A stretch of 64,000 nucleotides of DNA from contig NZ_MCHY01000009.1 in NCBI RefSeq assembly GCF_003609605.1, forward strand, positions 156,074 to 220,073, in the 5' to 3' direction. Source of the DNA: Ammoniphilus oxalaticus (GTDB taxonomy: Bacteria; Bacillota; Bacilli; Aneurinibacillales; RAOX-1). Of this stretch, positions 1 to 64,000 are shown piece after piece. The notes beneath the pieces are model-generated. The model had not been told where the DNA came from. It saw nothing but the letters and a program-made list of their open reading frames with translations, and searched no databases. The translations under genes were made by a program, and so were the position numbers. How positions within the stretch are numbered: position 1 is the stretch's first letter; every line of letters begins with the position of its first letter.

Positions 1-80
1 CAACAAATCCCATAAAATGAAAAAATGAAACTTTTCCTTGTTTAATTCGTCTTATATAGTAAGCAGAGGAGGTATTTTAT

Positions 81-611
81 ATGAAAATCTTTTTTAAACC
101 ACTTATGATTGGCCTACTCGTTATTGCGCTCGGAGTCGGTTGCAGTCCAACACAGGATGAGGATCAACTGCCAGAAGAACCTAACGAACAAATAGACCCG
201 CAAACAGATGGAGCGCAAGAAGACGGCCAAGTGGAAGCTGACGATGAAACGAGGTCAGAAGAAACAGTAGATGAATCTGAGCCCACGCCTAAAATTACTG
301 CTGAAAACGAAGCATTTCGAATTTACAAACCAGATTCCGATACAGTGATTGAAAATAGACTCATTATTAAAGGAGAGGCGCGTGTTTTTGAAGGAACTGT
401 TCAATACTATTTAGAGGACGGTCATAACATTTTAGCGGAGGGTTTCACCCAGGCGTCAGCGGGAGGTCCAGAGTGGGGTGAATTTGAAGTTGATGTCGAG
501 ATTGAACAAGCAACAAGTCCGAATGGAATGTTGATCTTGTTTGAAGAAAGCGCCAAAGATAGTTCCCAGCTTCATAAGTTAGTTATCCCTGTTAAATTCA
601 TGATGCCATAA
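81..611 (+). CDS. Gmad2-domain lipoprotein (sporulation/germination type)
   Basis: A 176-residue secreted lipoprotein. The first 20 residues form a signal peptide ending in a lipobox (LGVG before Cys21), so it should be anchored to the outer face of the membrane. Residues about 25-75 are a very acidic, disordered linker rich in E, D and Q. Residues about 78-172 match the Gmad2 immunoglobulin-like fold known from GerM-type spore proteins: the IKGEARVFEGTV segment, the AEGFTQASAGG loop and a closing HKLVIPV strand. An AGGAGG site lies 9 bases before the ATG. It stands alone and a hairpin terminator follows. The domain call is by recall of the family pattern; a spore or cell-surface role is inferred from that domain. 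Confidence 0.8.
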   Translation: MKIFFKPLMIGLLVIALGVGCSPTQDEDQLPEEPNEQIDPQTDGAQEDGQVEADDETRSEETVDESEPTPKITAENEAFRIYKPDSDTVIENRLIIKGEARVFEGTVQYYLEDGHNILAEGFTQASAGGPEWGEFEVDVEIEQATSPNGMLILFEESAKDSSQLHKLVIPVKFMMP

Positions 612-623
612 CTTCTTACATAA

Positions 624-648
624 GGAGCTCCGCCTTCGGAGCTCTTTT
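624..648 (+). terminator. Intrinsic terminator after the Gmad2 lipoprotein gene
   Basis: Eight-base-pair stem GAGCTCCG / CGGAGCTC with a CCTT loop followed by TTTT, 13 bases after the stop codon. Confidence 0.85.
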
Positions 649-768
649 ACATTTATTTACGTTTTAAATCCGTTATACTTAGAATAGTAAGGTAGCGCTT
701 GGAAGGAATTTGTAGTATAGTCATCTGATAAATCATGGTTGTCGTTCAACCGTCAAGGAGCAAATGAA

Positions 769-954
769 ATGAAAAACACTTGCCTTTATGAAACTGAGGT
801 TTGTCCTAACTGTAATGAACAGAAGTGGGAATGGTTAATTTGGTGCGCCAATTGTGGAAACATTGTTTGTTCTACGTGTGTTCATGATAACCATCACGCG
901 AACGGGACCCCATTTGATATCCCTGGACGCGGGAAACGCTATTATGCTGAATAA
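769..954 (+). CDS. Cys-rich mini-protein, putative zinc-binding
   Basis: A 61-residue protein with three CxxC pairs (CPNC, CANC, CSTC) followed by a His-rich stretch (HDNHH), the layout of a small treble-clef or B-box-like zinc site. The ATG at 769 is chosen because AAGGAG at 755-760 lies 8 bases upstream; a longer in-frame reading from 739 has no such site. It lies between the lipoprotein gene and the tRNA genes and is followed by a terminator, so it is probably monocistronic. I do not recognise the family. Zinc binding is inferred only from cysteine spacing. Confidence 0.65.
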   Translation: MKNTCLYETEVCPNCNEQKWEWLIWCANCGNIVCSTCVHDNHHANGTPFDIPGRGKRYYAE

Positions 955-1015
955 TCGATAATAACTGCGCAAGCCCCTCTCCAACCCAAAGTCCTTTAAA
1001 AATCAATGAATCTTA

Positions 1016-1046
1016 AAAGTATGAGGCTCACCCTCATACTTTTTCT
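1016..1046 (+). terminator. Intrinsic terminator
   Basis: Stem GTATGAGG / CCTCATAC with a five-base loop, flanked by AAA on the left and TTTTT on the right. It ends the transcript of the Cys-rich mini-protein about 60 bases after its stop. Confidence 0.8.
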
Positions 1047-1169
1047 TTAGAAAACCGAAACGTTCAGGTTCCCTTTGTTATTCAATAAAATTTCAGCTTT
1101 AAATACTTGTCTTTTTAATTCAATCGAGCTATAATCTTAATTGTTAGCTTGTGAGTCCTTCGTGATAAT

Positions 1170-1246
1170 GGCCCGTTGGAGAAGTGGCTTAACTCACATG
1201 CCTTTCACGCATGCATTCAGGGGTTCGAATCCCCTACGGGTCACCA
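1170..1246 (+). tRNA. tRNA-Glu (anticodon TTC)
   Basis: 77 bases including encoded CCA. The acceptor stem GGCCCGT pairs with ACGGGTC, and the anticodon stem CATGC/GCATG encloses the loop CTTTCAC with TTC at 1204-1206. The T arm carries GGTTCGAAT. First of three closely spaced tRNA genes. Confidence 0.95.
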
Positions 1247-1250
1247 TTAT

Positions 1251-1327
1251 GGACGATTAGCTCAGCTGGTTAGAGCGCTACGTTGACATCGTAGAGGTCG
1301 GCGGTTCGAATCCGTTATCGTCCACCA
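1251..1327 (+). tRNA. tRNA-Val (anticodon GAC)
   Basis: 77 bases including encoded CCA. The acceptor GGACGAT pairs with ATCGTCC; the anticodon stem CTACG/CGTAG encloses TTGACAT, anticodon GAC at 1285-1287. Only 4 bases separate it from tRNA-Glu, so the three tRNAs form one transcript. Confidence 0.95.
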
Positions 1328-1334
1328 TTATATG

Positions 1335-1410
1335 GCCGGCTTAGCTCAATTGGTAGAGCACCTGACTTGTAATCAGGGGGTTGAGGGTTCAAGTCCTTTA
1401 GCCGGCACCA
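1335..1410 (+). tRNA. tRNA-Thr (anticodon TGT)
   Basis: 76 bases including encoded CCA. The acceptor GCCGGCT pairs with AGCCGGC; the anticodon loop CTTGTAA gives TGT at 1368-1370. Last tRNA of the cluster, followed directly by a terminator. Confidence 0.95.
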
Positions 1411-1424
1411 TCTAAATAACCCAC

Positions 1425-1452
1425 AAAGCATTCGTTAGCGAATGCTTTTTTT
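1425..1452 (+). terminator. Terminator of the tRNA cluster
   Basis: Ten-base-pair stem AAAGCATTCG / CGAATGCTTT with loop TTAG, running into seven T residues. Confidence 0.9.
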
Positions 1453-1563
1453 CGTCTTTAAACAAAAAACTCGCCATCCCGAAATCTGCTAGGCGATCGA
1501 CCTCTTTTACCGCTTTTTTCTTCTGCTCTAGGGCAAACGCTCATTCGAATAAACCACTCACTG

Positions 1564-1571
1564 CATACAAA
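1564..1571 (+). promoter_or_regulatory. Possible mother-cell (sigma-E-like) -10 element
   Basis: CATACAAA resembles a sigma-E type -10 box, with GAATAAA about 15 bases upstream as a weak -35. It lies about 45 bases before the glycosyltransferase gene at 1614. A mother-cell promoter would fit spore-surface glycosylation, but the match is partial and the call tentative. Confidence 0.25.
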
Positions 1572-1613
1572 TAGAATAGATGGACTGATATAACGGAAAG
1601 GGAGGGATGAACG

Positions 1614-2351
1614 ATTCCTAAATTTACTGTTGTCATCCCAACTTATAATCGGGAAAAGTATATAAAGAAAGCGATTCGAAGTGTATTAAAACAGACTTAT
1701 AAAGATTTCGAATGTATCGTTGTAGACGATGCTTCCACCGACAATACTCCAAAGATAGTAAAGTCTTTTGGGAATCGAGTCAAGTATGTCCGTCACAAGA
1801 AAAATCTTGGAGGTTCAGCAGCTAGAAATACCGGTATCGCTAAAGCAAAAGGGAAATATATTGCCTTTTTAGATTCTGACGATAAATTTCTCCCCAATAA
1901 ACTTAAAGTTGTTAAAAAGTTTATTAAAAAACACCCCAAAGCAAAGTTCATCTATAGTTGGTATTATCATTCCAACAGCAGAGGGCAAATTACACGCCTG
2001 CGAAAAGCTAATAAAGCAAGAAGTTTAAATGAATTGAGATACTTGTTGTTAAGAAGAAAATTTACGATTCGCACTTCGACTGTTGTAGTTAGACGTAATG
2101 CTTTTAAAAAATGCGGCAAATTTAGCGAACAGTATCGTCATACACACGATTGGGATATGTGGCTCAAACTCCTCACCCGTTATTATGGTCATTGTATCCC
2201 AAAACCCCTCAGCGTATATCGGCAGCACCCTGGGATGATGACCAAACAGAAGAGGAAAGTTTCCTACCAAACAAAAATACGTAAAAAGGCCTTAAAAAAG
2301 TATGGCTGGACCCATAAGACGTTAGCCCGTCTAGATAAGGTATTTAAGTAA
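1614..2351 (+). CDS. GT2-family glycosyltransferase with apparent AUU start
   Basis: About 245 residues with the full GT-A (family 2) pattern: VVIPTYNR near the N-terminus (residues 6-13), the nucleotide-binding VVDDASTDNT (36-45), the metal-binding DSDD (87-90), and HDWDMWLKL followed by YRQHP in the acceptor half. It should transfer a sugar from a nucleotide sugar. The frame is closed by TGA at 1608-1610, and there is no ATG, GTG or TTG in frame until 2034, far inside the catalytic domain. GGAGG at 1601-1605 is spaced 8 bases from ATT at 1614, so initiation at AUU is the simplest reading; a frameshift just after ATG 1607 is the alternative. The protein is strongly Lys/Arg rich. A GT-D gene follows by 46 bases, suggesting one operon. 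Confidence 0.75.
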   Translation: MPKFTVVIPTYNREKYIKKAIRSVLKQTYKDFECIVVDDASTDNTPKIVKSFGNRVKYVRHKKNLGGSAARNTGIAKAKGKYIAFLDSDDKFLPNKLKVVKKFIKKHPKAKFIYSWYYHSNSRGQITRLRKANKARSLNELRYLLLRRKFTIRTSTVVVRRNAFKKCGKFSEQYRHTHDWDMWLKLLTRYYGHCIPKPLSVYRQHPGMMTKQKRKVSYQTKIRKKALKKYGWTHKTLARLDKVFK

Positions 2352-2397
2352 GGCCAATCTAGACATTGCTAAATGAATTCGGAGGCGATGCTTCAAT

Positions 2398-3147
2398 ATG
2401 GCTAAACTACTAAAAAAGAGAAAGTTTTTATCTCATAAAAAAGTGTTGTCATTAATTAAGAGGAGAATGAGGACAAAAAGGCCTTTGTCCCTCGTACGCG
2501 TTGGTGATGGAGAAAATATTGTACTCGCTCAACAAGGAGTTTGGCCGATTCGCAAAGTATTGCGCACAAAATGGGCTAAAAAATCGCGGAGATCAAACAA
2601 AAAAGGGGTCAGTTTACCAAATATGCGTTTGCGCAACCAGATGATCCGCGCGCTGCGCAGAGCGTCCATCGTCGGAATTCCACATCGTAAGGAAAGGCAA
2701 ATTAAAGCCAAACGGATTTTTTTACGACCCCTGACAGAAAAAAACTTTAGAAAGTACAAAATAAAACCTAGACACGTTTGTCACACGTTTATTAATCGCC
2801 ATCTACCGGAAAAGAAAGAATTCTGGGATATGCTTAAAGGCAAAAGAGTCATTCTCATCTCAAAATGGGCCAAACAATTTAGACGCTATGTGAAGAATAA
2901 TTACCCGAAACATCGGATACGAATTATACCGATAAGTTTTTCAAACTATAATCAAATAAACCGAATATTAAAAAGGGTAAAACCGATCAAAGCGGATATT
3001 GTTTTAGTTTCAACAGGGGTCAACGCCTTAGTGCTTGTAGATCAACTCGCTCGAACCCAACGGCGGGTTGCAATTGATTTCGGAAAAGCTCCGATGCTTA
3101 TTTTAAAAAGAGATAAGCGGGTCCGCCCGTGGAAACCTAGGAAGTAA
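2398..3147 (+). CDS. GT-D fold glycosyltransferase (DUF1792-like)
   Basis: A 249-residue protein. The RVGDGEN segment near residues 34-40 is the signature of GT-D type transferases, where the D-x-E motif binds metal and nucleotide sugar; LVSTGVNALVLVDQLAR near 200-220 resembles the conserved C-terminal part of that family. Composition is unusually basic: Lys and Arg are very frequent along the whole chain and the tail is arginine rich. GGAGG at 2381-2385 is 12 bases from the ATG. With the GT2 gene just upstream it probably elongates a glycan on a surface or spore-coat protein; the acceptor is unknown. The family call rests on the GDGE context, the role on inference. Confidence 0.7.
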   Translation: MAKLLKKRKFLSHKKVLSLIKRRMRTKRPLSLVRVGDGENIVLAQQGVWPIRKVLRTKWAKKSRRSNKKGVSLPNMRLRNQMIRALRRASIVGIPHRKERQIKAKRIFLRPLTEKNFRKYKIKPRHVCHTFINRHLPEKKEFWDMLKGKRVILISKWAKQFRRYVKNNYPKHRIRIIPISFSNYNQINRILKRVKPIKADIVLVSTGVNALVLVDQLARTQRRVAIDFGKAPMLILKRDKRVRPWKPRK

Positions 3148-3148
3148 A

Positions 3149-3262
3149 TTAATCTCGTCCATTTGAACGGTCTCGATACTTCACAGCGACAATCGCAAAT
3201 AAACCAATAATAATGACGCATACTACAGTGACAAGTATCCCTACTAGCATAAAAGCAGACAA
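3149..3262 (-). CDS. Single-span small membrane protein (37 aa)
   Basis: A short minus-strand frame starting at TTG (3260-3262), preceded by GGGGAGG at 10 bases. After LSAF it has one long hydrophobic segment (about residues 5-28: MLVGILVTVVCVIIIGLFAIVAV) and a charged tail (KYRDRSNGRD). It is too short to recognise but has the look of small Bacillales membrane peptides. It ends one base past the stop of the convergent GT-D gene. An ATT two codons upstream is a less likely start. Confidence 0.5.
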   Translation of the reverse strand: MSAFMLVGILVTVVCVIIIGLFAIVAVKYRDRSNGRD

Positions 3263-3310
3263 TTCAATTTTTCCTCCCCCCACTAGTACTATCAATAAAT
3301 AGTTTACAAC

Positions 3311-3346
3311 AAAAACGCTCTTGTTCCTAGACAGAGCGTTTTTTTA
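3311..3346. terminator. Hairpin terminator-like sequence
   Basis: Stem AAAACGCTCT / AGAGCGTTTT with T tracts on both strands, so it can act in either direction. It lies between the promoter region of the small minus-strand membrane protein and the structured leader on the plus strand. Confidence 0.6.
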
Positions 3347-3347
3347 A

Positions 3348-3443
3348 TGCTTTGAACGCGGCATAAAAGGGAAACCTGGAAGCTAGGTGAAGAAAATTAC
3401 TATTTAAATGGCCGCTACCCTCGAACAATTTAGGTGAAAAGCA
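3348..3443 (+). ncRNA. Structured leader RNA, possible riboswitch-like element
   Basis: Paired elements fold this stretch into a closed multi-branch shape: TGCTTT (3348-3353) with AAAGCA (3438-3443), GCGGC (3358-3362) with GCCGC (3411-3415), ACCT (3374-3377) with AGGT (3385-3388), and ACC (3417-3419) with GGT (3433-3435). Loop strings such as AAAAGGGAAACC and AGGTGAAG recall bacterial riboswitch cores, most nearly the c-di-AMP (ydaO) class, but the match is incomplete. It lies 90 bases upstream of the gene at 3534. Confidence 0.35.
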
Positions 3444-3533
3444 AGAATTTGTTATATTTTCATTGCTTCTCCTTCATCGCCTTAGTAAAATCACATTATA
3501 GCAACTCAAATTGACAGGAGGACTTTTGGCTCG

Positions 3534-3920
3534 ATGAAAACTTGGTTAATAGTCACATTGATCGTTTTACTTGTTGTAGGAATTGTTTATTTTTTCTTGT
3601 ACCGAAGGATGAAAGGACAAGCAGATCAATTTAACAAAATGTACAGCGCTCATAAAGATGTCAGAGACATTTTTGTCTTAAATAAAAAGATAGTGAAACA
3701 ACCCGTGCGCCCCGGTCTTAAATTTCCTAAAGTAAAGACATATCAAGTAGTTGGACGGGTCACCATCTCGCAATCCCAGAAAGGGGCAAACTTTAGCTCA
3801 ACGCAAAACTTTACCTTCATGATTGAAAAAAAGGAATATGAGAAAATTGACATCAACCGCCGATATCGGGTGGAAGTAGCAGGCAACTACATCGGGAAAG
3901 TGTTAAAGAGTAGAAAATAA
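3534..3920 (+). CDS. Membrane-anchored protein of unknown function (128 aa)
   Basis: One N-terminal transmembrane helix (about residues 4-24, WLIVTLIVLLVVGIVYFFLY) is followed by a basic stop-transfer segment (RRMKGQ) and a soluble part of about 100 residues rich in alternating beta-type segments (TYQVVGRVTI, NFTFMIEKKEY, RYRVEVAGNYIGKV). By the positive-inside rule the soluble part should be cytoplasmic. GGAGG lies 12 bases before the ATG, slightly far. A terminator follows. I do not recognise the family. A structured leader RNA lies upstream, so expression may be regulated. Confidence 0.7.
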   Translation: MKTWLIVTLIVLLVVGIVYFFLYRRMKGQADQFNKMYSAHKDVRDIFVLNKKIVKQPVRPGLKFPKVKTYQVVGRVTISQSQKGANFSSTQNFTFMIEKKEYEKIDINRRYRVEVAGNYIGKVLKSRK

Positions 3921-3938
3921 TTTAAGTTAAAAAGAAAG

Positions 3939-3977
3939 AAGCTGATCCATTCATGCAATGGGATCAGCTTTTTTTTA
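3939..3977 (+). terminator. Intrinsic terminator
   Basis: Stem AAGCTGATCC / GGATCAGCTT followed by a run of eight T residues, about 20 bases after the preceding stop codon. Confidence 0.9.
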
Positions 3978-4096
3978 ATCAACCTGGTAACTTTCGTGTT
4001 CAGCAGCCTTTTTTATGTTATTTACAGGTTTCGTCCAATCGAATAAACATCGTTTGAATAAATTGTTAATAGCTATCTTGAAAGGGGGACGAGTTT

Positions 4097-4207
4097 GTGG
4101 GCTGCTTGAGAAGAAAAACGAGATCTTCCATTAGGCGCAACAGTTTCCTGATTGTCCTAGTCCTGTATGTTCTGTTGGTTGTTGTTTCACTTGTGCTTGA
4201 AAATTAG
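4097..4207 (+). CDS. Small membrane peptide (36 aa)
   Basis: A GTG-initiated frame preceded by AGGGGG at about 7 bases. The N-terminal half is strongly basic (GCLRRKTRSSIRRN) and the C-terminal half is one hydrophobic helix (FLIVLVLYVLLVVVSLVL) ending EN, so it should insert with its N-terminus inside. It is followed after 17 bases by another tiny membrane-protein gene with its own ribosome-binding site, which suggests a two-gene unit. Family not recognised; small sporulation membrane peptides of Bacillales look similar. Confidence 0.5.
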   Translation: MGCLRRKTRSSIRRNSFLIVLVLYVLLVVVSLVLEN

Positions 4208-4224
4208 TAAAGGAGGAATGCTCC

Positions 4225-4308
4225 ATGGGCCGATACAGAGGCGGAGGCAGTTGGTGGTGGATTCTCATCATCGTTTTCATCGCATTTGCGTGTTTTTGGG
4301 ATGATTAA
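4225..4308 (+). CDS. Trp-rich small membrane peptide (27 aa)
   Basis: Starts at ATG 4225 with AAGGAGG ending 8 bases upstream. The sequence begins MGRYRGGGS, continues with three consecutive Trp residues, a hydrophobic helix (ILIIVFIAFACF) and ends WDD. The Gly-rich start and single helix recall the short YjcZ-like spore membrane peptides, but the match is not close enough to name it. It probably shares a transcript with the gene at 4097. Confidence 0.5.
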   Translation: MGRYRGGGSWWWILIIVFIAFACFWDD

Positions 4309-4329
4309 TTAATATAGTAGTAGCAACGC

Positions 4330-4349
4330 GGCTGTCAAATTTGACAGCC
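4330..4349. repeat. Perfect 20-base palindrome
   Basis: GGCTGTCAAA followed directly by its reverse complement TTTGACAGCC. It lies between the convergent genes ending at 4308 and 4359. There is no good T tract on either side, so it is either a weak bidirectional terminator (8-bp stem with AATT loop) or a dyad binding site. Confidence 0.55.
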
Positions 4350-4358
4350 TGTTCATTA

Positions 4359-4838
4359 TTATAATGGAAAGTGAATGAGTAAGTATTTATTACGTCCTTG
4401 AGCGGATTGTTGTGTTTGCCGCTGAAGACTTTTTTCCAAAACGGAATAACTTCTGCCTTGTTCAGTAATTGAAAAGCCGTAATTTGCATACTGAGCGATC
4501 ATTTGTTGATCATGTCTCGCAGCATAGGTAACAATCGAATGTTTATTACGCTTCAGAGCCTCCCGCTCCAATCGTTGCATCACCTTTTTCTCAAAATCTT
4601 GCGATTCTTGGCGCTTATTATCCAAAACAAACAGATCCAAAAATAAGAAGCGTTTTTCAAAACGAACAGAGACAAATCCAATCGCTACTTTCCTGCTTTC
4701 AATCTTATAGTTTTGATTTCGTTTCAATCTTTCTTCTAGATTGAATTCAGAAAATTGACGGTGAAGTAAGCCCATTTTATTTTCAAAAGAGCTTCTTATA
4801 TAGTGGAGATTGTCTGTATGTCTAAAAATAATGGACAT
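4359..4838 (-). CDS. GNAT-like acetyltransferase domain protein
   Basis: A 159-residue protein beginning MSIIFRHTDN; AAGGAG at 8 bases supports the ATG at 4838 over an upstream one at 4877. The middle and end resemble a GNAT fold: a beta strand pair VAIGFVSVRFEKRFLFLDLFVL, a charged helix with EKKVMQRLEREALKRNKH, then IVTYAARHDQQMIAQYANYGFSITEQGRSYSVLEK, which fits the closing motif where an Asn/Tyr-Gly-Phe segment precedes the last strands. The acetyl-CoA loop (Q/RxxGxG/A) is not clear, so activity is uncertain. It stands alone; the substrate cannot be guessed. Confidence 0.5.
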   Translation of the reverse strand: MSIIFRHTDNLHYIRSSFENKMGLLHRQFSEFNLEERLKRNQNYKIESRKVAIGFVSVRFEKRFLFLDLFVLDNKRQESQDFEKKVMQRLEREALKRNKHSIVTYAARHDQQMIAQYANYGFSITEQGRSYSVLEKSLQRQTQQSAQGRNKYLLIHFPL

Positions 4839-4939
4839 TACCCAAGCTCCTTTCCAAGTTGCCCCTCCTCTTACCATATGGTGATTTACCTATCTTGGTC
4901 CTAGACGCCTGTTCAATTAGTGGCATTTGGGCCTTTGAT

Positions 4940-6271
4940 TTAAATACTTAACAACCAAGTAGCGATTGAAAAATAAATGACAACTCCCATCATATCCACC
5001 AAAGATGTGATCAGCGGCGCGCTTGCGGTCGCAGGGTCCCATTTAAAACGACTAAAGATAAACGGCAAGCTCATGCCAATTAAGCTGCCAATGATCACGA
5101 CCGTAAGCATCGACAGAGCGACAACAAACGCGATTTCAATACCCCCGCGATACAAACCAATGAGTGAGACAGCCAACCCCATCGAAGCCCCGAGTAACGT
5201 AGCGACTGTTATTTCCCTTACAAACAATTGAGCCCAGTCCCGTATCCGAATTTCCCCCGTAGCGAGAGCTCGAATCATTAGCGTGGCGGACTGGGAACCT
5301 GCGTTCCCTCCGCTATCAATTAACAGCGGTAAAAAAAAGACAAGCGCGATGTGCGCGGAGATCGTATCTTCAAAAAATGCAATGCCAGCCCCTGAAAAAA
5401 TATTGAAAAACACAAGTAAGACTAACCAACTAATCCGCTTACGATAGAGGAAGAATATCCCTGCTTCCTTTAAGCTTTTACCCAGCTTAGAAACGGTCGC
5501 CATTTTGTGGAAGTCCTCTGTTGTTTCTTCTTCATCTACATCAATCGCATCATCGACCGTCACAACACCAACCAACTTTCCTTGCGATGTTACAGGCAGC
5601 GCGATAAAATCATACCTCTTAATTAAAGTTGTGACTTCTTTTTGATCCGTATTCACATCAACAGCAACGACACGGCCACTCATAATTTCCACAATTCGTT
5701 GCTCTAGGTCCGCTACGATCAAATCTCGCAGGGAAACAACCCCAACTAAATCGTCTAGTTGATTGACTACATACAAATAATAGATCGTTTCAGCATCGAC
5801 AACTTCTCTTCTCAATTGCTCAAATACGGTTGCAACTGTGTCCGTTTCCTTAATGTTGATAAACTCCGTCGTCATGACAGATCCGGCTGTTTGTTCAGGA
5901 TATTTTAAAAGGCACTTTACTTCTGCCGCATTTTGCTGGTTCATTTTCTTCAAATACAATTCTTGCGTTTCTTTTGGTAATTCCCCTAAAAAATCAGCAA
6001 TATCATCTAAATACATATTGTTTATGACTTCAACAGCATAACTTACATGTAGTTCCGAAAAAATCTCAATTTGTTGCCAAGACTCAAGTCCTTGGAAAAT
6101 TTCCGCAAACTCCTTTGGTGAGAGATAATGATAAACTTGGTCCCGCTGTTCTTTTGAAAATGTCGTAAGCAGTTCCACCTGATCCATCGGGTGCAGCTCG
6201 AGAAAACGCGCCCGAAATTTCCTCACCTTTCGATCTTGCAACAATTGAACAATCTGACGATTAGAATTCAT
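4940..6271 (-). CDS. mgtE: Magnesium transporter MgtE
   Basis: A 443-residue Mg2+ channel/transporter of the cytoplasmic membrane. Residues about 15-125 form the helical N domain (LLTTFSKEQRDQVYHYLSP), 130-250 hold two CBS domains (VMTTEFINIKETDTVATVF; VVGVVSLRDLIVADL; KLVGVVTVDDAIDV) which sense Mg2+, and 275-443 hold five membrane helices including the conserved PLLIDSGGNAGSQSATLMIRALA segment of the pore. Length is normal. GGAGG lies 8 bases before the ATG. It is preceded by a short open reading frame in its leader, which may control it; no clear M-box is visible. Confidence 0.95.
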   Translation of the reverse strand: MNSNRQIVQLLQDRKVRKFRARFLELHPMDQVELLTTFSKEQRDQVYHYLSPKEFAEIFQGLESWQQIEIFSELHVSYAVEVINNMYLDDIADFLGELPKETQELYLKKMNQQNAAEVKCLLKYPEQTAGSVMTTEFINIKETDTVATVFEQLRREVVDAETIYYLYVVNQLDDLVGVVSLRDLIVADLEQRIVEIMSGRVVAVDVNTDQKEVTTLIKRYDFIALPVTSQGKLVGVVTVDDAIDVDEEETTEDFHKMATVSKLGKSLKEAGIFFLYRKRISWLVLLVFFNIFSGAGIAFFEDTISAHIALVFFLPLLIDSGGNAGSQSATLMIRALATGEIRIRDWAQLFVREITVATLLGASMGLAVSLIGLYRGGIEIAFVVALSMLTVVIIGSLIGMSLPFIFSRFKWDPATASAPLITSLVDMMGVVIYFSIATWLLSI

Positions 6272-6286
6272 TCGGATTCCCTCCGA

Positions 6287-6400
6287 TCACGAATCCACTG
6301 TCTCCTTTGAATGACTCGGATATAATGGATTCGATCCCATTTTTGCGATAATCATTGAAGTGTTTAAGAGCCGATACGATAAACAACGACTACTGTCCAT
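6287..6400 (-). CDS. Candidate leader peptide upstream of mgtE (37 aa)
   Basis: A 37-codon frame (begins MDSSRCLSYRLLNTS) with a strong GAGGGGGG site 6 bases before the ATG and a TGA 15 bases before the mgtE ATG. The peptide is not like a membrane peptide and I do not recognise it. Its position suggests a translated leader that could couple ribosome progress to mgtE expression, as known for other Mg2+ transporter leaders. It may be a chance frame. Confidence 0.3.
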   Translation of the reverse strand: MDSSRCLSYRLLNTSMIIAKMGSNPLYPSHSKETVDS

Positions 6401-6477
6401 TCCCATCCCCCCTCATTCATTTAAAAAAATAAACAGTACCTAGTTTAAGGTATGCGCAGACCGCCCACTTGGCTAGA

Positions 6478-6514
6478 ATAAAAAACAACCTTCATTCAAA
6501 CGAACGAAGGTTGT
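6478..6514 (-). terminator. Terminator after the spoVE/ftsW-type gene
   Basis: Read on the minus strand: stem ACAACCTTC / GAAGGTTGT with a 12-base loop, followed by TTTTTTATT. It lies about 50 bases after the stop codon at 6563. Confidence 0.85.
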
Positions 6515-6562
6515 CATAACTTCCTCTCATGATACCATATATTATAGGACGCAGAAGTGAGC

Positions 6563-7663
6563 CTATCGTGAACTTATTTCAACATATCGCGATATATTCA
6601 GTAGCACGCCGACACTTGCTAATAACAAAGTAAGTGAAGAACCGCCATAACTTAGAAAGGGCAATGTAATACCTGTGATCGGAAGAGATCCTGTCACAAT
6701 TCCTACATTAAATATCACCTGAATCCCAATCATACTAACGATCCCTGCCGCAAGAAAACTTCCAAATGAATCTTTGGCCGTAATCGCAACCCGATAGCCC
6801 CTCCAAAAAAACAGCAAAAATAACAATAAAATAAACATCCCGCCGACAAAGCCTAGTTCCTCAGCCAAAATAGCAAAAATAAAATCATTATACGGCTCTG
6901 GCAAGTAATAAAACTTTTGTCTACTCATCCCTAAACCAAGCCCAGTTACCCTACCCGAACCTATCGCGTAGAGTGATTGCACAAGCTGAAAGCCAGAGTC
7001 AAACGGGTCTTGCCATGGATCAAGGAAGGAGGTGACCCTTTTCAACCGATACGGCGCGGCTAACGTCAGGATGACGATGCCCGCGCTCCCAATTAGCATC
7101 AATCCCGCTAGGTGACGGATGCGGCAGCCAGCAATAAAAATCATAAGTAGAGCAGTCCCTAACAAAACAATGGCCATCCCAAGGTCAGGTTGCAACATGA
7201 TCAAAAACAACGCGATCCCAACTGCAAATAGTGGCGGGAACAAACCTTTGCGCAATGAATCAAATTGGTCCCGACGCTCAGGTAACCATTTTGCCAACAG
7301 GAAGATCAAACTTAATTTTGCAAACTCGGATGGTTGAATGCCAAGACCGTGGATTCCAAGCCACCTCTTGGCTCCTTTAACATCCTCCCCGACCACTAAT
7401 ACGAGCGCAAGTAAGATGCAAGCGATCACAAAACTTGTTTTCGCCCACCTTTTCCAAAATGAATAATGGATATGAATATTAACAAACATAAGGATAACCC
7501 CAAGAATACCAAACAAGAGCTGTCTCTTAACAAAGAAAAAGGAATCTCCTTTTGTTGCCGCAATGGCGCTGCTAGAACTGTAAACCATCACCATTCCTAC
7601 CGCAAGAAGAATTAAGACAGTTAAAATCATTAAAAAATCTGGGGTTCGCTTTAACTTTTGCAC
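6563..7663 (-). CDS. SEDS peptidoglycan polymerase, FtsW/SpoVE type
   Basis: A 366-residue polytopic membrane protein of the SEDS family, which polymerises lipid II into glycan strands. Family marks: MVMVYSSSSA after the first helix, GIQPSEFAKLSLIFLLAKWL, LQPDLGMAIV with the catalytic-loop Asp, GSGRVTGLGLGMSRQKFYYLPEPYNDFIFAILAEELGF, and the closing LPFLSYGGSSL. The PEPYNDFIFAILAEELG loop matches FtsW/SpoVE rather than RodA. Start is GTG at 7663 with AAGGG about 12 bases upstream. It is monocistronic and divergent from a second SEDS gene at 7841. Whether it serves division or spore cortex cannot be told from sequence. Confidence 0.88.
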   Translation of the reverse strand: MQKLKRTPDFLMILTVLILLAVGMVMVYSSSSAIAATKGDSFFFVKRQLLFGILGVILMFVNIHIHYSFWKRWAKTSFVIACILLALVLVVGEDVKGAKRWLGIHGLGIQPSEFAKLSLIFLLAKWLPERRDQFDSLRKGLFPPLFAVGIALFLIMLQPDLGMAIVLLGTALLMIFIAGCRIRHLAGLMLIGSAGIVILTLAAPYRLKRVTSFLDPWQDPFDSGFQLVQSLYAIGSGRVTGLGLGMSRQKFYYLPEPYNDFIFAILAEELGFVGGMFILLLFLLFFWRGYRVAITAKDSFGSFLAAGIVSMIGIQVIFNVGIVTGSLPITGITLPFLSYGGSSLTLLLASVGVLLNISRYVEISSR

Positions 7664-7840
7664 CTGCGCTCACATCCCTTGATCTTGAAGTAAAGTAGAT
7701 TTCATTATCATTATCAACGGTAGAGCGCTGATTTAACCACGTTAATGGAAAACAATCCAATTGATTATTTAACTATTTAATTCGTTATGCGTTATAATGA
7801 CAGTTGAGTTTTTACTTCTATTACAAGATTGGGTGACAAA

Positions 7841-8995
7841 ATGAACGGAATCATGAGTAGTGAATTTATAAAAAAAGTTAAAAAAATAGACTTCGTAATC
7901 CTTGGAGTATTACTGGGTCTTCACCTGATTAGTACGCTTGCAGTTTACAGCGCCACTTCGAGCACCACGCTCGAGGGGCTTTATAAAAATAACCTGATTT
8001 ATTTCGTCGCCTTTTTCTTGCTTATGATTTTCATGTCGCTACTTGATTATCGGCCATTAGTTGAACGATTCTCCCCTATTATGTACGGGTTTGGAATCTT
8101 GTTACTCATCCTTCTACTTTTGACGGGCAAGAAAGTGAACGGTTCAATCAGGTGGATTCATATCGGCTCGTTTGAATTTCAACCTTCAGAACTAGTTAAA
8201 GTTTTTCTTATCTTTTATTTAGCTAAGTGGCTCAGTCGACGCGAAGGGGAGTCATTAAGGTTTATACGTGATGTCATTCCAGCCTGCATAATCAGCTTAT
8301 TTCCCGCAGCCCTTGTCTATAAGCAACCGGATATGGGAACGGCGATTATTCTCGTCGGTATTTGTTTGGGTATGTTATGGATCGCAAATATTCCCGCCAA
8401 ACAGTTTGTCATAGGAATTTCTTTAATCGTTTTTGCAATTGTTCAAACAACTGTTTTATATTTTACAAAATTTGAACTATTATCTACATTACTTAAACCG
8501 CACCAACTAGGACGAATCCAGACCTTTTTAGATCCCGTCAATTCTCCAGACGGAGGTTGGCATGTTGTTAATTCAATGACGGCGATCGGGTCAGGCCAAT
8601 TAGTAGGTAAAGGTTATATTAACGGACACTATGTTCATGAAGGTTTTATCCCTTACGTTTACTCCGACTCTATCTTTGTTGTGATCGGAGAAGAATTTGG
8701 TTTTTTAGGGTCCAGCGTGTTACTCTTGTTGTACATTGTGCTCATCTACAGATTAGTTGAAATCGCCATGAAGTGTACCGATATTAAAGGCGCGTATATT
8801 ATCGTTGGTGTTATTTCGATGATCTTTGCCCAAGTGTTTGAAAACATTGCGATGCACATCGGTATGATGCCGCTGACAGGAATTTCTTTACCTTTTGTAA
8901 GTTACGGAGGTAGCTCTCTGTTGATCAATATGGCGCTCATTGGCGTAGCGCAAAGCGTAAAAATACATCAGAATCGTTTTGGATTTATCGATTAA
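7841..8995 (+). CDS. SEDS peptidoglycan polymerase, RodA-like
   Basis: About 384 residues with ten predicted helices. It shares the SEDS marks with its divergent neighbour (FQPSELVKVFLIFYLAKWL, KQPDMGTAIILVG, SLPFVSYGGSSLL) but the extracellular loop reads GYINGHYVHEGFIPYVYSDSIFVVIGEEFGF, closer to RodA/FtsW homologues with a divergent loop. It should make glycan strands from lipid II. ATG at 7841 is preferred to TTG 7829 although the ribosome-binding site (GGGTG) is weak. A PAP2 phosphatase gene follows after 33 bases, so polymerase and carrier-lipid recycling may be co-expressed. The partner penicillin-binding protein is not in the window. Confidence 0.85.
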   Translation: MNGIMSSEFIKKVKKIDFVILGVLLGLHLISTLAVYSATSSTTLEGLYKNNLIYFVAFFLLMIFMSLLDYRPLVERFSPIMYGFGILLLILLLLTGKKVNGSIRWIHIGSFEFQPSELVKVFLIFYLAKWLSRREGESLRFIRDVIPACIISLFPAALVYKQPDMGTAIILVGICLGMLWIANIPAKQFVIGISLIVFAIVQTTVLYFTKFELLSTLLKPHQLGRIQTFLDPVNSPDGGWHVVNSMTAIGSGQLVGKGYINGHYVHEGFIPYVYSDSIFVVIGEEFGFLGSSVLLLLYIVLIYRLVEIAMKCTDIKGAYIIVGVISMIFAQVFENIAMHIGMMPLTGISLPFVSYGGSSLLINMALIGVAQSVKIHQNRFGFID

Positions 8996-9028
8996 GGTAT
9001 CCGCGTCGTTTCTATCGGAGGATTTTTT

Positions 9029-9634
9029 ATGAACTACGAACTTTTTTATTTAATTAATCAATTAGCGAATCAAAATTCAATTTTGGACACTTTTATGATC
9101 TATGTAACAAACGGGGCTATTTTTATTTATGGGATAACCTTAGTGTTGTTGTGGTTTATTAACAAGCACTATCGAAAGGTTGTTATTTACGCGGGCTTCA
9201 TAAGTTTTCTAACTTTGCTTATTAACTTTATTATTCGAAAAGTATATGTCCATCCTAGGCCTTTCGTAAATCACGAGGTTCAATTGTTAATTGATCACGC
9301 TGCTAACAACTCGTTTCCAAGCAATCATACTTCTGGGGCATTCGCCTTGTCGATCGCTGTCTTCCTATTCCATCGGAAGCTAGGCTCCTTTTTATTATTG
9401 CTAGCTGTATTTACAGGATTTTCAAGAATCTTTGTCGGTCATCACTATCCATTCGACATCCTTGCAAGTATTCTGATTGCCTCTACAGTTGGGGCACTTG
9501 TCTATATGAGCAGAACATTTTTAGATCGCTTTGTTCAGGCTTTGTTAAACCTTTATGATCGGTTACCGATTTTAGGCGATATCCCTACAATCCAATCAAC
9601 CTCATCCACAAAAAAACAGGTAGATAGTCCGTAG
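9029..9634 (+). CDS. bcrC: PAP2 phosphatase, undecaprenyl-diphosphatase (BcrC) type
   Basis: A 201-residue membrane protein with the three PAP2 motifs: KVYVHPRPF (about 71-79), FPSNHTSGA (96-104, catalytic His at NHT) and SRIFVGHHYPFDI (133-145, second catalytic His). The BcrC subgroup removes a phosphate from undecaprenyl diphosphate on the outer membrane face, recycling the carrier for cell-wall precursors and giving some bacitracin tolerance. The gene lies directly behind a SEDS polymerase, which fits that role. The start is ATG with GGAGG at 9 bases. The C-terminal tail of about 35 residues is polar. Substrate is inferred. Confidence 0.82.
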   Translation: MNYELFYLINQLANQNSILDTFMIYVTNGAIFIYGITLVLLWFINKHYRKVVIYAGFISFLTLLINFIIRKVYVHPRPFVNHEVQLLIDHAANNSFPSNHTSGAFALSIAVFLFHRKLGSFLLLLAVFTGFSRIFVGHHYPFDILASILIASTVGALVYMSRTFLDRFVQALLNLYDRLPILGDIPTIQSTSSTKKQVDSP

Positions 9635-9655
9635 ACCTTCTACCTGTTTTTTATT
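9613..9655. terminator. Bidirectional terminator between bcrC and the betaine operon
   Basis: Stem AAAACAGGTAGA / TCTACCTGTTTT with TTTTTT on the plus strand and TTTTTTG on the minus strand. It overlaps the last codons of the PAP2 gene and lies just past the stop of the minus-strand binding protein. Confidence 0.85.
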
Positions 9656-10550
9656 AGGACTTAATCATTTCTTTCACCTTGTCCTCATTTTCTTCAATCC
9701 ACTTTTTTGCCACTTCTTCCGCTGTCATTCCTTGATCCAGTTCCACGATCATCTTCTCAATATCTTCTACTGGAATCTCCCACTTACTTAAGAAGTCAAA
9801 TACATCAGGCGCTTTTTCCGCTAAACCATTGTGGGTGATGACGTGAACCTGAGAAGCCTTAAAGAATTCCTTTGGATCTTCAATCACTTTCAGGTCAAAG
9901 TCAACAAACATTGGGTGCGGACGCCAGCCCAAGAAAATAACAGGCTTCTCCGCTTGAATTAACTTTTTCGCTTGCGCTAACATTCCTGACTCGGATGAAC
10001 CGACATATTCGAGGTCCAAGCCATAGGCTTCGATTATTTCACGGGAAGTATCGCTCATCGGCGCGCCTTCTTCGATCCCATATACGGTTCCCCCGAATAG
10101 GTCTTCTTTGCCTATTAAGTCTTCAACGGAATTAACATCCTCCACATAAGTCGGAACCACCCAACCTAACTCTCCATCAGGATAGCTGACAGCCGTATCT
10201 ACAATTTTATCAGCGTACTTCTCCATGAAGTTCTTATGCATATCTGGAAGCCAGGCATCCATAAATACATCTGCGTCTCCTGTAGAAAGCCCTGTGAACA
10301 CAACGCCCACATCTGCCGCTTTAATCCCCACTTCATAACCCATATCTTCTATGATTTGCTTTGCTATATAAGTCGGAGGGATTGTGCTTGTCCACGGCGT
10401 TTCGCCAATTGTTATGGTCACGTTCTTGTTTGACTCCCCTTCGGAGGGAGCAGTTCCTTCATCAACATCTGCTCCGCCTCCTCCACAGCCTGCCAAAACA
10501 AGCCCTGCAACAGCGAACGCGCCAAATCCTCTCATAATCAATCTTTTCAA
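9654..10550 (-). CDS. opuAC: Glycine betaine-type ABC transporter binding lipoprotein (second copy)
   Basis: About 298 residues. Signal peptide ends in the lipobox LVLAGC, so it is a lipid-anchored extracellular binding protein. The OpuAC/ProX-like fold is shown by ITIGETPWTST, the DVFMDAWLPD segment, the YPDGELGWVVPTYV strand and FLGWRPHPMF; these Trp residues should form the aromatic cage for a quaternary ammonium. TTG at 10550 is chosen because its start aligns with the paralogue at 10585 and GGGAG lies 11 bases upstream; GTG 10562 touches that site. It is very similar to the next gene, a tandem duplication, and lies last in the operon. Confidence 0.85.
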   Translation of the reverse strand: MKRLIMRGFGAFAVAGLVLAGCGGGGADVDEGTAPSEGESNKNVTITIGETPWTSTIPPTYIAKQIIEDMGYEVGIKAADVGVVFTGLSTGDADVFMDAWLPDMHKNFMEKYADKIVDTAVSYPDGELGWVVPTYVEDVNSVEDLIGKEDLFGGTVYGIEEGAPMSDTSREIIEAYGLDLEYVGSSESGMLAQAKKLIQAEKPVIFLGWRPHPMFVDFDLKVIEDPKEFFKASQVHVITHNGLAEKAPDVFDFLSKWEIPVEDIEKMIVELDQGMTAEEVAKKWIEENEDKVKEMIKS

Positions 10551-10584
10551 AATAAAAGACACTCCCTTACGGTATATTGCTGTT

Positions 10585-11439
10585 TTATTGTCCGATCATT
10601 TCTTTCACTTTATCTTCATTTTCCTCAATCCATTTTTTCGCCACTTCTTCTTTAGTTGCTCCTTCATCCATTTCAGAAATCATTCGCTCAATGTCATCCA
10701 CTGGAATACTCCATTTGCTCAAGAACGCATACGCTTCAGGCGCTTTTTCCGCAAACCCTTTATGTGTGACGACGTTTACGTCTGAAGTCTTAAAAAATCC
10801 CTTTGGATCATCCAAAATCTTTAGATCGAGATCAATAAACATCGTGTGTGGACGCCAACCCACAAACAGAATTGGCTCCTCTGTTCGAATGGATTTCTTA
10901 GCTTGAGCTAACATCGCAGATTCAGACGAGACCGCGTAATCTAAATCTAAATCGTATCCTTCAATCACTTCGCGAGACGTTTCAGTAATACCCGCGCCTT
11001 CGTCAATCCCAATAATTTGATTTCCAAAGAGGTCCTCTTTGCCGATTAGATCTTCAACTGAATTGATATCTTCCAAATACGTTGGAACGACCAAACCAAG
11101 TTCCCCATCTGGATAACTTAAAGATGTGATATCAATTTTGTCTCCATACTTGTCCATATACTCTTTATGGGTATCCGGTAGCCAAGCATCCATAAAAACG
11201 TCAATATCTCCGTTAGATAACCCTGTGTAAACAACCCCTGCCTCAGCTGCTTGTACCTTTACTTCATAACCCATATCCTCTAAAATTTGTTTAGCGATAT
11301 ATGTCGGCGGCACCGTGCTCGTCCATGGTGTTTCGCCGATTGTAATCGTTGCGTCATCCGTTCCTGCCCCTCCGCAACCCGCTAAAACTAACCCCGCTAT
11401 GGCCAAAACGCCGATTCCTTTTTTGAAAAGTTTTTTCAT
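10585..11439 (-). CDS. opuAC: Glycine betaine-type ABC transporter binding lipoprotein (first copy)
   Basis: A 284-residue lipoprotein (lipobox LVLAGC, Cys21) with the same segments as its paralogue: ITIGETPWTST, DVFMDAWLPD, YPDGELGLVVPTYL and FVGWRPHTMF. It delivers an osmoprotectant such as glycine betaine or proline betaine to the permease encoded just upstream. It lacks the acidic linker after the lipid-anchor Cys found in the second copy. Differences in the cage region (GWRPHPMF against GWRPHTMF) could give the two copies different ligand preference. Start ATG with AGGAG at about 11 bases. Confidence 0.87.
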   Translation of the reverse strand: MKKLFKKGIGVLAIAGLVLAGCGGAGTDDATITIGETPWTSTVPPTYIAKQILEDMGYEVKVQAAEAGVVYTGLSNGDIDVFMDAWLPDTHKEYMDKYGDKIDITSLSYPDGELGLVVPTYLEDINSVEDLIGKEDLFGNQIIGIDEGAGITETSREVIEGYDLDLDYAVSSESAMLAQAKKSIRTEEPILFVGWRPHTMFIDLDLKILDDPKGFFKTSDVNVVTHKGFAEKAPEAYAFLSKWSIPVDDIERMISEMDEGATKEEVAKKWIEENEDKVKEMIGQ

Positions 11440-11499
11440 CTGTCAAAAACAACTCCTTATTTAGATATCTATAAGTAACAGCATGAATGCTATTATTTA

Positions 11500-12330
11500 T
11501 TAACTAACCTTCTTGCCAATCCCCTCGGTGACACGGTCTAAGATGATGGCTAGCACAACAATCCCAAGCCCGCCGACCAGACCAACACCTACATTCACAC
11601 GGGTAATACCTGACATGACAATCGACCCTAAACCAGGGGCTCCAATCATCGAAGCGATAACCGCCATTGATAAAGCAAGCATAATCGTTTGGTTAATACC
11701 CGCTAATATCGTTGGTAAAGCCATCGGCAACTGCACTTTTATCAACATCTGTCCCGATGTTGAACCGAACGCGCGCGCAGCTTCAACAACATCTTCCGGA
11801 ACCTGCCTAATACCAAGGTTTGTTAAACGAACGGCTGGTGGTGTCGCAAAAACAAATGTAGCGATGACAGCGGGAACTCCGCCAATCCCAAATAGAAGAA
11901 TAGTTGGAATGAGATATACGAAGCTAGGCAAAGTCTGCATAAAGTCGAGTATCGGTCGAACGATTCGATCAACACGATTATTCTTTGCGCACCATATGCC
12001 TACAGGGACACCCACAATAATGGAGAAGAGTGTGGCTGTTAGGACAATAGCTAAAGTTTGCATTGCTGCATCCCATACCCCGACAGACCCAATAAAGAAC
12101 ATTCCTATAATACTAAAGAGCGCCATTCCTTTTCCAGCTGTCCGCCAAGCGATTAATACAATCATCAACGCAATTAGTTCTGGCGGAAGCCACAATAGAA
12201 ACGATTCGAAGTTGTCTAAAAATAGAGAGATAGAGTCTCCAATTTTGTCGAAGAACGGATAGAAGCGTGGAATAAACCATTCTTCGAATGAATTGGTCCA
12301 TTGCTCAAGCGGAATCTGAAAATAATTCAC
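11500..12330 (-). CDS. opuAB: Betaine-type ABC transporter permease
   Basis: A 276-residue inner-membrane permease of the ProW/OpuAB type. Several membrane helices are followed by the cytoplasmic coupling loop [48 protein letters not shown], the EAA signature that docks on the ATPase. The start overlaps the end of the ATPase gene by 4 bases (translational coupling). The N-terminal part (FPLEQW-like soluble start and a helix before the permease domain) is usual for this group. It forms the pore for the two binding proteins downstream. Confidence 0.9.
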
Positions 12331-13547
12331 GCTCCAATCACCTCCACGTTATTCTTTTTTCCAGTTGCTTCTTCCTTTCCTAAAGCGAGTCCGCTTAAAA
12401 TCGATACACGCGAAACAATTCCTTGGAATTTTTCACTGGAAACAACGGCGATTGGATATTTTGTTTCGGCTGAAGCGTAGATCAATTCATGCAGCGGTGT
12501 ATCTGGCGATGTTACATGGTAGTCCTGAGTCAACATTTCCTCGACCCAATAATCACCCTTAATTGCCTCTAGCGCCGCGTCAATCGTCAATAAGCCTTTT
12601 AATTTTTTATCTTTATCTACAACGAAGATACTTGAAATCCCGTTTTCCTCCATCATCCGAATCGCCACACGCGGACCATCCCGCCAAGCGGTAACAACAT
12701 CAGGTTGTTTTAAGACGTGTGACGCAAGCAAAACTTTTGATCGATCGACATCCTGCACGAATGTAGAAACGTAATCATTCGCAGGGTCTGTCAAGATTTC
12801 TTCTGGCGTTCCGATTTGTACAATGACGCCGTCCTTCATGATCGCAATTCGATCCCCGATTTTCAACGCTTCGTCCAAATCATGTGTAATGAATAAAATT
12901 GTTTTCTTTAATTTACTCTGCAATTGAACCAGCTCATCTTGCATTTCCTTTCGAATCAAAGGATCCAAAGCGCTGAATGCCTCATCCATTAGCAAGATAT
13001 CAGAGCCTGTCGCTAAAGCCCGAGCCAATCCAACACGCTGTTGCATTCCACCGCTTAATTCGGATGGTTTTGAATTTTCATATCCCTTTAAACCTACGAC
13101 TTCAATTGACTCTCGCGCGCGTTGCTCTCTTTCAGTCTTTGGCGTATCTTGAATTTCTAAACCGTACTCTACATTTTTCAAAATTGTGCGATTAGGGAAT
13201 AAAGCAAAGTTTTGGAATACCATCCCTAACTTTTTTCTTCTTGTTAACATTAATTGTTTTCTATTCATTTTCGTAATATCATCGCCGTCGATTAAAATTT
13301 CACCCGCAGTCGGTTCGATTAGACGGTTAATCAGGCGAATCAACGTCGACTTTCCGCTTCCGGACAAGCCCATGATGACAAAAAACTCACCGTCTTTCAC
13401 TTCGAATGAAGCGTTATTAACACCTACTGTCATCCCCGTGTCCGAAAATATCTCTTCTTTTCCTTCACCTTTTTTTAATCGCTCTAACCCATCTTGTGGT
13501 CTTCGTCCAAAAATCTTGATGAGATCCTTAACCACTATATTTCCCAC
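12327..13547 (-). CDS. opuAA: Betaine-type ABC transporter ATPase with CBS domains
   Basis: A 406-residue ATPase. Walker [10 protein letters not shown] (about 59-67), Q-loop [12 protein letters not shown], signature [15 protein letters not shown], Walker [15 protein letters not shown] and the H-loop FITHDLDEA are all intact. Residues about 275-395 hold a CBS pair, which in OpuA-type systems senses ionic strength and gates transport. Start is GTG with GGAGG 8 bases upstream. It is the first gene of the transport operon and begins only 14 bases after the stop of a tyrosine recombinase on the same strand, so its promoter must lie in or before that gene. Confidence 0.93.
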
Positions 13548-13561
13548 GTGTTACACCTCCG

Positions 13562-14410
13562 CTAATGATCAAAATACTGAATTGTACTTTGAATCGTTTT
13601 ATGTCCTGCCCACTCTTTAATTTGTTCAATAGGCGCATTCTGTTCTACTAATCTTCTACAAAAAGTATGTCTCAACATTTGACATGTAATTGGAAATTCT
13701 GTTTTTGCGCTGAATCCCTCGACAACAAATTGAATCGAACGTGGTTGCATATGCCCTGATCTTTCTGTCACAAATAAAAAGGGACTGTTTTGATGAAACA
13801 ATTTAGAGGATTGTGAACGATGTTTCATCCATTCGAGGAGTTTCAATTGAAGATTTGATTGAATGGGGACTCTGCGCCTTTCTTCTCCATCCTCATAGAT
13901 GACAAGATCGCCATAATCCATTGAATTAAACTCTAATAAAGATACTTCTTCAATTCGTAAACCCGCGTACATCATAATGTGAATCAACGCTTCATTGCGA
14001 GACTTCCTAAAAGGATTTCTCTCAACAGAAGCTACTTCTAACAGATGCCGCTCTTCTTCTTGACTTAACCAGCGAGGGCGATCCCTTCTATCTTCGTCTA
14101 AACGCAACCGTTTCGCCATCTGCTCCGTTAAAATTTCGTTTTCTATTGCCCATCTATGGAAGGATGTAATAATGGAAACCCATTTATTAATCGTTGCTGT
14201 CTTCATTCCTCTTCCGACCATTTCATCACGAAATGAAATGACATCCGCTTGACTCAGATGGGATAAATGTTTGTTCCTTACTTCCAACCAGTCTAAAAAA
14301 TGCTTGACCTCCGCTAAATACATCTTAACTGTGCTCGGCTCTCTCTTATGACTTAAATACATTTTATAGTCCGCAAGCCATGCTTCATGTTCAGGCCAAA
14401 GAGGTTGCAA
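13562..14410 (-). CDS. Tyrosine recombinase (XerC/D-like integrase)
   Basis: A 282-residue recombinase. Residues 1-90 are a SAM-like core-binding domain (TVKMYLAEVKHFLDWLE, ATINKWVSIITSFHRW). The catalytic part shows Arg in MMYAGLRIEEVSLLEF, Arg in CQMLRHTFCRRLVE, the GH pair in EWAGHKTIQST and the nucleophile Tyr in QYFDH at the very end. The first His of the usual HxLR box is replaced by Gln. It is probably a chromosomal single-copy recombinase or a relic of an integrated element; no attachment repeats or mobile cargo are visible nearby. The start is TTG 14410 after GGTAGGTG. Confidence 0.85.
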   Translation of the reverse strand: MQPLWPEHEAWLADYKMYLSHKREPSTVKMYLAEVKHFLDWLEVRNKHLSHLSQADVISFRDEMVGRGMKTATINKWVSIITSFHRWAIENEILTEQMAKRLRLDEDRRDRPRWLSQEEERHLLEVASVERNPFRKSRNEALIHIMMYAGLRIEEVSLLEFNSMDYGDLVIYEDGEERRRVPIQSNLQLKLLEWMKHRSQSSKLFHQNSPFLFVTERSGHMQPRSIQFVVEGFSAKTEFPITCQMLRHTFCRRLVEQNAPIEQIKEWAGHKTIQSTIQYFDH

Positions 14411-14677
14411 ATATCATTCACCTACCTTCGGATCACCCGCAAAAGCTAACGAAATTCTATGATGAATTAAGTTCTACGATGAGTATAACAATGAGTGAGC
14501 GATCGACACAATTTGTATATATCCTGCTCAGTTCTTATAATTCTATCTATATATAGATTTTCAGCAAACTAAATGGTATATCCTTAGAATTCGACTGTAT
14601 CTGCTCTTATTTCCTACCCTTTACTCCAATTCCATAATGGTGAAGCATAATTTGGACACAGATGAGTTTATAAAAAT
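14411..14677. other. Non-coding stretch between glyS terminator and recombinase
   Basis: AT-rich, no convincing gene on either strand. On the minus strand TTGTGT (14506-14511) and TATACT (14482-14487) with an 18-base spacer make a possible sigma-A promoter for the recombinase and perhaps for the betaine operon behind it. Confidence 0.4.
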
Positions 14678-14733
14678 AAAAAGAGGTGCTCAATAGGTTT
14701 TTTAACATATAACCTATTGAAAACACCTCTTTT
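14678..14733 (-). terminator. Terminator of glyS
   Basis: A long two-part hairpin: AAAAGAGGTG pairs with CACCTCTTTT on the outside and CAATAGGTT with AACCTATTG on the inside, followed on the minus strand by T residues. Confidence 0.8.
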
Positions 14734-14738
14734 ATAAC

Positions 14739-16121
14739 TTAAAAATCAATCTTTTGTTCAATAAATGCTTTCAATTCATTGATCGGCATTCTTACCTGTT
14801 CCATCGTATCTCGATCACGAACAGTAACTTGTCCATCTTCTTGAGAATCAAAATCATACGTTATACAAAATGGGGTGCCGATCTCATCATGACGTCGATA
14901 ACGCCTGCCGATTGAACCTGACTCATCAAAATCAACGTTAAAATGACGAGACAATTCTGTAAATACTTCAAGCGCCTTGTCAGATAGTTTTCTTGATAAC
15001 GGGAAAATAGCGGCTTTAAAAGGAGCAATTGCCGGGTGCAAATGCATCACCGTACGACTATCTCCGCCTTCTAATTGTTGTTCTTCAAACGCATCGACTA
15101 AGAAAGCTAATGTTACCCGATCCGCTCCAAGGGACGGTTCGATACAATATGGAACATAGCGCTCATTTGTTTCTTGTTCAATATAATTGAAGTCCTCGCC
15201 TGAATGTTCCATATGTTGCTTTAGGTCATAATCCGTTCGATCCGCAATTCCCCATAATTCTCCCCAACCAAACGGAAATTTGTATTCAATATCGGTTGTC
15301 TGATTACTGTAGTGAGATAGCTCGTCTTCTTCGTGATCTCGTAAACGAACGCCATCTTGACTTAACCCTAAAGATAACAGCCAGTCATAACAGAAATTTC
15401 TCCAGTATTCGAACCACTTTTCATTTTCGCCAGGTTTACAGAAAAATTCAAGTTCCATCTGCTCAAATTCGCGTGTGCGGAACGTAAAGTTACCTGGTGT
15501 AATTTCATTACGAAAACTTTTTCCGATTTGTCCAATCCCGAAGGGCAATCTTTTTCGCATCGTGCGTTGCACGTTTTTAAAGTTTACAAAAATCCCTTGG
15601 GCCGTTTCCGGGCGCAGAAAGATTTCATTGGCGCTGCTCTCAGTCACCCCTTGAAATGTTTTAAACATGAGGTTGAATTGCCGAATATCGGTATAATCTC
15701 GCGATCCACAATCTGGACAAGCAATCTCGTGTTCCTCAATTAAATTCATCATTTCTTCAAAAGAGAGCCCATCAACGACCATTTCGATATCCTTTTTAAA
15801 TAAGGAGTCCTCAATAATTTTGTCCGCCCGATGACGCGCTTTACATTGCTTACAATCAATCATTGGGTCATTGAAACTGCCAACATGACCTGAAGCGACC
15901 CATGTTTTTGGGTTCATCAGAATTGCCGCGTCTAGACCGACATTGTACGGGGATTCCTGGATGAACTTCCTCCACCAAGCGCGCTTAATGTTATTTTTCA
16001 ATTCTACTCCAAGTGGACCATAGTCCCACGTATTCGCTAAACCCCCATAAATCTCAGACCCCTGGAAAATATAACCTCGGTGTCTAGCTAGAGAAACAAC
16101 CTTTTCCATCGTTACACTCAT
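14739..16121 (-). CDS. glyS: Glycyl-tRNA synthetase, homodimeric type
   Basis: A 460-residue class II synthetase of the single-chain (alpha2) type, which charges tRNA-Gly with glycine in the cytoplasm. Marks: the N-terminal [26 protein letters not shown], zinc-type CKQC and CPDCGS pairs, motif 2 [32 protein letters not shown] and motif 3 near [10 protein letters not shown], then an anticodon-binding domain at the C-terminus. B. subtilis uses the unrelated two-subunit GlyQS enzyme, so this is a lineage difference. Start is ATG with GGAGAG at 8 bases. It is preceded by a T-box leader with a Gly specifier and ends in a strong terminator. Confidence 0.96.
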
Positions 16122-16160
16122 ATTCCATCTCTCCTTTTGTGATAAAGTGATTCAAATTAG

Positions 16161-16387
16161 AAAAAGCCCCCATCCCTGAGGCATTTTCCATGCCTAGGGA
16201 CGGGAGCTATTGCACCCGCGGTTCCACCCTAGTTGACGCAATCAATCATTGCGTCCCCTTTATAAGAAATAACTCTGGATTGCCGTTTCCCTGTTTTCTT
16301 GTTTGGGCTTGCACTCACCCCAAATCGCTGAATTACCGAATTTATCAGGTACTATTGATCCTTCATCGTTAATATAAAATACTATTT
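16161..16387 (-). promoter_or_regulatory. Glycine T-box riboswitch upstream of glyS
   Basis: The T-box core AGGGTGGAACCGCGGG (minus strand) lies near 16210-16230 and is followed by a terminator hairpin with stem CCTAGGC / GCC-TGAGG type pairing and a CTTTTTC tail (16161-16204). The upstream stem I region carries a GGC triplet at 16282-16284 that can serve as the glycine specifier. Uncharged tRNA-Gly should favour the antiterminator and raise glyS expression. Confidence 0.9.
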
Positions 16388-16393
16388 GGTCAT

Positions 16394-16422
16394 ATCGTAC
16401 AAAATCCGCATGTAAAAGTCAA
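16394..16422 (-). promoter_or_regulatory. Sigma-A promoter of the glyS T-box transcript
   Basis: Minus-strand TTGACT (16417-16422) and TACGAT (16394-16399) with a 17-base spacer, placed so that the transcript would start just before T-box stem I. Confidence 0.7.
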
Positions 16423-16469
16423 ATGAACGCAAGTTTCAAATAACCGTTGGCTTTACTTACACCCTTTAT

Positions 16470-17624
16470 CTACCTTTCGTTAATCGCGACAACGGGACGC
16501 AAAGAGGGCCCTTGGTAGGCAGCAGTCGGACGAATCAACCGATTGTTCTCGTATTGCTCAAGAATGTGGGCCGTCCAACCTGAGATTCGACTCATTGCAA
16601 AGATGGCAGTATATAAATCCATCTTGATTCCTAATACATAGTATACCGATGCGGTATACAAATCAACATTTGGCCATAACCCTTTTTCATCATTTATCAC
16701 TTCAAATACTTTTTCTGTCATTAAGAACCACTTATCATTTCCTTGCCGCTCCGCTAATTCACGAGACATTTCCCGTAATTGCTCGGCGCGTGGATCCATT
16801 GTTTTGTATACACGATGACCAAAGCCCATAATTTTCTCGCGCCGATCAAGTTTTGCTTGTACGTAGTCTTCCGCTTTTTCGATATCACCAATTTCAAGCA
16901 GCATATCCATTACTGCCGTATTCGCGCCTCCATGTAACGGACCTTTTAACGTCCCAATTCCTGAAGTGACCGCGGAATAAACGTCCGACAAAGTCCCTGC
17001 TGTAACACGACAAGCAAAAGTAGAGGCGTTAAATTCGTGGTCCGCATGCATAATTAGGCCAGCGTCCATGATACGAACTTCATACGGATCCGCCTCTATA
17101 CCTTTTAACATATATAGGAAATTAGCCGCAATCGATAATCCTGGCTTCGGCTCAACTAAATCCAAATCATTCCTTGTTCGTTCAATCGCCGCCACAATCA
17201 TCGGCAACATTGCCACTAATTTAACCGCTTTACGATAATTTGCTTCTGGCGTCATCTCTTCCCCTTCATCGTCAAATGACTTCAATAAAGAAACCGTCGT
17301 GCGGAGCGTGTCCATCGGGGCGCTGCGCTTAGAAATAAGTTTGATCACATCGACAACTTCAGTTGGCAATGATTGATACTCCGCAATTTGACGTTTCAAT
17401 TGGTGCAATTGCTCAACGCTCGGCAGCTCCCCATTCCATAATAAATAGACAACTTCTTCGAACGTTGTCTTTTCTACGAGTTCTTTAATATCATATCCGC
17501 TATAAAGCAATCGCCCTTCTTTTCCATCTATAAAACAAATTTCCGATACCCCTGCTTGGACATCTTCCAATCCAGCCGCAACACTCGGCTCAGGTTTGTA
17601 GTTGTTCAATTTCGTTTCGTTCAT
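16470..17624 (-). CDS. citZ: Citrate synthase
   Basis: About 384 residues, type II citrate synthase fold, condensing acetyl-CoA and oxaloacetate in the TCA cycle. Visible marks: LHADHEFNASTF with a substrate-binding His, LKGPLHGGAN with a catalytic His, MGFGHRVYKTMDPRA and the SRISGWTAHILEQ segment near the C-terminus. The overall pattern is nearer to CitZ/CitA than to the 2-methylcitrate synthases, but that enzyme is not fully excluded. ATG at 17624 is chosen because AAGGAG is 9 bases upstream; an ATG 21 bases earlier is possible. It is monocistronic, between the glyS T-box and a small zinc-protein gene. Confidence 0.9.
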   Translation of the reverse strand: MNETKLNNYKPEPSVAAGLEDVQAGVSEICFIDGKEGRLLYSGYDIKELVEKTTFEEVVYLLWNGELPSVEQLHQLKRQIAEYQSLPTEVVDVIKLISKRSAPMDTLRTTVSLLKSFDDEGEEMTPEANYRKAVKLVAMLPMIVAAIERTRNDLDLVEPKPGLSIAANFLYMLKGIEADPYEVRIMDAGLIMHADHEFNASTFACRVTAGTLSDVYSAVTSGIGTLKGPLHGGANTAVMDMLLEIGDIEKAEDYVQAKLDRREKIMGFGHRVYKTMDPRAEQLREMSRELAERQGNDKWFLMTEKVFEVINDEKGLWPNVDLYTASVYYVLGIKMDLYTAIFAMSRISGWTAHILEQYENNRLIRPTAAYQGPSLRPVVAINER

Positions 17625-17702
17625 GCTTCTATTCTCCTTCCTCATTCAACATTTCACTATTTCTATTTATATGAGTCATATGACCCATTCTAGTCCTCGG
17701 TA

Positions 17703-17734
17703 GAAGAAAGAGCGCTCAGTATGAGCGCTCTTCT
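17703..17734 (-). terminator. Terminator with GAGCGCTC palindromes
   Basis: Stem AGAGCGCTCA / TGAGCGCTCT followed on the minus strand by TTCTTCT. It ends the small zinc-protein gene and overlaps its last base pairs. Confidence 0.7.
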
Positions 17735-17864
17735 ATTCATTCTGCTCTAACACATCATCGGAGTAGGTGTCGGATATTTTGTCCCGACAATCCCAACATT
17801 CACTTCTGGTTCTTTCTATTATCGCTAATTCTAATCCACAATGCACACAAACGTCGGGTCCCAT
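17733..17864 (-). CDS. Zinc-ribbon-like mini-protein (43 aa)
   Basis: A 43-residue protein with two CxxC pairs (CVHC at residues 6-9 and CWDC at about 24-27) spaced like a minimal zinc ribbon, and an acidic C-terminal tail (SDTYSDDVLEQNE). GGAGGGG lies 7 bases before the ATG. An extended -10 promoter is found upstream (TATAAT at 17921-17926), and beyond it a cluster of DnaA boxes. I do not recognise the family. The combination of clean promoter, ribosome-binding site and terminator makes it a real gene. Confidence 0.65.
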   Translation of the reverse strand: MGPDVCVHCGLELAIIERTRSECWDCRDKISDTYSDDVLEQNE

Positions 17865-17920
17865 ACATATCCCCTCCATTCATTTCATTAAAAACAAGCT
17901 GTCTTGAATCGTTATCATGT

Positions 17921-17950
17921 ATTATAGCATGACCACTCTACAGCTTTAAA
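17921..17950 (-). promoter_or_regulatory. Extended -10 promoter of the 43-aa protein gene
   Basis: Minus-strand TGCTATAAT (TATAAT at 17921-17926) with a weak TTTAAA (17945-17950) at an 18-base spacer. It lies between the mini-protein gene and the DnaA-box cluster. Confidence 0.6.
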
Positions 17951-17992
17951 CGTTTAATTTTAAAATGTTCTAATAGTCAACTTGCTCTTATC

Positions 17993-18064
17993 TTATCCAC
18001 GTCATGTGGATAACTTTGTGGATATCATGTTAAGATAGCTGTGGAATGAATTGTTTTATCCACA
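17993..18064. promoter_or_regulatory. Cluster of DnaA boxes
   Basis: Within 72 bases: TTATCCACG (17993-18001), TTATCCACA on the minus strand (18005-18013, perfect), ATATCCACA minus (18017-18025), CATTCCACA minus (18040-18048, poor) and TTATCCACA plus (18056-18064, perfect). dnaA and dnaN are not in the window, so this is not the usual oriC setting; it resembles the outlying DnaA-box clusters of Bacillus. It lies just beyond the stop of spoVAD and upstream of the 43-aa gene promoter. Confidence 0.75.
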
Positions 18065-18084
18065 TTTCTTAACGATCAATGACA

Positions 18085-19092
18085 TTAATGAAGCATATTT
18101 TCGATTGCTACCGCATGGGCAATACAAGGAATGCTTTCATTTTGCTGAAAACTAATTGGAGATAACAAAGCGCCCGTCGCTACGATTAAAACTTTGTTTA
18201 ATTCGCCCCGTTTCATTCGATTCAAAATATGGCCGTAAGTCACGACGGCCGAACACCCGGCCCCGCTAGCTCCAGCAAAAACAGGTTGCTTCTCAGTATA
18301 GATCATCATTCCACAGTCCACAAAGCGCTCATCCATTTCAAATCCATGTTTACTTAACAAATCTTTCGCTATCTCGTAACCAACCCCGCCTAGATCCCCC
18401 GTAGCAATCAAATCATAGTCATTAGGCGAGCATTGCAGATCGCGAAAATGAGCAACCAATGTGTCAGCAGCGGCGGGAGCCATTGCCGCCCCCATATTAA
18501 ATGGATCCGACAACCCCATATCTACCACCCGACCGAGCGTCGCAGAAATAACATGCGGGCCATCACCCTCTTTACTTAACACCACTGCTCCAGCGCCTGT
18601 CACCGTCCATTGCGCTGTTGGTGGCTTCTGCGCCCCGTACTCCGTTGGATAGCGATATTGTTTCTCCGCAGTGGAGTTGTGACTAGCGGCGCCACACAGT
18701 ACATAGTTTCCCCCGTTATTGTTAATAATCGAGGCGCCGAGCGCCAAACCTTCCATCGATGTGGAACAGGCGCTAAACAAACCAAGGTAAGGACATCCTA
18801 ACGTTCTGGCGGCAAAACTACTCGTTATAATCTGATTCATCAGGTCCCCGGATAGAAAAAATTGAATATCCGCTTTTTTCAAGCCCGCTTTTCCAATCGC
18901 GATTTCACATGCCTCTTCGAGCATTTTTTTTTCAGCCTTTTCAAAACTGTCCTGACCTAACCATGTGTCTCCATGAAGAATATCAAAATCGAGCGCTAAC
19001 GCTCCTTCTGCTTCAAAAGGTCCGCCAACGGCCCCAGCTCCCTGAATGACCGGCCTATTTACAAATACCCAAGATTGATGCCCTTGTAGCAT
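18085..19092 (-). CDS. spoVAD: Stage V sporulation protein AD
   Basis: A 335-residue thiolase-fold protein. SpoVAD binds dipicolinic acid and works with the SpoVA membrane proteins to load Ca-DPA into the developing spore. Marks: VFVNRPVIQGAGAVGGPFEAEGALALDFD at the start, FSACSTSMEGLALGA around the thiolase-like Cys, and GASGAGCSAVVTYGHIL near the end. It follows spoVAC with a 2-base gap. The usual next gene, spoVAE (AEb), is missing: after the stop there is only a DnaA-box region. The set belongs with the DUF421 and DUF1657 genes upstream. Confidence 0.95.
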   Translation of the reverse strand: MLQGHQSWVFVNRPVIQGAGAVGGPFEAEGALALDFDILHGDTWLGQDSFEKAEKKMLEEACEIAIGKAGLKKADIQFFLSGDLMNQIITSSFAARTLGCPYLGLFSACSTSMEGLALGASIINNNGGNYVLCGAASHNSTAEKQYRYPTEYGAQKPPTAQWTVTGAGAVVLSKEGDGPHVISATLGRVVDMGLSDPFNMGAAMAPAAADTLVAHFRDLQCSPNDYDLIATGDLGGVGYEIAKDLLSKHGFEMDERFVDCGMMIYTEKQPVFAGASGAGCSAVVTYGHILNRMKRGELNKVLIVATGALLSPISFQQNESIPCIAHAVAIENMLH

Positions 19093-19094
19093 GG

Positions 19095-19574
19095 TTAGAA
19101 CCCTCCCAATTTTAAAATAGACAATTTCACGAGAGTCACAATAAATGCAGCAACAACACCAAACACAATCACTGATCCGGCCAGCTTAAAGATATTCCCG
19201 CCAACGCCAAGCACATAACCCTCACTTCGATGTTCAAGCGCCGCAGATGCAACAGAGTTCGCGAATCCGGTCACAGGAACAGCGGATCCGGCTCCAGCCC
19301 ATTGTCCGATATGGTCATAAACACCGAGACCGGTAAGTAAAATTGCAATAAAAATAAGGGTTGCCGCCGTCGGATTTGACGCCGTTTTTTCCGTAAAATC
19401 AAAAAAGGTCATATAAAATTGGGATATTAACTGGCCTAGCGCGCAGATTAACCCGCCGACTAGAAATGCCTTGACACAATTTATAAGTATAGGGCGCTGC
19501 GGTTCCCGCTGTTTTGCGAATGCCTGATATTGCTGTTGTGTCGGTGTTAATTTCTTGTTTTTCTTATCGGACAT
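19095..19574 (-). CDS. spoVAC: Stage V sporulation protein AC
   Basis: A 159-residue membrane protein. After a polar start (SDKKNKKLTPTQQQYQAFAKQREPQRPILINCVKAF is shared in type with SpoVAC) there are about four hydrophobic helices with the conserved GLGVYDHIGQWAGAGSAVPVTGFANSVASAALEHRSEGYVLGVGGNIFKLAGSVI region. SpoVAC is a mechanosensitive-like channel of the spore inner membrane used for Ca-DPA movement. Its start is ATG with GGGGGC at about 7 bases. Adjacent to spoVAD and behind a DUF421 gene, the arrangement of the spoVA2mob-type operon. Confidence 0.95.
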   Translation of the reverse strand: MSDKKNKKLTPTQQQYQAFAKQREPQRPILINCVKAFLVGGLICALGQLISQFYMTFFDFTEKTASNPTAATLIFIAILLTGLGVYDHIGQWAGAGSAVPVTGFANSVASAALEHRSEGYVLGVGGNIFKLAGSVIVFGVVAAFIVTLVKLSILKLGGF

Positions 19575-19588
19575 TTTTTACCGCCCCC

Positions 19589-20449
19589 TTATCTAATCAA
19601 TTTGCTCCTGAGACTTTGAGCGACCTCCTCAATTACTTCCGAGCTAACTTGATATTGCCGCTTCACTTCAGGTTGATCTGTATCTAACGCGAACATTGCC
19701 AAGTCAGCTTCACACTTTTTTAGTGTCGCGTATAATAGCTCTTTTGTCTTCGGTTTTGGAATCTCGATCGCATCATCAAACAAATCAACAAATAGGTCTC
19801 CATTTGCATCGACTTGTCCAATAAAAACATTCGCTAAAGAGATGCCTATTTTATCCAGCTCGGTCTGTAACCATTGACGGTTTAAACCTTGGCCTGTTAA
19901 TGCCTCATCCATAATATTTCCATCTAAAACAACTGTCTGCGGTTCCGCTTGAGAAGCGACGGCCCATTCTAAATGCTTTGGAGTAATCGGGGTTTGCTCA
20001 GATTTCAACATCACACTGACTTCACCGTTTGCCTCCATGACTGCAAATTCGACGTCTGCCAAATGGAAAATGTTTTTCCGCCTCAATTGGCTTAACAATT
20101 CCTCAGGGGTATATTGAACTTCTTTTAAATTGTCCTCTAATACTTTTCCGCGCCGAACTAAAATCGTTTCCCTGCCCCGAAATAAATCATGAAACCACTT
20201 GCTCTTCATTGTCAAAACGTTGAGTCCAATTAAAAAAAGAACCCAAGCGGTTAAACCTAACAACCCATTTACCAAGTTGGGTATGACGTTAAATGCAATT
20301 AATGCAGCGGCTGTTCCAATTGTAATTCCAACCACAAAATCACTGTACGTCATTTGAGAGATCTGTTTTCTTCCGACAATTCTCAACAAAGTGACTATAA
20401 AAAGAAACATCAAAAAAGAGCGGATAATCATCTGGACCCAATCTGGCAC
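19589..20449 (-). CDS. DUF421 membrane protein (YetF/2Duf type)
   Basis: A 286-residue protein with about three N-terminal membrane helices (MIIRSFLMFLFIVTLLRIVGRKQISQMTYSDFVVGITIGTAAA is the DUF421 hallmark) and a cytoplasmic domain with ILVRRGKVLEDNLKEVQYTPEELLSQLRRKNIFHLADVEFAVMEANGEVSVM. A C-terminal extension of about 100 residues follows. Homologues in spoVA2mob operons (2Duf) raise spore heat resistance by tightening the inner membrane. The gene lies between a DUF1657 gene and spoVAC, with 13-14 base gaps, so it is in the operon. Confidence 0.88.
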   Translation of the reverse strand: MPDWVQMIIRSFLMFLFIVTLLRIVGRKQISQMTYSDFVVGITIGTAAALIAFNVIPNLVNGLLGLTAWVLFLIGLNVLTMKSKWFHDLFRGRETILVRRGKVLEDNLKEVQYTPEELLSQLRRKNIFHLADVEFAVMEANGEVSVMLKSEQTPITPKHLEWAVASQAEPQTVVLDGNIMDEALTGQGLNRQWLQTELDKIGISLANVFIGQVDANGDLFVDLFDDAIEIPKPKTKELLYATLKKCEADLAMFALDTDQPEVKRQYQVSSEVIEEVAQSLRSKLIR

Positions 20450-20463
20450 ATTAAAGCCCCTTT

Positions 20464-20670
20464 CTAAAATCCTTTATATTGCGGTTCTTCAAATTCAAGA
20501 ATAGAGATGCGTTGTTCTAACATTTGCACCACTCCCTCAATCTTTTTTTGACTATTTTGAAACAATAACCGCTCTTCCTCTGTCGCAGATTGAAGACTGT
20601 ACAGTTGTAATGTAGCTAAGGCCCCCTTTAAACTCGCTGTTGTTTGTTTGACTCGAGATGCTACCGTCAT
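20464..20670 (-). CDS. DUF1657 small protein
   Basis: A 68-residue helical protein beginning MTVASRVKQTTASLKGALATLQLYSLQSATEEE, which is the DUF1657 pattern; Gln and Leu rich with no membrane segment. Such proteins accompany DUF421 proteins and SpoVAC/AD in spoVA2mob-type operons. It is the first gene of the unit; GAGGAGG precedes the ATG by about 8 bases. Its molecular role is unknown. Confidence 0.88.
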   Translation of the reverse strand: MTVASRVKQTTASLKGALATLQLYSLQSATEEERLLFQNSQKKIEGVVQMLEQRISILEFEEPQYKGF

Positions 20671-20732
20671 AATAGTTAACCTCCTCTTTTACCGTAGTTA
20701 TTTTGTCCTATTCATTATTAAAAATGTAAAAC

Positions 20733-20759
20733 AAAAAAGTTCCCGATAAGGGAACTTTT
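20733..20759 (-). terminator. Terminator of the 44-aa gene
   Basis: Stem AGTTCCC / GGGAACT flanked by A and T runs; on the minus strand it ends in TTTTTTG. It separates the gene at 20771-20905 from the DUF1657 operon. Confidence 0.8.
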
Positions 20760-20770
20760 AGATGTTTTGT

Positions 20771-20905
20771 TTATTTAACTTTTGTTGGGCTTTTAAACTC
20801 GTCCGCAAAACAATCCATGCAGTGAGAGTCTTTCTCTTCTATCTCAAATTTTGTTAACTTCACTCCACAGCTTTGGCACTTTTTATCAAGTAAAGTAATT
20901 CTCAC
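20771..20905 (-). CDS. Cys-rich mini-protein (44 aa), putative zinc ribbon
   Basis: A GTG-initiated 44-codon frame with GGAGGAG about 6 bases upstream. It has two CxxC pairs (CQSC at residues 10-13 and CMDC at about 29-32) separated by a charged linker, the layout of a minimal zinc ribbon, and ends KSPTKVK. It is monocistronic with its own terminator. It resembles the 43-aa protein at 17733 in design but not in sequence. Family not recognised. Confidence 0.6.
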   Translation of the reverse strand: MRITLLDKKCQSCGVKLTKFEIEEKDSHCMDCFADEFKSPTKVK

Positions 20906-21064
20906 GGTGCTCTCCTCCTACTCCATCTCCATATTTTTAATTTTTTAAAGATTTATATTTCTCTATTATTACTATAACAGATTTTCAACCACATTATAAT
21001 GTCAATATTATGACTATTTGATTGAGCAAGTATAAAGGAGAATTTTATCAATAAAAAACCCCCT

Positions 21065-21104
21065 CTCCAGCAAGTTTATAGTGGCATTGAACGAATTGCT
21101 GGAG
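21065..21104. repeat. Inverted repeat CTCCAGCAA / TTGCTGGAG
   Basis: Nine-base arms with a 22-base loop. On the minus strand it would run into GGGGGTTTTTTATT, so it could stop antisense transcription, but there is no minus-strand gene upstream of it. Its right arm overlaps the ribosome-binding site of the 30-aa frame that follows. Confidence 0.55.
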
Positions 21105-21112
21105 GGGAGCTC

Positions 21113-21205
21113 ATGATTATGTTGTCCGCATTGACAAGCATTATTCAATTTTTTTTGATAGGATTATCTAATTTTTACCTGAATATTGAGATCTCAAATA
21201 CCTAA
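21113..21205 (+). CDS. Possible 30-aa hydrophobic peptide
   Basis: A frame starting at ATG with GGAGGGG 6 bases upstream; it has one hydrophobic stretch (IIQFFLIGL) and ends before the ribosome-binding site of the YhcN-type gene. The ribosome-binding site lies in the arm of an inverted repeat, so translation could be controlled by folding. The frame may be chance. Confidence 0.3.
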   Translation: MIMLSALTSIIQFFLIGLSNFYLNIEISNT

Positions 21206-21229
21206 CTCTACATTTAAGGAGGTGCTACC

Positions 21230-21718
21230 TTGAGTTACCGCATTTTCAAAATAACATTTTTGGCGCTTTCAATCTTTTTAGTAACTGCATGTACCCTCGC
21301 CCCTCAGCGAAATACGTTAGAGGAGATGTCTTATCGAGCAGCAGGTTATGACGGAAATCAACCCCGAGTTTTATCAGATGAACCGATCAAACACTTTGAA
21401 CAACGTGTAGAAGGGATTTCAGGTATTCGCAATGCAAGCGTCATCCTCTATGGAACGGATACGATGATCATCGGCATCGACACAACGGGATCCACTCACC
21501 CGAACATCATTGAAAATAAAGTGAGGCAAGAATTGCAAGGGGAAACAAATAACTACCTAATCTATGTAGTCAAAGACAAGGAATATCCTGATCTTCATGC
21601 GCAAGTGAAACAAATAAGCGATCGACTTGAGTATGAACAACCGGTTAGCGAACAAGAGTTATACGACGTTGTTAATGAAACATGGAAGACAGTCGTTCCA
21701 TTTAATTTCGGAAACTAA
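21230..21718 (+). CDS. YhcN/YlaJ-family sporulation lipoprotein
   Basis: A 162-residue lipoprotein: signal peptide with lipobox LVTAC, then a domain with RVEGISGIRNASVILYGTDTMIIGIDTTGSTHPNIIENKVRQELQ, the pattern of YhcN/YlaJ spore inner-membrane lipoproteins (an alpha-beta fold related to BON-like modules). Such proteins take part in spore germination or cortex formation. Start is TTG, supported by AAGGAGGTG at 5-6 bases. It lies near other spore genes but on the opposite strand from the spoVA set. Confidence 0.82.
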   Translation: MSYRIFKITFLALSIFLVTACTLAPQRNTLEEMSYRAAGYDGNQPRVLSDEPIKHFEQRVEGISGIRNASVILYGTDTMIIGIDTTGSTHPNIIENKVRQELQGETNNYLIYVVKDKEYPDLHAQVKQISDRLEYEQPVSEQELYDVVNETWKTVVPFNFGN

Positions 21719-21758
21719 TGGGGTCATTGGGAGAGGGGAACGGCCTGTCCGCTTTTCC

Positions 21759-21905
21759 CTATCCCGCTTCATGTTCATTGGATAAATATTCGACCCATTT
21801 CGCGCGCCACTTTTCGCGTCGCTCATCTCGCGATCCTTTATATAATCGCTTATACCTTTGCCATCTTTCTTTCCATTCAAGTCTTCTTAGCTTTCTTTTT
21901 CTCAT
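21759..21905 (-). CDS. Arg/Trp-rich 48-aa protein
   Basis: A frame preceded by AAAGGAG at 7 bases before the ATG. The 48-residue product begins MRKRKLRRLEWKERWQRYKR and is full of Arg, Lys, Trp and Tyr, strongly amphipathic, with no Cys or membrane helix. It might bind nucleic acid or membrane surfaces in the spore, but nothing shows this directly. It is convergent with the YhcN-type gene, 40 bases away. Family not recognised. Confidence 0.5.
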   Translation of the reverse strand: MRKRKLRRLEWKERWQRYKRLYKGSRDERREKWRAKWVEYLSNEHEAG

Positions 21906-22120
21906 GGCTTACTCCTTTCCAAATCAATTGCGTTTAGATTTCTTTCAAGCTTGTCCTCAAAGATCCCCTAAGATGGATCGTATCCGCCGCATTTTTTTAC
22001 TGAATTCACTCCCATTTATAAACAGTATGGAATCTTTATTGAATTCAGTTAAATATTATACATCAAATATTGGCAAAAAATAAGAGGCAATCCCTTTTGA
22101 AGAGGAAGGCCTCCTTAAAT

Positions 22121-22309
22121 TTACCCGTTTAATTCAATTAATAAATCCCTCATTAATCGAAGTCGTTTATCGATTCGCCGCAGCAAATCATTATAATCCC
22201 ACTTTTCCTCTTCAGTTAAATTTGAGTCCTTAAGTTTAAGCCTTAGTTCCTTCCTCTTGTCCTCTAATTCCTTTACACTATAGGTTTGCTCAATTGTCTC
22301 TCTGTCCAC
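22121..22309 (-). CDS. Small coiled-coil protein of unknown function (62 aa)
   Basis: A 62-residue highly charged helical protein (VKELEDKRKELRLKLKDSNLTEEEKWDYNDLLRRIDKRLRLMRDLL) that looks like a helical hairpin or coiled coil. ATG at 22309 has AGGAGT about 8 bases upstream. It lies 120 bases downstream of selA on the same strand but is separated by a gap, so co-transcription is uncertain. Family not recognised. Confidence 0.6.
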   Translation of the reverse strand: MDRETIEQTYSVKELEDKRKELRLKLKDSNLTEEEKWDYNDLLRRIDKRLRLMRDLLIELNG

Positions 22310-22428
22310 GATACTTCACTCCTATCTTTGTATCGGCATGGTTCAAGCGAGCCATTTAAAAACCTATTATACCGTTTGTCCCCGCCAGTGAAAAGGGAAA
22401 CCGAGTAACATTTCAAAATAGGACAATT

Positions 22429-23817
22429 TTAGCGAAGATTTTCATTGAGCGCCTGAACAAGTAACGGGATCTCTTCATCCTGAATCGTTCTCACATCCAG
22501 TAGACAAACATCCCTCGTAATCCGCCCAATTACCGCCGGATTTCCCATCCTCAATTTTCGTTCAACTACGTGAGCCGGATCCCGCTCATGATGGATTTCA
22601 AGGGCGATCGAGGGCAACATAATATCCGGCATACTTCCTCCGCCGACTTCGTTTTCTGTTTCACAGATGTGAATGTCAAAATGACTCAGTTGCTGTTTAA
22701 TTTTTTCCGCTCTTTTTCTTAACTCCTCGGTAGAGATCAACATATCGCGCAAAGCAGGTATTTTTTGAGCCGCTTGCTCAGGATCGAGATACAGGCGCAG
22801 TGTCGCTTCTAAGGCGGCCAATGTGACCTTGTCAACTCTTAATACCCTTGCTAGCTGATTAGCCTTTAAACGGTCAATCCAAGCCTTCTGGCCCGCAATA
22901 ACACCTACCTGCGGCCCCCCTAACAGCTTATCACCGCTAAAACTAACAATATCAGCGCCCCGATGCAAGCTATCATGGATGACTGGCTCCTCGCCGATCC
23001 CATGCTTTTTCAAGTCATAAATCACTCCGCTGCCTAAATCTTCATAAACTGGAATGCCGTGTTTTGCGCCCAAACTAGCTAATTCATCGACCTCAACCGT
23101 TTGCGTAAAACCTCTAATTGTAAAATTACTGGTATGCACTTTCAACAAGAGGGCTGTCTCCTCGTGAATCGCCTGTTCATAATCCCTAAGATGTGTTTTA
23201 TTTGTTGTCCCTACTTCACGCAGAATCGCTCCACTTTCATACATAATTTCTGAGACTCGAAAAGAGCCGCCGATTTCAACCAATTGACCGCGTGAGACGA
23301 TCACTTCACGTCCCTTCGCTATCTCCCGCAAAATTAAATACACAGCAGCCGCGTTATTGTTAACGACCATTGCCGCTTCAGCCCCAGTTAAGCGACAGAT
23401 TAGATCCTCGACATGGTCATGCCTCGAACCCCTTGCGCCCTGATCGATTTGATATTCTAGATTGCTATATCCTTTTGCCACATCGATCATTTGGTCGATT
23501 GCTTCTTGAGCCAGAACCGCCCGTCCTAAATTTGTATGTAAGATTATGCCTGTCCCATTAATAAGAGATTTTAAATTAGCTTGTTGCGACTTTAAAAGTT
23601 TTAACTTGATTTGATCTAGGATTATATTGTAACTTATAGTATCAAGCTGTTGGTTCAAAAGTTGTCGGCGGATCGAGTCAACCGTCTCTTTTACGACATC
23701 GGTCAATATCCGTTCCGAAATTTGGTGTTCATGAATCCAAGCCAATAGCTGCTCATCGTGTATGAACTGGTGAACAGCGGGAATCTCTCTTAATTGTCGT
23801 TTTATATTTGATTCCAC
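22429..23817 (-). CDS. selA: L-seryl-tRNA(Sec) selenium transferase
   Basis: A 462-residue PLP enzyme that converts seryl-tRNA(Sec) to selenocysteyl-tRNA(Sec) with selenophosphate. Family marks: LREIPAVHQF at the N-terminus, NGTGIILHTNLGRAVL, the EAAMVVNNNAAAVYL segment, and SFSGDKLLGGPQVGVIAG with the PLP-binding Lys. Length is normal for SelA. GTG at 23817 has GGAGG 10 bases upstream. It is divergent from a glycosyltransferase gene only 35 bases away and two genes from selD, which makes the selenophosphate. selB and tRNA-Sec are not in this window. Confidence 0.96.
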   Translation of the reverse strand: MESNIKRQLREIPAVHQFIHDEQLLAWIHEHQISERILTDVVKETVDSIRRQLLNQQLDTISYNIILDQIKLKLLKSQQANLKSLINGTGIILHTNLGRAVLAQEAIDQMIDVAKGYSNLEYQIDQGARGSRHDHVEDLICRLTGAEAAMVVNNNAAAVYLILREIAKGREVIVSRGQLVEIGGSFRVSEIMYESGAILREVGTTNKTHLRDYEQAIHEETALLLKVHTSNFTIRGFTQTVEVDELASLGAKHGIPVYEDLGSGVIYDLKKHGIGEEPVIHDSLHRGADIVSFSGDKLLGGPQVGVIAGQKAWIDRLKANQLARVLRVDKVTLAALEATLRLYLDPEQAAQKIPALRDMLISTEELRKRAEKIKQQLSHFDIHICETENEVGGGSMPDIMLPSIALEIHHERDPAHVVERKLRMGNPAVIGRITRDVCLLDVRTIQDEEIPLLVQALNENLR

Positions 23818-23852
23818 TTCAGATCAACCTCCTGAATTGAAAGGTGAAAGCA

Positions 23853-24845
23853 ATGCGCATTTTATATTTTACACCCTATTTTAACCAACCAAGGGGAAAC
23901 TCAACGACCTCGAAGCGGATCGTTCATTTCTTACAGAACTATGGCATACATACTTCTGTTTTTCCCTATTTAGAAAAAGAACCTTGGTTTCTCCCTTCGA
24001 CTGAAACGATTGATGTCATTCATATTCTTCATGCAACCCGCTTTCTGAGCTGGGCCCAGGAAAACCATTTTTCCTTAGAACGACCGTACATCGTGACAAT
24101 GGGAGGAACTGATATTAACGTAGATCTGCAAGCGCCGCTTGCGAATGACGTTTCAGAACTACTCCAGCAGGCAGCCAAGATAACAGTCTTTACACCTGAC
24201 GCTAAGCAAAAAGTCATTCGTTTAAATAGTGACTGGGCAAATAAAATCCACGTGATCCCACAGAGCGCTTGGTTGCCCTGGAACATCGGAGAACCAGAAC
24301 AATTTGAGCAACCGAACATTCTTCTGCCAGCGGGACTCAGACCTATTAAAGATGTGCTTCATACGCTGCCGGCTCTTGATGATTTATACGAGAGTTATCC
24401 AAACCTTCAATTTAAGATTGTAGGCGCCAACCTTCACGCGGACGTTTATGATGAAGTGAACAAAGCAAGTCACACGCGCCCCTGGTTCACTTATGCTGGG
24501 GTTGTCCCCTTTGAAGTGATGACGCATTGGTATCAAGAAGCCAATATCGTTGTTAACTCATCCGTTTCTGAAGGGCAGTCGTTAGCTGTCATGGAAGCCC
24601 TCGCGATTGGTAGGCCGGTGATCGCCCGCAAAAATGCGGCAAACGAGGAATTAATTCAGCATAATGAAACGGGATGGCTTTATCGCTCGATGGAACAATT
24701 TAAAGAAGCTGTATTTTCCATTATGAATGATTCCTTTCACAGGGGTCAAGTCATTCAAGCAGGCAAACAGTGGGTCGGAGCGCATGCTTCCCCACACAAT
24801 GAAGCAAGACAATATATTGAACTATACAAAAGAGCAGGCAATTGA
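23853..24845 (+). CDS. GT4-type glycosyltransferase inside the selenium locus, SenB-like candidate
   Basis: A 330-residue GT-B fold transferase. N-terminal part: RGNSTTSKRIVHFLQNYG (14-31), TMGGTDINVDL (82-92) and KIHVIPQSAW (131-140). C-terminal part: GLRPIKDVLHTLPAL and the GT4 donor motif E240-x7-E248 in SEGQSLAVMEAL. The arrangement N-x-x-T-x-x-R, GTDxxxD and VIxQS recalls the selenosugar synthase SenB, which makes a seleno-sugar from a UDP sugar and selenophosphate, rather than common cell-wall transferases. It lies between selA and selD. A generic GT4 role is possible. ATG 23853 is used because AAAGGTG lies 6-7 bases upstream; GTG 23844 is the alternative. Confidence 0.7.
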   Translation: MRILYFTPYFNQPRGNSTTSKRIVHFLQNYGIHTSVFPYLEKEPWFLPSTETIDVIHILHATRFLSWAQENHFSLERPYIVTMGGTDINVDLQAPLANDVSELLQQAAKITVFTPDAKQKVIRLNSDWANKIHVIPQSAWLPWNIGEPEQFEQPNILLPAGLRPIKDVLHTLPALDDLYESYPNLQFKIVGANLHADVYDEVNKASHTRPWFTYAGVVPFEVMTHWYQEANIVVNSSVSEGQSLAVMEALAIGRPVIARKNAANEELIQHNETGWLYRSMEQFKEAVFSIMNDSFHRGQVIQAGKQWVGAHASPHNEARQYIELYKRAGN

Positions 24846-24860
24846 TCGCCTGCTCTTTTT
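24828..24860. terminator. Bidirectional terminator between the glycosyltransferase and selD
   Basis: Stem AGAGCAGGC / GCCTGCTCT with loop AATTGATC, followed by TTTTT on the plus strand and by TTTTG on the minus strand. It covers the stop codon of the glycosyltransferase. Confidence 0.85.
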
Positions 24861-24873
24861 GTTTGTGTCTATA

Positions 24874-25929
24874 TTATGCCTCGATAACAATACAGCCCGG
24901 AGGCTCTTCGATCACTTCGCCAATGACGCTAGCGTACTCAATCCCACGTTGCTTTAGATCCGCTATACATGCTTCCGCCTCTTCGGCAGGGATGCTGACC
25001 AACAACCCGCCAGATGTAATCGCATCGCAAAGCAACCATTGTTCGTGTTCTGGAATTGTGCCGTAACGAACAGACTCCGCTAACCATCTATGGTTCGCCT
25101 TTGATCCACCAGGGACAATCCCTTGTTCAGCCAATTCATACGCTCCCGGTAAAACAGGTACCTTGTCCTTATGGATTCGGATTCCGACATTGCTGCCGCT
25201 TGCCATTTCTTCGGCATGTCCAAGCAGGCCAAACCCTGTTATATCTGTGCATGCATGGATAGAATAGTTCATAAGTGTTTCTGCCGCAGTTTTGTTTAAC
25301 TCCGCCATTAACCTTGTAACAAGATCAATTCTTTCTTGGTCAAGCATATCTCGTTTAATCGCTGTGGTTAGGATACCAACGCCAATCGGTTTTGTTAAAA
25401 TAAGAACGTCGCCCGGCCGCGCGCCATGGTTCGTCCACACCTTTTCCGGATGAACCGTCCCCGTCACTGCTAGCCCAAACTTTGGTTCCTGATCATCGAT
25501 TGAGTGTCCGCCAACGATCAAAGCGCCCGCTTCTTGAACCTTATCTCCAGCGCCCTTAAGAATGTTAGCCAAAATCGATGGGTCTAATTTTTGAATGGGA
25601 AACCCAACGATATTGAGCACTGTTAATGGCTTTCCGCCCATCGCGTATACGTCACTTAGGGCATTTGCCGCTGCGATTTGACCAAACATATAAGGATCAT
25701 CAACAATTGGTGTAAAATAATCGACCGTTTGCACGAGCGCAATATCGTCCGTTAATTTATAAACACCCGCATCGTCGGGCGAGTCCAAACCGACTAATAA
25801 ATTAGGATCCGCTTTCTCTGGTTTTGGTAAATGACGCAATACTTGCGCCAGGTCCTCTGGACCGATTTTGCAACCTCAGCCTGCCTTACTTGATAAGGAT
25901 GTTAATTTAACTTCTGCTTGATCTGACAA
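24874..25929 (-). CDS. selD: Selenophosphate synthase, itself a selenoprotein (Sec18 by UGA)
   Basis: 351 residues when TGA at 25876-25878 is read as selenocysteine. SelD makes selenophosphate from selenide and ATP. The reading frame runs from TTG 25929 (GGAGG 8 bases upstream) through LTSLSSKAG-Sec-GCKIGPEDLAQVLRHLPK; Sec sits exactly where other SelD enzymes have the catalytic Cys/Sec before GCK. Further marks: DDAGVYKL, ALVQTVDYFTPIVDDPY, GQIAAANALSDVYAMGGKPL, GGHSIDDQEPKFGLAVTG and ITGFGLLGHAEEM. Annotation pipelines that stop at UGA would start it late, at about 25839. A hairpin just behind the UGA fits a bSECIS. Confidence 0.95.
25843..25873 (-). promoter_or_regulatory. Candidate bSECIS hairpin of selD
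   Basis: Directly downstream of the UGA (ending at 25876), GGTCC (25863-25859) pairs with GGACC (25855-25851) around the loop AGA, and an outer TTGC pairs with GCAA. The apical loop begins 17 bases after the UGA, within the known distance for bacterial SECIS elements read by SelB. The three-base loop is smaller than in E. coli fdhF. Confidence 0.6.
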
Positions 25930-26024
25930 TCAGGACCCCTCCTCAATTAACAATGTATAAAGAAATCTATTTATTTATCTTACATGAAATCAAGTCTGAA
26001 ACCAAATAGGAGTTGTGTTATGTA

Positions 26025-27080
26025 ATGAAAGAAATACATATCGAGGAAGCATTGACCTTAAATAATCCTAGATTTATCGATGTCCGCTCCCCCATTGAAT
26101 TCATGGAATCCCATCTTCCGCAAGCGACAAACATCCCTCTGTTTACGGATGAAGAGCGAGTGAAACTGGGAACCGTGTATAAACAACAAGGACAAGCTAC
26201 TGCCAAACGATTAGGGATCGAGCTACTCTCACCGAAAATTCCCGCTTTTATTGATTCTATCCAGAAAGAGGCGGACAAAGGGAATGAACTTGTTTTGTAT
26301 TGCTGGCGTGGAGGAATGCGCAGTAAAACAGCAACTACTCTAGCTGAATTAGCTGGACTTGACGTATATCGATTAGTAGGGGGGATCAAAACGTATCGAC
26401 AATGGACGCGCGAACAATTAAATGGAATGATACACCCTAGAAGATTTGTTGTTCTACATGGGCTAACTGGGGTTGGTAAGACCAGTATTTTAGAGAGGCT
26501 AGCTGCGCAAGGGTTTCCTACTTTACATCTGGAAGCCTGCGCCGGGCATCGCGGCTCTGTTTTTGGCGATATCGGCAAGCCAGCATATGGTCAGAAGACG
26601 TTTGAATCACGCTTAGTCCATCAGTTACAAAAAATTCATGACCTCCCCTACGCATTCGTGGAGGCGGAAAGCAAACGAATTGGTAAAGTGGTTCAACCCG
26701 ATTTCTTACTCGAAATGAAAAGAAAAGGGATCCATATTGTTTTAGAAGCCACTTTGCCGCATCGGGTAGAAAGAATATACGGAGAGTATGTGAATTCATT
26801 TCTTGATGACCCAATGTTTAAGACAAAAATTCATGAGGCCGTCTCGCGCATTGCCAAACGATGTCAACCCGAGCTTCAAGCAAAAATAAATAATGACATT
26901 GGAAATAATAATTACAAGGCATTAATTGTGACCCTTTTAAAAGAGTATTACGATCCACGATATCAACATAAATTGGAAGAATACGATGGACCCTTTCATT
27001 ATGTTGACGCCAATCATTTAGATAAAGCTACCGCAAGGATCATTGCGATCGCTGAAGAAGCAGTAAAGCCACTTCAATAA
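26025..27080 (+). CDS. mnmH: tRNA 2-selenouridine synthase
   Basis: 351 residues. MnmH (SelU, YbbB) uses selenophosphate to replace sulfur by selenium at the wobble uridine of certain tRNAs via a geranylated intermediate. Residues about 1-125 are a rhodanese domain with the active Cys in YCWRGGMRSKT; the second half is a P-loop domain with GLTGVGKTS and later AESKRIGKV. Both parts are complete. ATG 26025 is chosen, with AGGAG 12 bases upstream; TTG 26013 touches that site. It is divergent from selD (about 95 bases). A strong hairpin follows. Confidence 0.95.
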   Translation: MKEIHIEEALTLNNPRFIDVRSPIEFMESHLPQATNIPLFTDEERVKLGTVYKQQGQATAKRLGIELLSPKIPAFIDSIQKEADKGNELVLYCWRGGMRSKTATTLAELAGLDVYRLVGGIKTYRQWTREQLNGMIHPRRFVVLHGLTGVGKTSILERLAAQGFPTLHLEACAGHRGSVFGDIGKPAYGQKTFESRLVHQLQKIHDLPYAFVEAESKRIGKVVQPDFLLEMKRKGIHIVLEATLPHRVERIYGEYVNSFLDDPMFKTKIHEAVSRIAKRCQPELQAKINNDIGNNNYKALIVTLLKEYYDPRYQHKLEEYDGPFHYVDANHLDKATARIIAIAEEAVKPLQ

Positions 27081-27085
27081 GTAAC

Positions 27086-27119
27086 GCGCCCCAAAGTTTC
27101 ATCATAAACTTTGGGGCGC
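27086..27119. terminator. Hairpin after mnmH
   Basis: Fourteen-base-pair stem GCGCCCCAAAGTTT / AAACTTTGGGGCGC with a six-base loop. No long T run follows on the plus strand, so it may act as a transcript 3-prime stabiliser or bidirectional terminator. Confidence 0.55.
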
Positions 27120-27139
27120 AGACTCGAGAGTAGCTTCTT

Positions 27140-27370
27140 TTAGTCAACCTCATCGATCCCAATCTTCGTATCTTCTTGATTGTCTCTAACGACCTTTTGA
27201 AGTGTTATCGAGCTCATCACAAGGGCAATCCCTAACGTTGCAAAAAGTCCTTTTACCGCAAGCGGCACCTCTAAATTATAAACTGAAATACCATATATCG
27301 ATATAAAGGCAACAAATCCTCCCCAAGCTAATCCAGTGTAAGCGGCTGTATTTCTCTTTGTTCCCCTCAT
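27140..27370 (-). CDS. YiaA/YiaB-type two-helix membrane protein
   Basis: A 76-residue protein with two membrane helices: TGLAWGGFVAFISIYGISVYN and PLAVKGLFATLGIALVMSSITLQKVVRD. The pattern of a Gly-rich first helix, a short loop with a Lys-Gly pair, and a second helix ending in LQKxxRD is that of the YiaAB two-helix family. The tail is acidic (NQEDTKIGIDEVD). GAAAGGGG lies about 9 bases before the ATG. Role unknown; it is convergent with mnmH and monocistronic. Confidence 0.75.
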   Translation of the reverse strand: MRGTKRNTAAYTGLAWGGFVAFISIYGISVYNLEVPLAVKGLFATLGIALVMSSITLQKVVRDNQEDTKIGIDEVD

Positions 27371-27659
27371 TTTGATACCCCTTTCTATAAACCGTTTTCT
27401 TAATTATTACTATATGATAGAGCGCGCGCTTATTACAGTACTCACTTTTTATAGTACCCGCCATAGGATTTCGGATTGAAGGATCAGGGGAACCTTCCAA
27501 TCAACCACAACTGGATGCGCCTATTTGTAATGATTATCGGATTGTGAGTATGTTACCCTGTTTCGTGACATTGCAACCCCGGTTCGTGACCAAGCCTACC
27601 TTTTCCGTCTGAAAACAGCTACAAAGTGGGGTATCTGCGACCTTTTTACACATGAAGGC
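27371..27659. other. Intergenic region with two tandem 21-base repeats
   Basis: No gene on either strand. It holds two imperfect 21-base units (27553-27573 and 27574-27594), each with TTCGTGAC near its end; such short terminal repeats are typical of IS21-type insertion ends, so this could be a remnant. The rest is AT-rich with nothing recognisable. Confidence 0.45.
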
Positions 27660-27713
27660 AAAAAAGGGTTGTCACAGAGAGTCAATCTTTCGAATGACTT
27701 TCTGGACAACCCT
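27660..27713 (-). terminator. Terminator of tuf
   Basis: Stem AAAGGGTTGTC / GACAACCCTTT with a long loop containing a second small hairpin, followed on the minus strand by TTTTTT. It lies just after the tuf stop codon. Confidence 0.9.
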
Positions 27714-27727
27714 TTATCTATAAATAA

Positions 27728-28915
27728 TTAGCCATTAATCTTAGCTACAACACCAGCGCCTACAGTACGTCCACCTTCACGGATTGCAAAGCGAGTACCT
27801 TCCTCCATTGCGATCGTGCTGATTAGTTCTACTTCAAAGGAAATATTATCTCCAGGCATAACCATCTCAACACCTTCTGGAAGTTGGATGATTCCTGTTA
27901 CGTCAGTTGTACGGAAGTAGAATTGCGGACGATAGTTCGCAAAAAACGGTGTATGACGACCGCCCTCTTCTTTCGACAATACGTATACTTCCGCAGTAAA
28001 TTTGCTGTAAGGCTTAACGGAACCTGGCTTAGCTAAAACTTGTCCACGCTCGATATCTTCACGTTGAACACCGCGAAGTAGCGCTCCAATGTTATCGCCA
28101 GCTTCAGCTTGATCAAGAAGCTTACGGAACATCTCTACTCCTGTTACAGTTGTGTTTGTTGGCTCTTCAGTAAGACCAACGATTTCAACAACGTCCCCAA
28201 CCTTAACGATTCCACGTTCAACACGTCCTGTAGCAACTGTTCCACGTCCAGTAATCGAGAATACATCCTCAACTGGCATTAGGAAAGGCTTGTCTACATC
28301 GCGCTCTGGAGTTGGAATGTAGCTATCAACAGCTTCCATTAACTCAAAAATTTTAGCTTCCCACTCTTCTTCTCCTTCAAGAGCTTTAAGAGCAGAACCT
28401 TTAACGATAGGAATATCATCGCCTGGGAACTCATATTCTGATAGAAGATCGCGAATTTCCATTTCAACTAGTTCAAGTAGCTCTTCATCGTCAACCATGT
28501 CGCACTTGTTCATGAAGACAACAATGTAAGGAACCCCAACTTGACGGGAAAGTAGGATGTGCTCACGCGTTTGCGGCATTGGACCGTCAGCAGCGGATAC
28601 AACCAAGATTCCTCCGTCCATTTGAGCAGCCCCTGTGATCATGTTTTTAACATAGTCAGCGTGACCAGGGCAGTCAACGTGCGCATAGTGACGGTTTTCA
28701 GTCTCATACTCAACGTGTGAAGTAGAAATTGTAATACCACGCTCTTTTTCTTCTGGAGCAGCGTCAATTTGGCTATAATCTTGCGCTGTAGCTCCGCCTG
28801 CTTTTGCTAATACAGTTGTAATAGCCGCAGTTAGTGTAGTTTTACCATGGTCAACGTGACCGATTGTTCCAACGTTCACGTGCGGCTTGGTGCGTTCAAA
28901 TTTTTCCTTTGCCAT
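27728..28915 (-). CDS. tuf: Elongation factor Tu
   Basis: A 395-residue GTPase that brings aminoacyl-tRNA to the ribosome A site. Motifs: GHVDHGKTT (P loop), [27 protein letters not shown] and domain 2/3 segments such as [13 protein letters not shown] and RRTVGAG. The start is [10 protein letters not shown] with GGAGG 8 bases before the ATG at 28915. It is the last gene of the str-type operon; a hairpin lies between fusA and tuf. Length and motifs are normal. Confidence 0.98.
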
Positions 28916-28986
28916 GAAAGAAACCTCCTTAAAATCAAACGCTTTTCTCAAACGTTTATTGTTATATTTTAGTTTTTTAAAAGAAG

Positions 28987-29031
28987 AAAGGTATAGACAT
29001 CTTTTCTAACCAAAGACCATTTTATACCTTT
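28987..29031 (-). terminator. Hairpin between fusA and tuf
   Basis: AAAGGTATA and TATACCTTT arms around a 27-base loop, followed on the minus strand by TTCTTCTTTT. It could be a partial terminator or attenuator that changes the ratio of EF-G to EF-Tu mRNA, or just a stabilising hairpin. Confidence 0.4.
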
Positions 29032-29074
29032 CCAGTGAAGCTTGCAAATACCTTTTTGAAGCTTTTAAAAGAAA

Positions 29075-31153
29075 TTATACGCCTTTTGCTTTTTCAACAA
29101 TTTCATCGGCGATATTTCTTGGAACCTCTTCATAGTGGTCAAATGTCATTGTATATTGACCGCGACCTTGTGTTGCGGAACGTAGATTTGTTGCGTATCC
29201 GAACATTTCAGACAATGGCACAAACCCTCGAATGACTTGGGCGCCTGCGCGGGCTTCCATACCTTCGATCCGACCGCGACGGGAACTGATATCTCCCATG
29301 ACATCTCCCATGTATTCCTCAGGAACAACCACTTCAACTCTCATCATTGGCTCAAGTAAAACGGCTCCGCACTTTTTACCAGCCTCTCTTAGCGCTAGTG
29401 AACCCGCAATCTTAAACGCCATTTCAGAAGAGTCAACGTCATGGTAACTTCCGTCATACAATGTTGCCCGAACGTCTAACAACTCGTATCCAGCAAGCAC
29501 ACCATTTTGCATCGATTCCTCAATACCCGCTTGAACAGCAGGGATATATTCGCGTGGAACAACCCCACCGACAATTTTGTTGACGAATTCGAAACCGGAA
29601 CCAGCCTCAAGCGGTTCGAACTCAATCCAAACGTGACCGAATTGTCCACGTCCACCGGATTGACGCACGAACTTACCTTCAACCTTAGCAGGATTACGGA
29701 ACGTTTCTTTGTAAGCAACTTGCGGAGCGCCTACGTTACCTTCCACTTTAAATTCCCGCTTCAAACGGTCAACGATAATGTCAAGGTGAAGTTCACCCAT
29801 CCCAGAGATAATGGTTTGGCCTGTTTCTTCATCTGTATATGTTTTAAAGGTTGGATCTTCTTCCGCAAGCTTCGATAGAGCAATCCCCATCTTGTCTTGG
29901 TCAGCCTTTGTTTTAGGTTCGATCGCAACCGAGATAACAGGTTCAGGGAAGATCATTGACTCCAGGATAACGGGATCCTTTTCATCGCAAAGCGTATCTC
30001 CTGTTCCAGTATCACGCAAGCCAACAGCCGCAGCAATATCCCCGGAATAAACCGTTGTGATCTCTTCGCGTGAGTTCGCGTGCATTTGTAGAATCCGTCC
30101 CACACGTTCGCGTTTACCTTTCGTCGAGTTCAATACATAAGAACCCGAATTCAGCACCCCAGAATACACGCGGAAGAATGTTAACTTTCCAACGTAAGGG
30201 TCTGTCATGATCTTAAACGCTAATGCAGAGAATGGACCTTCATCACTTGACTCACGCACAACTTCGTCTTCCGTATTCGGTAATGTACCTTTAATAGCAG
30301 GCACATCCGTTGGAGCAGGCATAAAATCAATGACAGCGTCAAGGATCGGTTGAACCCCTCTGTTTTTGTAGGAAGAACCACAAAGAACAGGGATAATTTC
30401 AACATTACAAGTTGCCTTGCGGAGCACTGCCTTAATCTCTTCTTCAGAAGGTTCGATCCCTTCCATATACTTTTCCAAGAGATCTTCGTCCAATTCGGAA
30501 ACAGCCTCGATCAAGTTATTGCGCCATGTTTGGGCAAGCTCTTTCATATCTTCGGGAATTGCATCTGTTTCTGAAGTTGTACCTAAATCATCTGTGTAAA
30601 TGATCGCTTCCATTTTAATTAGATCGATCATTCCTTTAAATGTATCCTCAGCGCCAATTGGCAACTGAACAGGTACTGCGTTCGCGCCTAAACGCTCGCG
30701 CATTTGTTCAACTACAGATAGAAAATCCGCGCCGACAATGTCCATCTTGTTAACATAGCCAAGACGAGGAACATGATACTTATCTGCTTGACGCCATACC
30801 GTTTCGGATTGAGGCTCAACCCCACCCTTTGCGCAGAAAACTCCAACAGCCCCATCAAGCACACGCAGCGAACGTTCCACTTCAACAGTGAAATCCACGT
30901 GTCCAGGTGTGTCGATGATATTTACGCGGTAGTCTTTCCATTGAGCTGTTGTCGCAGCAGAGGTAATCGTGATTCCACGCTCCTGCTCCTGCTCCATCCA
31001 GTCCATTGTCGCAGACCCCTCATGGGTTTCACCGATCTTGTGAACGCGTCCAGTATAGAACAAGATACGTTCTGTTGTAGTTGTTTTTCCCGCATCGATA
31101 TGCGCCATGATTCCAATGTTCCGAGTCTTTACCAAGGGGAATTGACGTCCCAT
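29075..31153 (-). CDS. fusA: Elongation factor G
   Basis: 692 residues, translocase GTPase of the ribosome. Motifs: [20 protein letters not shown] (P loop), [30 protein letters not shown], and the domain IV loop with [20 protein letters not shown] 31153 is chosen ([10 protein letters not shown]) with AAAGGAG at 9 bases, rather than the start 18 bases earlier. It lies between rpsG and tuf in the usual str order. Nothing unusual in length or motifs; the common fusidic-acid region looks wild type. Confidence 0.98.
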
Positions 31154-31277
31154 GTATGTGACTCCTTTCATTATTAAAGAGTAGGTATAGATAAACTCAC
31201 CGGGTCGATTCGTTACAAGTGTATATCTTAAGCAAGAAGGAATGCTCTAGCCTAAAGAAATACAAACTTGATTGATT

Positions 31278-31748
31278 CTACCAACGATAGTGAGCGAATG
31301 CTTTATTCGCTTCAGCCATTTTATGAATATCTTCGCGTCTCTTAACAGAAGCTCCTGTGTTGTTAGCTGCATCTAAAATTTCAGCCGCTAAACGCTCTTG
31401 CATCGTCTTTTCACCGCGATTGCGTGAGTACTGAACTAACCAACGAAGTCCTAACGCTGTGCGTCGCTCAGGTCGTACTTCAATCGGAACTTGATAGTTT
31501 GCTCCACCTACACGTCGAGCTCGAACTTCAAGCACAGGCATGATGTTCTTTAAAGCTTCTTCAAATACTTCTAATGGCTCGCGACCTGTGCGTTCACGAA
31601 TTACATCAAAAGATTGATATAGAATACCTTGCGCTACCCCTTTTTTCCCGTCAACCATCAAGCGATTGATCAGTCGGGTAACAAGCTTGCTGTTATAAAT
31701 TGGATCTGGCAATACGTCTCTGCGAGGAACTGGTCCTTTACGTGGCAT
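31278..31748 (-). CDS. rpsG: Ribosomal protein S7
   Basis: 156 residues, 30S head protein that nucleates assembly of the 3-prime domain of 16S rRNA. Begins [16 protein letters not shown] and shows the conserved [22 protein letters not shown] segment and [17 protein letters not shown] lies 7 bases before the ATG. It is in the usual order rpsL-rpsG-fusA-tuf. In other bacteria S7 represses its own operon by binding the intercistronic rpsL-rpsG leader; no such site is obvious here. Confidence 0.98.
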
Positions 31749-31812
31749 ATACTGTCCCCTCCTTTATTAAACATTTTTAAAAATCATTTCGCGCAAATAA
31801 TTAATTTAGAAA

Positions 31813-32235
31813 TTACTGTTTTGCTGCTTTTGGTCGTTTCGCGCCATAGCGTGAGCGAGACTGTTGACGATTCGCTACACCAGCTGTATCCAAAGCGCCA
31901 CGAACGATCTTATAACGAACCCCTGGTAAATCCTTCACACGTCCGCCCCGAACTAATACAACACTGTGTTCTTGCAGGTTATGTCCGATTCCAGGAATAT
32001 ACGCTGTAACTTCAATACCGTTCGTCAAACGCACACGAGCATATTTACGAAGCGCGGAGTTCGGCTTCTTTGGCGTCATCGTGCCTACGCGCGTGCATAC
32101 ACCGCGTTTTTGTGGAGAAGCAACATCTGTGTGCTCCTTCTTCATACTGTTATACCCTTTTAGAAGAGCTGGAGATTTCGATTTAGCCTCTTTCATTTTG
32201 CGACCTTTACGAACTAACTGATTAATTGTTGGCAT
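31813..32235 (-). CDS. rpsL: Ribosomal protein S12
   Basis: 140 residues, 30S decoding-site protein. [12 protein letters not shown] is the start, chosen with GGAGG about 9 bases before the ATG at 32235. The decoding loop [19 protein letters not shown] keeps the wild-type PKKPNSA, and [16 protein letters not shown] is normal, so no streptomycin-resistance substitution is evident. First protein of the rpsL-rpsG-fusA-tuf set; follows a small L7Ae-type gene. Confidence 0.98.
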
Positions 32236-32359
32236 TTGCCGCACCTCCTTCCGAGATTAAGATCCGTTGCTAACTTAAGCCCACAGATCCAGGTGAGTCA
32301 TAGATGAGCAAAGGAAAAGTTTTTGAACGCATGTGACTCTTGACGGTTCAAAAACCAGG

Positions 32360-32617
32360 TTACTGCTCATTTATCATAATCGCTGCCGTTGCAGCCCCCA
32401 CTTCAATTCCACAAGCTTTCCCAAGCTGCTTCATCGAATCTACATATTCTACCGAGACTTCCTTTTCGGAACAAACTCCGATAATTTTCTCGATTATGCG
32501 AGGATCTGCATCTTTCGCGACGAAGACTTCCTTCACCATTCCTTGTTCAACGGCTTTCAAAGTTTGTTTCATGCCAATGATGACTTTCGAAGCCTGTTTT
32601 ACTTTATCATAAGACAT
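32360..32617 (-). CDS. rplGB: L7Ae-type ribosomal protein (YbxF)
   Basis: An 85-residue protein of the L7Ae fold that binds kink-turn RNA. MSYDKVKQASKVIIGMKQTLKAVEQG is the start; GGAGG lies 5 bases before the ATG at 32617, which beats an upstream start 69 bases earlier. The VFVAKDADPRIIEKIIGVC and GKACGIEVGAATAAIM segments are those of the Bacillus YbxF/YlxQ group. It lies between rpoC and rpsL, its usual place. The exact ribosomal role is unknown. Confidence 0.9.
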   Translation of the reverse strand: MSYDKVKQASKVIIGMKQTLKAVEQGMVKEVFVAKDADPRIIEKIIGVCSEKEVSVEYVDSMKQLGKACGIEVGAATAAIMINEQ

Positions 32618-32714
32618 TTTATCCTCCAAAGCACAGGTGTTCTTGGCACACTTCGTCATATTATCACTTCCAAATAGGGAAGTCAACTTTTTTAAATAAA
32701 TATTTTTTACGGCA

Positions 32715-32765
32715 AAAATTCCATCTTAGGCTGTCTTCATTCCATCCGAACGACAGCCTAAGATG
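32715..32765 (-). terminator. Terminator after rpoC
   Basis: Fourteen-base-pair stem CATCTTAGGCTGTC / GACAGCCTAAGATG followed on the minus strand by GGAATTTTTG. It separates rpoBC from the L7Ae-rpsL-rpsG-fusA-tuf unit. Confidence 0.85.
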
Positions 32766-32778
32766 ACTGATCAATTTC

Positions 32779-35700
32779 TTATTCTACTGACACTGTTTCT
32801 TTAGCTTCAATGCTCGTTTCTTCCAGTCCTTCAGTTTCCTGATCAACAAGTAAGCGAGTGTTACGATACTTTGGCATTCCGGTTCCAGCTGGAATCAGCT
32901 TTCCGATAATGACATTTTCCTTCAGACCCAACAGTCGGTCTACCTTTCCTTTGATCGCTGCGTCTGTTAACACACGCGTTGTCTCTTGGAAAGAAGCGGC
33001 TGATAGGAACGATTCCGTCTCCAACGACGCCTTTGTAATTCCTAGCAAAACTGGTCTTGAGACGGCTGGTTCTTTTCCTTCGCGGAATACCTTTCGGTTC
33101 GCCTCTTCGTATTCATGAATTTCAACATACGAACCTGGCAGTAAATCAGTGTCTCCGCTATCAATGATTCTGACTTTACGCAACATTTGGCGAATCATCA
33201 CTTCAACGTGCTTGTCGTTAATTTCTACCCCTTGCATACGATATACTTTTTGAACCTCTTGCAAGATGTAGTATTGAACGCCGCGTAGTCCTTTGATCCG
33301 CAACATTTCTTTTGGATCGATTGAACCTTCTGTCAACTCATCGCCCGCTTTCAATGCGCTGCCAACCGCGACTTTCAGACGAGAACCAAATGGAATTTGA
33401 TATACTTTCGTTTCCGCATCGCCTTTCACTTCAATTTCACGGCGATCCTTCGTATCGCGTATGTCGACGACTTCCCCTTCAAACTCTGTAATCGTCGCTT
33501 GACCCTTCGGATTACGAGCTTCAAACAGCTCCTGAATACGAGGTAAACCTTGCGTAATATCGTCTCCAGCAACACCGCCCGTGTGGAATGTCCGCATCGT
33601 TAACTGGGTACCTGGTTCACCAATCGACTGAGCGGCTATAATCCCAACCGCTTCACCGATTTCAACATCTTGCCCAGTCGCTAAGTTCCGACCGTAGCAA
33701 AGCTTACATACCCCGTGCTTCGTGCGACACGTTAACACCGTTCGGATGTGAACAGCTTCCATATCAAGCTCGTTTACAAGAATATCAGCAATATCCTCTG
33801 TAATCAGTTGGTTTTTCTTAACAAGAATCTCTTCAGTCTGCGGATGACGAACTGTCGCAAATGAAGTTCTCCCCGCAATGCGATCGTAGAGATCTTCAAT
33901 TTTGTTCTTGCCGTCAACAATCGGACTAACCATAAGTCCTTTGTCCGTTCCGCAATCCACCTCTCGCACAATAACGTCTTGAGCAACGTCTACCAAACGA
34001 CGCGTTAAATAACCCGAGTCCGCTGTGCGAAGCGCCGTATCCGCCAATCCTTTACGAGCTCCGTGGGTAGAAATAAAGTACTCAAGAACCGTCAATCCTT
34101 CACGGAAATTGGATTTGATCGGTAATTCAATGATCCGACCGGACGGATTCGCCATCAGTCCACGCATTCCCGCTAGCTGTGTAATCTGGGAAACGTTACC
34201 CCGAGCCCCTGAATTCGCCATCATGTAGATGGAATTAAACTTATCAAGCGAGTCCATCAACACGTCTGTAACTTCGTCCTTAGCTTTACTCCAAACAGAA
34301 ATTACACGATCATAGCGCTCATTCTCCGTAATCAACCCACGTCGATATTGCTGTAAAATCATGTGAACCCGTTCTTCCGCGGCGGCAATGATGTCCTTTT
34401 TCTTCTCAGGGGTCATAATATCCGCAATCGCCACAGTTAAGCCAGCCTTTGTTGAATATTTAAAACCAAGGTCTTTTACGCTATCGAGCATGACCGTTGT
34501 TTCTGTTGTGCCAAAGCGTCTGAACACTTCACCAATAATACTGCCCAAAAAGCCTTTCTTGACCGCTTCTTGCTCTTCGCTTAATTCGGTTTCGATAAAC
34601 TCTTTAACATCCCGTCCTTTATCAAACACGAAATAGCGATCAGAGATTCCATTTTGAACGTTTGATTTCTTTGGTTCATTAACAAACGGCATCTCAGCAG
34701 GTAATATTTCGTTGAAAATGATTTTGCCGGGTGTCGTAATCAGAAGAGCCTCTTCTTGTTCAGGTGTAAATGAACTTTTGCCTAGCGTTTTTGCAGGCAG
34801 CGCAATGCGGGTATGCAATGAGATCACATCGTTTTGATACGCGTGAATAACCGCATTAGGCGAGTGGAATGTCTTTCCTTCACCTTTCGCGCCTTTCCTT
34901 TCAATCGTTAGATAGTAACTTCCGAGCACCATATCTTGAGAAGGGGTTACAACAGGCTTACCGTCCTTCGGATTCAAGATATTGTGGGCCGCTAACATTA
35001 ATAAGCGAGCTTCTGCTTGAGCCTCTGCCGATAATGGAACGTGAACCGCCATTTGGTCCCCGTCAAAGTCAGCGTTATAAGCCGTACAAACAAGCGGATG
35101 CAAACGAATCGCTCTTCCCTCAACAAGCACAGGTTCAAACGCCTGGATACCAAGTCTGTGCAACGTAGGCGCTCTGTTCAGCAAAACAGGGTGTTCGCGA
35201 ATAACTTCCTCTAGAACGTCCCAAATCTCTGGATGCACGCGCTCTACTTTCCGTTTAGCGCTTTTGATATTATGAGCTAATCCCTTGCTGACCAGTTCTT
35301 TCATCACAAACGGTTTGAAAAGCTCCAGCGCCATTTCTTTCGGCAGACCGCATTGATACATTCTTAGATTCGGTCCAACAACAATTACGGATCGCCCAGA
35401 GTAGTCAACCCGTTTCCCAAGCAAGTTTTGTCTGAAACGTCCTTGCTTCCCTTTCAACATATGGCTCAAAGATTTCAACGGTCGGTTCCCTGGACCTGTG
35501 ACCGGTCGGCCTCTTCTTCCATTGTCTATCAAAGCGTCTACCGCTTCTTGCAGCATGCGCTTCTCATTTTGGACGATAATATCGGGGGCGCCTAAGTCCA
35601 ACAATCGCTTCAGACGATTGTTCCGGTTAATTACACGACGGTATAAATCGTTCAAGTCAGATGTGGCGAATCTTCCGCCATCTAGCTGAACCATTGGACG

Positions 35701-36414
35701 CAATTCAGGAGGGATCACCGGCAAAACATCCACGACCATCCATTCCGGCTGATTACCGGAACTTCTGAATGCTTCAAGCACTTCTAACCGTTTAATAATA
35801 CGGGTACGACGCTGACCTTGAGCCGAATTTAACTCTTCCTTTAGCTGCTGCACTTCTTTATCTAAATCAATTTGTTCTAGAAGTCTTTTAATCGATTCAG
35901 CGCCCATCCCCGCGGAAAAACCATTACCGTATTTATCACGGTAATTTCGGTATTCCTTTTCAGATAGGAGCTGTTTCTTATCTAAAGGAGTATCCCCGGC
36001 GTCAATAACCACATAGGAAGCAAAATAAATAATTTCTTCAAGTGAACGAGGTGACATATCTAGCACGAGACCCATTCGACTTGGAATCCCTTTAAAGTAC
36101 CAGATGTGGGAGACAGGAGCGGCTAGCTCAATATGAGCCATCCGCTCGCGACGCACCTTCGCTCGCGTGACTTCAACCCCGCATCGATCGCAAACAACGC
36201 CTTTATAGCGAACACGTTTATATTTTCCGCAATGACATTCCCAGTCCTTTGTCGGACCGAAGATTTTCTCGCAGAACAACCCTTCTTTTTCAGGCTTCAA
36301 CGTACGATAATTTATAGTTTCGGGTTTTTTAACTTCCCCGAAAGACCAGGATCTGATCTTTTCGGAAGAAGCTAAACCTATCTTCATAAACTCAAAATTG
36401 TTCACATCTAACAA
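32779..36414 (-). CDS. rpoC: RNA polymerase beta-prime subunit
   Basis: 1211 residues. The N-terminal zinc site ([23 protein letters not shown], about 60-78), the catalytic [12 protein letters not shown] loop with three Asp residues for Mg2+ (near 450), the bridge-helix region and the second zinc site around [16 protein letters not shown] (near 890) are all intact. Normal Firmicute length. It follows rpoB by 85 bases. GGAGG sits 8-9 bases before the ATG. Housekeeping enzyme; nothing odd seen. Confidence 0.98.
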
Positions 36415-36499
36415 AGGGCATACCTCCCATGACCGTTATTTTTCGCATCACAATGAATTAGTAGGTAAGTCCCGAAAGTAGCGGTCACTCTATTTTCCC

Positions 36500-39400
36500 T
36501 TACTCTTCCGCAACGACTCCTTGAAGATTGAGATTCAACTTATCGCCTGAATTCTCATCATCTTCATCAATCTCGCGCATTTCTATTTCCTGCTCATCCT
36601 CTGCTAGGATTTTAACATCCATCCCGAGGGATTGTAGCTCTTTAATCAATACTTTAAACGACTCTGGCACACCTGGCTCTGGAACATTCTCGCCTTTTAC
36701 AATCGATTCATACGTCTTTACCCGTCCAACTACGTCGTCAGACTTAACTGTAAGAATCTCTTGCAATGTATAGGCCGCCCCGTAAGCTTCAAGCGCCCAA
36801 ACTTCCATCTCTCCAAAACGTTGTCCACCAAATTGAGCCTTACCGCCCAACGGTTGTTGTGTAACCAGCGAGTAGGGTCCTGTGGAACGAGCGTGGATCT
36901 TATCGTCAACCATATGAGCAAGCTTAATCATGTACATCACACCAACGGTCACACGATTATCAAAGGGTTCACCCGTTCTTCCGTCAAACAACACAGTCTT
37001 CCCATCTTTAGATAAACCAGCTTCCGCAAGCGTAGAGAATACATCATCTTCTCCTGCTCCATCGAAAACAGGCGTGGCAATATGAATACCAAGCGCTCTA
37101 GCAGCCATCCCCAGATGCGTCTCTAATACTTGACCGATATTCATCCGCGATGGAACCCCAAGCGGATTCAGGACGATCTCAACCGGTGTTCCATCCGGCA
37201 AGAACGGCATATCTTCTTCTGGAAGAATCCGCGCGATAACCCCTTTGTTTCCGTGACGCCCAGCCATCTTATCGCCAACAGAAATCTTACGCTTCTGCGC
37301 GATATAAACACGAACAAGCTGATTTACGCCTGGTGGTAACTCATCGCCGTTTTCGCGTGTAAATACTTTGACATCAACTACGATCCCAGAACCTCCGTGT
37401 GGAACGCGCAAGGAAGTATCACGCACTTCTCGCGCTTTCTCTCCAAAGATCGCGTGCAACAAACGCTCTTCTGCCGTCAATTCAGTTACACCCTTCGGCG
37501 TTACTTTTCCAACTAGAATATCACCGTCTGAAATTTCAGCTCCAACACGAATGATTCCACGCTCATCTAAGTCCTTTAACGCGTCTTCCCCCACGTTTGG
37601 TATATCACGTGTAATTTCTTCTGGCCCTAACTTTGTATCGCGAGCCTCAGATTCGTACTCTTCTATATGAATGGATGTGTATCCATCATCTTTTACAAGT
37701 TTTTCGCTCATCAAGATCGCATCTTCGTAGTTATAACCTTCCCACGTCATAAATGCGACAAGCGTATTTTTACCGAGCGCCAATTCCCCTTTTTCTGTGG
37801 ACGGTCCATCCGCAATAATGTCACCCGCTCTGACAAACTCGCCCTTACGGATCACTGGACGCTGATTGACACATGTCCCTTGGTTCGATCGAACGAATTT
37901 ATGAAGACGATACTTATCAAGATCACCCGTGACCATCTTCAGACCTTCAGGAACTTGGTTGGCTTTAATGTTCTTCAAAGTTTCTTCCGATTGGGAAATT
38001 CCCCAGTTAGCAGGCACTTCGGCGGGATTGCCGCTTTCATCGAAGAATTGCACCCTTCGAATCGAAACCTCTCGAGCTGTTACTCTTTCTACGATTCCTG
38101 GTTGAGTTGCGATAGTAGCTACACCTGAGTCTTTCGCCGCTGTGTACTCCATGCCAGTACCAATAAACGGCGCCTCTGGAACTAATAGCGGAACCGCTTG
38201 ACGTTGCATGTTTGCTCCCATTAGGGCGCGGTTCGCGTCATCATTTTCTAAGAAAGGAATCATCGCAGTCGCAACAGATACTACCTGTTTCGGCGAAACA
38301 TCCATGTAGTCAACCATATCCCTAGGCACAGAAATGATTTCGCCCTTACGTCGACAAATAACCGTGTCGCTTACAAAGCGACCCTCTTCATCAATCTCAG
38401 CGTTAGCCTGAGCAACATTGTAAACATCTTCCTCGTCAGCGGTCAGATAGACGATTTCCTCTGTCACCAATCCACTCTCTGGATCTACTTTTCTTCTCGG
38501 CGTTTCAATAAAGCCATACTCATTGATTCTTGCGTATGAAGAAAGGGAGTTAATCAATCCAATGTTCGGACCTTCTGGTGTTTCAATTGGACACATCCGA
38601 CCATAGTGGGAATGGTGAACGTCACGCACTTCAAATCCTGCCCGCTCTCGCGTCAATCCACCTGGTCCAAGCGCGGATAAACGACGCTTATGAGTCAACT
38701 CAGCTAATGGATTCGTTTGGTCCATAAACTGAGACAACTGACTGCTGCCGAAGAACTCCTTAATTGCGGCAATTACCGGGCGAATATTGATTAAGGCTTG
38801 CGGCGTAATCGCATTCGCGTCTTGAATTGACATTCTTTCACGAACAACACGTTCCATACGGGAAAGTCCAATTCTAAATTGGTTCTGCAAAAGCTCACCA
38901 ACAGAACGAAGGCGTCGATTACCTAAGTGATCAATATCGTCCGTATTTCCAATATTGTGCAACAGATTAATAAAATAATTAATTGAAGCAATAATATCAG
39001 CAGGCATAATATTTTTAACGTTCTTTTCAATCATCCCGTTAGAAATAACCTTTACGACCATTCCTTCATCAACAGGCGAGAAGATGTCGATTCCCTGCAC
39101 AGCAATTTCATCTTCCACGACGCCGCCTCTTGTTTTAACATTAGCGATATTTAACCCTTTAGCTAGATATTTCTCTAGTTTTTCCATCAATCTGCGATCA
39201 ACGACCTGACCAGATTGAGCTAATATCTCACCTGTTTCGCTATTAACTAGTGTTTCCGCAAGCTTCTGATTGTAAATGCGATTGCGAATATGCAACTTTT
39301 TGTTAATTTTATACCGACCAACGTTTGCTAAATCGTATCTTTTCGGATCAAAAAATCTCGACATAAGCAAACTTTTTGCATTTTCTACCGTTGGCGGTTC

Positions 39401-40129
39401 ACCTGGACGGAGTCGTTCATATATTTCAATCAACGCTTTTTCAGTAGAATCGGTATTATCCTTTTCTAACGTATTCTTGATATATTCATCTTCCCCTAAT
39501 AGATCTAATATTTCTGCGTCAGTGCCGAATCCTAGCGCACGCAAAAGAACCGTAACGGGGATCTTCCTTGTACGGTCAATACGAACATAGATCACGTCCT
39601 TAGCATCAGTTTCCAATTCCAACCACGCCCCGCGATTTGGAATCACTGTTGCCGTAAAGGCTTGCTTTCCGTTCTTATCAACTTTTGAATTATAGTAAAC
39701 GCTTGGTGAGCGTACAAGCTGACTGACAATTACCCGTTCAGCTCCATTTATAATGAATGTTCCCGTATCTGTCATTAGCGGGAAATCACCCATAAACACT
39801 TCTTGTTCTTTAACCTCGCCTGTTTCTTTGTTAATCAGGCGTACTTTTACACGAAGGGGTGCAGCATAGGTTACATCACGTTCCTTCGTCTCATCAACAG
39901 AGTACTTCGGCTCTCCTAGGCTATAATCTATAAACTCTAACACTAGATTGCCTGTAAAGTCTTGAATTGGAGAAATATCTTGGAACATTTCCCGTAATCC
40001 TTCGTCTAAAAACCATTGATAGGATTTCTGCTGAATCTCAATTAAATTCGGTAATTCCATTACTTCTTCAATCCTGGCATAACTCCTACGTTGACGATGG
40101 CGTCCACATTGAATCAAATGACCTGCCAA
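36500..40129 (-). CDS. rpoB: RNA polymerase beta subunit
   Basis: 1209 residues from TTG 40129. The N-terminus [22 protein letters not shown] aligns with Firmicute RpoB; GAGGGG at 8 bases supports TTG 40129 over the GTG nine bases upstream. The rifampicin region reads [29 protein letters not shown], wild type. The catalytic part includes [44 protein letters not shown]. Regulation: a sigma-A promoter at 40445-40473 gives a leader of about 300 bases holding a terminator-like hairpin, so attenuation is possible. Confidence 0.97.
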
Positions 40130-40221
40130 ATCATTCACCCCTCAAAGCAGAGTAATAAGCATCCTTTTATTAAGGATTCCCTCAAAAATTATAAGAATGG
40201 CGCTAAAAAACTTAGGCCACT

Positions 40222-40243
40222 AAAAAAGCTTCACAATTGAAGC
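40222..40243 (-). terminator. Terminator-like hairpin inside the rpoB leader
   Basis: Five-base-pair stem GCTTC / GAAGC with loop AATTGT followed by six T residues on the minus strand, downstream of the rpoB promoter and upstream of the rpoB start. Short but with the right shape for an attenuator. Confidence 0.45.
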
Positions 40244-40444
40244 CGAGGGTATGTTTCTCAAAAACTTAGTATATTATAGAAAAAAACATTAAACAAACTA
40301 CTAATCCCGAATCGGATACCGTAAAATACAAATGGACAGTTCTATTATGTCAGTATTACCATAAAAATAACTATCCATTCACAGTATAATAATAAATTCA
40401 ACCCTTGACATATGCAAATACGCTATTCTCGCTAGCATTTTATA

Positions 40445-40473
40445 ACAATATCACAGTTGGCGATTAATGTCAA
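40445..40473 (-). promoter_or_regulatory. Sigma-A promoter of rpoBC
   Basis: Minus-strand TTGACA (40468-40473) and TATTGT (40445-40450) with a 17-base spacer, just beyond the stop of the rsmC-like gene. Confidence 0.75.
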
Positions 40474-40484
40474 GGAAACCAATT

Positions 40485-41096
40485 TTAATCTCCCATTGCT
40501 TTCTGAGCCTTTATAATCCAATAGCCCTTCTTTTGCGTAATCTTTGTAACTTGTTCATACGTTTCTTCGAGTTTCCTAAAAGCGGATGGAGCGCCTTGTT
40601 TCTTTTGAATAACAATCCATAAATGTCCGCCAGGCTTTAAATAATGATAGGAGCGCTCAAAAATATGGTGTACCGTTACTTTTCCTGCCCGAATCGGCGG
40701 ATTTGTCAAAATGACATTAAACTTTTGTTGTTGATCAACTTTTTCAAACAAGTCACTTTCAATTGCTCTCGCATTGTCAATCCCGTTGTTCTTAGCGTTC
40801 CAATTTGCTAATGAAACAGCTCGTTCATTAATATCGACCATCAACACGTCACCTTTGGACGCTAGGTAAGCAGCCGTCAAACCGATCGGACCGTAACCAC
40901 AGCCAACATCCAACACGCGATCCTCGTTTTCGATCTCCATATTTTCGATTAAAAGTAGACTTCCGAAATCAATCCGTTCTTTTGAGAACACGCCCGCGTC
41001 ACTTTTAAATGTAAATTCCCGACCACGCAACTGGAAATCAAATCGCTTCTCATCATGAGTTACGCTTGGACTATTCGTATAATAGTGTTCTGTCAC
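40485..41096 (-). CDS. ybxB: RsmC-like 16S rRNA guanine-N2 methyltransferase (YbxB)
   Basis: A 203-residue SAM-dependent methyltransferase. Motif I VLDVGCGYGPIGLTAAYLA and the catalytic NPPIR motif (in VILTNPPIRAG) mark it as an RsmC-type enzyme modifying a guanine of 16S rRNA. It lies between rplL and rpoB, its usual position in Bacillus. The gene is separated from rplL by a terminator and from rpoB by a promoter, so it may be expressed alone. The methylated base is inferred from the family. Confidence 0.88.
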   Translation of the reverse strand: MTEHYYTNSPSVTHDEKRFDFQLRGREFTFKSDAGVFSKERIDFGSLLLIENMEIENEDRVLDVGCGYGPIGLTAAYLASKGDVLMVDINERAVSLANWNAKNNGIDNARAIESDLFEKVDQQQKFNVILTNPPIRAGKVTVHHIFERSYHYLKPGGHLWIVIQKKQGAPSAFRKLEETYEQVTKITQKKGYWIIKAQKAMGD

Positions 41097-41191
41097 TATC
41101 TCAACCCCGCTTTCCTTTCCGTTCCTAAGTCTTGTTTTGACTTATCGCCCGCAAAATATACTATCGGACGAATGCAAAATAGGGATCGGGA

Positions 41192-41232
41192 TGAAAAAAG
41201 ACCCACTGCATAATGACAATGAGTCTTTGTTT
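41192..41232 (-). terminator. Terminator after rplL
   Basis: Stem AAAGACTCATTG with CAGTGGGTCTTT, followed on the minus strand by TTTTTTC, just behind the rplL stop codon. Confidence 0.8.
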
Positions 41233-41244
41233 TATACGATCTGA

Positions 41245-41607
41245 CTACTTAAGCTCGACAGTGGCTCCAGCTTCTTCAAGCTTGCCTTTAATTTCTTCAG
41301 CTTCTTCTTTTGAAACCCCTTCTTTAACTACCCCAGGGGCTCCGTCAACTAAAGCTTTCGCATCTTTCAATCCTAAGCCAGTGATTTCGCGAACCGCTTT
41401 GATCACGTTGATTTTACCACCGCCAGCAGCTTCAAGGTGTACAGTAAACTCTGTTTGCTCAGCAGCAGCGTCAGCAGCTCCACCAGCAGCTACAGCTACA
41501 GGAGCAGCAGCAGTTACTCCAAACTCCTCTTCGATTGCTTTCACTAGATCATTCAACTCAAGAACAGACATACCTTTAATTGATTCTATGATTTGTTCCT
41601 TAGACAT
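41245..41607 (-). CDS. rplL: Ribosomal protein L7/L12
   Basis: 120 residues, multi-copy stalk protein that recruits translation factors. N-terminal dimerisation domain ([18 protein letters not shown]), an Ala-rich hinge and the C-terminal domain [25 protein letters not shown] with the factor-binding helix. AGGAGG lies about 8 bases before the ATG. Pairs with rplJ upstream. Nothing odd seen. Confidence 0.98.
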
Positions 41608-41669
41608 TATGCCTTCCTCCTAAAATTTAATTTTTATAATATGTTCGAGTTTACACGCTAAAGAGAGAT

Positions 41670-42161
41670 TTAAGCTTCTTCTTCCTGCTTATCGGAAACA
41701 GCTTTAACCGCAAGAGCAAAGTTTCGCACAGGCGCTTGTAAGACACTAAGCAACATTGAAACCAAACCTTCGCGCGGCGGTAGAGAGGCTAACTCCTTAA
41801 GTTCTGCTTCTCCCATCACTTTTCCGTCAACGATTCCGCCTTTAAGCTCAAGCTTGTCGTTGGATTTAGAAAAGTCATTTAAAATTTTCGCGGCTGTAAC
41901 TTCGTCTTCAGCAAATGCGATCGCAGTTGGTCCGACTAAGTATTCATCCAATTCCGTAACGCCAACTTCCGCAGTCGCGCGCTGGGCAAGTTTATTCTTG
42001 TAAACTTTAAACTCTACACCCGCATCGCGGCAAAGCTTACGAAGTTCTGTCACTTGAGCAACAGTTAGACCACGATAGTCTGTTAACACTGTACTTTTTG
42101 CTTCACGAATTTTGGACGCAATTTCTTGCACAGTTTGAACTTTCTGTTCACGTACTGCCAC
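41670..42161 (-). CDS. rplJ: Ribosomal protein L10
   Basis: 163 residues. The GTG at 42161 is chosen because GGAGG lies 8 bases upstream and gives [17 protein letters not shown]. The conserved [33 protein letters not shown] segment is present; L10 anchors the L12 dimers on 23S rRNA and, with L12, represses its own mRNA by binding an L10 leader. That leader is recognisable upstream at 42197-42330. Confidence 0.97.
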
Positions 42162-42196
42162 GGTACCCACCTCCTATAGTTGTTAATGGCGCGCAC

Positions 42197-42330
42197 TAAA
42201 AATGCCCTTCGTAAACACGAAGGGCATAGGTATCCTAATTGAATATCTATCATGCACACCTCGGAAGGAAATTAAGCCAAACGGCGCCTTCTGTCTACGG
42301 TTTATCATTCAAATTTATATTCTGCGACGA
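42197..42330 (-). promoter_or_regulatory. L10 leader with attenuator hairpin
   Basis: The minus strand carries CCGTAGACAGAAGGCGCCG and, downstream, CTTCCGAGGTG, the conserved core of the Firmicute ribosomal protein L10 leader, followed by the terminator ATGCCCTTCGT / ACGAAGGGCAT with a TTTTT tail at 42197-42227. L10-L12 binding should favour termination before rplJ. Confidence 0.85.
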
Positions 42331-42378
42331 ACGCAGATTCCATTTTTAAACTATATCATTTGATGCGTTACAAGTCAA

Positions 42379-43080
42379 CTACTTTATAGCAGCAACTGAA
42401 CTTACATCAACTTTTACCCCAGGGCCCATTGTAGAACTCACAGCTACATTTCTCATATAAGTCCCTCTTGAAGCCGCAGGTTTAGCCTTTTGCAAAGTGT
42501 CGAGCACCATCTCTAAATTTTCGTAGAGTTTATCGACATCAAATGATGCCTTGCCAATCGGAGCATGAATGTTACCCGCTTTATCCGTGCGGAATTCAAT
42601 TTTCCCGGCTTTGATTTCTTCTACCGCTTTTTCAACTTCAAACGTAACAGTTCCTGTTTTAGGGTTAGGCATTAATCCTTTAGGACCTAGCACACGACCT
42701 AAACGTCCAACTTGTCCCATCATATCAGGCGTAGCTACAACAACATCAAAATCGAGCCACCCTTGTGAGATTTTATTAATCATATCTTCATCGCCAACAA
42801 AATCCGCGCCAGCGTTCTCAGCTTCTTTCGCTTTTTCACCTTTGGCAAAAACAAGCACGCGTTGCGTATTTCCTGTTCCGTGCGGCAATACAACCGCGCC
42901 GCGCAACTGTTGATCAGCCTTTTTTACGTCGATCCCAAGTCTAACAGCGACTTCAACCGTCTCATCAAACTTAGCTGTAGCAGAACCCTTAACCAGCTCA
43001 AGAGCTTCTTTCGCGTCATACGTTTGCTCGCGATCAATCGTCTTTATTGCTTCTTGGTACTTCTTTCCTCTTTTAGCCAA
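42379..43080 (-). CDS. rplA: Ribosomal protein L1
   Basis: 233 residues, binds the L1 stalk of 23S rRNA near the E site. Starts at TTG 43080 ([16 protein letters not shown]) with AGGAGGAG about 6 bases upstream. [29 protein letters not shown] and [15 protein letters not shown] are the family marks. It follows rplK; a hairpin with a GTGGGAGG element lies between them and may be a self-binding site. Confidence 0.97.
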
Positions 43081-43099
43081 CTTAAACTCCTCCTATTTA

Positions 43100-43133
43100 T
43101 GTGGTAATAGCGGTTTCGATTTTACCTCCCACA
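43100..43133 (-). promoter_or_regulatory. Possible L1 autoregulatory hairpin
   Basis: On the minus strand TGTGGGAGG opens and TTACCACA closes a hairpin just upstream of the rplA ribosome-binding site. L1 represses its operon in other bacteria by binding a mimic of its rRNA site; the match here is suggestive only. Confidence 0.35.
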
Positions 43134-43233
43134 TGACCGTCTATTGCGACAGCCATATCTAATCGGCAATTGCGACCGATTAATTGTCGGCTAGAACTGA
43201 GCATAACCACATTCATAGCCGACCTATTCTTCA

Positions 43234-43659
43234 TTAGTCCTCGATTGAGATCCCCATACTGCGCGCAGTTCCTTCAACCATACGGATCGCTGCTTCAACA
43301 TCAGCCGCATTTAAATCAGGCATCTTTGTTTCTGCGATCTCACGAACTTTATCTCGCTTTATTGTAGCGACTTTTTCACGATTTGGAACTCCAGATGCCG
43401 TTTCGATACCAGCAGCTTTTTTAAGCAAAACAGCAGCTGGAGGCGTTTTTGTAATAAAAGTAAATGAGCGATCTTCAAATACAGTTATTTCAACAGGAAT
43501 AATCAAACCAGCTTGCTCTTGCGTGCGGGCGTTGAATTCTTTACAGAATCCCATAATGTTAACCCCGGCTTGACCAAGCGCAGGACCTACTGGGGGCGCT
43601 GGGTTTGCTTTACCTGCAGGAATTTGCAATTTTACAACTTTAATTACTTTCTTAGCCAC
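43234..43659 (-). CDS. rplK: Ribosomal protein L11
   Basis: 141 residues, part of the GTPase-associated centre. The GTG at 43659 ([43 protein letters not shown]) is chosen because GGAGG lies 8 bases upstream; the earlier ATG-like start lacks one. The [15 protein letters not shown]-terminal site for methylation and stringent-response signalling is intact. Follows nusG. Confidence 0.97.
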
Positions 43660-43772
43660 ATGACACACCTCCTTAATCAACAAATGCGACTATCAATTTA
43701 TTCGCATCTAACAAATTGATAAAACAATTTAAAACTACCATACCGACGAGGATATATCAAGTCTGATCGACT

Positions 43773-44306
43773 TTATAATTTTTCCACCTGATCGAAATCA
43801 AGCTCAACCGGCGTTTCTCGTCCAAACATGTTAACGTGCACCTTTACCTTCTGTCTATCCGCCTGGATTTCTTCGATCGTGCCGACAAACTCCGCAAAAG
43901 GGCCTTCCTTTACTTTCACTGTTTCTTTAATCGTGAAATCAATTTTCGGTTTAACTTCTTCCACACCCATTTGTTTCAAGATCGTTTCTACTTCACTCGG
44001 CTTTAGGGGCGTGGGTTTTGAACCAGAGCCTGCCGACCCAACGAATCCTGTTACCCCTGGAGTATTTCGCACAACATACCAGGAATCATCCGTCATCACC
44101 ATTTCGACCAAAACATAGCCAGGGAAAACCTTTTTAGTGACGACTTTCCTCTTGCCATCCTTTATCTCTTCCTCTTCTTCGGTAGGAATCATCACCCGGA
44201 AGATCTTATCCAGCATATCCATGGATTCGACACGCTTTTCTAGATTGGTCTTAACTTTGTTTTCATACCCCGAATATGTATGAACAACATACCACGATTT
44301 TTCCAT
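43773..44306 (-). CDS. nusG: Transcription antitermination/pausing factor NusG
   Basis: 177 residues. The NGN domain (SWYVVHTYSGYENKVKTNLEKR, GYVLVEMVMTDDSWYVVRNTPGVTGFVG) binds RNA polymerase; the KOW motif (KEGPFAEFVGTIEEI) ends the protein. Its usual place between secE and rplK. The start is ATG with few purines upstream but length matches the family exactly. Confidence 0.97.
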   Translation of the reverse strand: MEKSWYVVHTYSGYENKVKTNLEKRVESMDMLDKIFRVMIPTEEEEEIKDGKRKVVTKKVFPGYVLVEMVMTDDSWYVVRNTPGVTGFVGSAGSGSKPTPLKPSEVETILKQMGVEEVKPKIDFTIKETVKVKEGPFAEFVGTIEEIQADRQKVKVHVNMFGRETPVELDFDQVEKL

Positions 44307-44340
44307 CTAATAGGACGTTTCGTCCTTCCCCCCAATCGAT

Positions 44341-44556
44341 TTATTGACCTAAAATCAACTCAATGATCTGCGAAATCCCTAAATCGATAACCGCAAAGAA
44401 AACAGTAATAAGTGTTACAGTCACAAGAACGACCGTTGTATAGCTAACCAGCTCCTTACGACTAGGCCAACGAACTCTCTTCAGTTCAACCCATACATCC
44501 CGTAAAAAACTAGGCGTATTCTTAAAACCAGCGCCAATCTTACCTAAAAACCCCAC
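44341..44556 (-). CDS. secE: Preprotein translocase subunit SecE
   Basis: 71 residues with one C-terminal membrane helix (TVVLVTVTLITVFFAVIDLGISQIIELI) preceded by the conserved amphipathic part SFLRDVWVELKRVRWPSRKEL. SecE clamps SecY in the translocon. Located between rpmG and nusG as usual. A GGGGG-type site precedes the ATG. Confidence 0.95.
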   Translation of the reverse strand: MGFLGKIGAGFKNTPSFLRDVWVELKRVRWPSRKELVSYTTVVLVTVTLITVFFAVIDLGISQIIELILGQ

Positions 44557-44586
44557 AGTGACACCCCCATTGCATTGGGCTTAAAG

Positions 44587-44736
44587 TTAGCGAGTTTCAC
44601 GATGCGCAGTATGTCCATTGCAAAACTTGCAAAACTTCTTCATCTCAATGCGGTCAGGATGGTTGCGCTTATTCTTACCTGTGGTATAGTTACGTTGCTT
44701 ACACTCGGTGCACGCTAATGTTACGATTACCCGCAT
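44587..44736 (-). CDS. rpmG: Ribosomal protein L33 (zinc-binding form)
   Basis: 49 residues: [23 protein letters not shown] and, near the end, [14 protein letters not shown]. Two CxxC pairs show the zinc-containing (C+) paralogue. GGAGG lies 9 bases before the ATG. A sigma-A promoter lies upstream (44860-44889), and rpmG-secE-nusG should be one transcript. The gene is easy to miss because of its length. Confidence 0.92.
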
Positions 44737-45015
44737 GATGTTACACCTCCCACATTTAATCTCTAATCCCCTATTTCCGAAAAGGAATAGCCAAAAACCA
44801 CATTGTCTTTATGCTATATCAAAACGGGTAAAACCAGCTATTTACACAGCCACCCTCAAACTTTAGCACATCTCCTATTTTCATGTCAAGAAAAACGTCG
44901 AGACGTTTCAAAAGTGGTTTACTTCCTCTTCACTCGCAATTTTTAAGGGAGTCCTAGACCGCTCTAATGAACAGTATTAACCGGAATTCAATGTTTCAAA
45001 ACAATTCCAATAGAA
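44737..45015. other. Intergenic region between sigH and rpmG
   Basis: No gene on either strand. It holds the rpmG-secE-nusG promoter at 44860-44889 and otherwise AT-rich sequence; the sigH terminator closes its upstream side. Confidence 0.6.
44860..44889 (-). promoter_or_regulatory. Sigma-A promoter of rpmG-secE-nusG
   Basis: Minus-strand TTGACA (44884-44889) and TAAAGT (44860-44865) with an 18-base spacer, about 125 bases upstream of rpmG. Confidence 0.65.
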
Positions 45016-45054
45016 AAGGCATTATCTTTTTCTAAACGAAATTGATAATGCCTT
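45016..45054 (-). terminator. Terminator of sigH
   Basis: Stem AAGGCATTATC / GATAATGCCTT; on the minus strand it runs into TTCTATTG. The stem overlaps the sigH stop codon. Confidence 0.6.
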
Positions 45055-45706
45055 ATTTCAGTATCGTAATTTCCCTTATCTCTAAGTACTTTTCCAACTT
45101 CCTCTTCACTCGTTGCAAAGCATTGTCTATTGACTTTACATGTCTATCAAGATCCTCGGCAATCTCTTGATAGGAACGGCCATCCAAGTAGAGGACGAGT
45201 ACCTGACGTTCTAAATCACTTAAAATTTCGGCCATCTTGTCCTCGATGTCCGCAAACTTCTCCTGATTAATGATCAATTGTTCAGGATCTGTGACGCGAT
45301 GTCCAGAGATGACATCTAAAAGTGTTCTATCGGAATCTTCGTCATATATAGGTTTATCTAAAGAGATATAGGAATTCAACGGGATGTGCTTCTGACGCGT
45401 CGCTGTCTTAATCGCTGTAATAATCTGTCTCGTGATGCATAGTTCAGCAAAAGCTCTAAAAGAAGATAGCTTGTCTCCCCTAAAATCGCGAATCGCTTTA
45501 TATAACCCGATCATGCCCTCTTGCACGATGTCTTCTCGATCAGCGCCAATTAAAAAGTAAGACCTGGCTTTCGCTCTCACAAAATTTTTATACTTGTGGA
45601 TTAGATATTCTAATGCGTCTGATTCCCCACTTTTGACCATCTCAACCAAATCTTCATCTGGCATATATCCATAGGCTGAAGGCATATCCTTTAGGTCGGC
45701 ATTCAC
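45053..45706 (-). CDS. sigH: RNA polymerase sigma-H factor
   Basis: 217 residues. The transition-state and early-sporulation sigma factor. Region 2 (NFVRAKARSYFLIGADREDIVQEGMIGLYKAIRDFRGDKLSSFRAFAELCITRQIITAIKTA) and region 4 (LSDLERQVLVLYLDGRSYQEIAEDLDRHVKSIDNALQRVKRKLEKYL) match B. subtilis SigH closely. GTG 45706 is chosen: GGAGG lies 7 bases upstream and the length then equals the family; upstream starts add about 40 residues not seen in homologues. Followed by a terminator. Confidence 0.95.
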   Translation of the reverse strand: MNADLKDMPSAYGYMPDEDLVEMVKSGESDALEYLIHKYKNFVRAKARSYFLIGADREDIVQEGMIGLYKAIRDFRGDKLSSFRAFAELCITRQIITAIKTATRQKHIPLNSYISLDKPIYDEDSDRTLLDVISGHRVTDPEQLIINQEKFADIEDKMAEILSDLERQVLVLYLDGRSYQEIAEDLDRHVKSIDNALQRVKRKLEKYLEIREITILK

Positions 45707-45797
45707 TAGCATCCCTCCAGGCTCCGTAATAGCATTATATAAGCACTCTCTATTATACATTATGTAACCTGGAATCGTCAACTTAGACCGACTACCC

Positions 45798-46304
45798 TTA
45801 TTGTCGCCGCCACTTTTCAAATATTTCAGCAATTTCCCCTTTTAAAGGGATGCTTGTTCTAAGCGGTTCATACTTAATCTGCTGCGCTGTTTTACGAATC
45901 GACACCTTCGCCTTTTCAATATCTTCACGCAATTCTCTAGCTGATTTTCTTAAAGCTCCATATCCAAATGAAATCCTTTGTTCAGTATAGTCAGATGTCG
46001 CCACCGTAATCCTGACCTTTCTCGATCGCCACCTGTTGGCGAGCCGTTCAATCATCTCATCGGCTGTTTCATTTTCCTTTGTGTAATAAATGTCAACTTT
46101 ATACTTCTTTGTTTTTTTCCCCATGCCTGGTACCTGATGAGCGTCAAATACAACGAGAATTTTAGACCCAGAGTACACGCGATATTCCGATAATATCTCT
46201 AGTAACTGATCGCGAGCTCGGCCTAAGTCTCTCTTCTTATGCTCGGCTAGTTCAGGCCAGGCTCCTATCATATTGTAACCGTCAACGATAAGAAGCTCTT
46301 CCAT
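45798..46304 (-). CDS. rae1: NYN-domain endoribonuclease Rae1 (YacP)
   Basis: 168 residues. The NYN/PIN-like nuclease fold begins LLIVDGYNMIGAW (catalytic Asp) with VVFDAHQVPGM, YYTKENETADEMIERL and VATSDYTEQRI carrying further acidic residues. In Bacillus, Rae1 cleaves mRNA in the ribosome A site. It follows rlmB with 15 bases between. The N-terminal start is ATG with GAAAAGAA-type purine run; family position is conserved upstream of sigH. Confidence 0.92.
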   Translation of the reverse strand: MEELLIVDGYNMIGAWPELAEHKKRDLGRARDQLLEILSEYRVYSGSKILVVFDAHQVPGMGKKTKKYKVDIYYTKENETADEMIERLANRWRSRKVRITVATSDYTEQRISFGYGALRKSARELREDIEKAKVSIRKTAQQIKYEPLRTSIPLKGEIAEIFEKWRRQ

Positions 46305-46319
46305 TTCTTTTCTTTCCCA

Positions 46320-47072
46320 TCACACAGAAGCGTGAATAGGGCGCCTCTGCCTATATACTTCAAACATGAGCAATGCGCCGGCAACCGACGCGTTCAACGA
46401 AGTAACCTGACCAGCCATTGGCAAGCGAACTAAAAAGTCACAGTTATCCTTGACCAAACGACTGACCCCTTTTCCTTCACTTCCGATCACTAACCCGATC
46501 GGCATATCGAACTTCGCTTCTCGATAATCCTGTTCCCCAGCAGCATCCGCGCCAACAAACCAAACGCCTTGTTCTTTTAATTCCTCAATCGTTCGAGCAA
46601 TATTAGTCACACGAGCGACAGGGATATATTCCATCGCTCCCGCCGCGGCTTTAGCCACAGTAGATGTCAGACCAACCGCTCTTCTACGGGGAATGATAAT
46701 GCCATGAGCGCCAACAGCGTCAGCTGTCCGCATGATCGAACCTAGATTGTGCGGATCTTCAATCTCATCAAGAATTAGAATGAAAGGTTGCTCGTCTCTT
46801 TGTTTAGCTATATTCAGAATATCATCTACTTCAGCGTATGTGTAAGCTGCCACAAACGCAATTACACCCTGATGAGCTTCCCCTTTCGCAGTCATGTCCA
46901 ACTTTTTCTTAGGCACAAATTGGAGTTGGATTTTCGCTTCTTTGGCCATTTTCACCACTTGCGTGATCGAGCCTTTTTGAGAACCATCAGCAATCCAAAT
47001 CTTATTAATCGAACGTCCGGAACGCAGCGTTTCAAGAACCGGATTCCTGCCAACAATATACTCTTCATTCAT
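46320..47072 (-). CDS. rlmB: 23S rRNA Gm2251-type methyltransferase (RlmB/SpoU)
   Basis: About 250 residues. N-terminal L30e-like RNA-binding part (MNEEYIVGRNPVLETLRSGRSINKIWIADG) and a SPOUT knot domain: LDEIEDPHNLGSIMRTADAVGAHGIIIPRRRA (motif 1), IGLVIGSEGKGVSRLVKDNCDFLVRLPM (motif 2) and SLNASVAGALLMFEVYRQ (motif 3). Methylates a ribose in the peptidyl-transferase loop. It begins within the last codons of mrnC, so it is translationally coupled. Confidence 0.93.
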   Translation of the reverse strand: MNEEYIVGRNPVLETLRSGRSINKIWIADGSQKGSITQVVKMAKEAKIQLQFVPKKKLDMTAKGEAHQGVIAFVAAYTYAEVDDILNIAKQRDEQPFILILDEIEDPHNLGSIMRTADAVGAHGIIIPRRRAVGLTSTVAKAAAGAMEYIPVARVTNIARTIEELKEQGVWFVGADAAGEQDYREAKFDMPIGLVIGSEGKGVSRLVKDNCDFLVRLPMAGQVTSLNASVAGALLMFEVYRQRRPIHASV

Positions 47073-47487
47073 CGTTATCACCTACCTCGATTATTGCCAC
47101 TATTTTTTGCAACAATTCCTGTAACCGTTGTCGTTGGTCCGCTAAATAAAGATAGCCGAGCAAACACTCTAATCCAGAACTATTTCTATAATCCATAAGA
47201 TCTGTATTTTTAGGCGTTGTCCCTGACTTCGCGTTACGGCCCCGTTTAATAAACCAGGTTTCGTTTTCTGTTAGTTCATCTTTTAACTTTTGCAATGCGG
47301 CTGATTGCGCTTTAGCGGAAACGTAACGGGTAGCCTCTCGATGAAGTCGATGAGGCTTTCCCGCCTGTGTTTTTAATAAGTGCGCTCTAATATAAATTTC
47401 CAACACAGCGTCACCCATATAAGCTAAACTCAGCGGATTAAGCAACTTTGGATCAAAGTGAGGTTCTGTTTCATTTAGGAACATCAT
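47065..47487 (-). CDS. mrnC: Mini-ribonuclease III (MrnC)
   Basis: 140 residues: an RNase III catalytic domain without a double-strand RNA-binding domain. PLSLAYMGDAVLEIYIRAHLL holds the catalytic Asp, and SSGLECLLGYLYL is the second part of the active site. MrnC matures 23S rRNA ends in Bacillus. It lies one base from cysS and overlaps rlmB slightly, so cysS-mrnC-rlmB-rae1 form an operon. Confidence 0.93.
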   Translation of the reverse strand: MMFLNETEPHFDPKLLNPLSLAYMGDAVLEIYIRAHLLKTQAGKPHRLHREATRYVSAKAQSAALQKLKDELTENETWFIKRGRNAKSGTTPKNTDLMDYRNSSGLECLLGYLYLADQRQRLQELLQKIVAIIEVGDNDE

Positions 47488-47488
47488 C

Positions 47489-48883
47489 TTATTTCCTTCT
47501 CCACCTTACCCCTTGCGGCGTATCCTCTAACACAATCCCTTTTTCTATAAGCAAATCGCGAATCTCATCCGCGCGCGTGAAGTTTCGAGCTTTTCGGGCT
47601 TCTTCTCTCTCTTGGATCAAATCGTCGATCTCCTCAGCAAGCAACTCCTCATCCACGCCAACAAACGGCAATCCCAATACGTCACCAAACTCTTGAAAAA
47701 GATCTAAATACATCTCAATACCCGCAATCGATACTTTCGAGTTACGTAAATATTGATTCGCCTCTCTAACCCATTCAAACACAACAGCTAATGCGTCAGC
47801 CGTATTAAAATCATCATCCATCGCTTCGATAAATTTATCGCGATAGATTGCTTGTTTTTCGATATTTAAATCGGTATCACTTGTTGCCGCTTGCTTCCTA
47901 TGTTGCAAGTTACTGATCGCAGTAATGACTCGATCCCACCCACTTCTCGCTTGCTCTAACAACGCTTCACTGAAATTGATCGGATTCCGATAATGGGCGC
48001 TTAACATAAAGAAACGAATGATGCGCGGAGGGATGCTCTCCCTAATATCTTTCACCAATACAAAATTACCCAGCGACTTTGACATCTTTTCATTTTCTAT
48101 ATTAATATACCCGTTATGCATCCAATATTTCGCCATAGCCTGTTCAGTCAATGCCTCTGTCTGAGCAATTTCATTTTCGTGATGCGGGAAAATAAGATCA
48201 TGACCGCCGCCATGAATATCAAAGCTCTCCCCAAGATACTTCCTCGACATCGCTGAGCATTCGATGTGCCAACCAGGCCTTCCTTTCCCCCACGGACTTT
48301 CCCAGGAAATTTCGCCAGCCTTCGCATCCTTCCACAAAGCAAAGTCTAATGGGTTATCTTTTTGTTCATTAATGGCAATACGCGCCCCAGAACGAAGCTC
48401 GTCAATATTTTGATGCGATAACTTTCCATAATCATCGAACTTGTCTGTGCGGTAATAAACATCTCCATCGGATTCATAGGCATAGCCCTTCTCGATCAAT
48501 CCTTCAATAAATGCAATGATCTCCTCAATATGTTCCGATACACGCGGATGCTTGGTCGCTTCTTTTACGTTTAACGCCTTTACGTCATTCATATAAGCTT
48601 CAATAAAGCGGTCAGCAACTTGCGGCACGGTTAAGCCCGTCTCCTCTGCTTTTTGAATCAGTTTATCATCAACATCTGTAAAGTTGAGGATATACGTCAC
48701 TTCATAATTTCGATACTCCAAATACCTTCGAATGACGTCAAAAACTATGGCAGGCCTGGCGTTACCGATATGAATATAGTTATACACCGTCGGACCGCAA
48801 ACATACATCCTTACTTTGCCGGGCTCCAAAGGAATGAAATCCTCTTTCTTTCGAGTTAATGTGTTAAATATTTGAATCGCCAT
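47489..48883 (-). CDS. cysS: Cysteinyl-tRNA synthetase
   Basis: 464 residues, class I synthetase. Marks: [24 protein letters not shown] (HIGH-type motif), a zinc site involving Cys and His residues near [15 protein letters not shown] and HHENE, and KMSKSLGNF (KMSKS motif). ATG 48883 ([16 protein letters not shown]) follows the family start; the GGAGG site is 13 bases away, which is long. It is preceded by a Cys T-box and starts the operon through rae1. Confidence 0.96.
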
Positions 48884-48931
48884 TATTTTTCGAATGCCTC
48901 CTTCATATACATTTAACGCTTTATTTAGATG

Positions 48932-49190
48932 CAAAAAACCGTCCCCAAAGCCTTGGCTTCAGAGACGGTTTACCCGCGGTTCCACTCTGCTTAGAGACTG
49001 CTACGCGCAACAGCTCCCGCTTGAATACCCAGATAACGGTAGGTCAACCGTATCTTGCCTAATCACCCTCATCGGATTTTCAACAATCGGCTCCCAGGGG
49101 CACTTCCAAGAAGATAGTCCGAGCTGCTCTCAGCCATAGGCCAGCCCTTTCTGTATCGACTTATTCCGTCTTGTACTTCTCCTGTTCTTC
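48932..49190 (-). promoter_or_regulatory. Cysteine T-box riboswitch upstream of cysS
   Basis: The minus strand has the T-box core AGAGTGGAACCGCGGG near 48970-48990, a terminator with AAACCGTC / GACGGTTT arms and a TTTTTT tail (48932-48972), and a TGC triplet at 49100-49102 (in GAAGTGCCCC) that fits a cysteine specifier. It fills the whole gap between gltX and cysS. Confidence 0.9.
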
Positions 49191-49214
49191 ACCTTTATTT
49201 TATATATTCTATAC

Positions 49215-50681
49215 CTACTCAGTTTGCGACAAAAATGAGTTTAGGCGATTCACGACGGCTTCTTTCCCCAATAATGAAATCGTTTCATTCAGGTCTCGTC
49301 CTTGTGTCTGTCCTGTAGTGACGACACGAACAGGCATAAATAATGCCTTCCCCTTTAAACCAGTCGACTTTTGCGTGTTTTTCAACGCTTGTTTAATTTC
49401 CTCCGCATTAAACTCGGTGGTTCCTTGTAATTCATCCATAAAGGCCTTTAACACGGTAGACGCCTGTTCCTCAGACAATACCGATGTTGCCTTCTCATCA
49501 TATTTTATCTCATCCTTAAAGAAAAGAGAAGCGAGTTCAATAATTTCCGCTCCATATGATAGCTGTTCTTGATAAAGCGAGACAAGCCGGGTGACCCAAT
49601 CCAACTGATCCATCGTTGGCTCCTCAGAAGCATATCCAGCTGCTTGCAGATGCGGCAAGCATAACGCAACGACGCGTTCGATCGGTTGCTGTTTCATATA
49701 ATGATTGTTCATCCAATTAAGTTTCTCACGGTCAAAAACGGAGGGAGATCTAGAAATACGAGACAAGCTAAATTGTTCGATTAGCTGCTGCTTTGTAAAG
49801 ATCTCCTCTTCCGCCTCTGGCGCCCAACCAAGCAATACCAAGAAGTTAAGCATCGCTTCCGGAAGATAACCTAAGTCTTGATATTGTTCCAAAAATTGCA
49901 CAATTGATTCGTCTCGTTTACTCATCTTTTGCCGATCTTCATTAAAAATGAGCGCCACATGGGCAAATTCAGGAGCTTCAAAGCCAAGCGCCTCATAAAT
50001 CATCAGCTGCCTAGGCGTATTAGATAAATGTTCGTCGCCGCGAATGACGTGAGAAATACGCATTAAATGATCATCAATCGTAACCGCAAAGTTATACGTA
50101 GGCGCCCCATCTGGGCGAACAATCACAAAATCTCCAGTGCCATTCGAATCAAACGACACATTGCCGCGAATCAAATCTTTAACGACATAATGCCGATCTT
50201 CCACCACACGAAAACGAATCGAAGCCGAACGTCCAGCTTCTCGATATTGTTCCTTTTGCTCCGACGTTAAGTGACGACAGGTTCCCGCATATTTCGGCGT
50301 TTCCCCTTTCGATAACTGCTGTTCTCTTTGTTTCTCCAATTCCTCCGTCGTACAAAAGCATTCGTAAGCTCGTCCCGCTTCAAGTAATTGATCAATATAC
50401 TGCTGATAGATGTCAACCCGATCCATCGAACGATACGGGCCATAATCCCCGCCAACATCGACGCTTTCATCCCACTCGACACCGAGCCACCGCAAACTAC
50501 TTAATAGTTTCTCTTCCGCGCGCGCTACGTTGCGCTGACGGTCTGTATCTTCAATCCGAACAATAAATTTCCCGCCGCGATTACGGGCAAATAAATAATT
50601 AAATAAAGCGGAGCGGGCCCCCCCTATATGTAAATGTCCTGTTGGACTCGGAGCGAACCGCACCCGAACGTCTTGGGCCAT
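49215..50681 (-). CDS. gltX: Glutamyl-tRNA synthetase
   Basis: 488 residues, class I. RVRFAPSPTGHLHIGGARSALFNYL carries the HIGH-type motif and KMSKRDESIVQFLEQY the KMSKS-type motif. Start MAQDVRVRF at 50681 after an AAGGATG site; upstream codons are not conserved. In Bacillus the next gene is cysE, but here cysS follows directly behind a T-box. Probably non-discriminating enzyme charging tRNA-Gln as well (inference). Confidence 0.96.
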   Translation of the reverse strand: MAQDVRVRFAPSPTGHLHIGGARSALFNYLFARNRGGKFIVRIEDTDRQRNVARAEEKLLSSLRWLGVEWDESVDVGGDYGPYRSMDRVDIYQQYIDQLLEAGRAYECFCTTEELEKQREQQLSKGETPKYAGTCRHLTSEQKEQYREAGRSASIRFRVVEDRHYVVKDLIRGNVSFDSNGTGDFVIVRPDGAPTYNFAVTIDDHLMRISHVIRGDEHLSNTPRQLMIYEALGFEAPEFAHVALIFNEDRQKMSKRDESIVQFLEQYQDLGYLPEAMLNFLVLLGWAPEAEEEIFTKQQLIEQFSLSRISRSPSVFDREKLNWMNNHYMKQQPIERVVALCLPHLQAAGYASEEPTMDQLDWVTRLVSLYQEQLSYGAEIIELASLFFKDEIKYDEKATSVLSEEQASTVLKAFMDELQGTTEFNAEEIKQALKNTQKSTGLKGKALFMPVRVVTTGQTQGRDLNETISLLGKEAVVNRLNSFLSQTE

Positions 50682-50735
50682 TGAAACACACCATCCTTCT
50701 ATCTTATCAAAAAAATTATAGCGCAAACTGAATTT

Positions 50736-51218
50736 TTATGCGTTTTCTTTGCCTAGTAGAACAACAGCCAAGGCGGCAATCCCTTCTTCCCTGCCCACAA
50801 AACCTAGCTTCTCTGTCGTTGTTGCCTTGATGTTCACTTGTTCGATTTCAACTTTCAAAAGTTGGGCAATGATCGTCTGCATTTGCGGTATGTACGGCAA
50901 CATTTTAGGCCTTTCAGCCATAATTGTACAATCAATATTGATCACGCGAAAATCCTTTTCGCTCATTAATTCAACCACTTTACTTAATAACACTTTACTA
51001 TCTGCGTCTTTGTACGCTTCATCTGTATCAGGAAAATGTTTTCCGATATCCCCTTCCCCGATTGCCCCTAAAATCGCATCGCTAACAACGTGCAATAATA
51101 CATCCGCATCCGAATGACCGAGCAGTCCTCGATCATAAGGAATATGCGCGCCGCCAATGATTAAATCACGATCTTCAGCAAAGCGATGGACATCGAAGCC
51201 TTGTCCAATTCGTAACAT
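50736..51218 (-). CDS. ispF: 2-C-methyl-D-erythritol 2,4-cyclodiphosphate synthase
   Basis: 160 residues. Makes MEcPP in the MEP isoprenoid pathway. [64 protein letters not shown] contains the metal-binding Asp and His residues; [24 protein letters not shown] closes the protein. Adjacent to ispD (5 bases apart), consistent with consecutive pathway steps. Confidence 0.96.
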
Positions 51219-51223
51219 GATGC

Positions 51224-51901
51224 CTATCCCCTTCTTTGCTCCAATATAGTTTCACCAAGTTTTAAATCTTCCGGCGTCGTCAGCTTTATGTTTGTATACT
51301 CGCCTTCAACCAATACGACGCGGTGACCTTGCCACTCCATCAGCATTGAATCATCAGTCCCAACAAAGCCTTTATCTTGAGCCTGTTGATGGGCCGTTAA
51401 GATCGTGGAAAGACGAAAAGCTTGTGGGGTTTGCGCGGCCCACAAGCTTTGGCGAGGCGGCGTTGATTCCACCACGCCTTCGCCATTCACGATTTTAATT
51501 GTATCTTTCACTGGAACTGCCGGAACCGCCCCACCTTCTTCTCGCGCGCTGGCCATGATCTTTTCAATTAACTTCCGGGATGGAAAAGGCCTTGCCGCAT
51601 CATGAATCAGAACAAATTCAACATTTTTTAACACTTTCAATCCGTACCATACACTCTGTTGCCGTTCAGCTCCGCCCGCGATGACACGCAGCGGAGCAAT
51701 ATCAGCAAGCATTTGTTCGGTTCGGACAATATCTTCTTCATTCGTCACAACGACAATTTCCTTTATTTGTGGAATTTGTGTAAATAATTGCGCCGAACGA
51801 AATAAAACTGGTTTACCTTGTATTGATATAAATTGTTTTTTATCCGAAGCGCCCATCCGGGTTCCCTGTCCAGCCGCGGCAATAATTACACCAAAACTCA
51901 C
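51224..51901 (-). CDS. ispD: 2-C-methyl-D-erythritol 4-phosphate cytidylyltransferase
   Basis: 225 residues. Adds CMP to methylerythritol phosphate in the MEP pathway. [37 protein letters not shown] is the nucleotide-binding start; [12 protein letters not shown] and [16 protein letters not shown] are family marks. In one unit with yacL upstream and ispF downstream. Confidence 0.96.
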
Positions 51902-51929
51902 AACTATTCTCCTCTTTCATCTAACCGTT

Positions 51930-53024
51930 TCATTGGGCCTTTTCCAACATTTTGGGTTTCGCAAAAATCATTCGACCAGCCGACGTCTGCAATACACTTG
52001 TTACTAGTACGTCGATATGACTTCCGATGTAGTCTCTGCCCCCTTCAACGACGATCATAGTCCCATCATCAAGATAGGCAACACCTTGCCCGTGTTCTTT
52101 TCCATCCTTGATCAATTGAACATTCATTTCCTCGCCAGGCAGAACAACTGGCTTCACCGCATTGGCTAGATCATTTATATTTAGTACGGGCACACCTTGC
52201 AATTCGCACACTTTATTTAAATTAAAATCATTTGTAACGACTTTCCCAGAAGTGACTTTCGCCAACCTGACCAGTTTGCTATCTACTTCCTGAATATCTT
52301 CAAAATCTCGTTCTTCAATGATCACTTTAACTTTTAATTCTTTTTGAATACGATTTAAAATATCTAGCCCTCGACGACCCCGATTTCGCTTAAGGACATC
52401 CGAGGAATCGGCAATATGTTGCAATTCTTCAAGCACAAACTGTGGGATTACGAGCGCCCCTTCGATAAAACCCGTTTTGCATATATCAGCGATTCTTCCA
52501 TCGATGATCACACTTGTATCCAAAATTTTATAATCGCCGCTCTTGGCTTTATTAGCCAACTCTTCTTTCTTATGCTTCGACAACTTACCGATAGAAAATA
52601 CAGAAATCAATTCATCCCGTTTGTGAATTCCCACCTGAAACCCCATATATCCTAACACACATGATAAGACGATAGGCAGAAAATCTCCGACGACTGACAA
52701 CGGAATGTAGCTGAGCGGTAAGAATAGTAAAAATGCAACAATAAGACCAATGATAAGACCCATAGCGCCAAATAAGATATCTGTAATCGGCAACTTCAAT
52801 AAAGCTTCTTCTCCCCAGCGAACAGCCCTCAAAATGTGATCAGCCAACCACGCTGAAAAAAGAAAGAACAATATTGCCCCAAACGCTGCCCCAATATAAG
52901 ATCCTATCGCTGTCCCCCCCATATTTAAATAGGGATCCAAAAATAGGAATAGAGTTGAACCAAAACGATAACCAAGCGCGCCTCCAATAATTGTAATCAA
53001 CAGTTGAACAATTCTTCTTACCAT
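51930..53024 (-). CDS. yacL: PIN/TRAM-domain membrane protein (YacL)
   Basis: 364 residues. Four N-terminal helices (about 1-110) are followed by a PIN nuclease domain (KILDTSVIIDGRIADICKTGFIEGALVIPQFVLEELQHIADSSD, GRRGLDILNRIQ, VTNDFNLNKVCEL) and a TRAM domain (GEEMNVQLIKDGKEHGQGVAYLDDGTMIVVEGG). ATG 53024 follows GGAGG by 7 bases. Conserved between disA and ispD in Firmicutes; the substrate is unknown, possibly RNA. Confidence 0.92.
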   Translation of the reverse strand: MVRRIVQLLITIIGGALGYRFGSTLFLFLDPYLNMGGTAIGSYIGAAFGAILFFLFSAWLADHILRAVRWGEEALLKLPITDILFGAMGLIIGLIVAFLLFLPLSYIPLSVVGDFLPIVLSCVLGYMGFQVGIHKRDELISVFSIGKLSKHKKEELANKAKSGDYKILDTSVIIDGRIADICKTGFIEGALVIPQFVLEELQHIADSSDVLKRNRGRRGLDILNRIQKELKVKVIIEERDFEDIQEVDSKLVRLAKVTSGKVVTNDFNLNKVCELQGVPVLNINDLANAVKPVVLPGEEMNVQLIKDGKEHGQGVAYLDDGTMIVVEGGRDYIGSHIDVLVTSVLQTSAGRMIFAKPKMLEKAQ

Positions 53025-53108
53025 TCCTTCACCTCCTCTCCCCATTATTGACCAACTATCTGAATAAAAACCAATTTATCAATTTTTCGATCTAGCGAAT
53101 AGGAATTT

Positions 53109-53852
53109 CTACAATGTGGAGTCATTAATGACGTGTTCCTCTTCATTCTTTTCCAAACTCTTGTTGCCTTTCCACCTCAAATGATCGATACTTTTTTTAA
53201 CTCCATACAAGGCGTACAAGACTAAGGGAATCGAAACAACCTTCGGAAGTTGAGTAGGAAACAAGTAACCAAGGAAAGCAACACTCACAATTAAAATCGG
53301 CACAACCCAAATTGTGGCCTTTGGAACACCGACCTTTTTAAAATTCGGATACTTAACCCTTGAAACCATTAAGTATGCTAACATCAACATGGTTAACACA
53401 AGATAAGGCGGCGGAAAAGAATTGTGATACAACGCAAGCGTAGCTAAGGCGCCCCCAGCCGCTGTAATTGGCAAACCAACAAAATAGCCTGTTTTACCGC
53501 TTGATTGGATATTAAAGCGAGCCAAACGAAGCGCGCCACAGATCGGAAACACACCAATACTAATAACACCTAACATACCTAACTCTTGTAGAGCTGCGGC
53601 ATAAATAATCAAAGCGGGCGCCACGCCAAAAGTGACGAGATCAGATAAAGAATCTAATTGTTTCCCAAATTCGCTTTGGGCGTTAAGCAATCTCGCCATT
53701 CTTCCGTCTAGGCCGTCTAGGGCCATCCCGAGTATCACCAGAATTGCCGCATATTCAACATACTGATAACCATCTTGGAAAGCTAACAAAATAGCCATGA
53801 CACCAAGAAACAGGTTACTAATCGTCAACATATTTGGTATTGCTTTTACCAT
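53109..53852 (-). CDS. pssA: CDP-diacylglycerol-serine O-phosphatidyltransferase
   Basis: 247 residues. Membrane enzyme making phosphatidylserine, the precursor of phosphatidylethanolamine. The CDP-alcohol transferase motif DGLDGRMARLLNAQSEFGKQLDSLSD (D-x2-DG-x2-AR-x8-G-x3-D-x3-D) is complete. About six helices. It is inserted between disA and yacL, which are neighbours in B. subtilis. Start ATG after GGGAGG at about 9 bases. Confidence 0.93.
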   Translation of the reverse strand: MVKAIPNMLTISNLFLGVMAILLAFQDGYQYVEYAAILVILGMALDGLDGRMARLLNAQSEFGKQLDSLSDLVTFGVAPALIIYAAALQELGMLGVISIGVFPICGALRLARFNIQSSGKTGYFVGLPITAAGGALATLALYHNSFPPPYLVLTMLMLAYLMVSRVKYPNFKKVGVPKATIWVVPILIVSVAFLGYLFPTQLPKVVSIPLVLYALYGVKKSIDHLRWKGNKSLEKNEEEHVINDSTL

Positions 53853-53922
53853 GCTGAGCTGACCTCCCTTTAGGTCTCCCTATACCATACGTAAGTAAAG
53901 GATCCTAGGTTTCATTTTTAAC

Positions 53923-55002
53923 TTAAATGTGCCGATCGATAAAAACTTGCTCTTGAATTCGTTTCAAACCTTCACGAATCGCGCGGGCTCGAACTTCGCC
54001 GATCCCTTCAACTTCATCTAATTCCTCAATCGTGGCCATCATAACCTCAGGTAGATTGCCAAACTTATCGATCAAATTTTGCACAATGGTTGTCGGCAAA
54101 CGCGGAATCTTGCTTAATATGCGATAGCCTTTCGGCGAAGCGGGCTCTTCTTGGATATTAATATTCCCTGGATAGCCTAGTTCGCGAACAATGTGGTGAT
54201 AATCTAACAACTCATCGGAGGACAGCTTCTTCATTTCTTCTAGCACATTCTCAGCGTAAAAGCGTTCAGGATTTGAACTATAATCTTGAATGAGATGACA
54301 GGCTTCTACTTCAATATTGCCCACTAATTCCTCTAATTGCATACTAATTAAACGGCCTTCCGCGCCAAGTTCATTAATATAGTTATTGATTTCAGTTTTA
54401 ATTCGCAATACCATTTCAATTCTTTGCATCACTAAGACAACTTCATGCAGCGTAACCAATTCCTCAAACTCCAACGCGCCCAAATTAGTCATCGCTTGAT
54501 CTAAGACAGACTTGTATTTCTCCAATGTTTGAATCGCTTGGTTTGCCTTTGTCAAAATAACCCCAATATCTTTTAAGGCATAACGAAAATTCCCTTGGTA
54601 GAGAGTGATGATATTTCTTCTTTGCGAGATAGAGATTACTAAATGGCCCGTTTGTTTAGCGGTGCGCTCCGCCGTTCGGTGACGAATCCCTGTCTCCCTG
54701 GAAAAGATAGATGATTCCGGCACAAGTTGTGTATTGGCGTACAAAATCTTTCTTCCATCATCGCTTACGATGATGGCCCCATCCATTTTTGCCAATTCAT
54801 AAAGATAAGCGGGCGTAAATTCACAATTGATAAAAAAACCGCCATCTACCAAATCCATCACATCCTGGCTCTGGCCGACAACGATTAAAGCGCCCGTTTT
54901 AGCCCGCAGCACATTCTCAAGACCTTCTCTAAATTGGGTTCCCGGGGCGACAAACCGTAAAATTCGACTAACCGATGGCTCGATATCTTTCATCTCACTC
55001 AT
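53923..55002 (-). CDS. disA: DNA-integrity scanning diadenylate cyclase
   Basis: 359 residues. Makes c-di-AMP while scanning DNA for branched structures. The DAC domain shows [17 protein letters not shown] (DGA motif) and [15 protein letters not shown] (RHR motif). The C-terminal helix-hairpin-helix part ends [27 protein letters not shown]. It is 5 bases behind radA, which controls DisA activity. Confidence 0.96.
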
Positions 55003-55007
55003 CCACT

Positions 55008-56372
55008 CTATCCTCCTAACGCTTCCCGAAGCGCTTCCTCAACAGTTTGCACAGGGATAATCGTTACTCCTTGCGGGTGGTCCCACCCTGTTACATTCTT
55101 GTTGGGAATAATCGCGCGCTTAAAACCTAGCTTCGCCGCCTCCTTAACCCTTTGTTCTATCCGAGAAACCCCCCGGACTTCACCAGTTAAGCCAATTTCA
55201 CCAATGATTATATCATCAGGCAGCGTAGAATGATCTCGGAAAGAAGAGGCAATAGAAACGGCGATCGCCAAGTCAATAGCCGGTTCGTCTAATCTTATCC
55301 CTCCTGCTACATTAACATAAGCATCCTGATTTTGTAATAACATTCCAATTCTTTTTTCCAAGACAGCCATAATCAATGAGACGCGATTATAATCAACACC
55401 CGTTGCCATTCTCCTCGGCGAAGGAAAACTAGTTGGAGTAATCAATGCTTGCAGTTCAACTAACACCGGTCGCGTTCCTTCCATACTAGCGACAACCGCG
55501 GAGCCCGCCGCTTTACTCCTCTCTGACAAGAATAATTCAGACGGGTTTGCAACCTCCACCAAACCCTTTTCCATCATCTCGAAAATACCAATCTCATGAG
55601 TCGAACCAAAACGATTTTTTACAGATCTTAAAATCCGATACGTGTTGTGCCGTTCACCTTCAAAGTAAAGCACAGAGTCAACCATATGTTCTAATAACCT
55701 GGGACCAGCGAGGTCCCCTTGTTTCGTAACGTGACCGACAATCATAATTGCAATTTCTTTAGATTTAGCGATACGCATGAAATGAGAGGCGCACTCTCGC
55801 ACTTGCGAGACACTTCCTGGAGCAGATGTAACAGAAGGATGATACACTGTTTGAATTGAATCAATCACGACCACTCTTGGTTGTAGCTGGTCAATTTCAA
55901 GCTCGATTCTTTCTAAATCTGTTTCCGCAAAAACGAACAAATCATCACTGTCAGCCCCTAATCGATCCGCCCTCAACTTTGTTTGCTTCGTTGATTCTTC
56001 TCCAGATATATATAGTACCTTATGCTGGTCGTTAGCTAAAAAATGAGACATTTGCAGCAAAATCGTTGATTTTCCTATTCCGGGGTCGCCCCCAACTAAA
56101 ATAAGTGATCCCGGGACAATCCCGCCGCCTAAAACGCGATTTAATTCCGCCATCCCTGCGCTCATTCTCGGTTCCTGTCCACTTTTCACTTGACCGATCG
56201 GCACTGCCTTATTATCTCTACTGGAAATCGGTCGAACACCTTTTCCTGTTCGTTTATCCTCAATCTCTTCAACAAACGAATTCCAACTTGAACAACCTGG
56301 GCACTTCCCAAGCCATCTGGGAACCTCATAACCACATTCTTGGCAAGCAAATTTTGTTTTAATTTTGGACAT
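55008..56372 (-). CDS. radA: DNA repair protein RadA (Sms)
   Basis: 454 residues. N-terminal zinc ribbon [27 protein letters not shown], RecA-type Walker [15 protein letters not shown], the KNRFG motif in [14 protein letters not shown], and a Lon-protease-like C-terminal domain ([21 protein letters not shown]). It remodels recombination intermediates and sits with disA in an operon. GAGTG-type site before the ATG. Confidence 0.96.
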
Positions 56373-56465
56373 TCGGCAACACTCCGCTTATTATATCTAA
56401 AACAGAACTAACACAATATATTTTTCTGCATTATTACCTGAAATTCCTGCTTTAAGCAAGCTCAT

Positions 56466-56558
56466 AATAAAAAATACTTCTTTCGAAGTATAGGTAACCT
56501 TTGCTTCCTCCGCCAGGAATCTTAAAACAAGGAAATGAAGGCCTCCTTACGGAGGCCT
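56466..56558 (-). terminator. Two terminator hairpins after clpC
   Basis: The stem AGGCCTCC / GGAGGCCT (56539-56558) comes first, with a poor T tract, followed by ATACTTC / GAAGTAT with a GAAA loop and a TTTTTTATT tail (56466-56491), a strong terminator. They end the ctsR-clpC operon before radA. Confidence 0.85.
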
Positions 56559-56572
56559 GTTGACACCCTTGC

Positions 56573-59029
56573 TTATCTTTCCTGAGATGGCACTGGCGCA
56601 TTTTCTTCTTTTGATACTGACAGTTCGCCGTCTTTGAAATCAATAATGACGGTATCTCCTTTTTTAATGTTACCGATTAACAATTCCTCAGACAATCGGT
56701 CCTCGATATGCTTTTGAATTGCTCGTCGCAATGGACGGGCCCCGAATACAGGATCGAAACCTTCCTTCGCTAAATAATCTTTCGCCTCTTCAGAAAGAGT
56801 AAAATCGATTTCCTGCTCCTGCAGACGCTTACGCAACTGCCCTGCCATTAAGGTTGTAATGGAGCGGATATGTTCGCGTTCCAAGGAGTGGAACACAATC
56901 AATTCATCTATACGGTTTAAAAATTCCGGTCGGAATGTTCGTTTCAATTCTTCCATCACACGATCTTTCATGTCTGTATAAGCGCGATCTGAGCCCGCTG
57001 GTGTAAATCCTAAACTCGTATTCTTCTTAATCGTATCTGCGCCAACGTTAGAAGTCATGATAATTACTGTATTGCGGAAGTCAACGGTACGTCCTTTTGA
57101 ATCGGTTAACCGTCCATCTTCTAATACTTGTAATAAAATATTAAAAACGTCTGGGTGGGCCTTCTCAATTTCATCCAAAAGGACAACAGAGTATGGCTTG
57201 GTGCGCACTTTTTCCGTAAGTTGACCACCTTCTTCAAAGCCAACATATCCCGGAGGAGCCCCGACTAATCGTGAAGTAGAATGCTTTTCCATATACTCAG
57301 ACATGTCAATCCGAATAATTGCATCTTCTTCGCCGAACATGACTTCAGCTAACGCTCTCGCCAATTCCGTTTTTCCAACGCCCGTTGGTCCAAGGAAAAT
57401 AAAGGAGCCAATCGGACGCTTCGGGTCTTTCAACCCCGCTCTCGCCCTGCGGATCGCGCGCGAGATCGACTGCACCGCGTCTTCTTGACCGATGATGCGC
57501 TGATGAAGGATTTTTTCCATGTTCAACAATCGGTCTGTCTCTTCTTCTTTCAATTTATTAACTGGAATCCCTGTCCAGCCGGCAACGACTTGGGCAATAT
57601 CTTCAGGGACAACTTCATAATCAGACTGACCTTGTTTTTCTTGCCACTCCGCTTTCGTCTTTTCTAGTTCCTCGCGGATTTTTTGTTCATTATCCCGCAG
57701 CGAAGCCGCCTTTTCAAATTCCTGACTTTGCACCGCAGAGTCCTTTTCTTTCCGAACTTCCTCTAATCGCTGCTCAAGTTCCTTTAGATTTGGAGGCGCC
57801 GTGTACGATTGTAGACGAACTTTAGATGCAGCTTCGTCAATCAAGTCAATCGCCTTATCAGGCAAGAAGCGATCAGAAATATAGCGATCAGACAATTTTA
57901 CAGCTGCTTCAATCGAATCATCCGTAATTTTAACGCGATGGTGAGCTTCGTAACGATCTCTCAAACCGTAAAGAATTTGAATCGCTTCTTCCGCGCTTGG
58001 TTCATTAACCTGAATCGGTTGGAAACGACGCTCTAACGCAGCATCCTTCTCAATATATTTGCGATACTCGTCTAGCGTTGTCGCTCCGATACATTGTAAT
58101 TCCCCGCGAGCTAACGATGGCTTCAAGATGTTCGACGCATCGATCGCTCCCTCAGCTCCGCCTGCTCCAATCAATGTATGCAACTCGTCAATAAACAAAA
58201 TAATATTTCCAGCTTGTCGGATCTCATCCATGATCTTCTTAAGCCGATCCTCGAATTCACCGCGATATTTCGTGCCAGCAACCACCGTCCCCATGTCCAA
58301 TGTCATCACGCGTTTGTTGCGTAGCGTCTCTGGAATCTCATTGCTAACGATCAACTGCGCCAGACCTTCCGCGACTGCTGTTTTTCCAACGCCAGGTTCT
58401 CCGATTAACACAGGGTTGTTCTTTGTTCTTCTGCTCAGCACTTGTATCACGCGTTCAATCTCTTTCTCACGACCGATCACCGGATCTAAACCGCCCTCGC
58501 GAGCATGGACTGTTAAGTCACGCGCCAAACTATCAAGCGTTGGGGTATTGACAGCGGCATTCCCCCCGCCTTGATTACCCGAAGAAAGCGCTTCATTACT
58601 TCCAAGTAATTGCAATACTTGTTGTCTTGCTTTATTTAGACTCACGCCTAAATTATTTAATACACGAGCGGCAACGCCTTCGCCTTCTCGAATTAAACCT
58701 AGTAAAATATGCTCTGTTCCAACATACGTATGTCCTAATTTTCTAGCTTCATCCATCGATAATTCAATTACTTTCTTAGCCCGTGGAGTATAATTGATGT
58801 TGCTTGGATTCTCTCCGCCGCGACCGATTAAACTTTCTACTTCGCCTTGAATTTTGTCCAAGCCGAGACCTAACGCCTGTAAGGCTTTAGCCGCGATCCC
58901 TTCGCCTTCACGAATTAAACCTAATAACACATGCTCTGTACCAATGTTTTTATGTCCTAAACGAACCGCCTCTTCCTGCGCCAAAGCAAGCACCTTCTGG
59001 GCTCTTTCAGTAAATCGACCGAACATCAT
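56573..59029 (-). CDS. clpC: ATP-dependent Clp protease ATPase ClpC
   Basis: 818 residues. N-terminal repeats ([30 protein letters not shown] twice), first AAA+ ring with GEPGVGKTA (near 210), a UVR-type middle region, and the second ring with [11 protein letters not shown] (near 550). It unfolds substrates, including those marked by McsB, for ClpP. Either of two ATG codons at 59029/59026 may be used. Last gene of the CtsR-controlled operon, followed by a terminator. Confidence 0.96.
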
Positions 59030-59034
59030 AATAA

Positions 59035-60123
59035 TTACCCTCCATTCTCATTCAAGTCATTTGCAACAGTTTGTAACCTCTCCCTTATCAATTCCGCGCG
59101 CCTTACATCACGCTGAGCGGGAGTTAAATCTTTACCAGAATACATCTGTAAAAATCCGGGTTGGATCAGTACCATTAGTTCATTAATTGTTTTTGAATTC
59201 AAGTCTGTAATCATTCCCGTATCGATTGCCAATCTTAAATCAGACAGCCGTTTCGCCGCCTCTTTTGATTCAATCACGCGCGCGTTAAACAAAATCCCAT
59301 ACGAGCGACAGAGCTTATCTTCAATACGTATTCTATTACTTTCTAATAATGTCCTTCTTGCTGCTCTTTCGTGTTCAATAATTTGTTTTGTAACACTATA
59401 AAGGTTAGATATGATTTCTTCTTCTGAATGACCCAACGTAATCTGGTTGGAAATTTGGAATAGGTTTCCTGAAGCCTCGCTTCCTTCGCCATAAATCCCG
59501 CGCACAACCAATCCAATTTGGCTGATTGCGCTTAAAATCCGATTAATCTGTTGCGTGAGGACGAGCGCAGGCAGATGCATCATTACCGATGCCCGAATTC
59601 CTGTTCCAACGTTGGTCGGACAACTCGTTAAATAACCATGTCGTTCATCAAATGCGTAGTCTACATATTGCTCTAGTACATCATCTATTTTATTCGCCAT
59701 ACTCCAAGCTTCATGCAACTGAAAGCCGGGATATAGACATTGAATTCTCAAATGGTCTTCTTCATTGATCATAATACTAACCGATTCGTTCTCACTCAAA
59801 ATGACAGCCCCATGTCTTGACTCATTCGCCAGATGAGGACTAATTAAATGTTTTTCAACAAGCACTCGTTTCTCCAATCCAGATAGATTGTTAAGAGTCA
59901 GTTGTTCAAAATGATCAAGAGAGCTGAAGTCCTCGCTTTCCATCGCTTTCGAAACAAGTTCGATGACTTCTTTCGCTTGACTCTCGGTCGATAACAACGG
60001 AAAAGGGATCTGACGTAAGTTTCTGGCGAGCCTGACACGACTGCTAAAGACAATATCAGAATCTGGACCTTCTCCGCTCATCCATTCACTGACTGCCTGT
60101 TGAATAAACCGTTGTAAAGACAT
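59035..60123 (-). CDS. mcsB: Protein arginine kinase McsB
   Basis: 362 residues. ATP:guanido-type kinase that phosphorylates Arg residues, marking proteins for Clp[20 protein letters not shown] is the ATP-site start, [20 protein letters not shown] the conserved Cys region and [24 protein letters not shown] the acceptor part. It follows mcsA by 12 bases. Confidence 0.95.
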
Positions 60124-60135
60124 CGGTTTTCCCTC

Positions 60136-60663
60136 CTAAGGACTAGCCAATTGTTTTTCAAGATCCTTAATTTGATCTCGAATCGCGGCTGCTTGCTCAA
60201 ATTCTTCTGATTCAATACTTTGCTGTAACTGTCTTTTCAAATCATTGATTTCTTTTCGAATCCGAATGACTCCTCCTGCGCGCCGAGGAACCTTGCCGCT
60301 ATGTTGCATATTACCGTGAATCCGTCGAAAGATGGGTCCTAAACGCTGCGCAAATTGCTGGTAGCAATCCACACAACCAAATCGACCGCTTTTACTAAAT
60401 TGAGCGTACGTTAACCCACATGTTTCACAACGCGCAACCGTCTCCGCGGGGGGAGGATCACTCCCTGTAACAGATGGCGCAGCATCAAATTTTAACAATC
60501 CAGACAATAAGTGATGGATGGAAAAATTCGGAGAAGCGCCAGCAAACATATCTCCTTTTTCACCCGCGCACGATTCACAAAGACGAAATTCCGTTTTCTC
60601 GCCGTTCACAATTTTTGTAAAATGGAGCGTAGCGGGTTTCTGTCCGCATTCTTGACAGATCAT
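60136..60663 (-). CDS. mcsA: McsA, activator of McsB
   Basis: 175 residues. Four CxxC pairs (CQEC, CESC, CETC, CVDC) form zinc-binding sites and a C-terminal UVR domain (KRQLQQSIESEEFEQAAAIRDQIKDLEKQL) binds partners. It activates the arginine kinase. The start overlaps the end of ctsR by 4 bases. Confidence 0.94.
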   Translation of the reverse strand: MICQECGQKPATLHFTKIVNGEKTEFRLCESCAGEKGDMFAGASPNFSIHHLLSGLLKFDAAPSVTGSDPPPAETVARCETCGLTYAQFSKSGRFGCVDCYQQFAQRLGPIFRRIHGNMQHSGKVPRRAGGVIRIRKEINDLKRQLQQSIESEEFEQAAAIRDQIKDLEKQLASP

Positions 60664-61139
60664 GACGACTCCCCTCCTCTGTGAATGAAAATCTGAGTAA
60701 TCATGGCGCGCAGCAAAGTCGCGCGTAATTGGTCACGAACTTGTAATTCAAAGGAAAGCACCTCGCGAGAAACAGCCGCTTTCATAATCCGACACTCTCT
60801 TTCTGTAATCAAGCCTTCATCAAGAAGGCGCGCAAGAATATCTTCGGCCGTTTGCTGACTAATCTGTTGTCCAATCATCTCTACGATCATATGGAACAGA
60901 TCTTTTAGACTCGAAATTTCAACCCTATGAATTCGGATGTACCCGCCTCCACCGCGTTTGCTCTCAACAATATATCCCTTTTCTTTCGAAAAACGAGTGC
61001 TGATCACATAATTAATTTGCGATGGCACACATTGAAACTTCTGCGCCAATTCACTTCTCTGAATCTCAACGAATCCGCTTCGACTTTGTTTTAGGATCGT
61101 TTTGAGGTGCTGTTCAATGATGTCTGAAATATTTCGCAA
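60660..61139 (-). CDS. ctsR: Transcriptional repressor CtsR
   Basis: 159 residues. N-terminal winged helix (SDIIEQHLKTILKQSRSGFVEIQRSELAQKFQCVPSQINYVISTRF) with the RGGGGYIRI beta-wing that touches the operator. It represses class III heat-shock genes and is inactivated by heat. Starts at TTG 61139. First gene of ctsR-mcsA-mcsB-clpC, downstream of a clear double operator. Confidence 0.95.
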   Translation of the reverse strand: MRNISDIIEQHLKTILKQSRSGFVEIQRSELAQKFQCVPSQINYVISTRFSKEKGYIVESKRGGGGYIRIHRVEISSLKDLFHMIVEMIGQQISQQTAEDILARLLDEGLITERECRIMKAAVSREVLSFELQVRDQLRATLLRAMITQIFIHRGGESS

Positions 61140-61168
61140 GGCTACACCCCCTTCATACAGCTTCTCAC

Positions 61169-61201
61169 TTTGACATCCTTTGACTTTGACTTTCTTTGAC
61201 T
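61169..61201 (-). promoter_or_regulatory. Two CtsR operators sharing one base
   Basis: The consensus is an RGTCAAA heptad repeated with a three-base gap. Heptads in plus orientation lie at 61169-61175, 61179-61185, 61185-61191 and 61195-61201, so that two full 17-base operators (61169-61185 and 61185-61201) meet at position 61185. They sit between the -10 box and the ctsR start. Confidence 0.9.
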
Positions 61202-61204
61202 ATT

Positions 61205-61233
61205 ATTATATTACCATTTTTCAATTTTCGCAA
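61205..61233 (-). promoter_or_regulatory. Sigma-A promoter of the ctsR operon
   Basis: Minus-strand TTGCGA (61228-61233) and TATAAT (61205-61210) with a 17-base spacer; the CtsR operators lie directly downstream, where they would block the polymerase. The -35 box overlaps the end of the upstream gene. Confidence 0.75.
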
Positions 61234-61913
61234 CTCTGCGCGCCTATTTTACGTTCAATAATCGCTGCTATTTTTCTAAAATCTGTAACAATTTGATCGG
61301 CGCCAGCCAACTCCCCTTCATCAGCAAAGCCAAAAGCGCAACCGACCGTGAATAAATTGTTCATTTTGCCAGCTTGTACGTCCGAATGACGATCGCCAAC
61401 CATGACCGCATCTTCAATCGAATAATCAGCGAGCAATTTTGCGACAAGCTGATCCTTTGAATCTGATAGAAATCGCCCCGCGCTATATTGATCTTTAAAC
61501 CATTTAGAAATTCCAAAGTGGTCGCAAATCGCAGCAATGTAAGCCTCTAGTCCATTACTTGCGATAAACATAGGAACCCCGCGACTGTTTAACTCAGCTA
61601 ACGTCTCTTTCACCCCCGGGTATAACGCCGCATTCCCCTCTTTTAAAATATTCAACTCTTCTCGTAACATGATTTCGTCCGCCATTTCTTTTACGGAAGC
61701 GGAGCAACCTGGAAGTAACTGATCCCAAATTTCATCCAGTGTCATGCCGAACACACCCATTAGTTCCTCATCTGATGGAACCTCACCTTCAAAATAACCC
61801 TTCTTCTTTAATTGTTCAAACGTTCTTTTAAATGCGGGAACTGCGACATCCTCCGTCTTAAATAACGTTCCGTCCATATCAAAAATAGCAGCGAAAGGGA
61901 TCTTTGGGTTCAT
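61221..61913 (-). CDS. HAD-family hydrolase, phosphoglycolate phosphatase-like
   Basis: 230 residues. HAD motif I AAIFDMDGTLF, motif II FIASNGLEAYI, motif IV MVGDRHSDVQAGK and a helical cap make it a Cof/PGP-type phosphatase; substrate unknown. ATG 61913 follows GGAGG by 8-9 bases. Lies between lysS and ctsR, a position held by an rRNA operon in B. subtilis. Its 3-prime end overlaps the ctsR promoter. Confidence 0.85.
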   Translation of the reverse strand: MNPKIPFAAIFDMDGTLFKTEDVAVPAFKRTFEQLKKKGYFEGEVPSDEELMGVFGMTLDEIWDQLLPGCSASVKEMADEIMLREELNILKEGNAALYPGVKETLAELNSRGVPMFIASNGLEAYIAAICDHFGISKWFKDQYSAGRFLSDSKDQLVAKLLADYSIEDAVMVGDRHSDVQAGKMNNLFTVGCAFGFADEGELAGADQIVTDFRKIAAIIERKIGAQSCEN

Positions 61914-61954
61914 TCGCCAAACCTCCTCGTTATGTTCTATCTTTACCAATTTTT

Positions 61955-61986
61955 AAAAAAGAAAACACTTTACCAATGGTAAAGTG
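61955..61986 (-). terminator. Terminator of lysS
   Basis: Stem CACTTTACC / GGTAAAGTG with loop ATT and a TTTTCTTTTTT tail on the minus strand, about 45 bases after the lysS stop. Confidence 0.9.
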
Positions 61987-62030
61987 CTTCTTTCAATGAA
62001 CAGAGATGATTCTCTCCGTTTTTCTTTTGC

Positions 62031-63572
<1,542 letters not shown>

Positions 63573-64000
63573 TTAGTTCACGTCTAATATTTCATATTGG
63601 ATGACACCCGCGGGAACGCTGATATCGACAACAGCCCCTTTTGTCTTACCAAGCAACGCTTGCCCTACGGGAGACTCATTGGAGATTTTATTATTAGCTG
63701 GATCAGATTCTACGGAACCGACGATCATATAATCGATCACATCGCCAAACTCTAAGTCTTTTATTTTAACTGTCGCGCCAACACCTACGACTCCTTGATC
63801 GACTTCATCCTGCTTAATTAAACGAGCGTTTCTGAGCATTTTTTCTAACGTGATAATTCGTCCTTCAATAAATGCCTGTTCGTTTTTTGCCTCTTCATAT
63901 TCGGAGTTTTCGCTAAGATCTCCAAAACTAATTGCTTCTTTAATGCGTTCCGCGACTTCGCGGCGTTTCACAGATCTTAAATGTTCAAGTTCTTCCTCCA
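63573..64000 (-). CDS. greA: Transcription elongation factor GreA (5-prime end outside window)
   Basis: Partial: 142 codons visible, the N-terminal part lies beyond the end of the window. [47 protein letters not shown] is the coiled-coil domain and the C-terminal FKBP-like part includes [23 protein letters not shown]. GreA rescues backtracked RNA polymerase. The frame runs open to the edge, and the missing part would be about 15-20 residues. Followed by lysS after about 25 bases. Confidence 0.94.

Follow-up and report, generated by a model that had tools for sequence, protein, structure and literature searches.

An oriC-proximal DnaA-box cluster between spoVAD and a CxxC mini-gene in Ammoniphilus oxalaticus, a probable lineage-specific DnaA sink

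Introduction

In E. coli, datA and DARS are non-coding clusters of DnaA boxes outside oriC that set the availability of DnaA. The role of non-oriC DnaA-box clusters in Bacillota is debated, because in B. subtilis a strong effect appears only when all six are deleted. B. subtilis lacking the six clusters initiates early, and single clusters matter little (PMC5295017; PMC13220808). Of the eight regions that DnaA binds most strongly in B. subtilis, the six outside oriC lie at ywcI/vpr, gcp/ydiF, trmE/jag, ywlC, yqeG/sda and yydA (PMC4447404, table 1). Most of the strongest regions hold 7-12 sites, and the trmE region holds 4 (PMC4447404). In the literature searched, outside of which Okumura et al. 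2012 falls, there was no report of this gene-anchored set of clusters in another family.

The locus described here lies in a 64-kb stretch of the genome of the spore-former A. oxalaticus, C9:156074-220073, which is called the window below; coordinates without a contig are window positions. A first-pass annotation, made from the letters alone, had singled out a group of DnaA-box-like 9-mers upstream of a gene for a small CxxC protein. It read the group as an outlying Bacillus-type cluster and the mini-protein as a gene that may respond to DnaA.

Results

In exactly 72 bp, at 17993-18064 (C9:174066-174137), there are four DnaA boxes, two perfect and two with a single mismatch. Box 1 (17993-18001, plus strand) is TTATCCACG, with one mismatch. 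Box 2 (18005-18013, minus strand) is a perfect TTATCCACA and forms an inverted pair with box 1, TTATCCAC-N4-TGTGGATAA. Box 3 (18017-18025, minus strand; ATATCCACA, one mismatch) follows box 2 in a 12-bp phase, so that boxes 1-3 stand at +0, -12 and -24 and make up what we call the (+,-12,-24) array. Box 4 (18056-18064, plus strand) is again a perfect TTATCCACA. Five boxes had been counted originally, including two perfect sites. The two perfect sites are indeed present, and the fifth 9-mer, CATTCCACA at 18041-18049 (minus strand), is a weak candidate with three mismatches that gives no match when up to two are allowed.

The clustering of these boxes is not random, and the boxes are real as sequence. 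At up to one mismatch, there are 3065 boxes in 3.32 Mb, or 0.92 per kb, and at this density a Poisson model gives an expectation of 0.096 groups of four boxes in 72 bp for the whole genome. When the 64-kb window was simulated by a first-order Markov model, one of 200 runs reached four boxes. The genome has 56 copies of perfect TTATCCACA, as against 16 of the reversed control, and neighboring perfect boxes no more than 100 bp apart were observed 10 times against an expected 0.09. These counts of perfect boxes cover the genome, and clusters including one-mismatch boxes were scored in selected stretches of it. Contig C9, which bears oriC, accounts for 21% of the genome and carries 26 of the 56 perfect boxes. 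The ten close pairs mean that the site between spoVAD and the CxxC gene is one of roughly ten clusters and is not unique. The genome-wide count that the first-pass annotation proposed shows four boxes in 72 bp to be more than chance would give, yet not alone in this genome. In being made of near-consensus boxes clustered far above chance, the site is like the B. subtilis clusters.

The absence of dnaA and oriC from the neighborhood had also been pointed out. This holds for the window, but oriC lies 162 kb from the cluster on the same contig. The gene for DnaA is at C9:335027-336379, and the single DnaA C-terminal domain of the genome was found at C9:335105-335305. There are 13 boxes upstream of dnaA (C9:336376-336753) and three more downstream, in the gap between dnaA and dnaN. 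The cluster is therefore outside oriC and in the origin region of the chromosome. It was also considered as a chromosomal origin itself and rejected, since dnaA and oriC are 162 kb away and the GC skew, whose sign is constant across the window except in the first 4 kb, does not break at the cluster. Compared to oriC in this family, the cluster lacks dnaA and the dnaN half, and it has four boxes where oriC has 9-13.

Further clusters were found in the genome, and the genes beside them were identified by profile search: tsaD/gcp (seven boxes, downstream of the gene), sda-yifB (four), yyzF-rlmH (four), ywlB-ywlC (seven) and the start of mnmE/trmE (three). With yydA of the B. subtilis list being rlmH, five of the six strongest places outside oriC in B. 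subtilis bear clusters here, namely tsaD (gcp), sda, rlmH/yyzF, ywlC and mnmE (trmE); the sixth, ywcI/vpr, was left out of the comparison. Clusters at the dnaA promoter, mnmE, rlmH, ywlC and tsaD are present in all three other genomes of the family (G001-G003). The sda cluster was seen in both relatives examined for it (G002 and G003, with G001 left out). The dnaA-dnaN gap has a box cluster in all three relatives, and the one in G001 lacks a perfect box. In this family, which is not that of B. subtilis, the boxes of the recurring clusters at tsaD, sda, rlmH/yyzF, ywlC and mnmE are often spaced almost alike (90-91 bp at sda and 13 bp at rlmH, for instance).

Several box groups at other places were seen in the course of this work. 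At G000:C13:74600-74691, a small crystallin-like gene and a cupin gene enclose three perfect TTATCCACA in one orientation that span 92 bp; this is not among the known cluster places. At G000:C9:368625-368642, two perfect boxes abut to form the 18-bp palindrome TTATCCACATGTGGATAA just 3' of an actin-like (ParM-type) gene and its partner. Two small clusters of boxes spaced by 11 bp, about 1 kb apart, lie near the end of contig C9 (G000:C9:701035-702031), upstream of a gene for a SleB-like cell-wall hydrolase. Arrays in two different genera, at G001:C2:76340-76404 and G003:C23:479058-479122, have common box offsets of 0, 20, 36 and 56 and different neighbor genes.

The inverted-pair core TTATCCAC-N4-TGTGGATAA, at up to two mismatches, occurs at just three places in the genome: the spoVAD-CxxC cluster, oriC and the ywlC cluster. 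The control gave no matches. The same search was extended to the 15 genomes of the order, and for the 14 others the best copy per genome was read. In 13 of the 14, the best copy is at oriC, ywlC or rlmH. Nine genomes (eight of the second family and G001) have it upstream of dnaA, two at ywlC and two at rlmH/yyzF; the context is unrelated in the remaining one, G003:C33:943k. The (+,-12,-24) spacing matches oriC in two relatives. The array at G003:C33:943349-943415, TTATCCACA..TGTGGATAA..TGTG.ATA..CATGTTAA..GCTGTGGAA, is much like that of the window, and CATGTTAA and GCTGTGGAA are common to both at the expected places. Part of this shared stretch may be a diverged box. This G003 array and another at G003:C33:941650-941726, both phased by 12 bp, flank genes for a MerR-like regulator and a small XRE-type protein. 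No homologue of the MerR-like neighbor was found in the genome that holds the window and, as a result, a simple move of the G003 array could not be demonstrated.

The boxes are bordered by spoVAD (18085-19092, minus strand), the stop codon of which is 21 bp from box 4, and spoVAC follows at 19095-19574 (minus strand). G002 and G003 retain the order selA...spoVAC-spoVAD-spoVAEb...citZ, and spoVAEb is also present in G001. The spoVA operon of the window (18085-19574) consists of spoVAC and spoVAD without the spoVAEb kept by the relatives. The remaining spoVA family members are outside the window in a second operon on contig C6, which includes the only spoVAEb-like gene.

A search for the same cluster in relatives, as suggested at the outset, gave a negative answer at both of its neighbors. 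At the syntenic spoVAD interval it is absent in all three family relatives, and no box cluster is present between spoVAD and citZ in G002 and G003. More than one box within 500 bp downstream of spoVAD was found at none of the 37 loci checked (two Ammoniphilus records plus 35, from 80 named SpoVAD loci). Homologues of the CxxC gene exist in all 15 genomes of the order, and none of the 34 other homologues has a cluster in the upstream 400 bp (two of these loci were shortened by contig ends). A box cluster kept upstream of orthologues, the mark of a conserved DnaA-regulated gene, was thus not found, and conserved DnaA control of the CxxC gene is unsupported. The CxxC paralogues of the same genome also lack a cluster. 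In three relatives, the CxxC gene is flanked by two alpha/beta-hydrolase genes, a setting that none of the three CxxC copies of this genome has within the stretches examined. The cluster tracks neither spoVAD nor the CxxC gene. Being absent beside spoVAD in relatives and upstream of every other CxxC homologue, it is specific to this lineage and is not carried along with the mini-protein.

On the other side of the boxes lies the CxxC...CxxC gene itself (17733-17879, minus strand), whose product of 43-48 residues matches no curated family above the cut-off. The length of 43 residues given in the first-pass annotation is correct for the internal ATG; from the first ATG, the reading frame has 48 codons. 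A strong, symmetric, terminator-like hairpin at 17708-17732 separates the gene from that for citrate synthase. A candidate sigma-A promoter at 17921-17950 (minus strand) reads TTTAAA-18-TATAAT with an extended -10 TG. The boxes had been placed just upstream of such a promoter, and the candidate is there (17950-17921, minus strand), but the pattern scan found two sites where 2.1 are expected by chance, so the promoter call depends on its context. Measured from the likely transcription start, the boxes lie about 80-150 bp upstream, clear of the candidate promoter.

Two other features of the window were observed near this locus. A second CxxC...CxxC mini-protein of 44 aa, encoded at 20771-20905 (minus strand), is conserved next to the lipoprotein gene in relatives. 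At 16193-16375 (minus strand), a T-box leader upstream of glyQS (glycyl-tRNA synthetase) scored 82.1 bits, below the gathering score of 93, with an E-value of 2e-17.

Discussion

The site resembles the B. subtilis clusters outside oriC in having several near-consensus boxes within one or two hundred bp, in intergenic DNA on the oriC-bearing contig, and sister clusters in the same genome occupy five of the six B. subtilis places. It differs in its place between spoVAD and the CxxC mini-gene, and its four good boxes, candidate sites by sequence, are fewer than most B. subtilis regions have. A position at a known cluster gene is typical of that set without strictly defining it, and the spoVAD-CxxC interval is absent from table 1 of PMC4447404. 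The cluster thus looks like a member of the known B. subtilis-type set at a new place. With the dnaA-promoter half of oriC in this family it shares an inverted pair, a 12-bp register and a third box 12 bp on, as in the (+,-12,-24) array. With datA and DARS of E. coli, the likeness is at most one of working, and no nucleotide-switching role is indicated for the spoVAD-CxxC cluster. The reading as an outlying Bacillus-type cluster was supported by the five shared places and by an array that copies the arrangement at oriC. The first-pass annotation had also named, as a possible refutation, an oriC located elsewhere with many equal clusters. Both were found; they make the site an ordinary cluster of the set and are not counter-evidence to DnaA binding.

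In our judgment, 17993-18064 is probably a lineage-specific, oriC-proximal DnaA-box cluster that would act mainly as a DnaA sink and possibly also regulate the CxxC promoter. We infer DnaA binding, titration and effects on transcription at the cluster. The inverted pair and the 12-bp-phased box 3 would seed cooperative binding of DnaA, like the dnaA-promoter half of oriC, with box 4 extending the assembly. Located 162 kb from oriC, the cluster should be duplicated soon after initiation, which would double the sink early. The duplicated cluster would then soak up DnaA and, together with the clusters at tsaD, sda, rlmH, ywlC and mnmE, help to delay re-initiation. As a by-product, the DnaA complex may raise or lower transcription from the CxxC promoter, about 80-150 bp downstream. 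Three observations go against this reading: the cluster, with four good boxes, falls short in size of most of the top-ranking B. subtilis regions, it is absent at the syntenic place in three family relatives, and in B. subtilis the loss of one cluster by itself has little effect.

An alternative is that the cluster is primarily a transcriptional switch, at which bound DnaA activates or represses the CxxC gene and couples a small zinc protein to the state of replication. A plausible promoter follows closely on the boxes, and the gene forms a unit of its own, with a strong hairpin as its boundary. DnaA directly regulates sda, ywlC, yyzF-yydABCD and other genes in B. subtilis (PMC8203912; PMC4447404). 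The yyzF gene likewise encodes a small CxxH/CxxC protein, but it matches a different family. We consider a switch unlikely, given that boxes and promoter do not overlap and that neither the paralogues in the same genome nor any of the 34 other homologues in 15 genomes has a cluster within 400 bp upstream. For the same reasons, and with none of the three syntenic intervals holding a cluster, the proposal of a DnaA-responsive mini-protein was not supported. Regulation of the CxxC gene by the cluster, as at sda in B. subtilis, is possible, and nothing in the analysis favors it.

Less probable still is a relic, that is, a piece of another replicon or a relocated box array without a present role, left by the rearrangement that removed spoVAEb. 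The locus has been rearranged, with spoVAEb missing here and present in G001, G002 and G003 (followed by citZ in the latter two), and a very similar array exists in the unrelated context of G003:C33:943349-943415. However, genes for replication or transposition were not seen immediately beside the cluster, half of its four main boxes are perfect, and the GC skew of the window does not break at the cluster. We give very little credence to the boxes having clustered by chance in AT-rich intergenic DNA, or to the inverted pair being an RNA hairpin at the end of the spoVAD transcript. The transcript strand of the box region does fold better than shuffled sequence (z -3.1), but the inverted-pair hairpin has no T tract and was not called a terminator, about 0.1 such clusters are expected per genome, and the same inverted pair was found again at oriC, ywlC and rlmH across the order. 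An RNA element at the boxes was rejected, as there is no Rfam match and the stable fold lacks a T tract.

The more interesting by-product of this analysis is that another family has the B. subtilis set of clusters at the same genes. Tentatively, and with clearly less confidence than in the sink itself, we suggest that Bacillota may retain an ancient, gene-fixed core of clusters and add new ones near oriC at arbitrary places between genes. The site described here would then be a recent gain of the oriC-type (+,-12,-24) array that tunes the timing of initiation in its lineage independently of the neighbor gene. The same gene-anchored set in another family, together with one unshared cluster that has an oriC-like core, offers a natural comparison for the debate over these clusters. 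If the number of clusters and their nearness to oriC outweigh the neighbor gene, titration would be favored over gene regulation.
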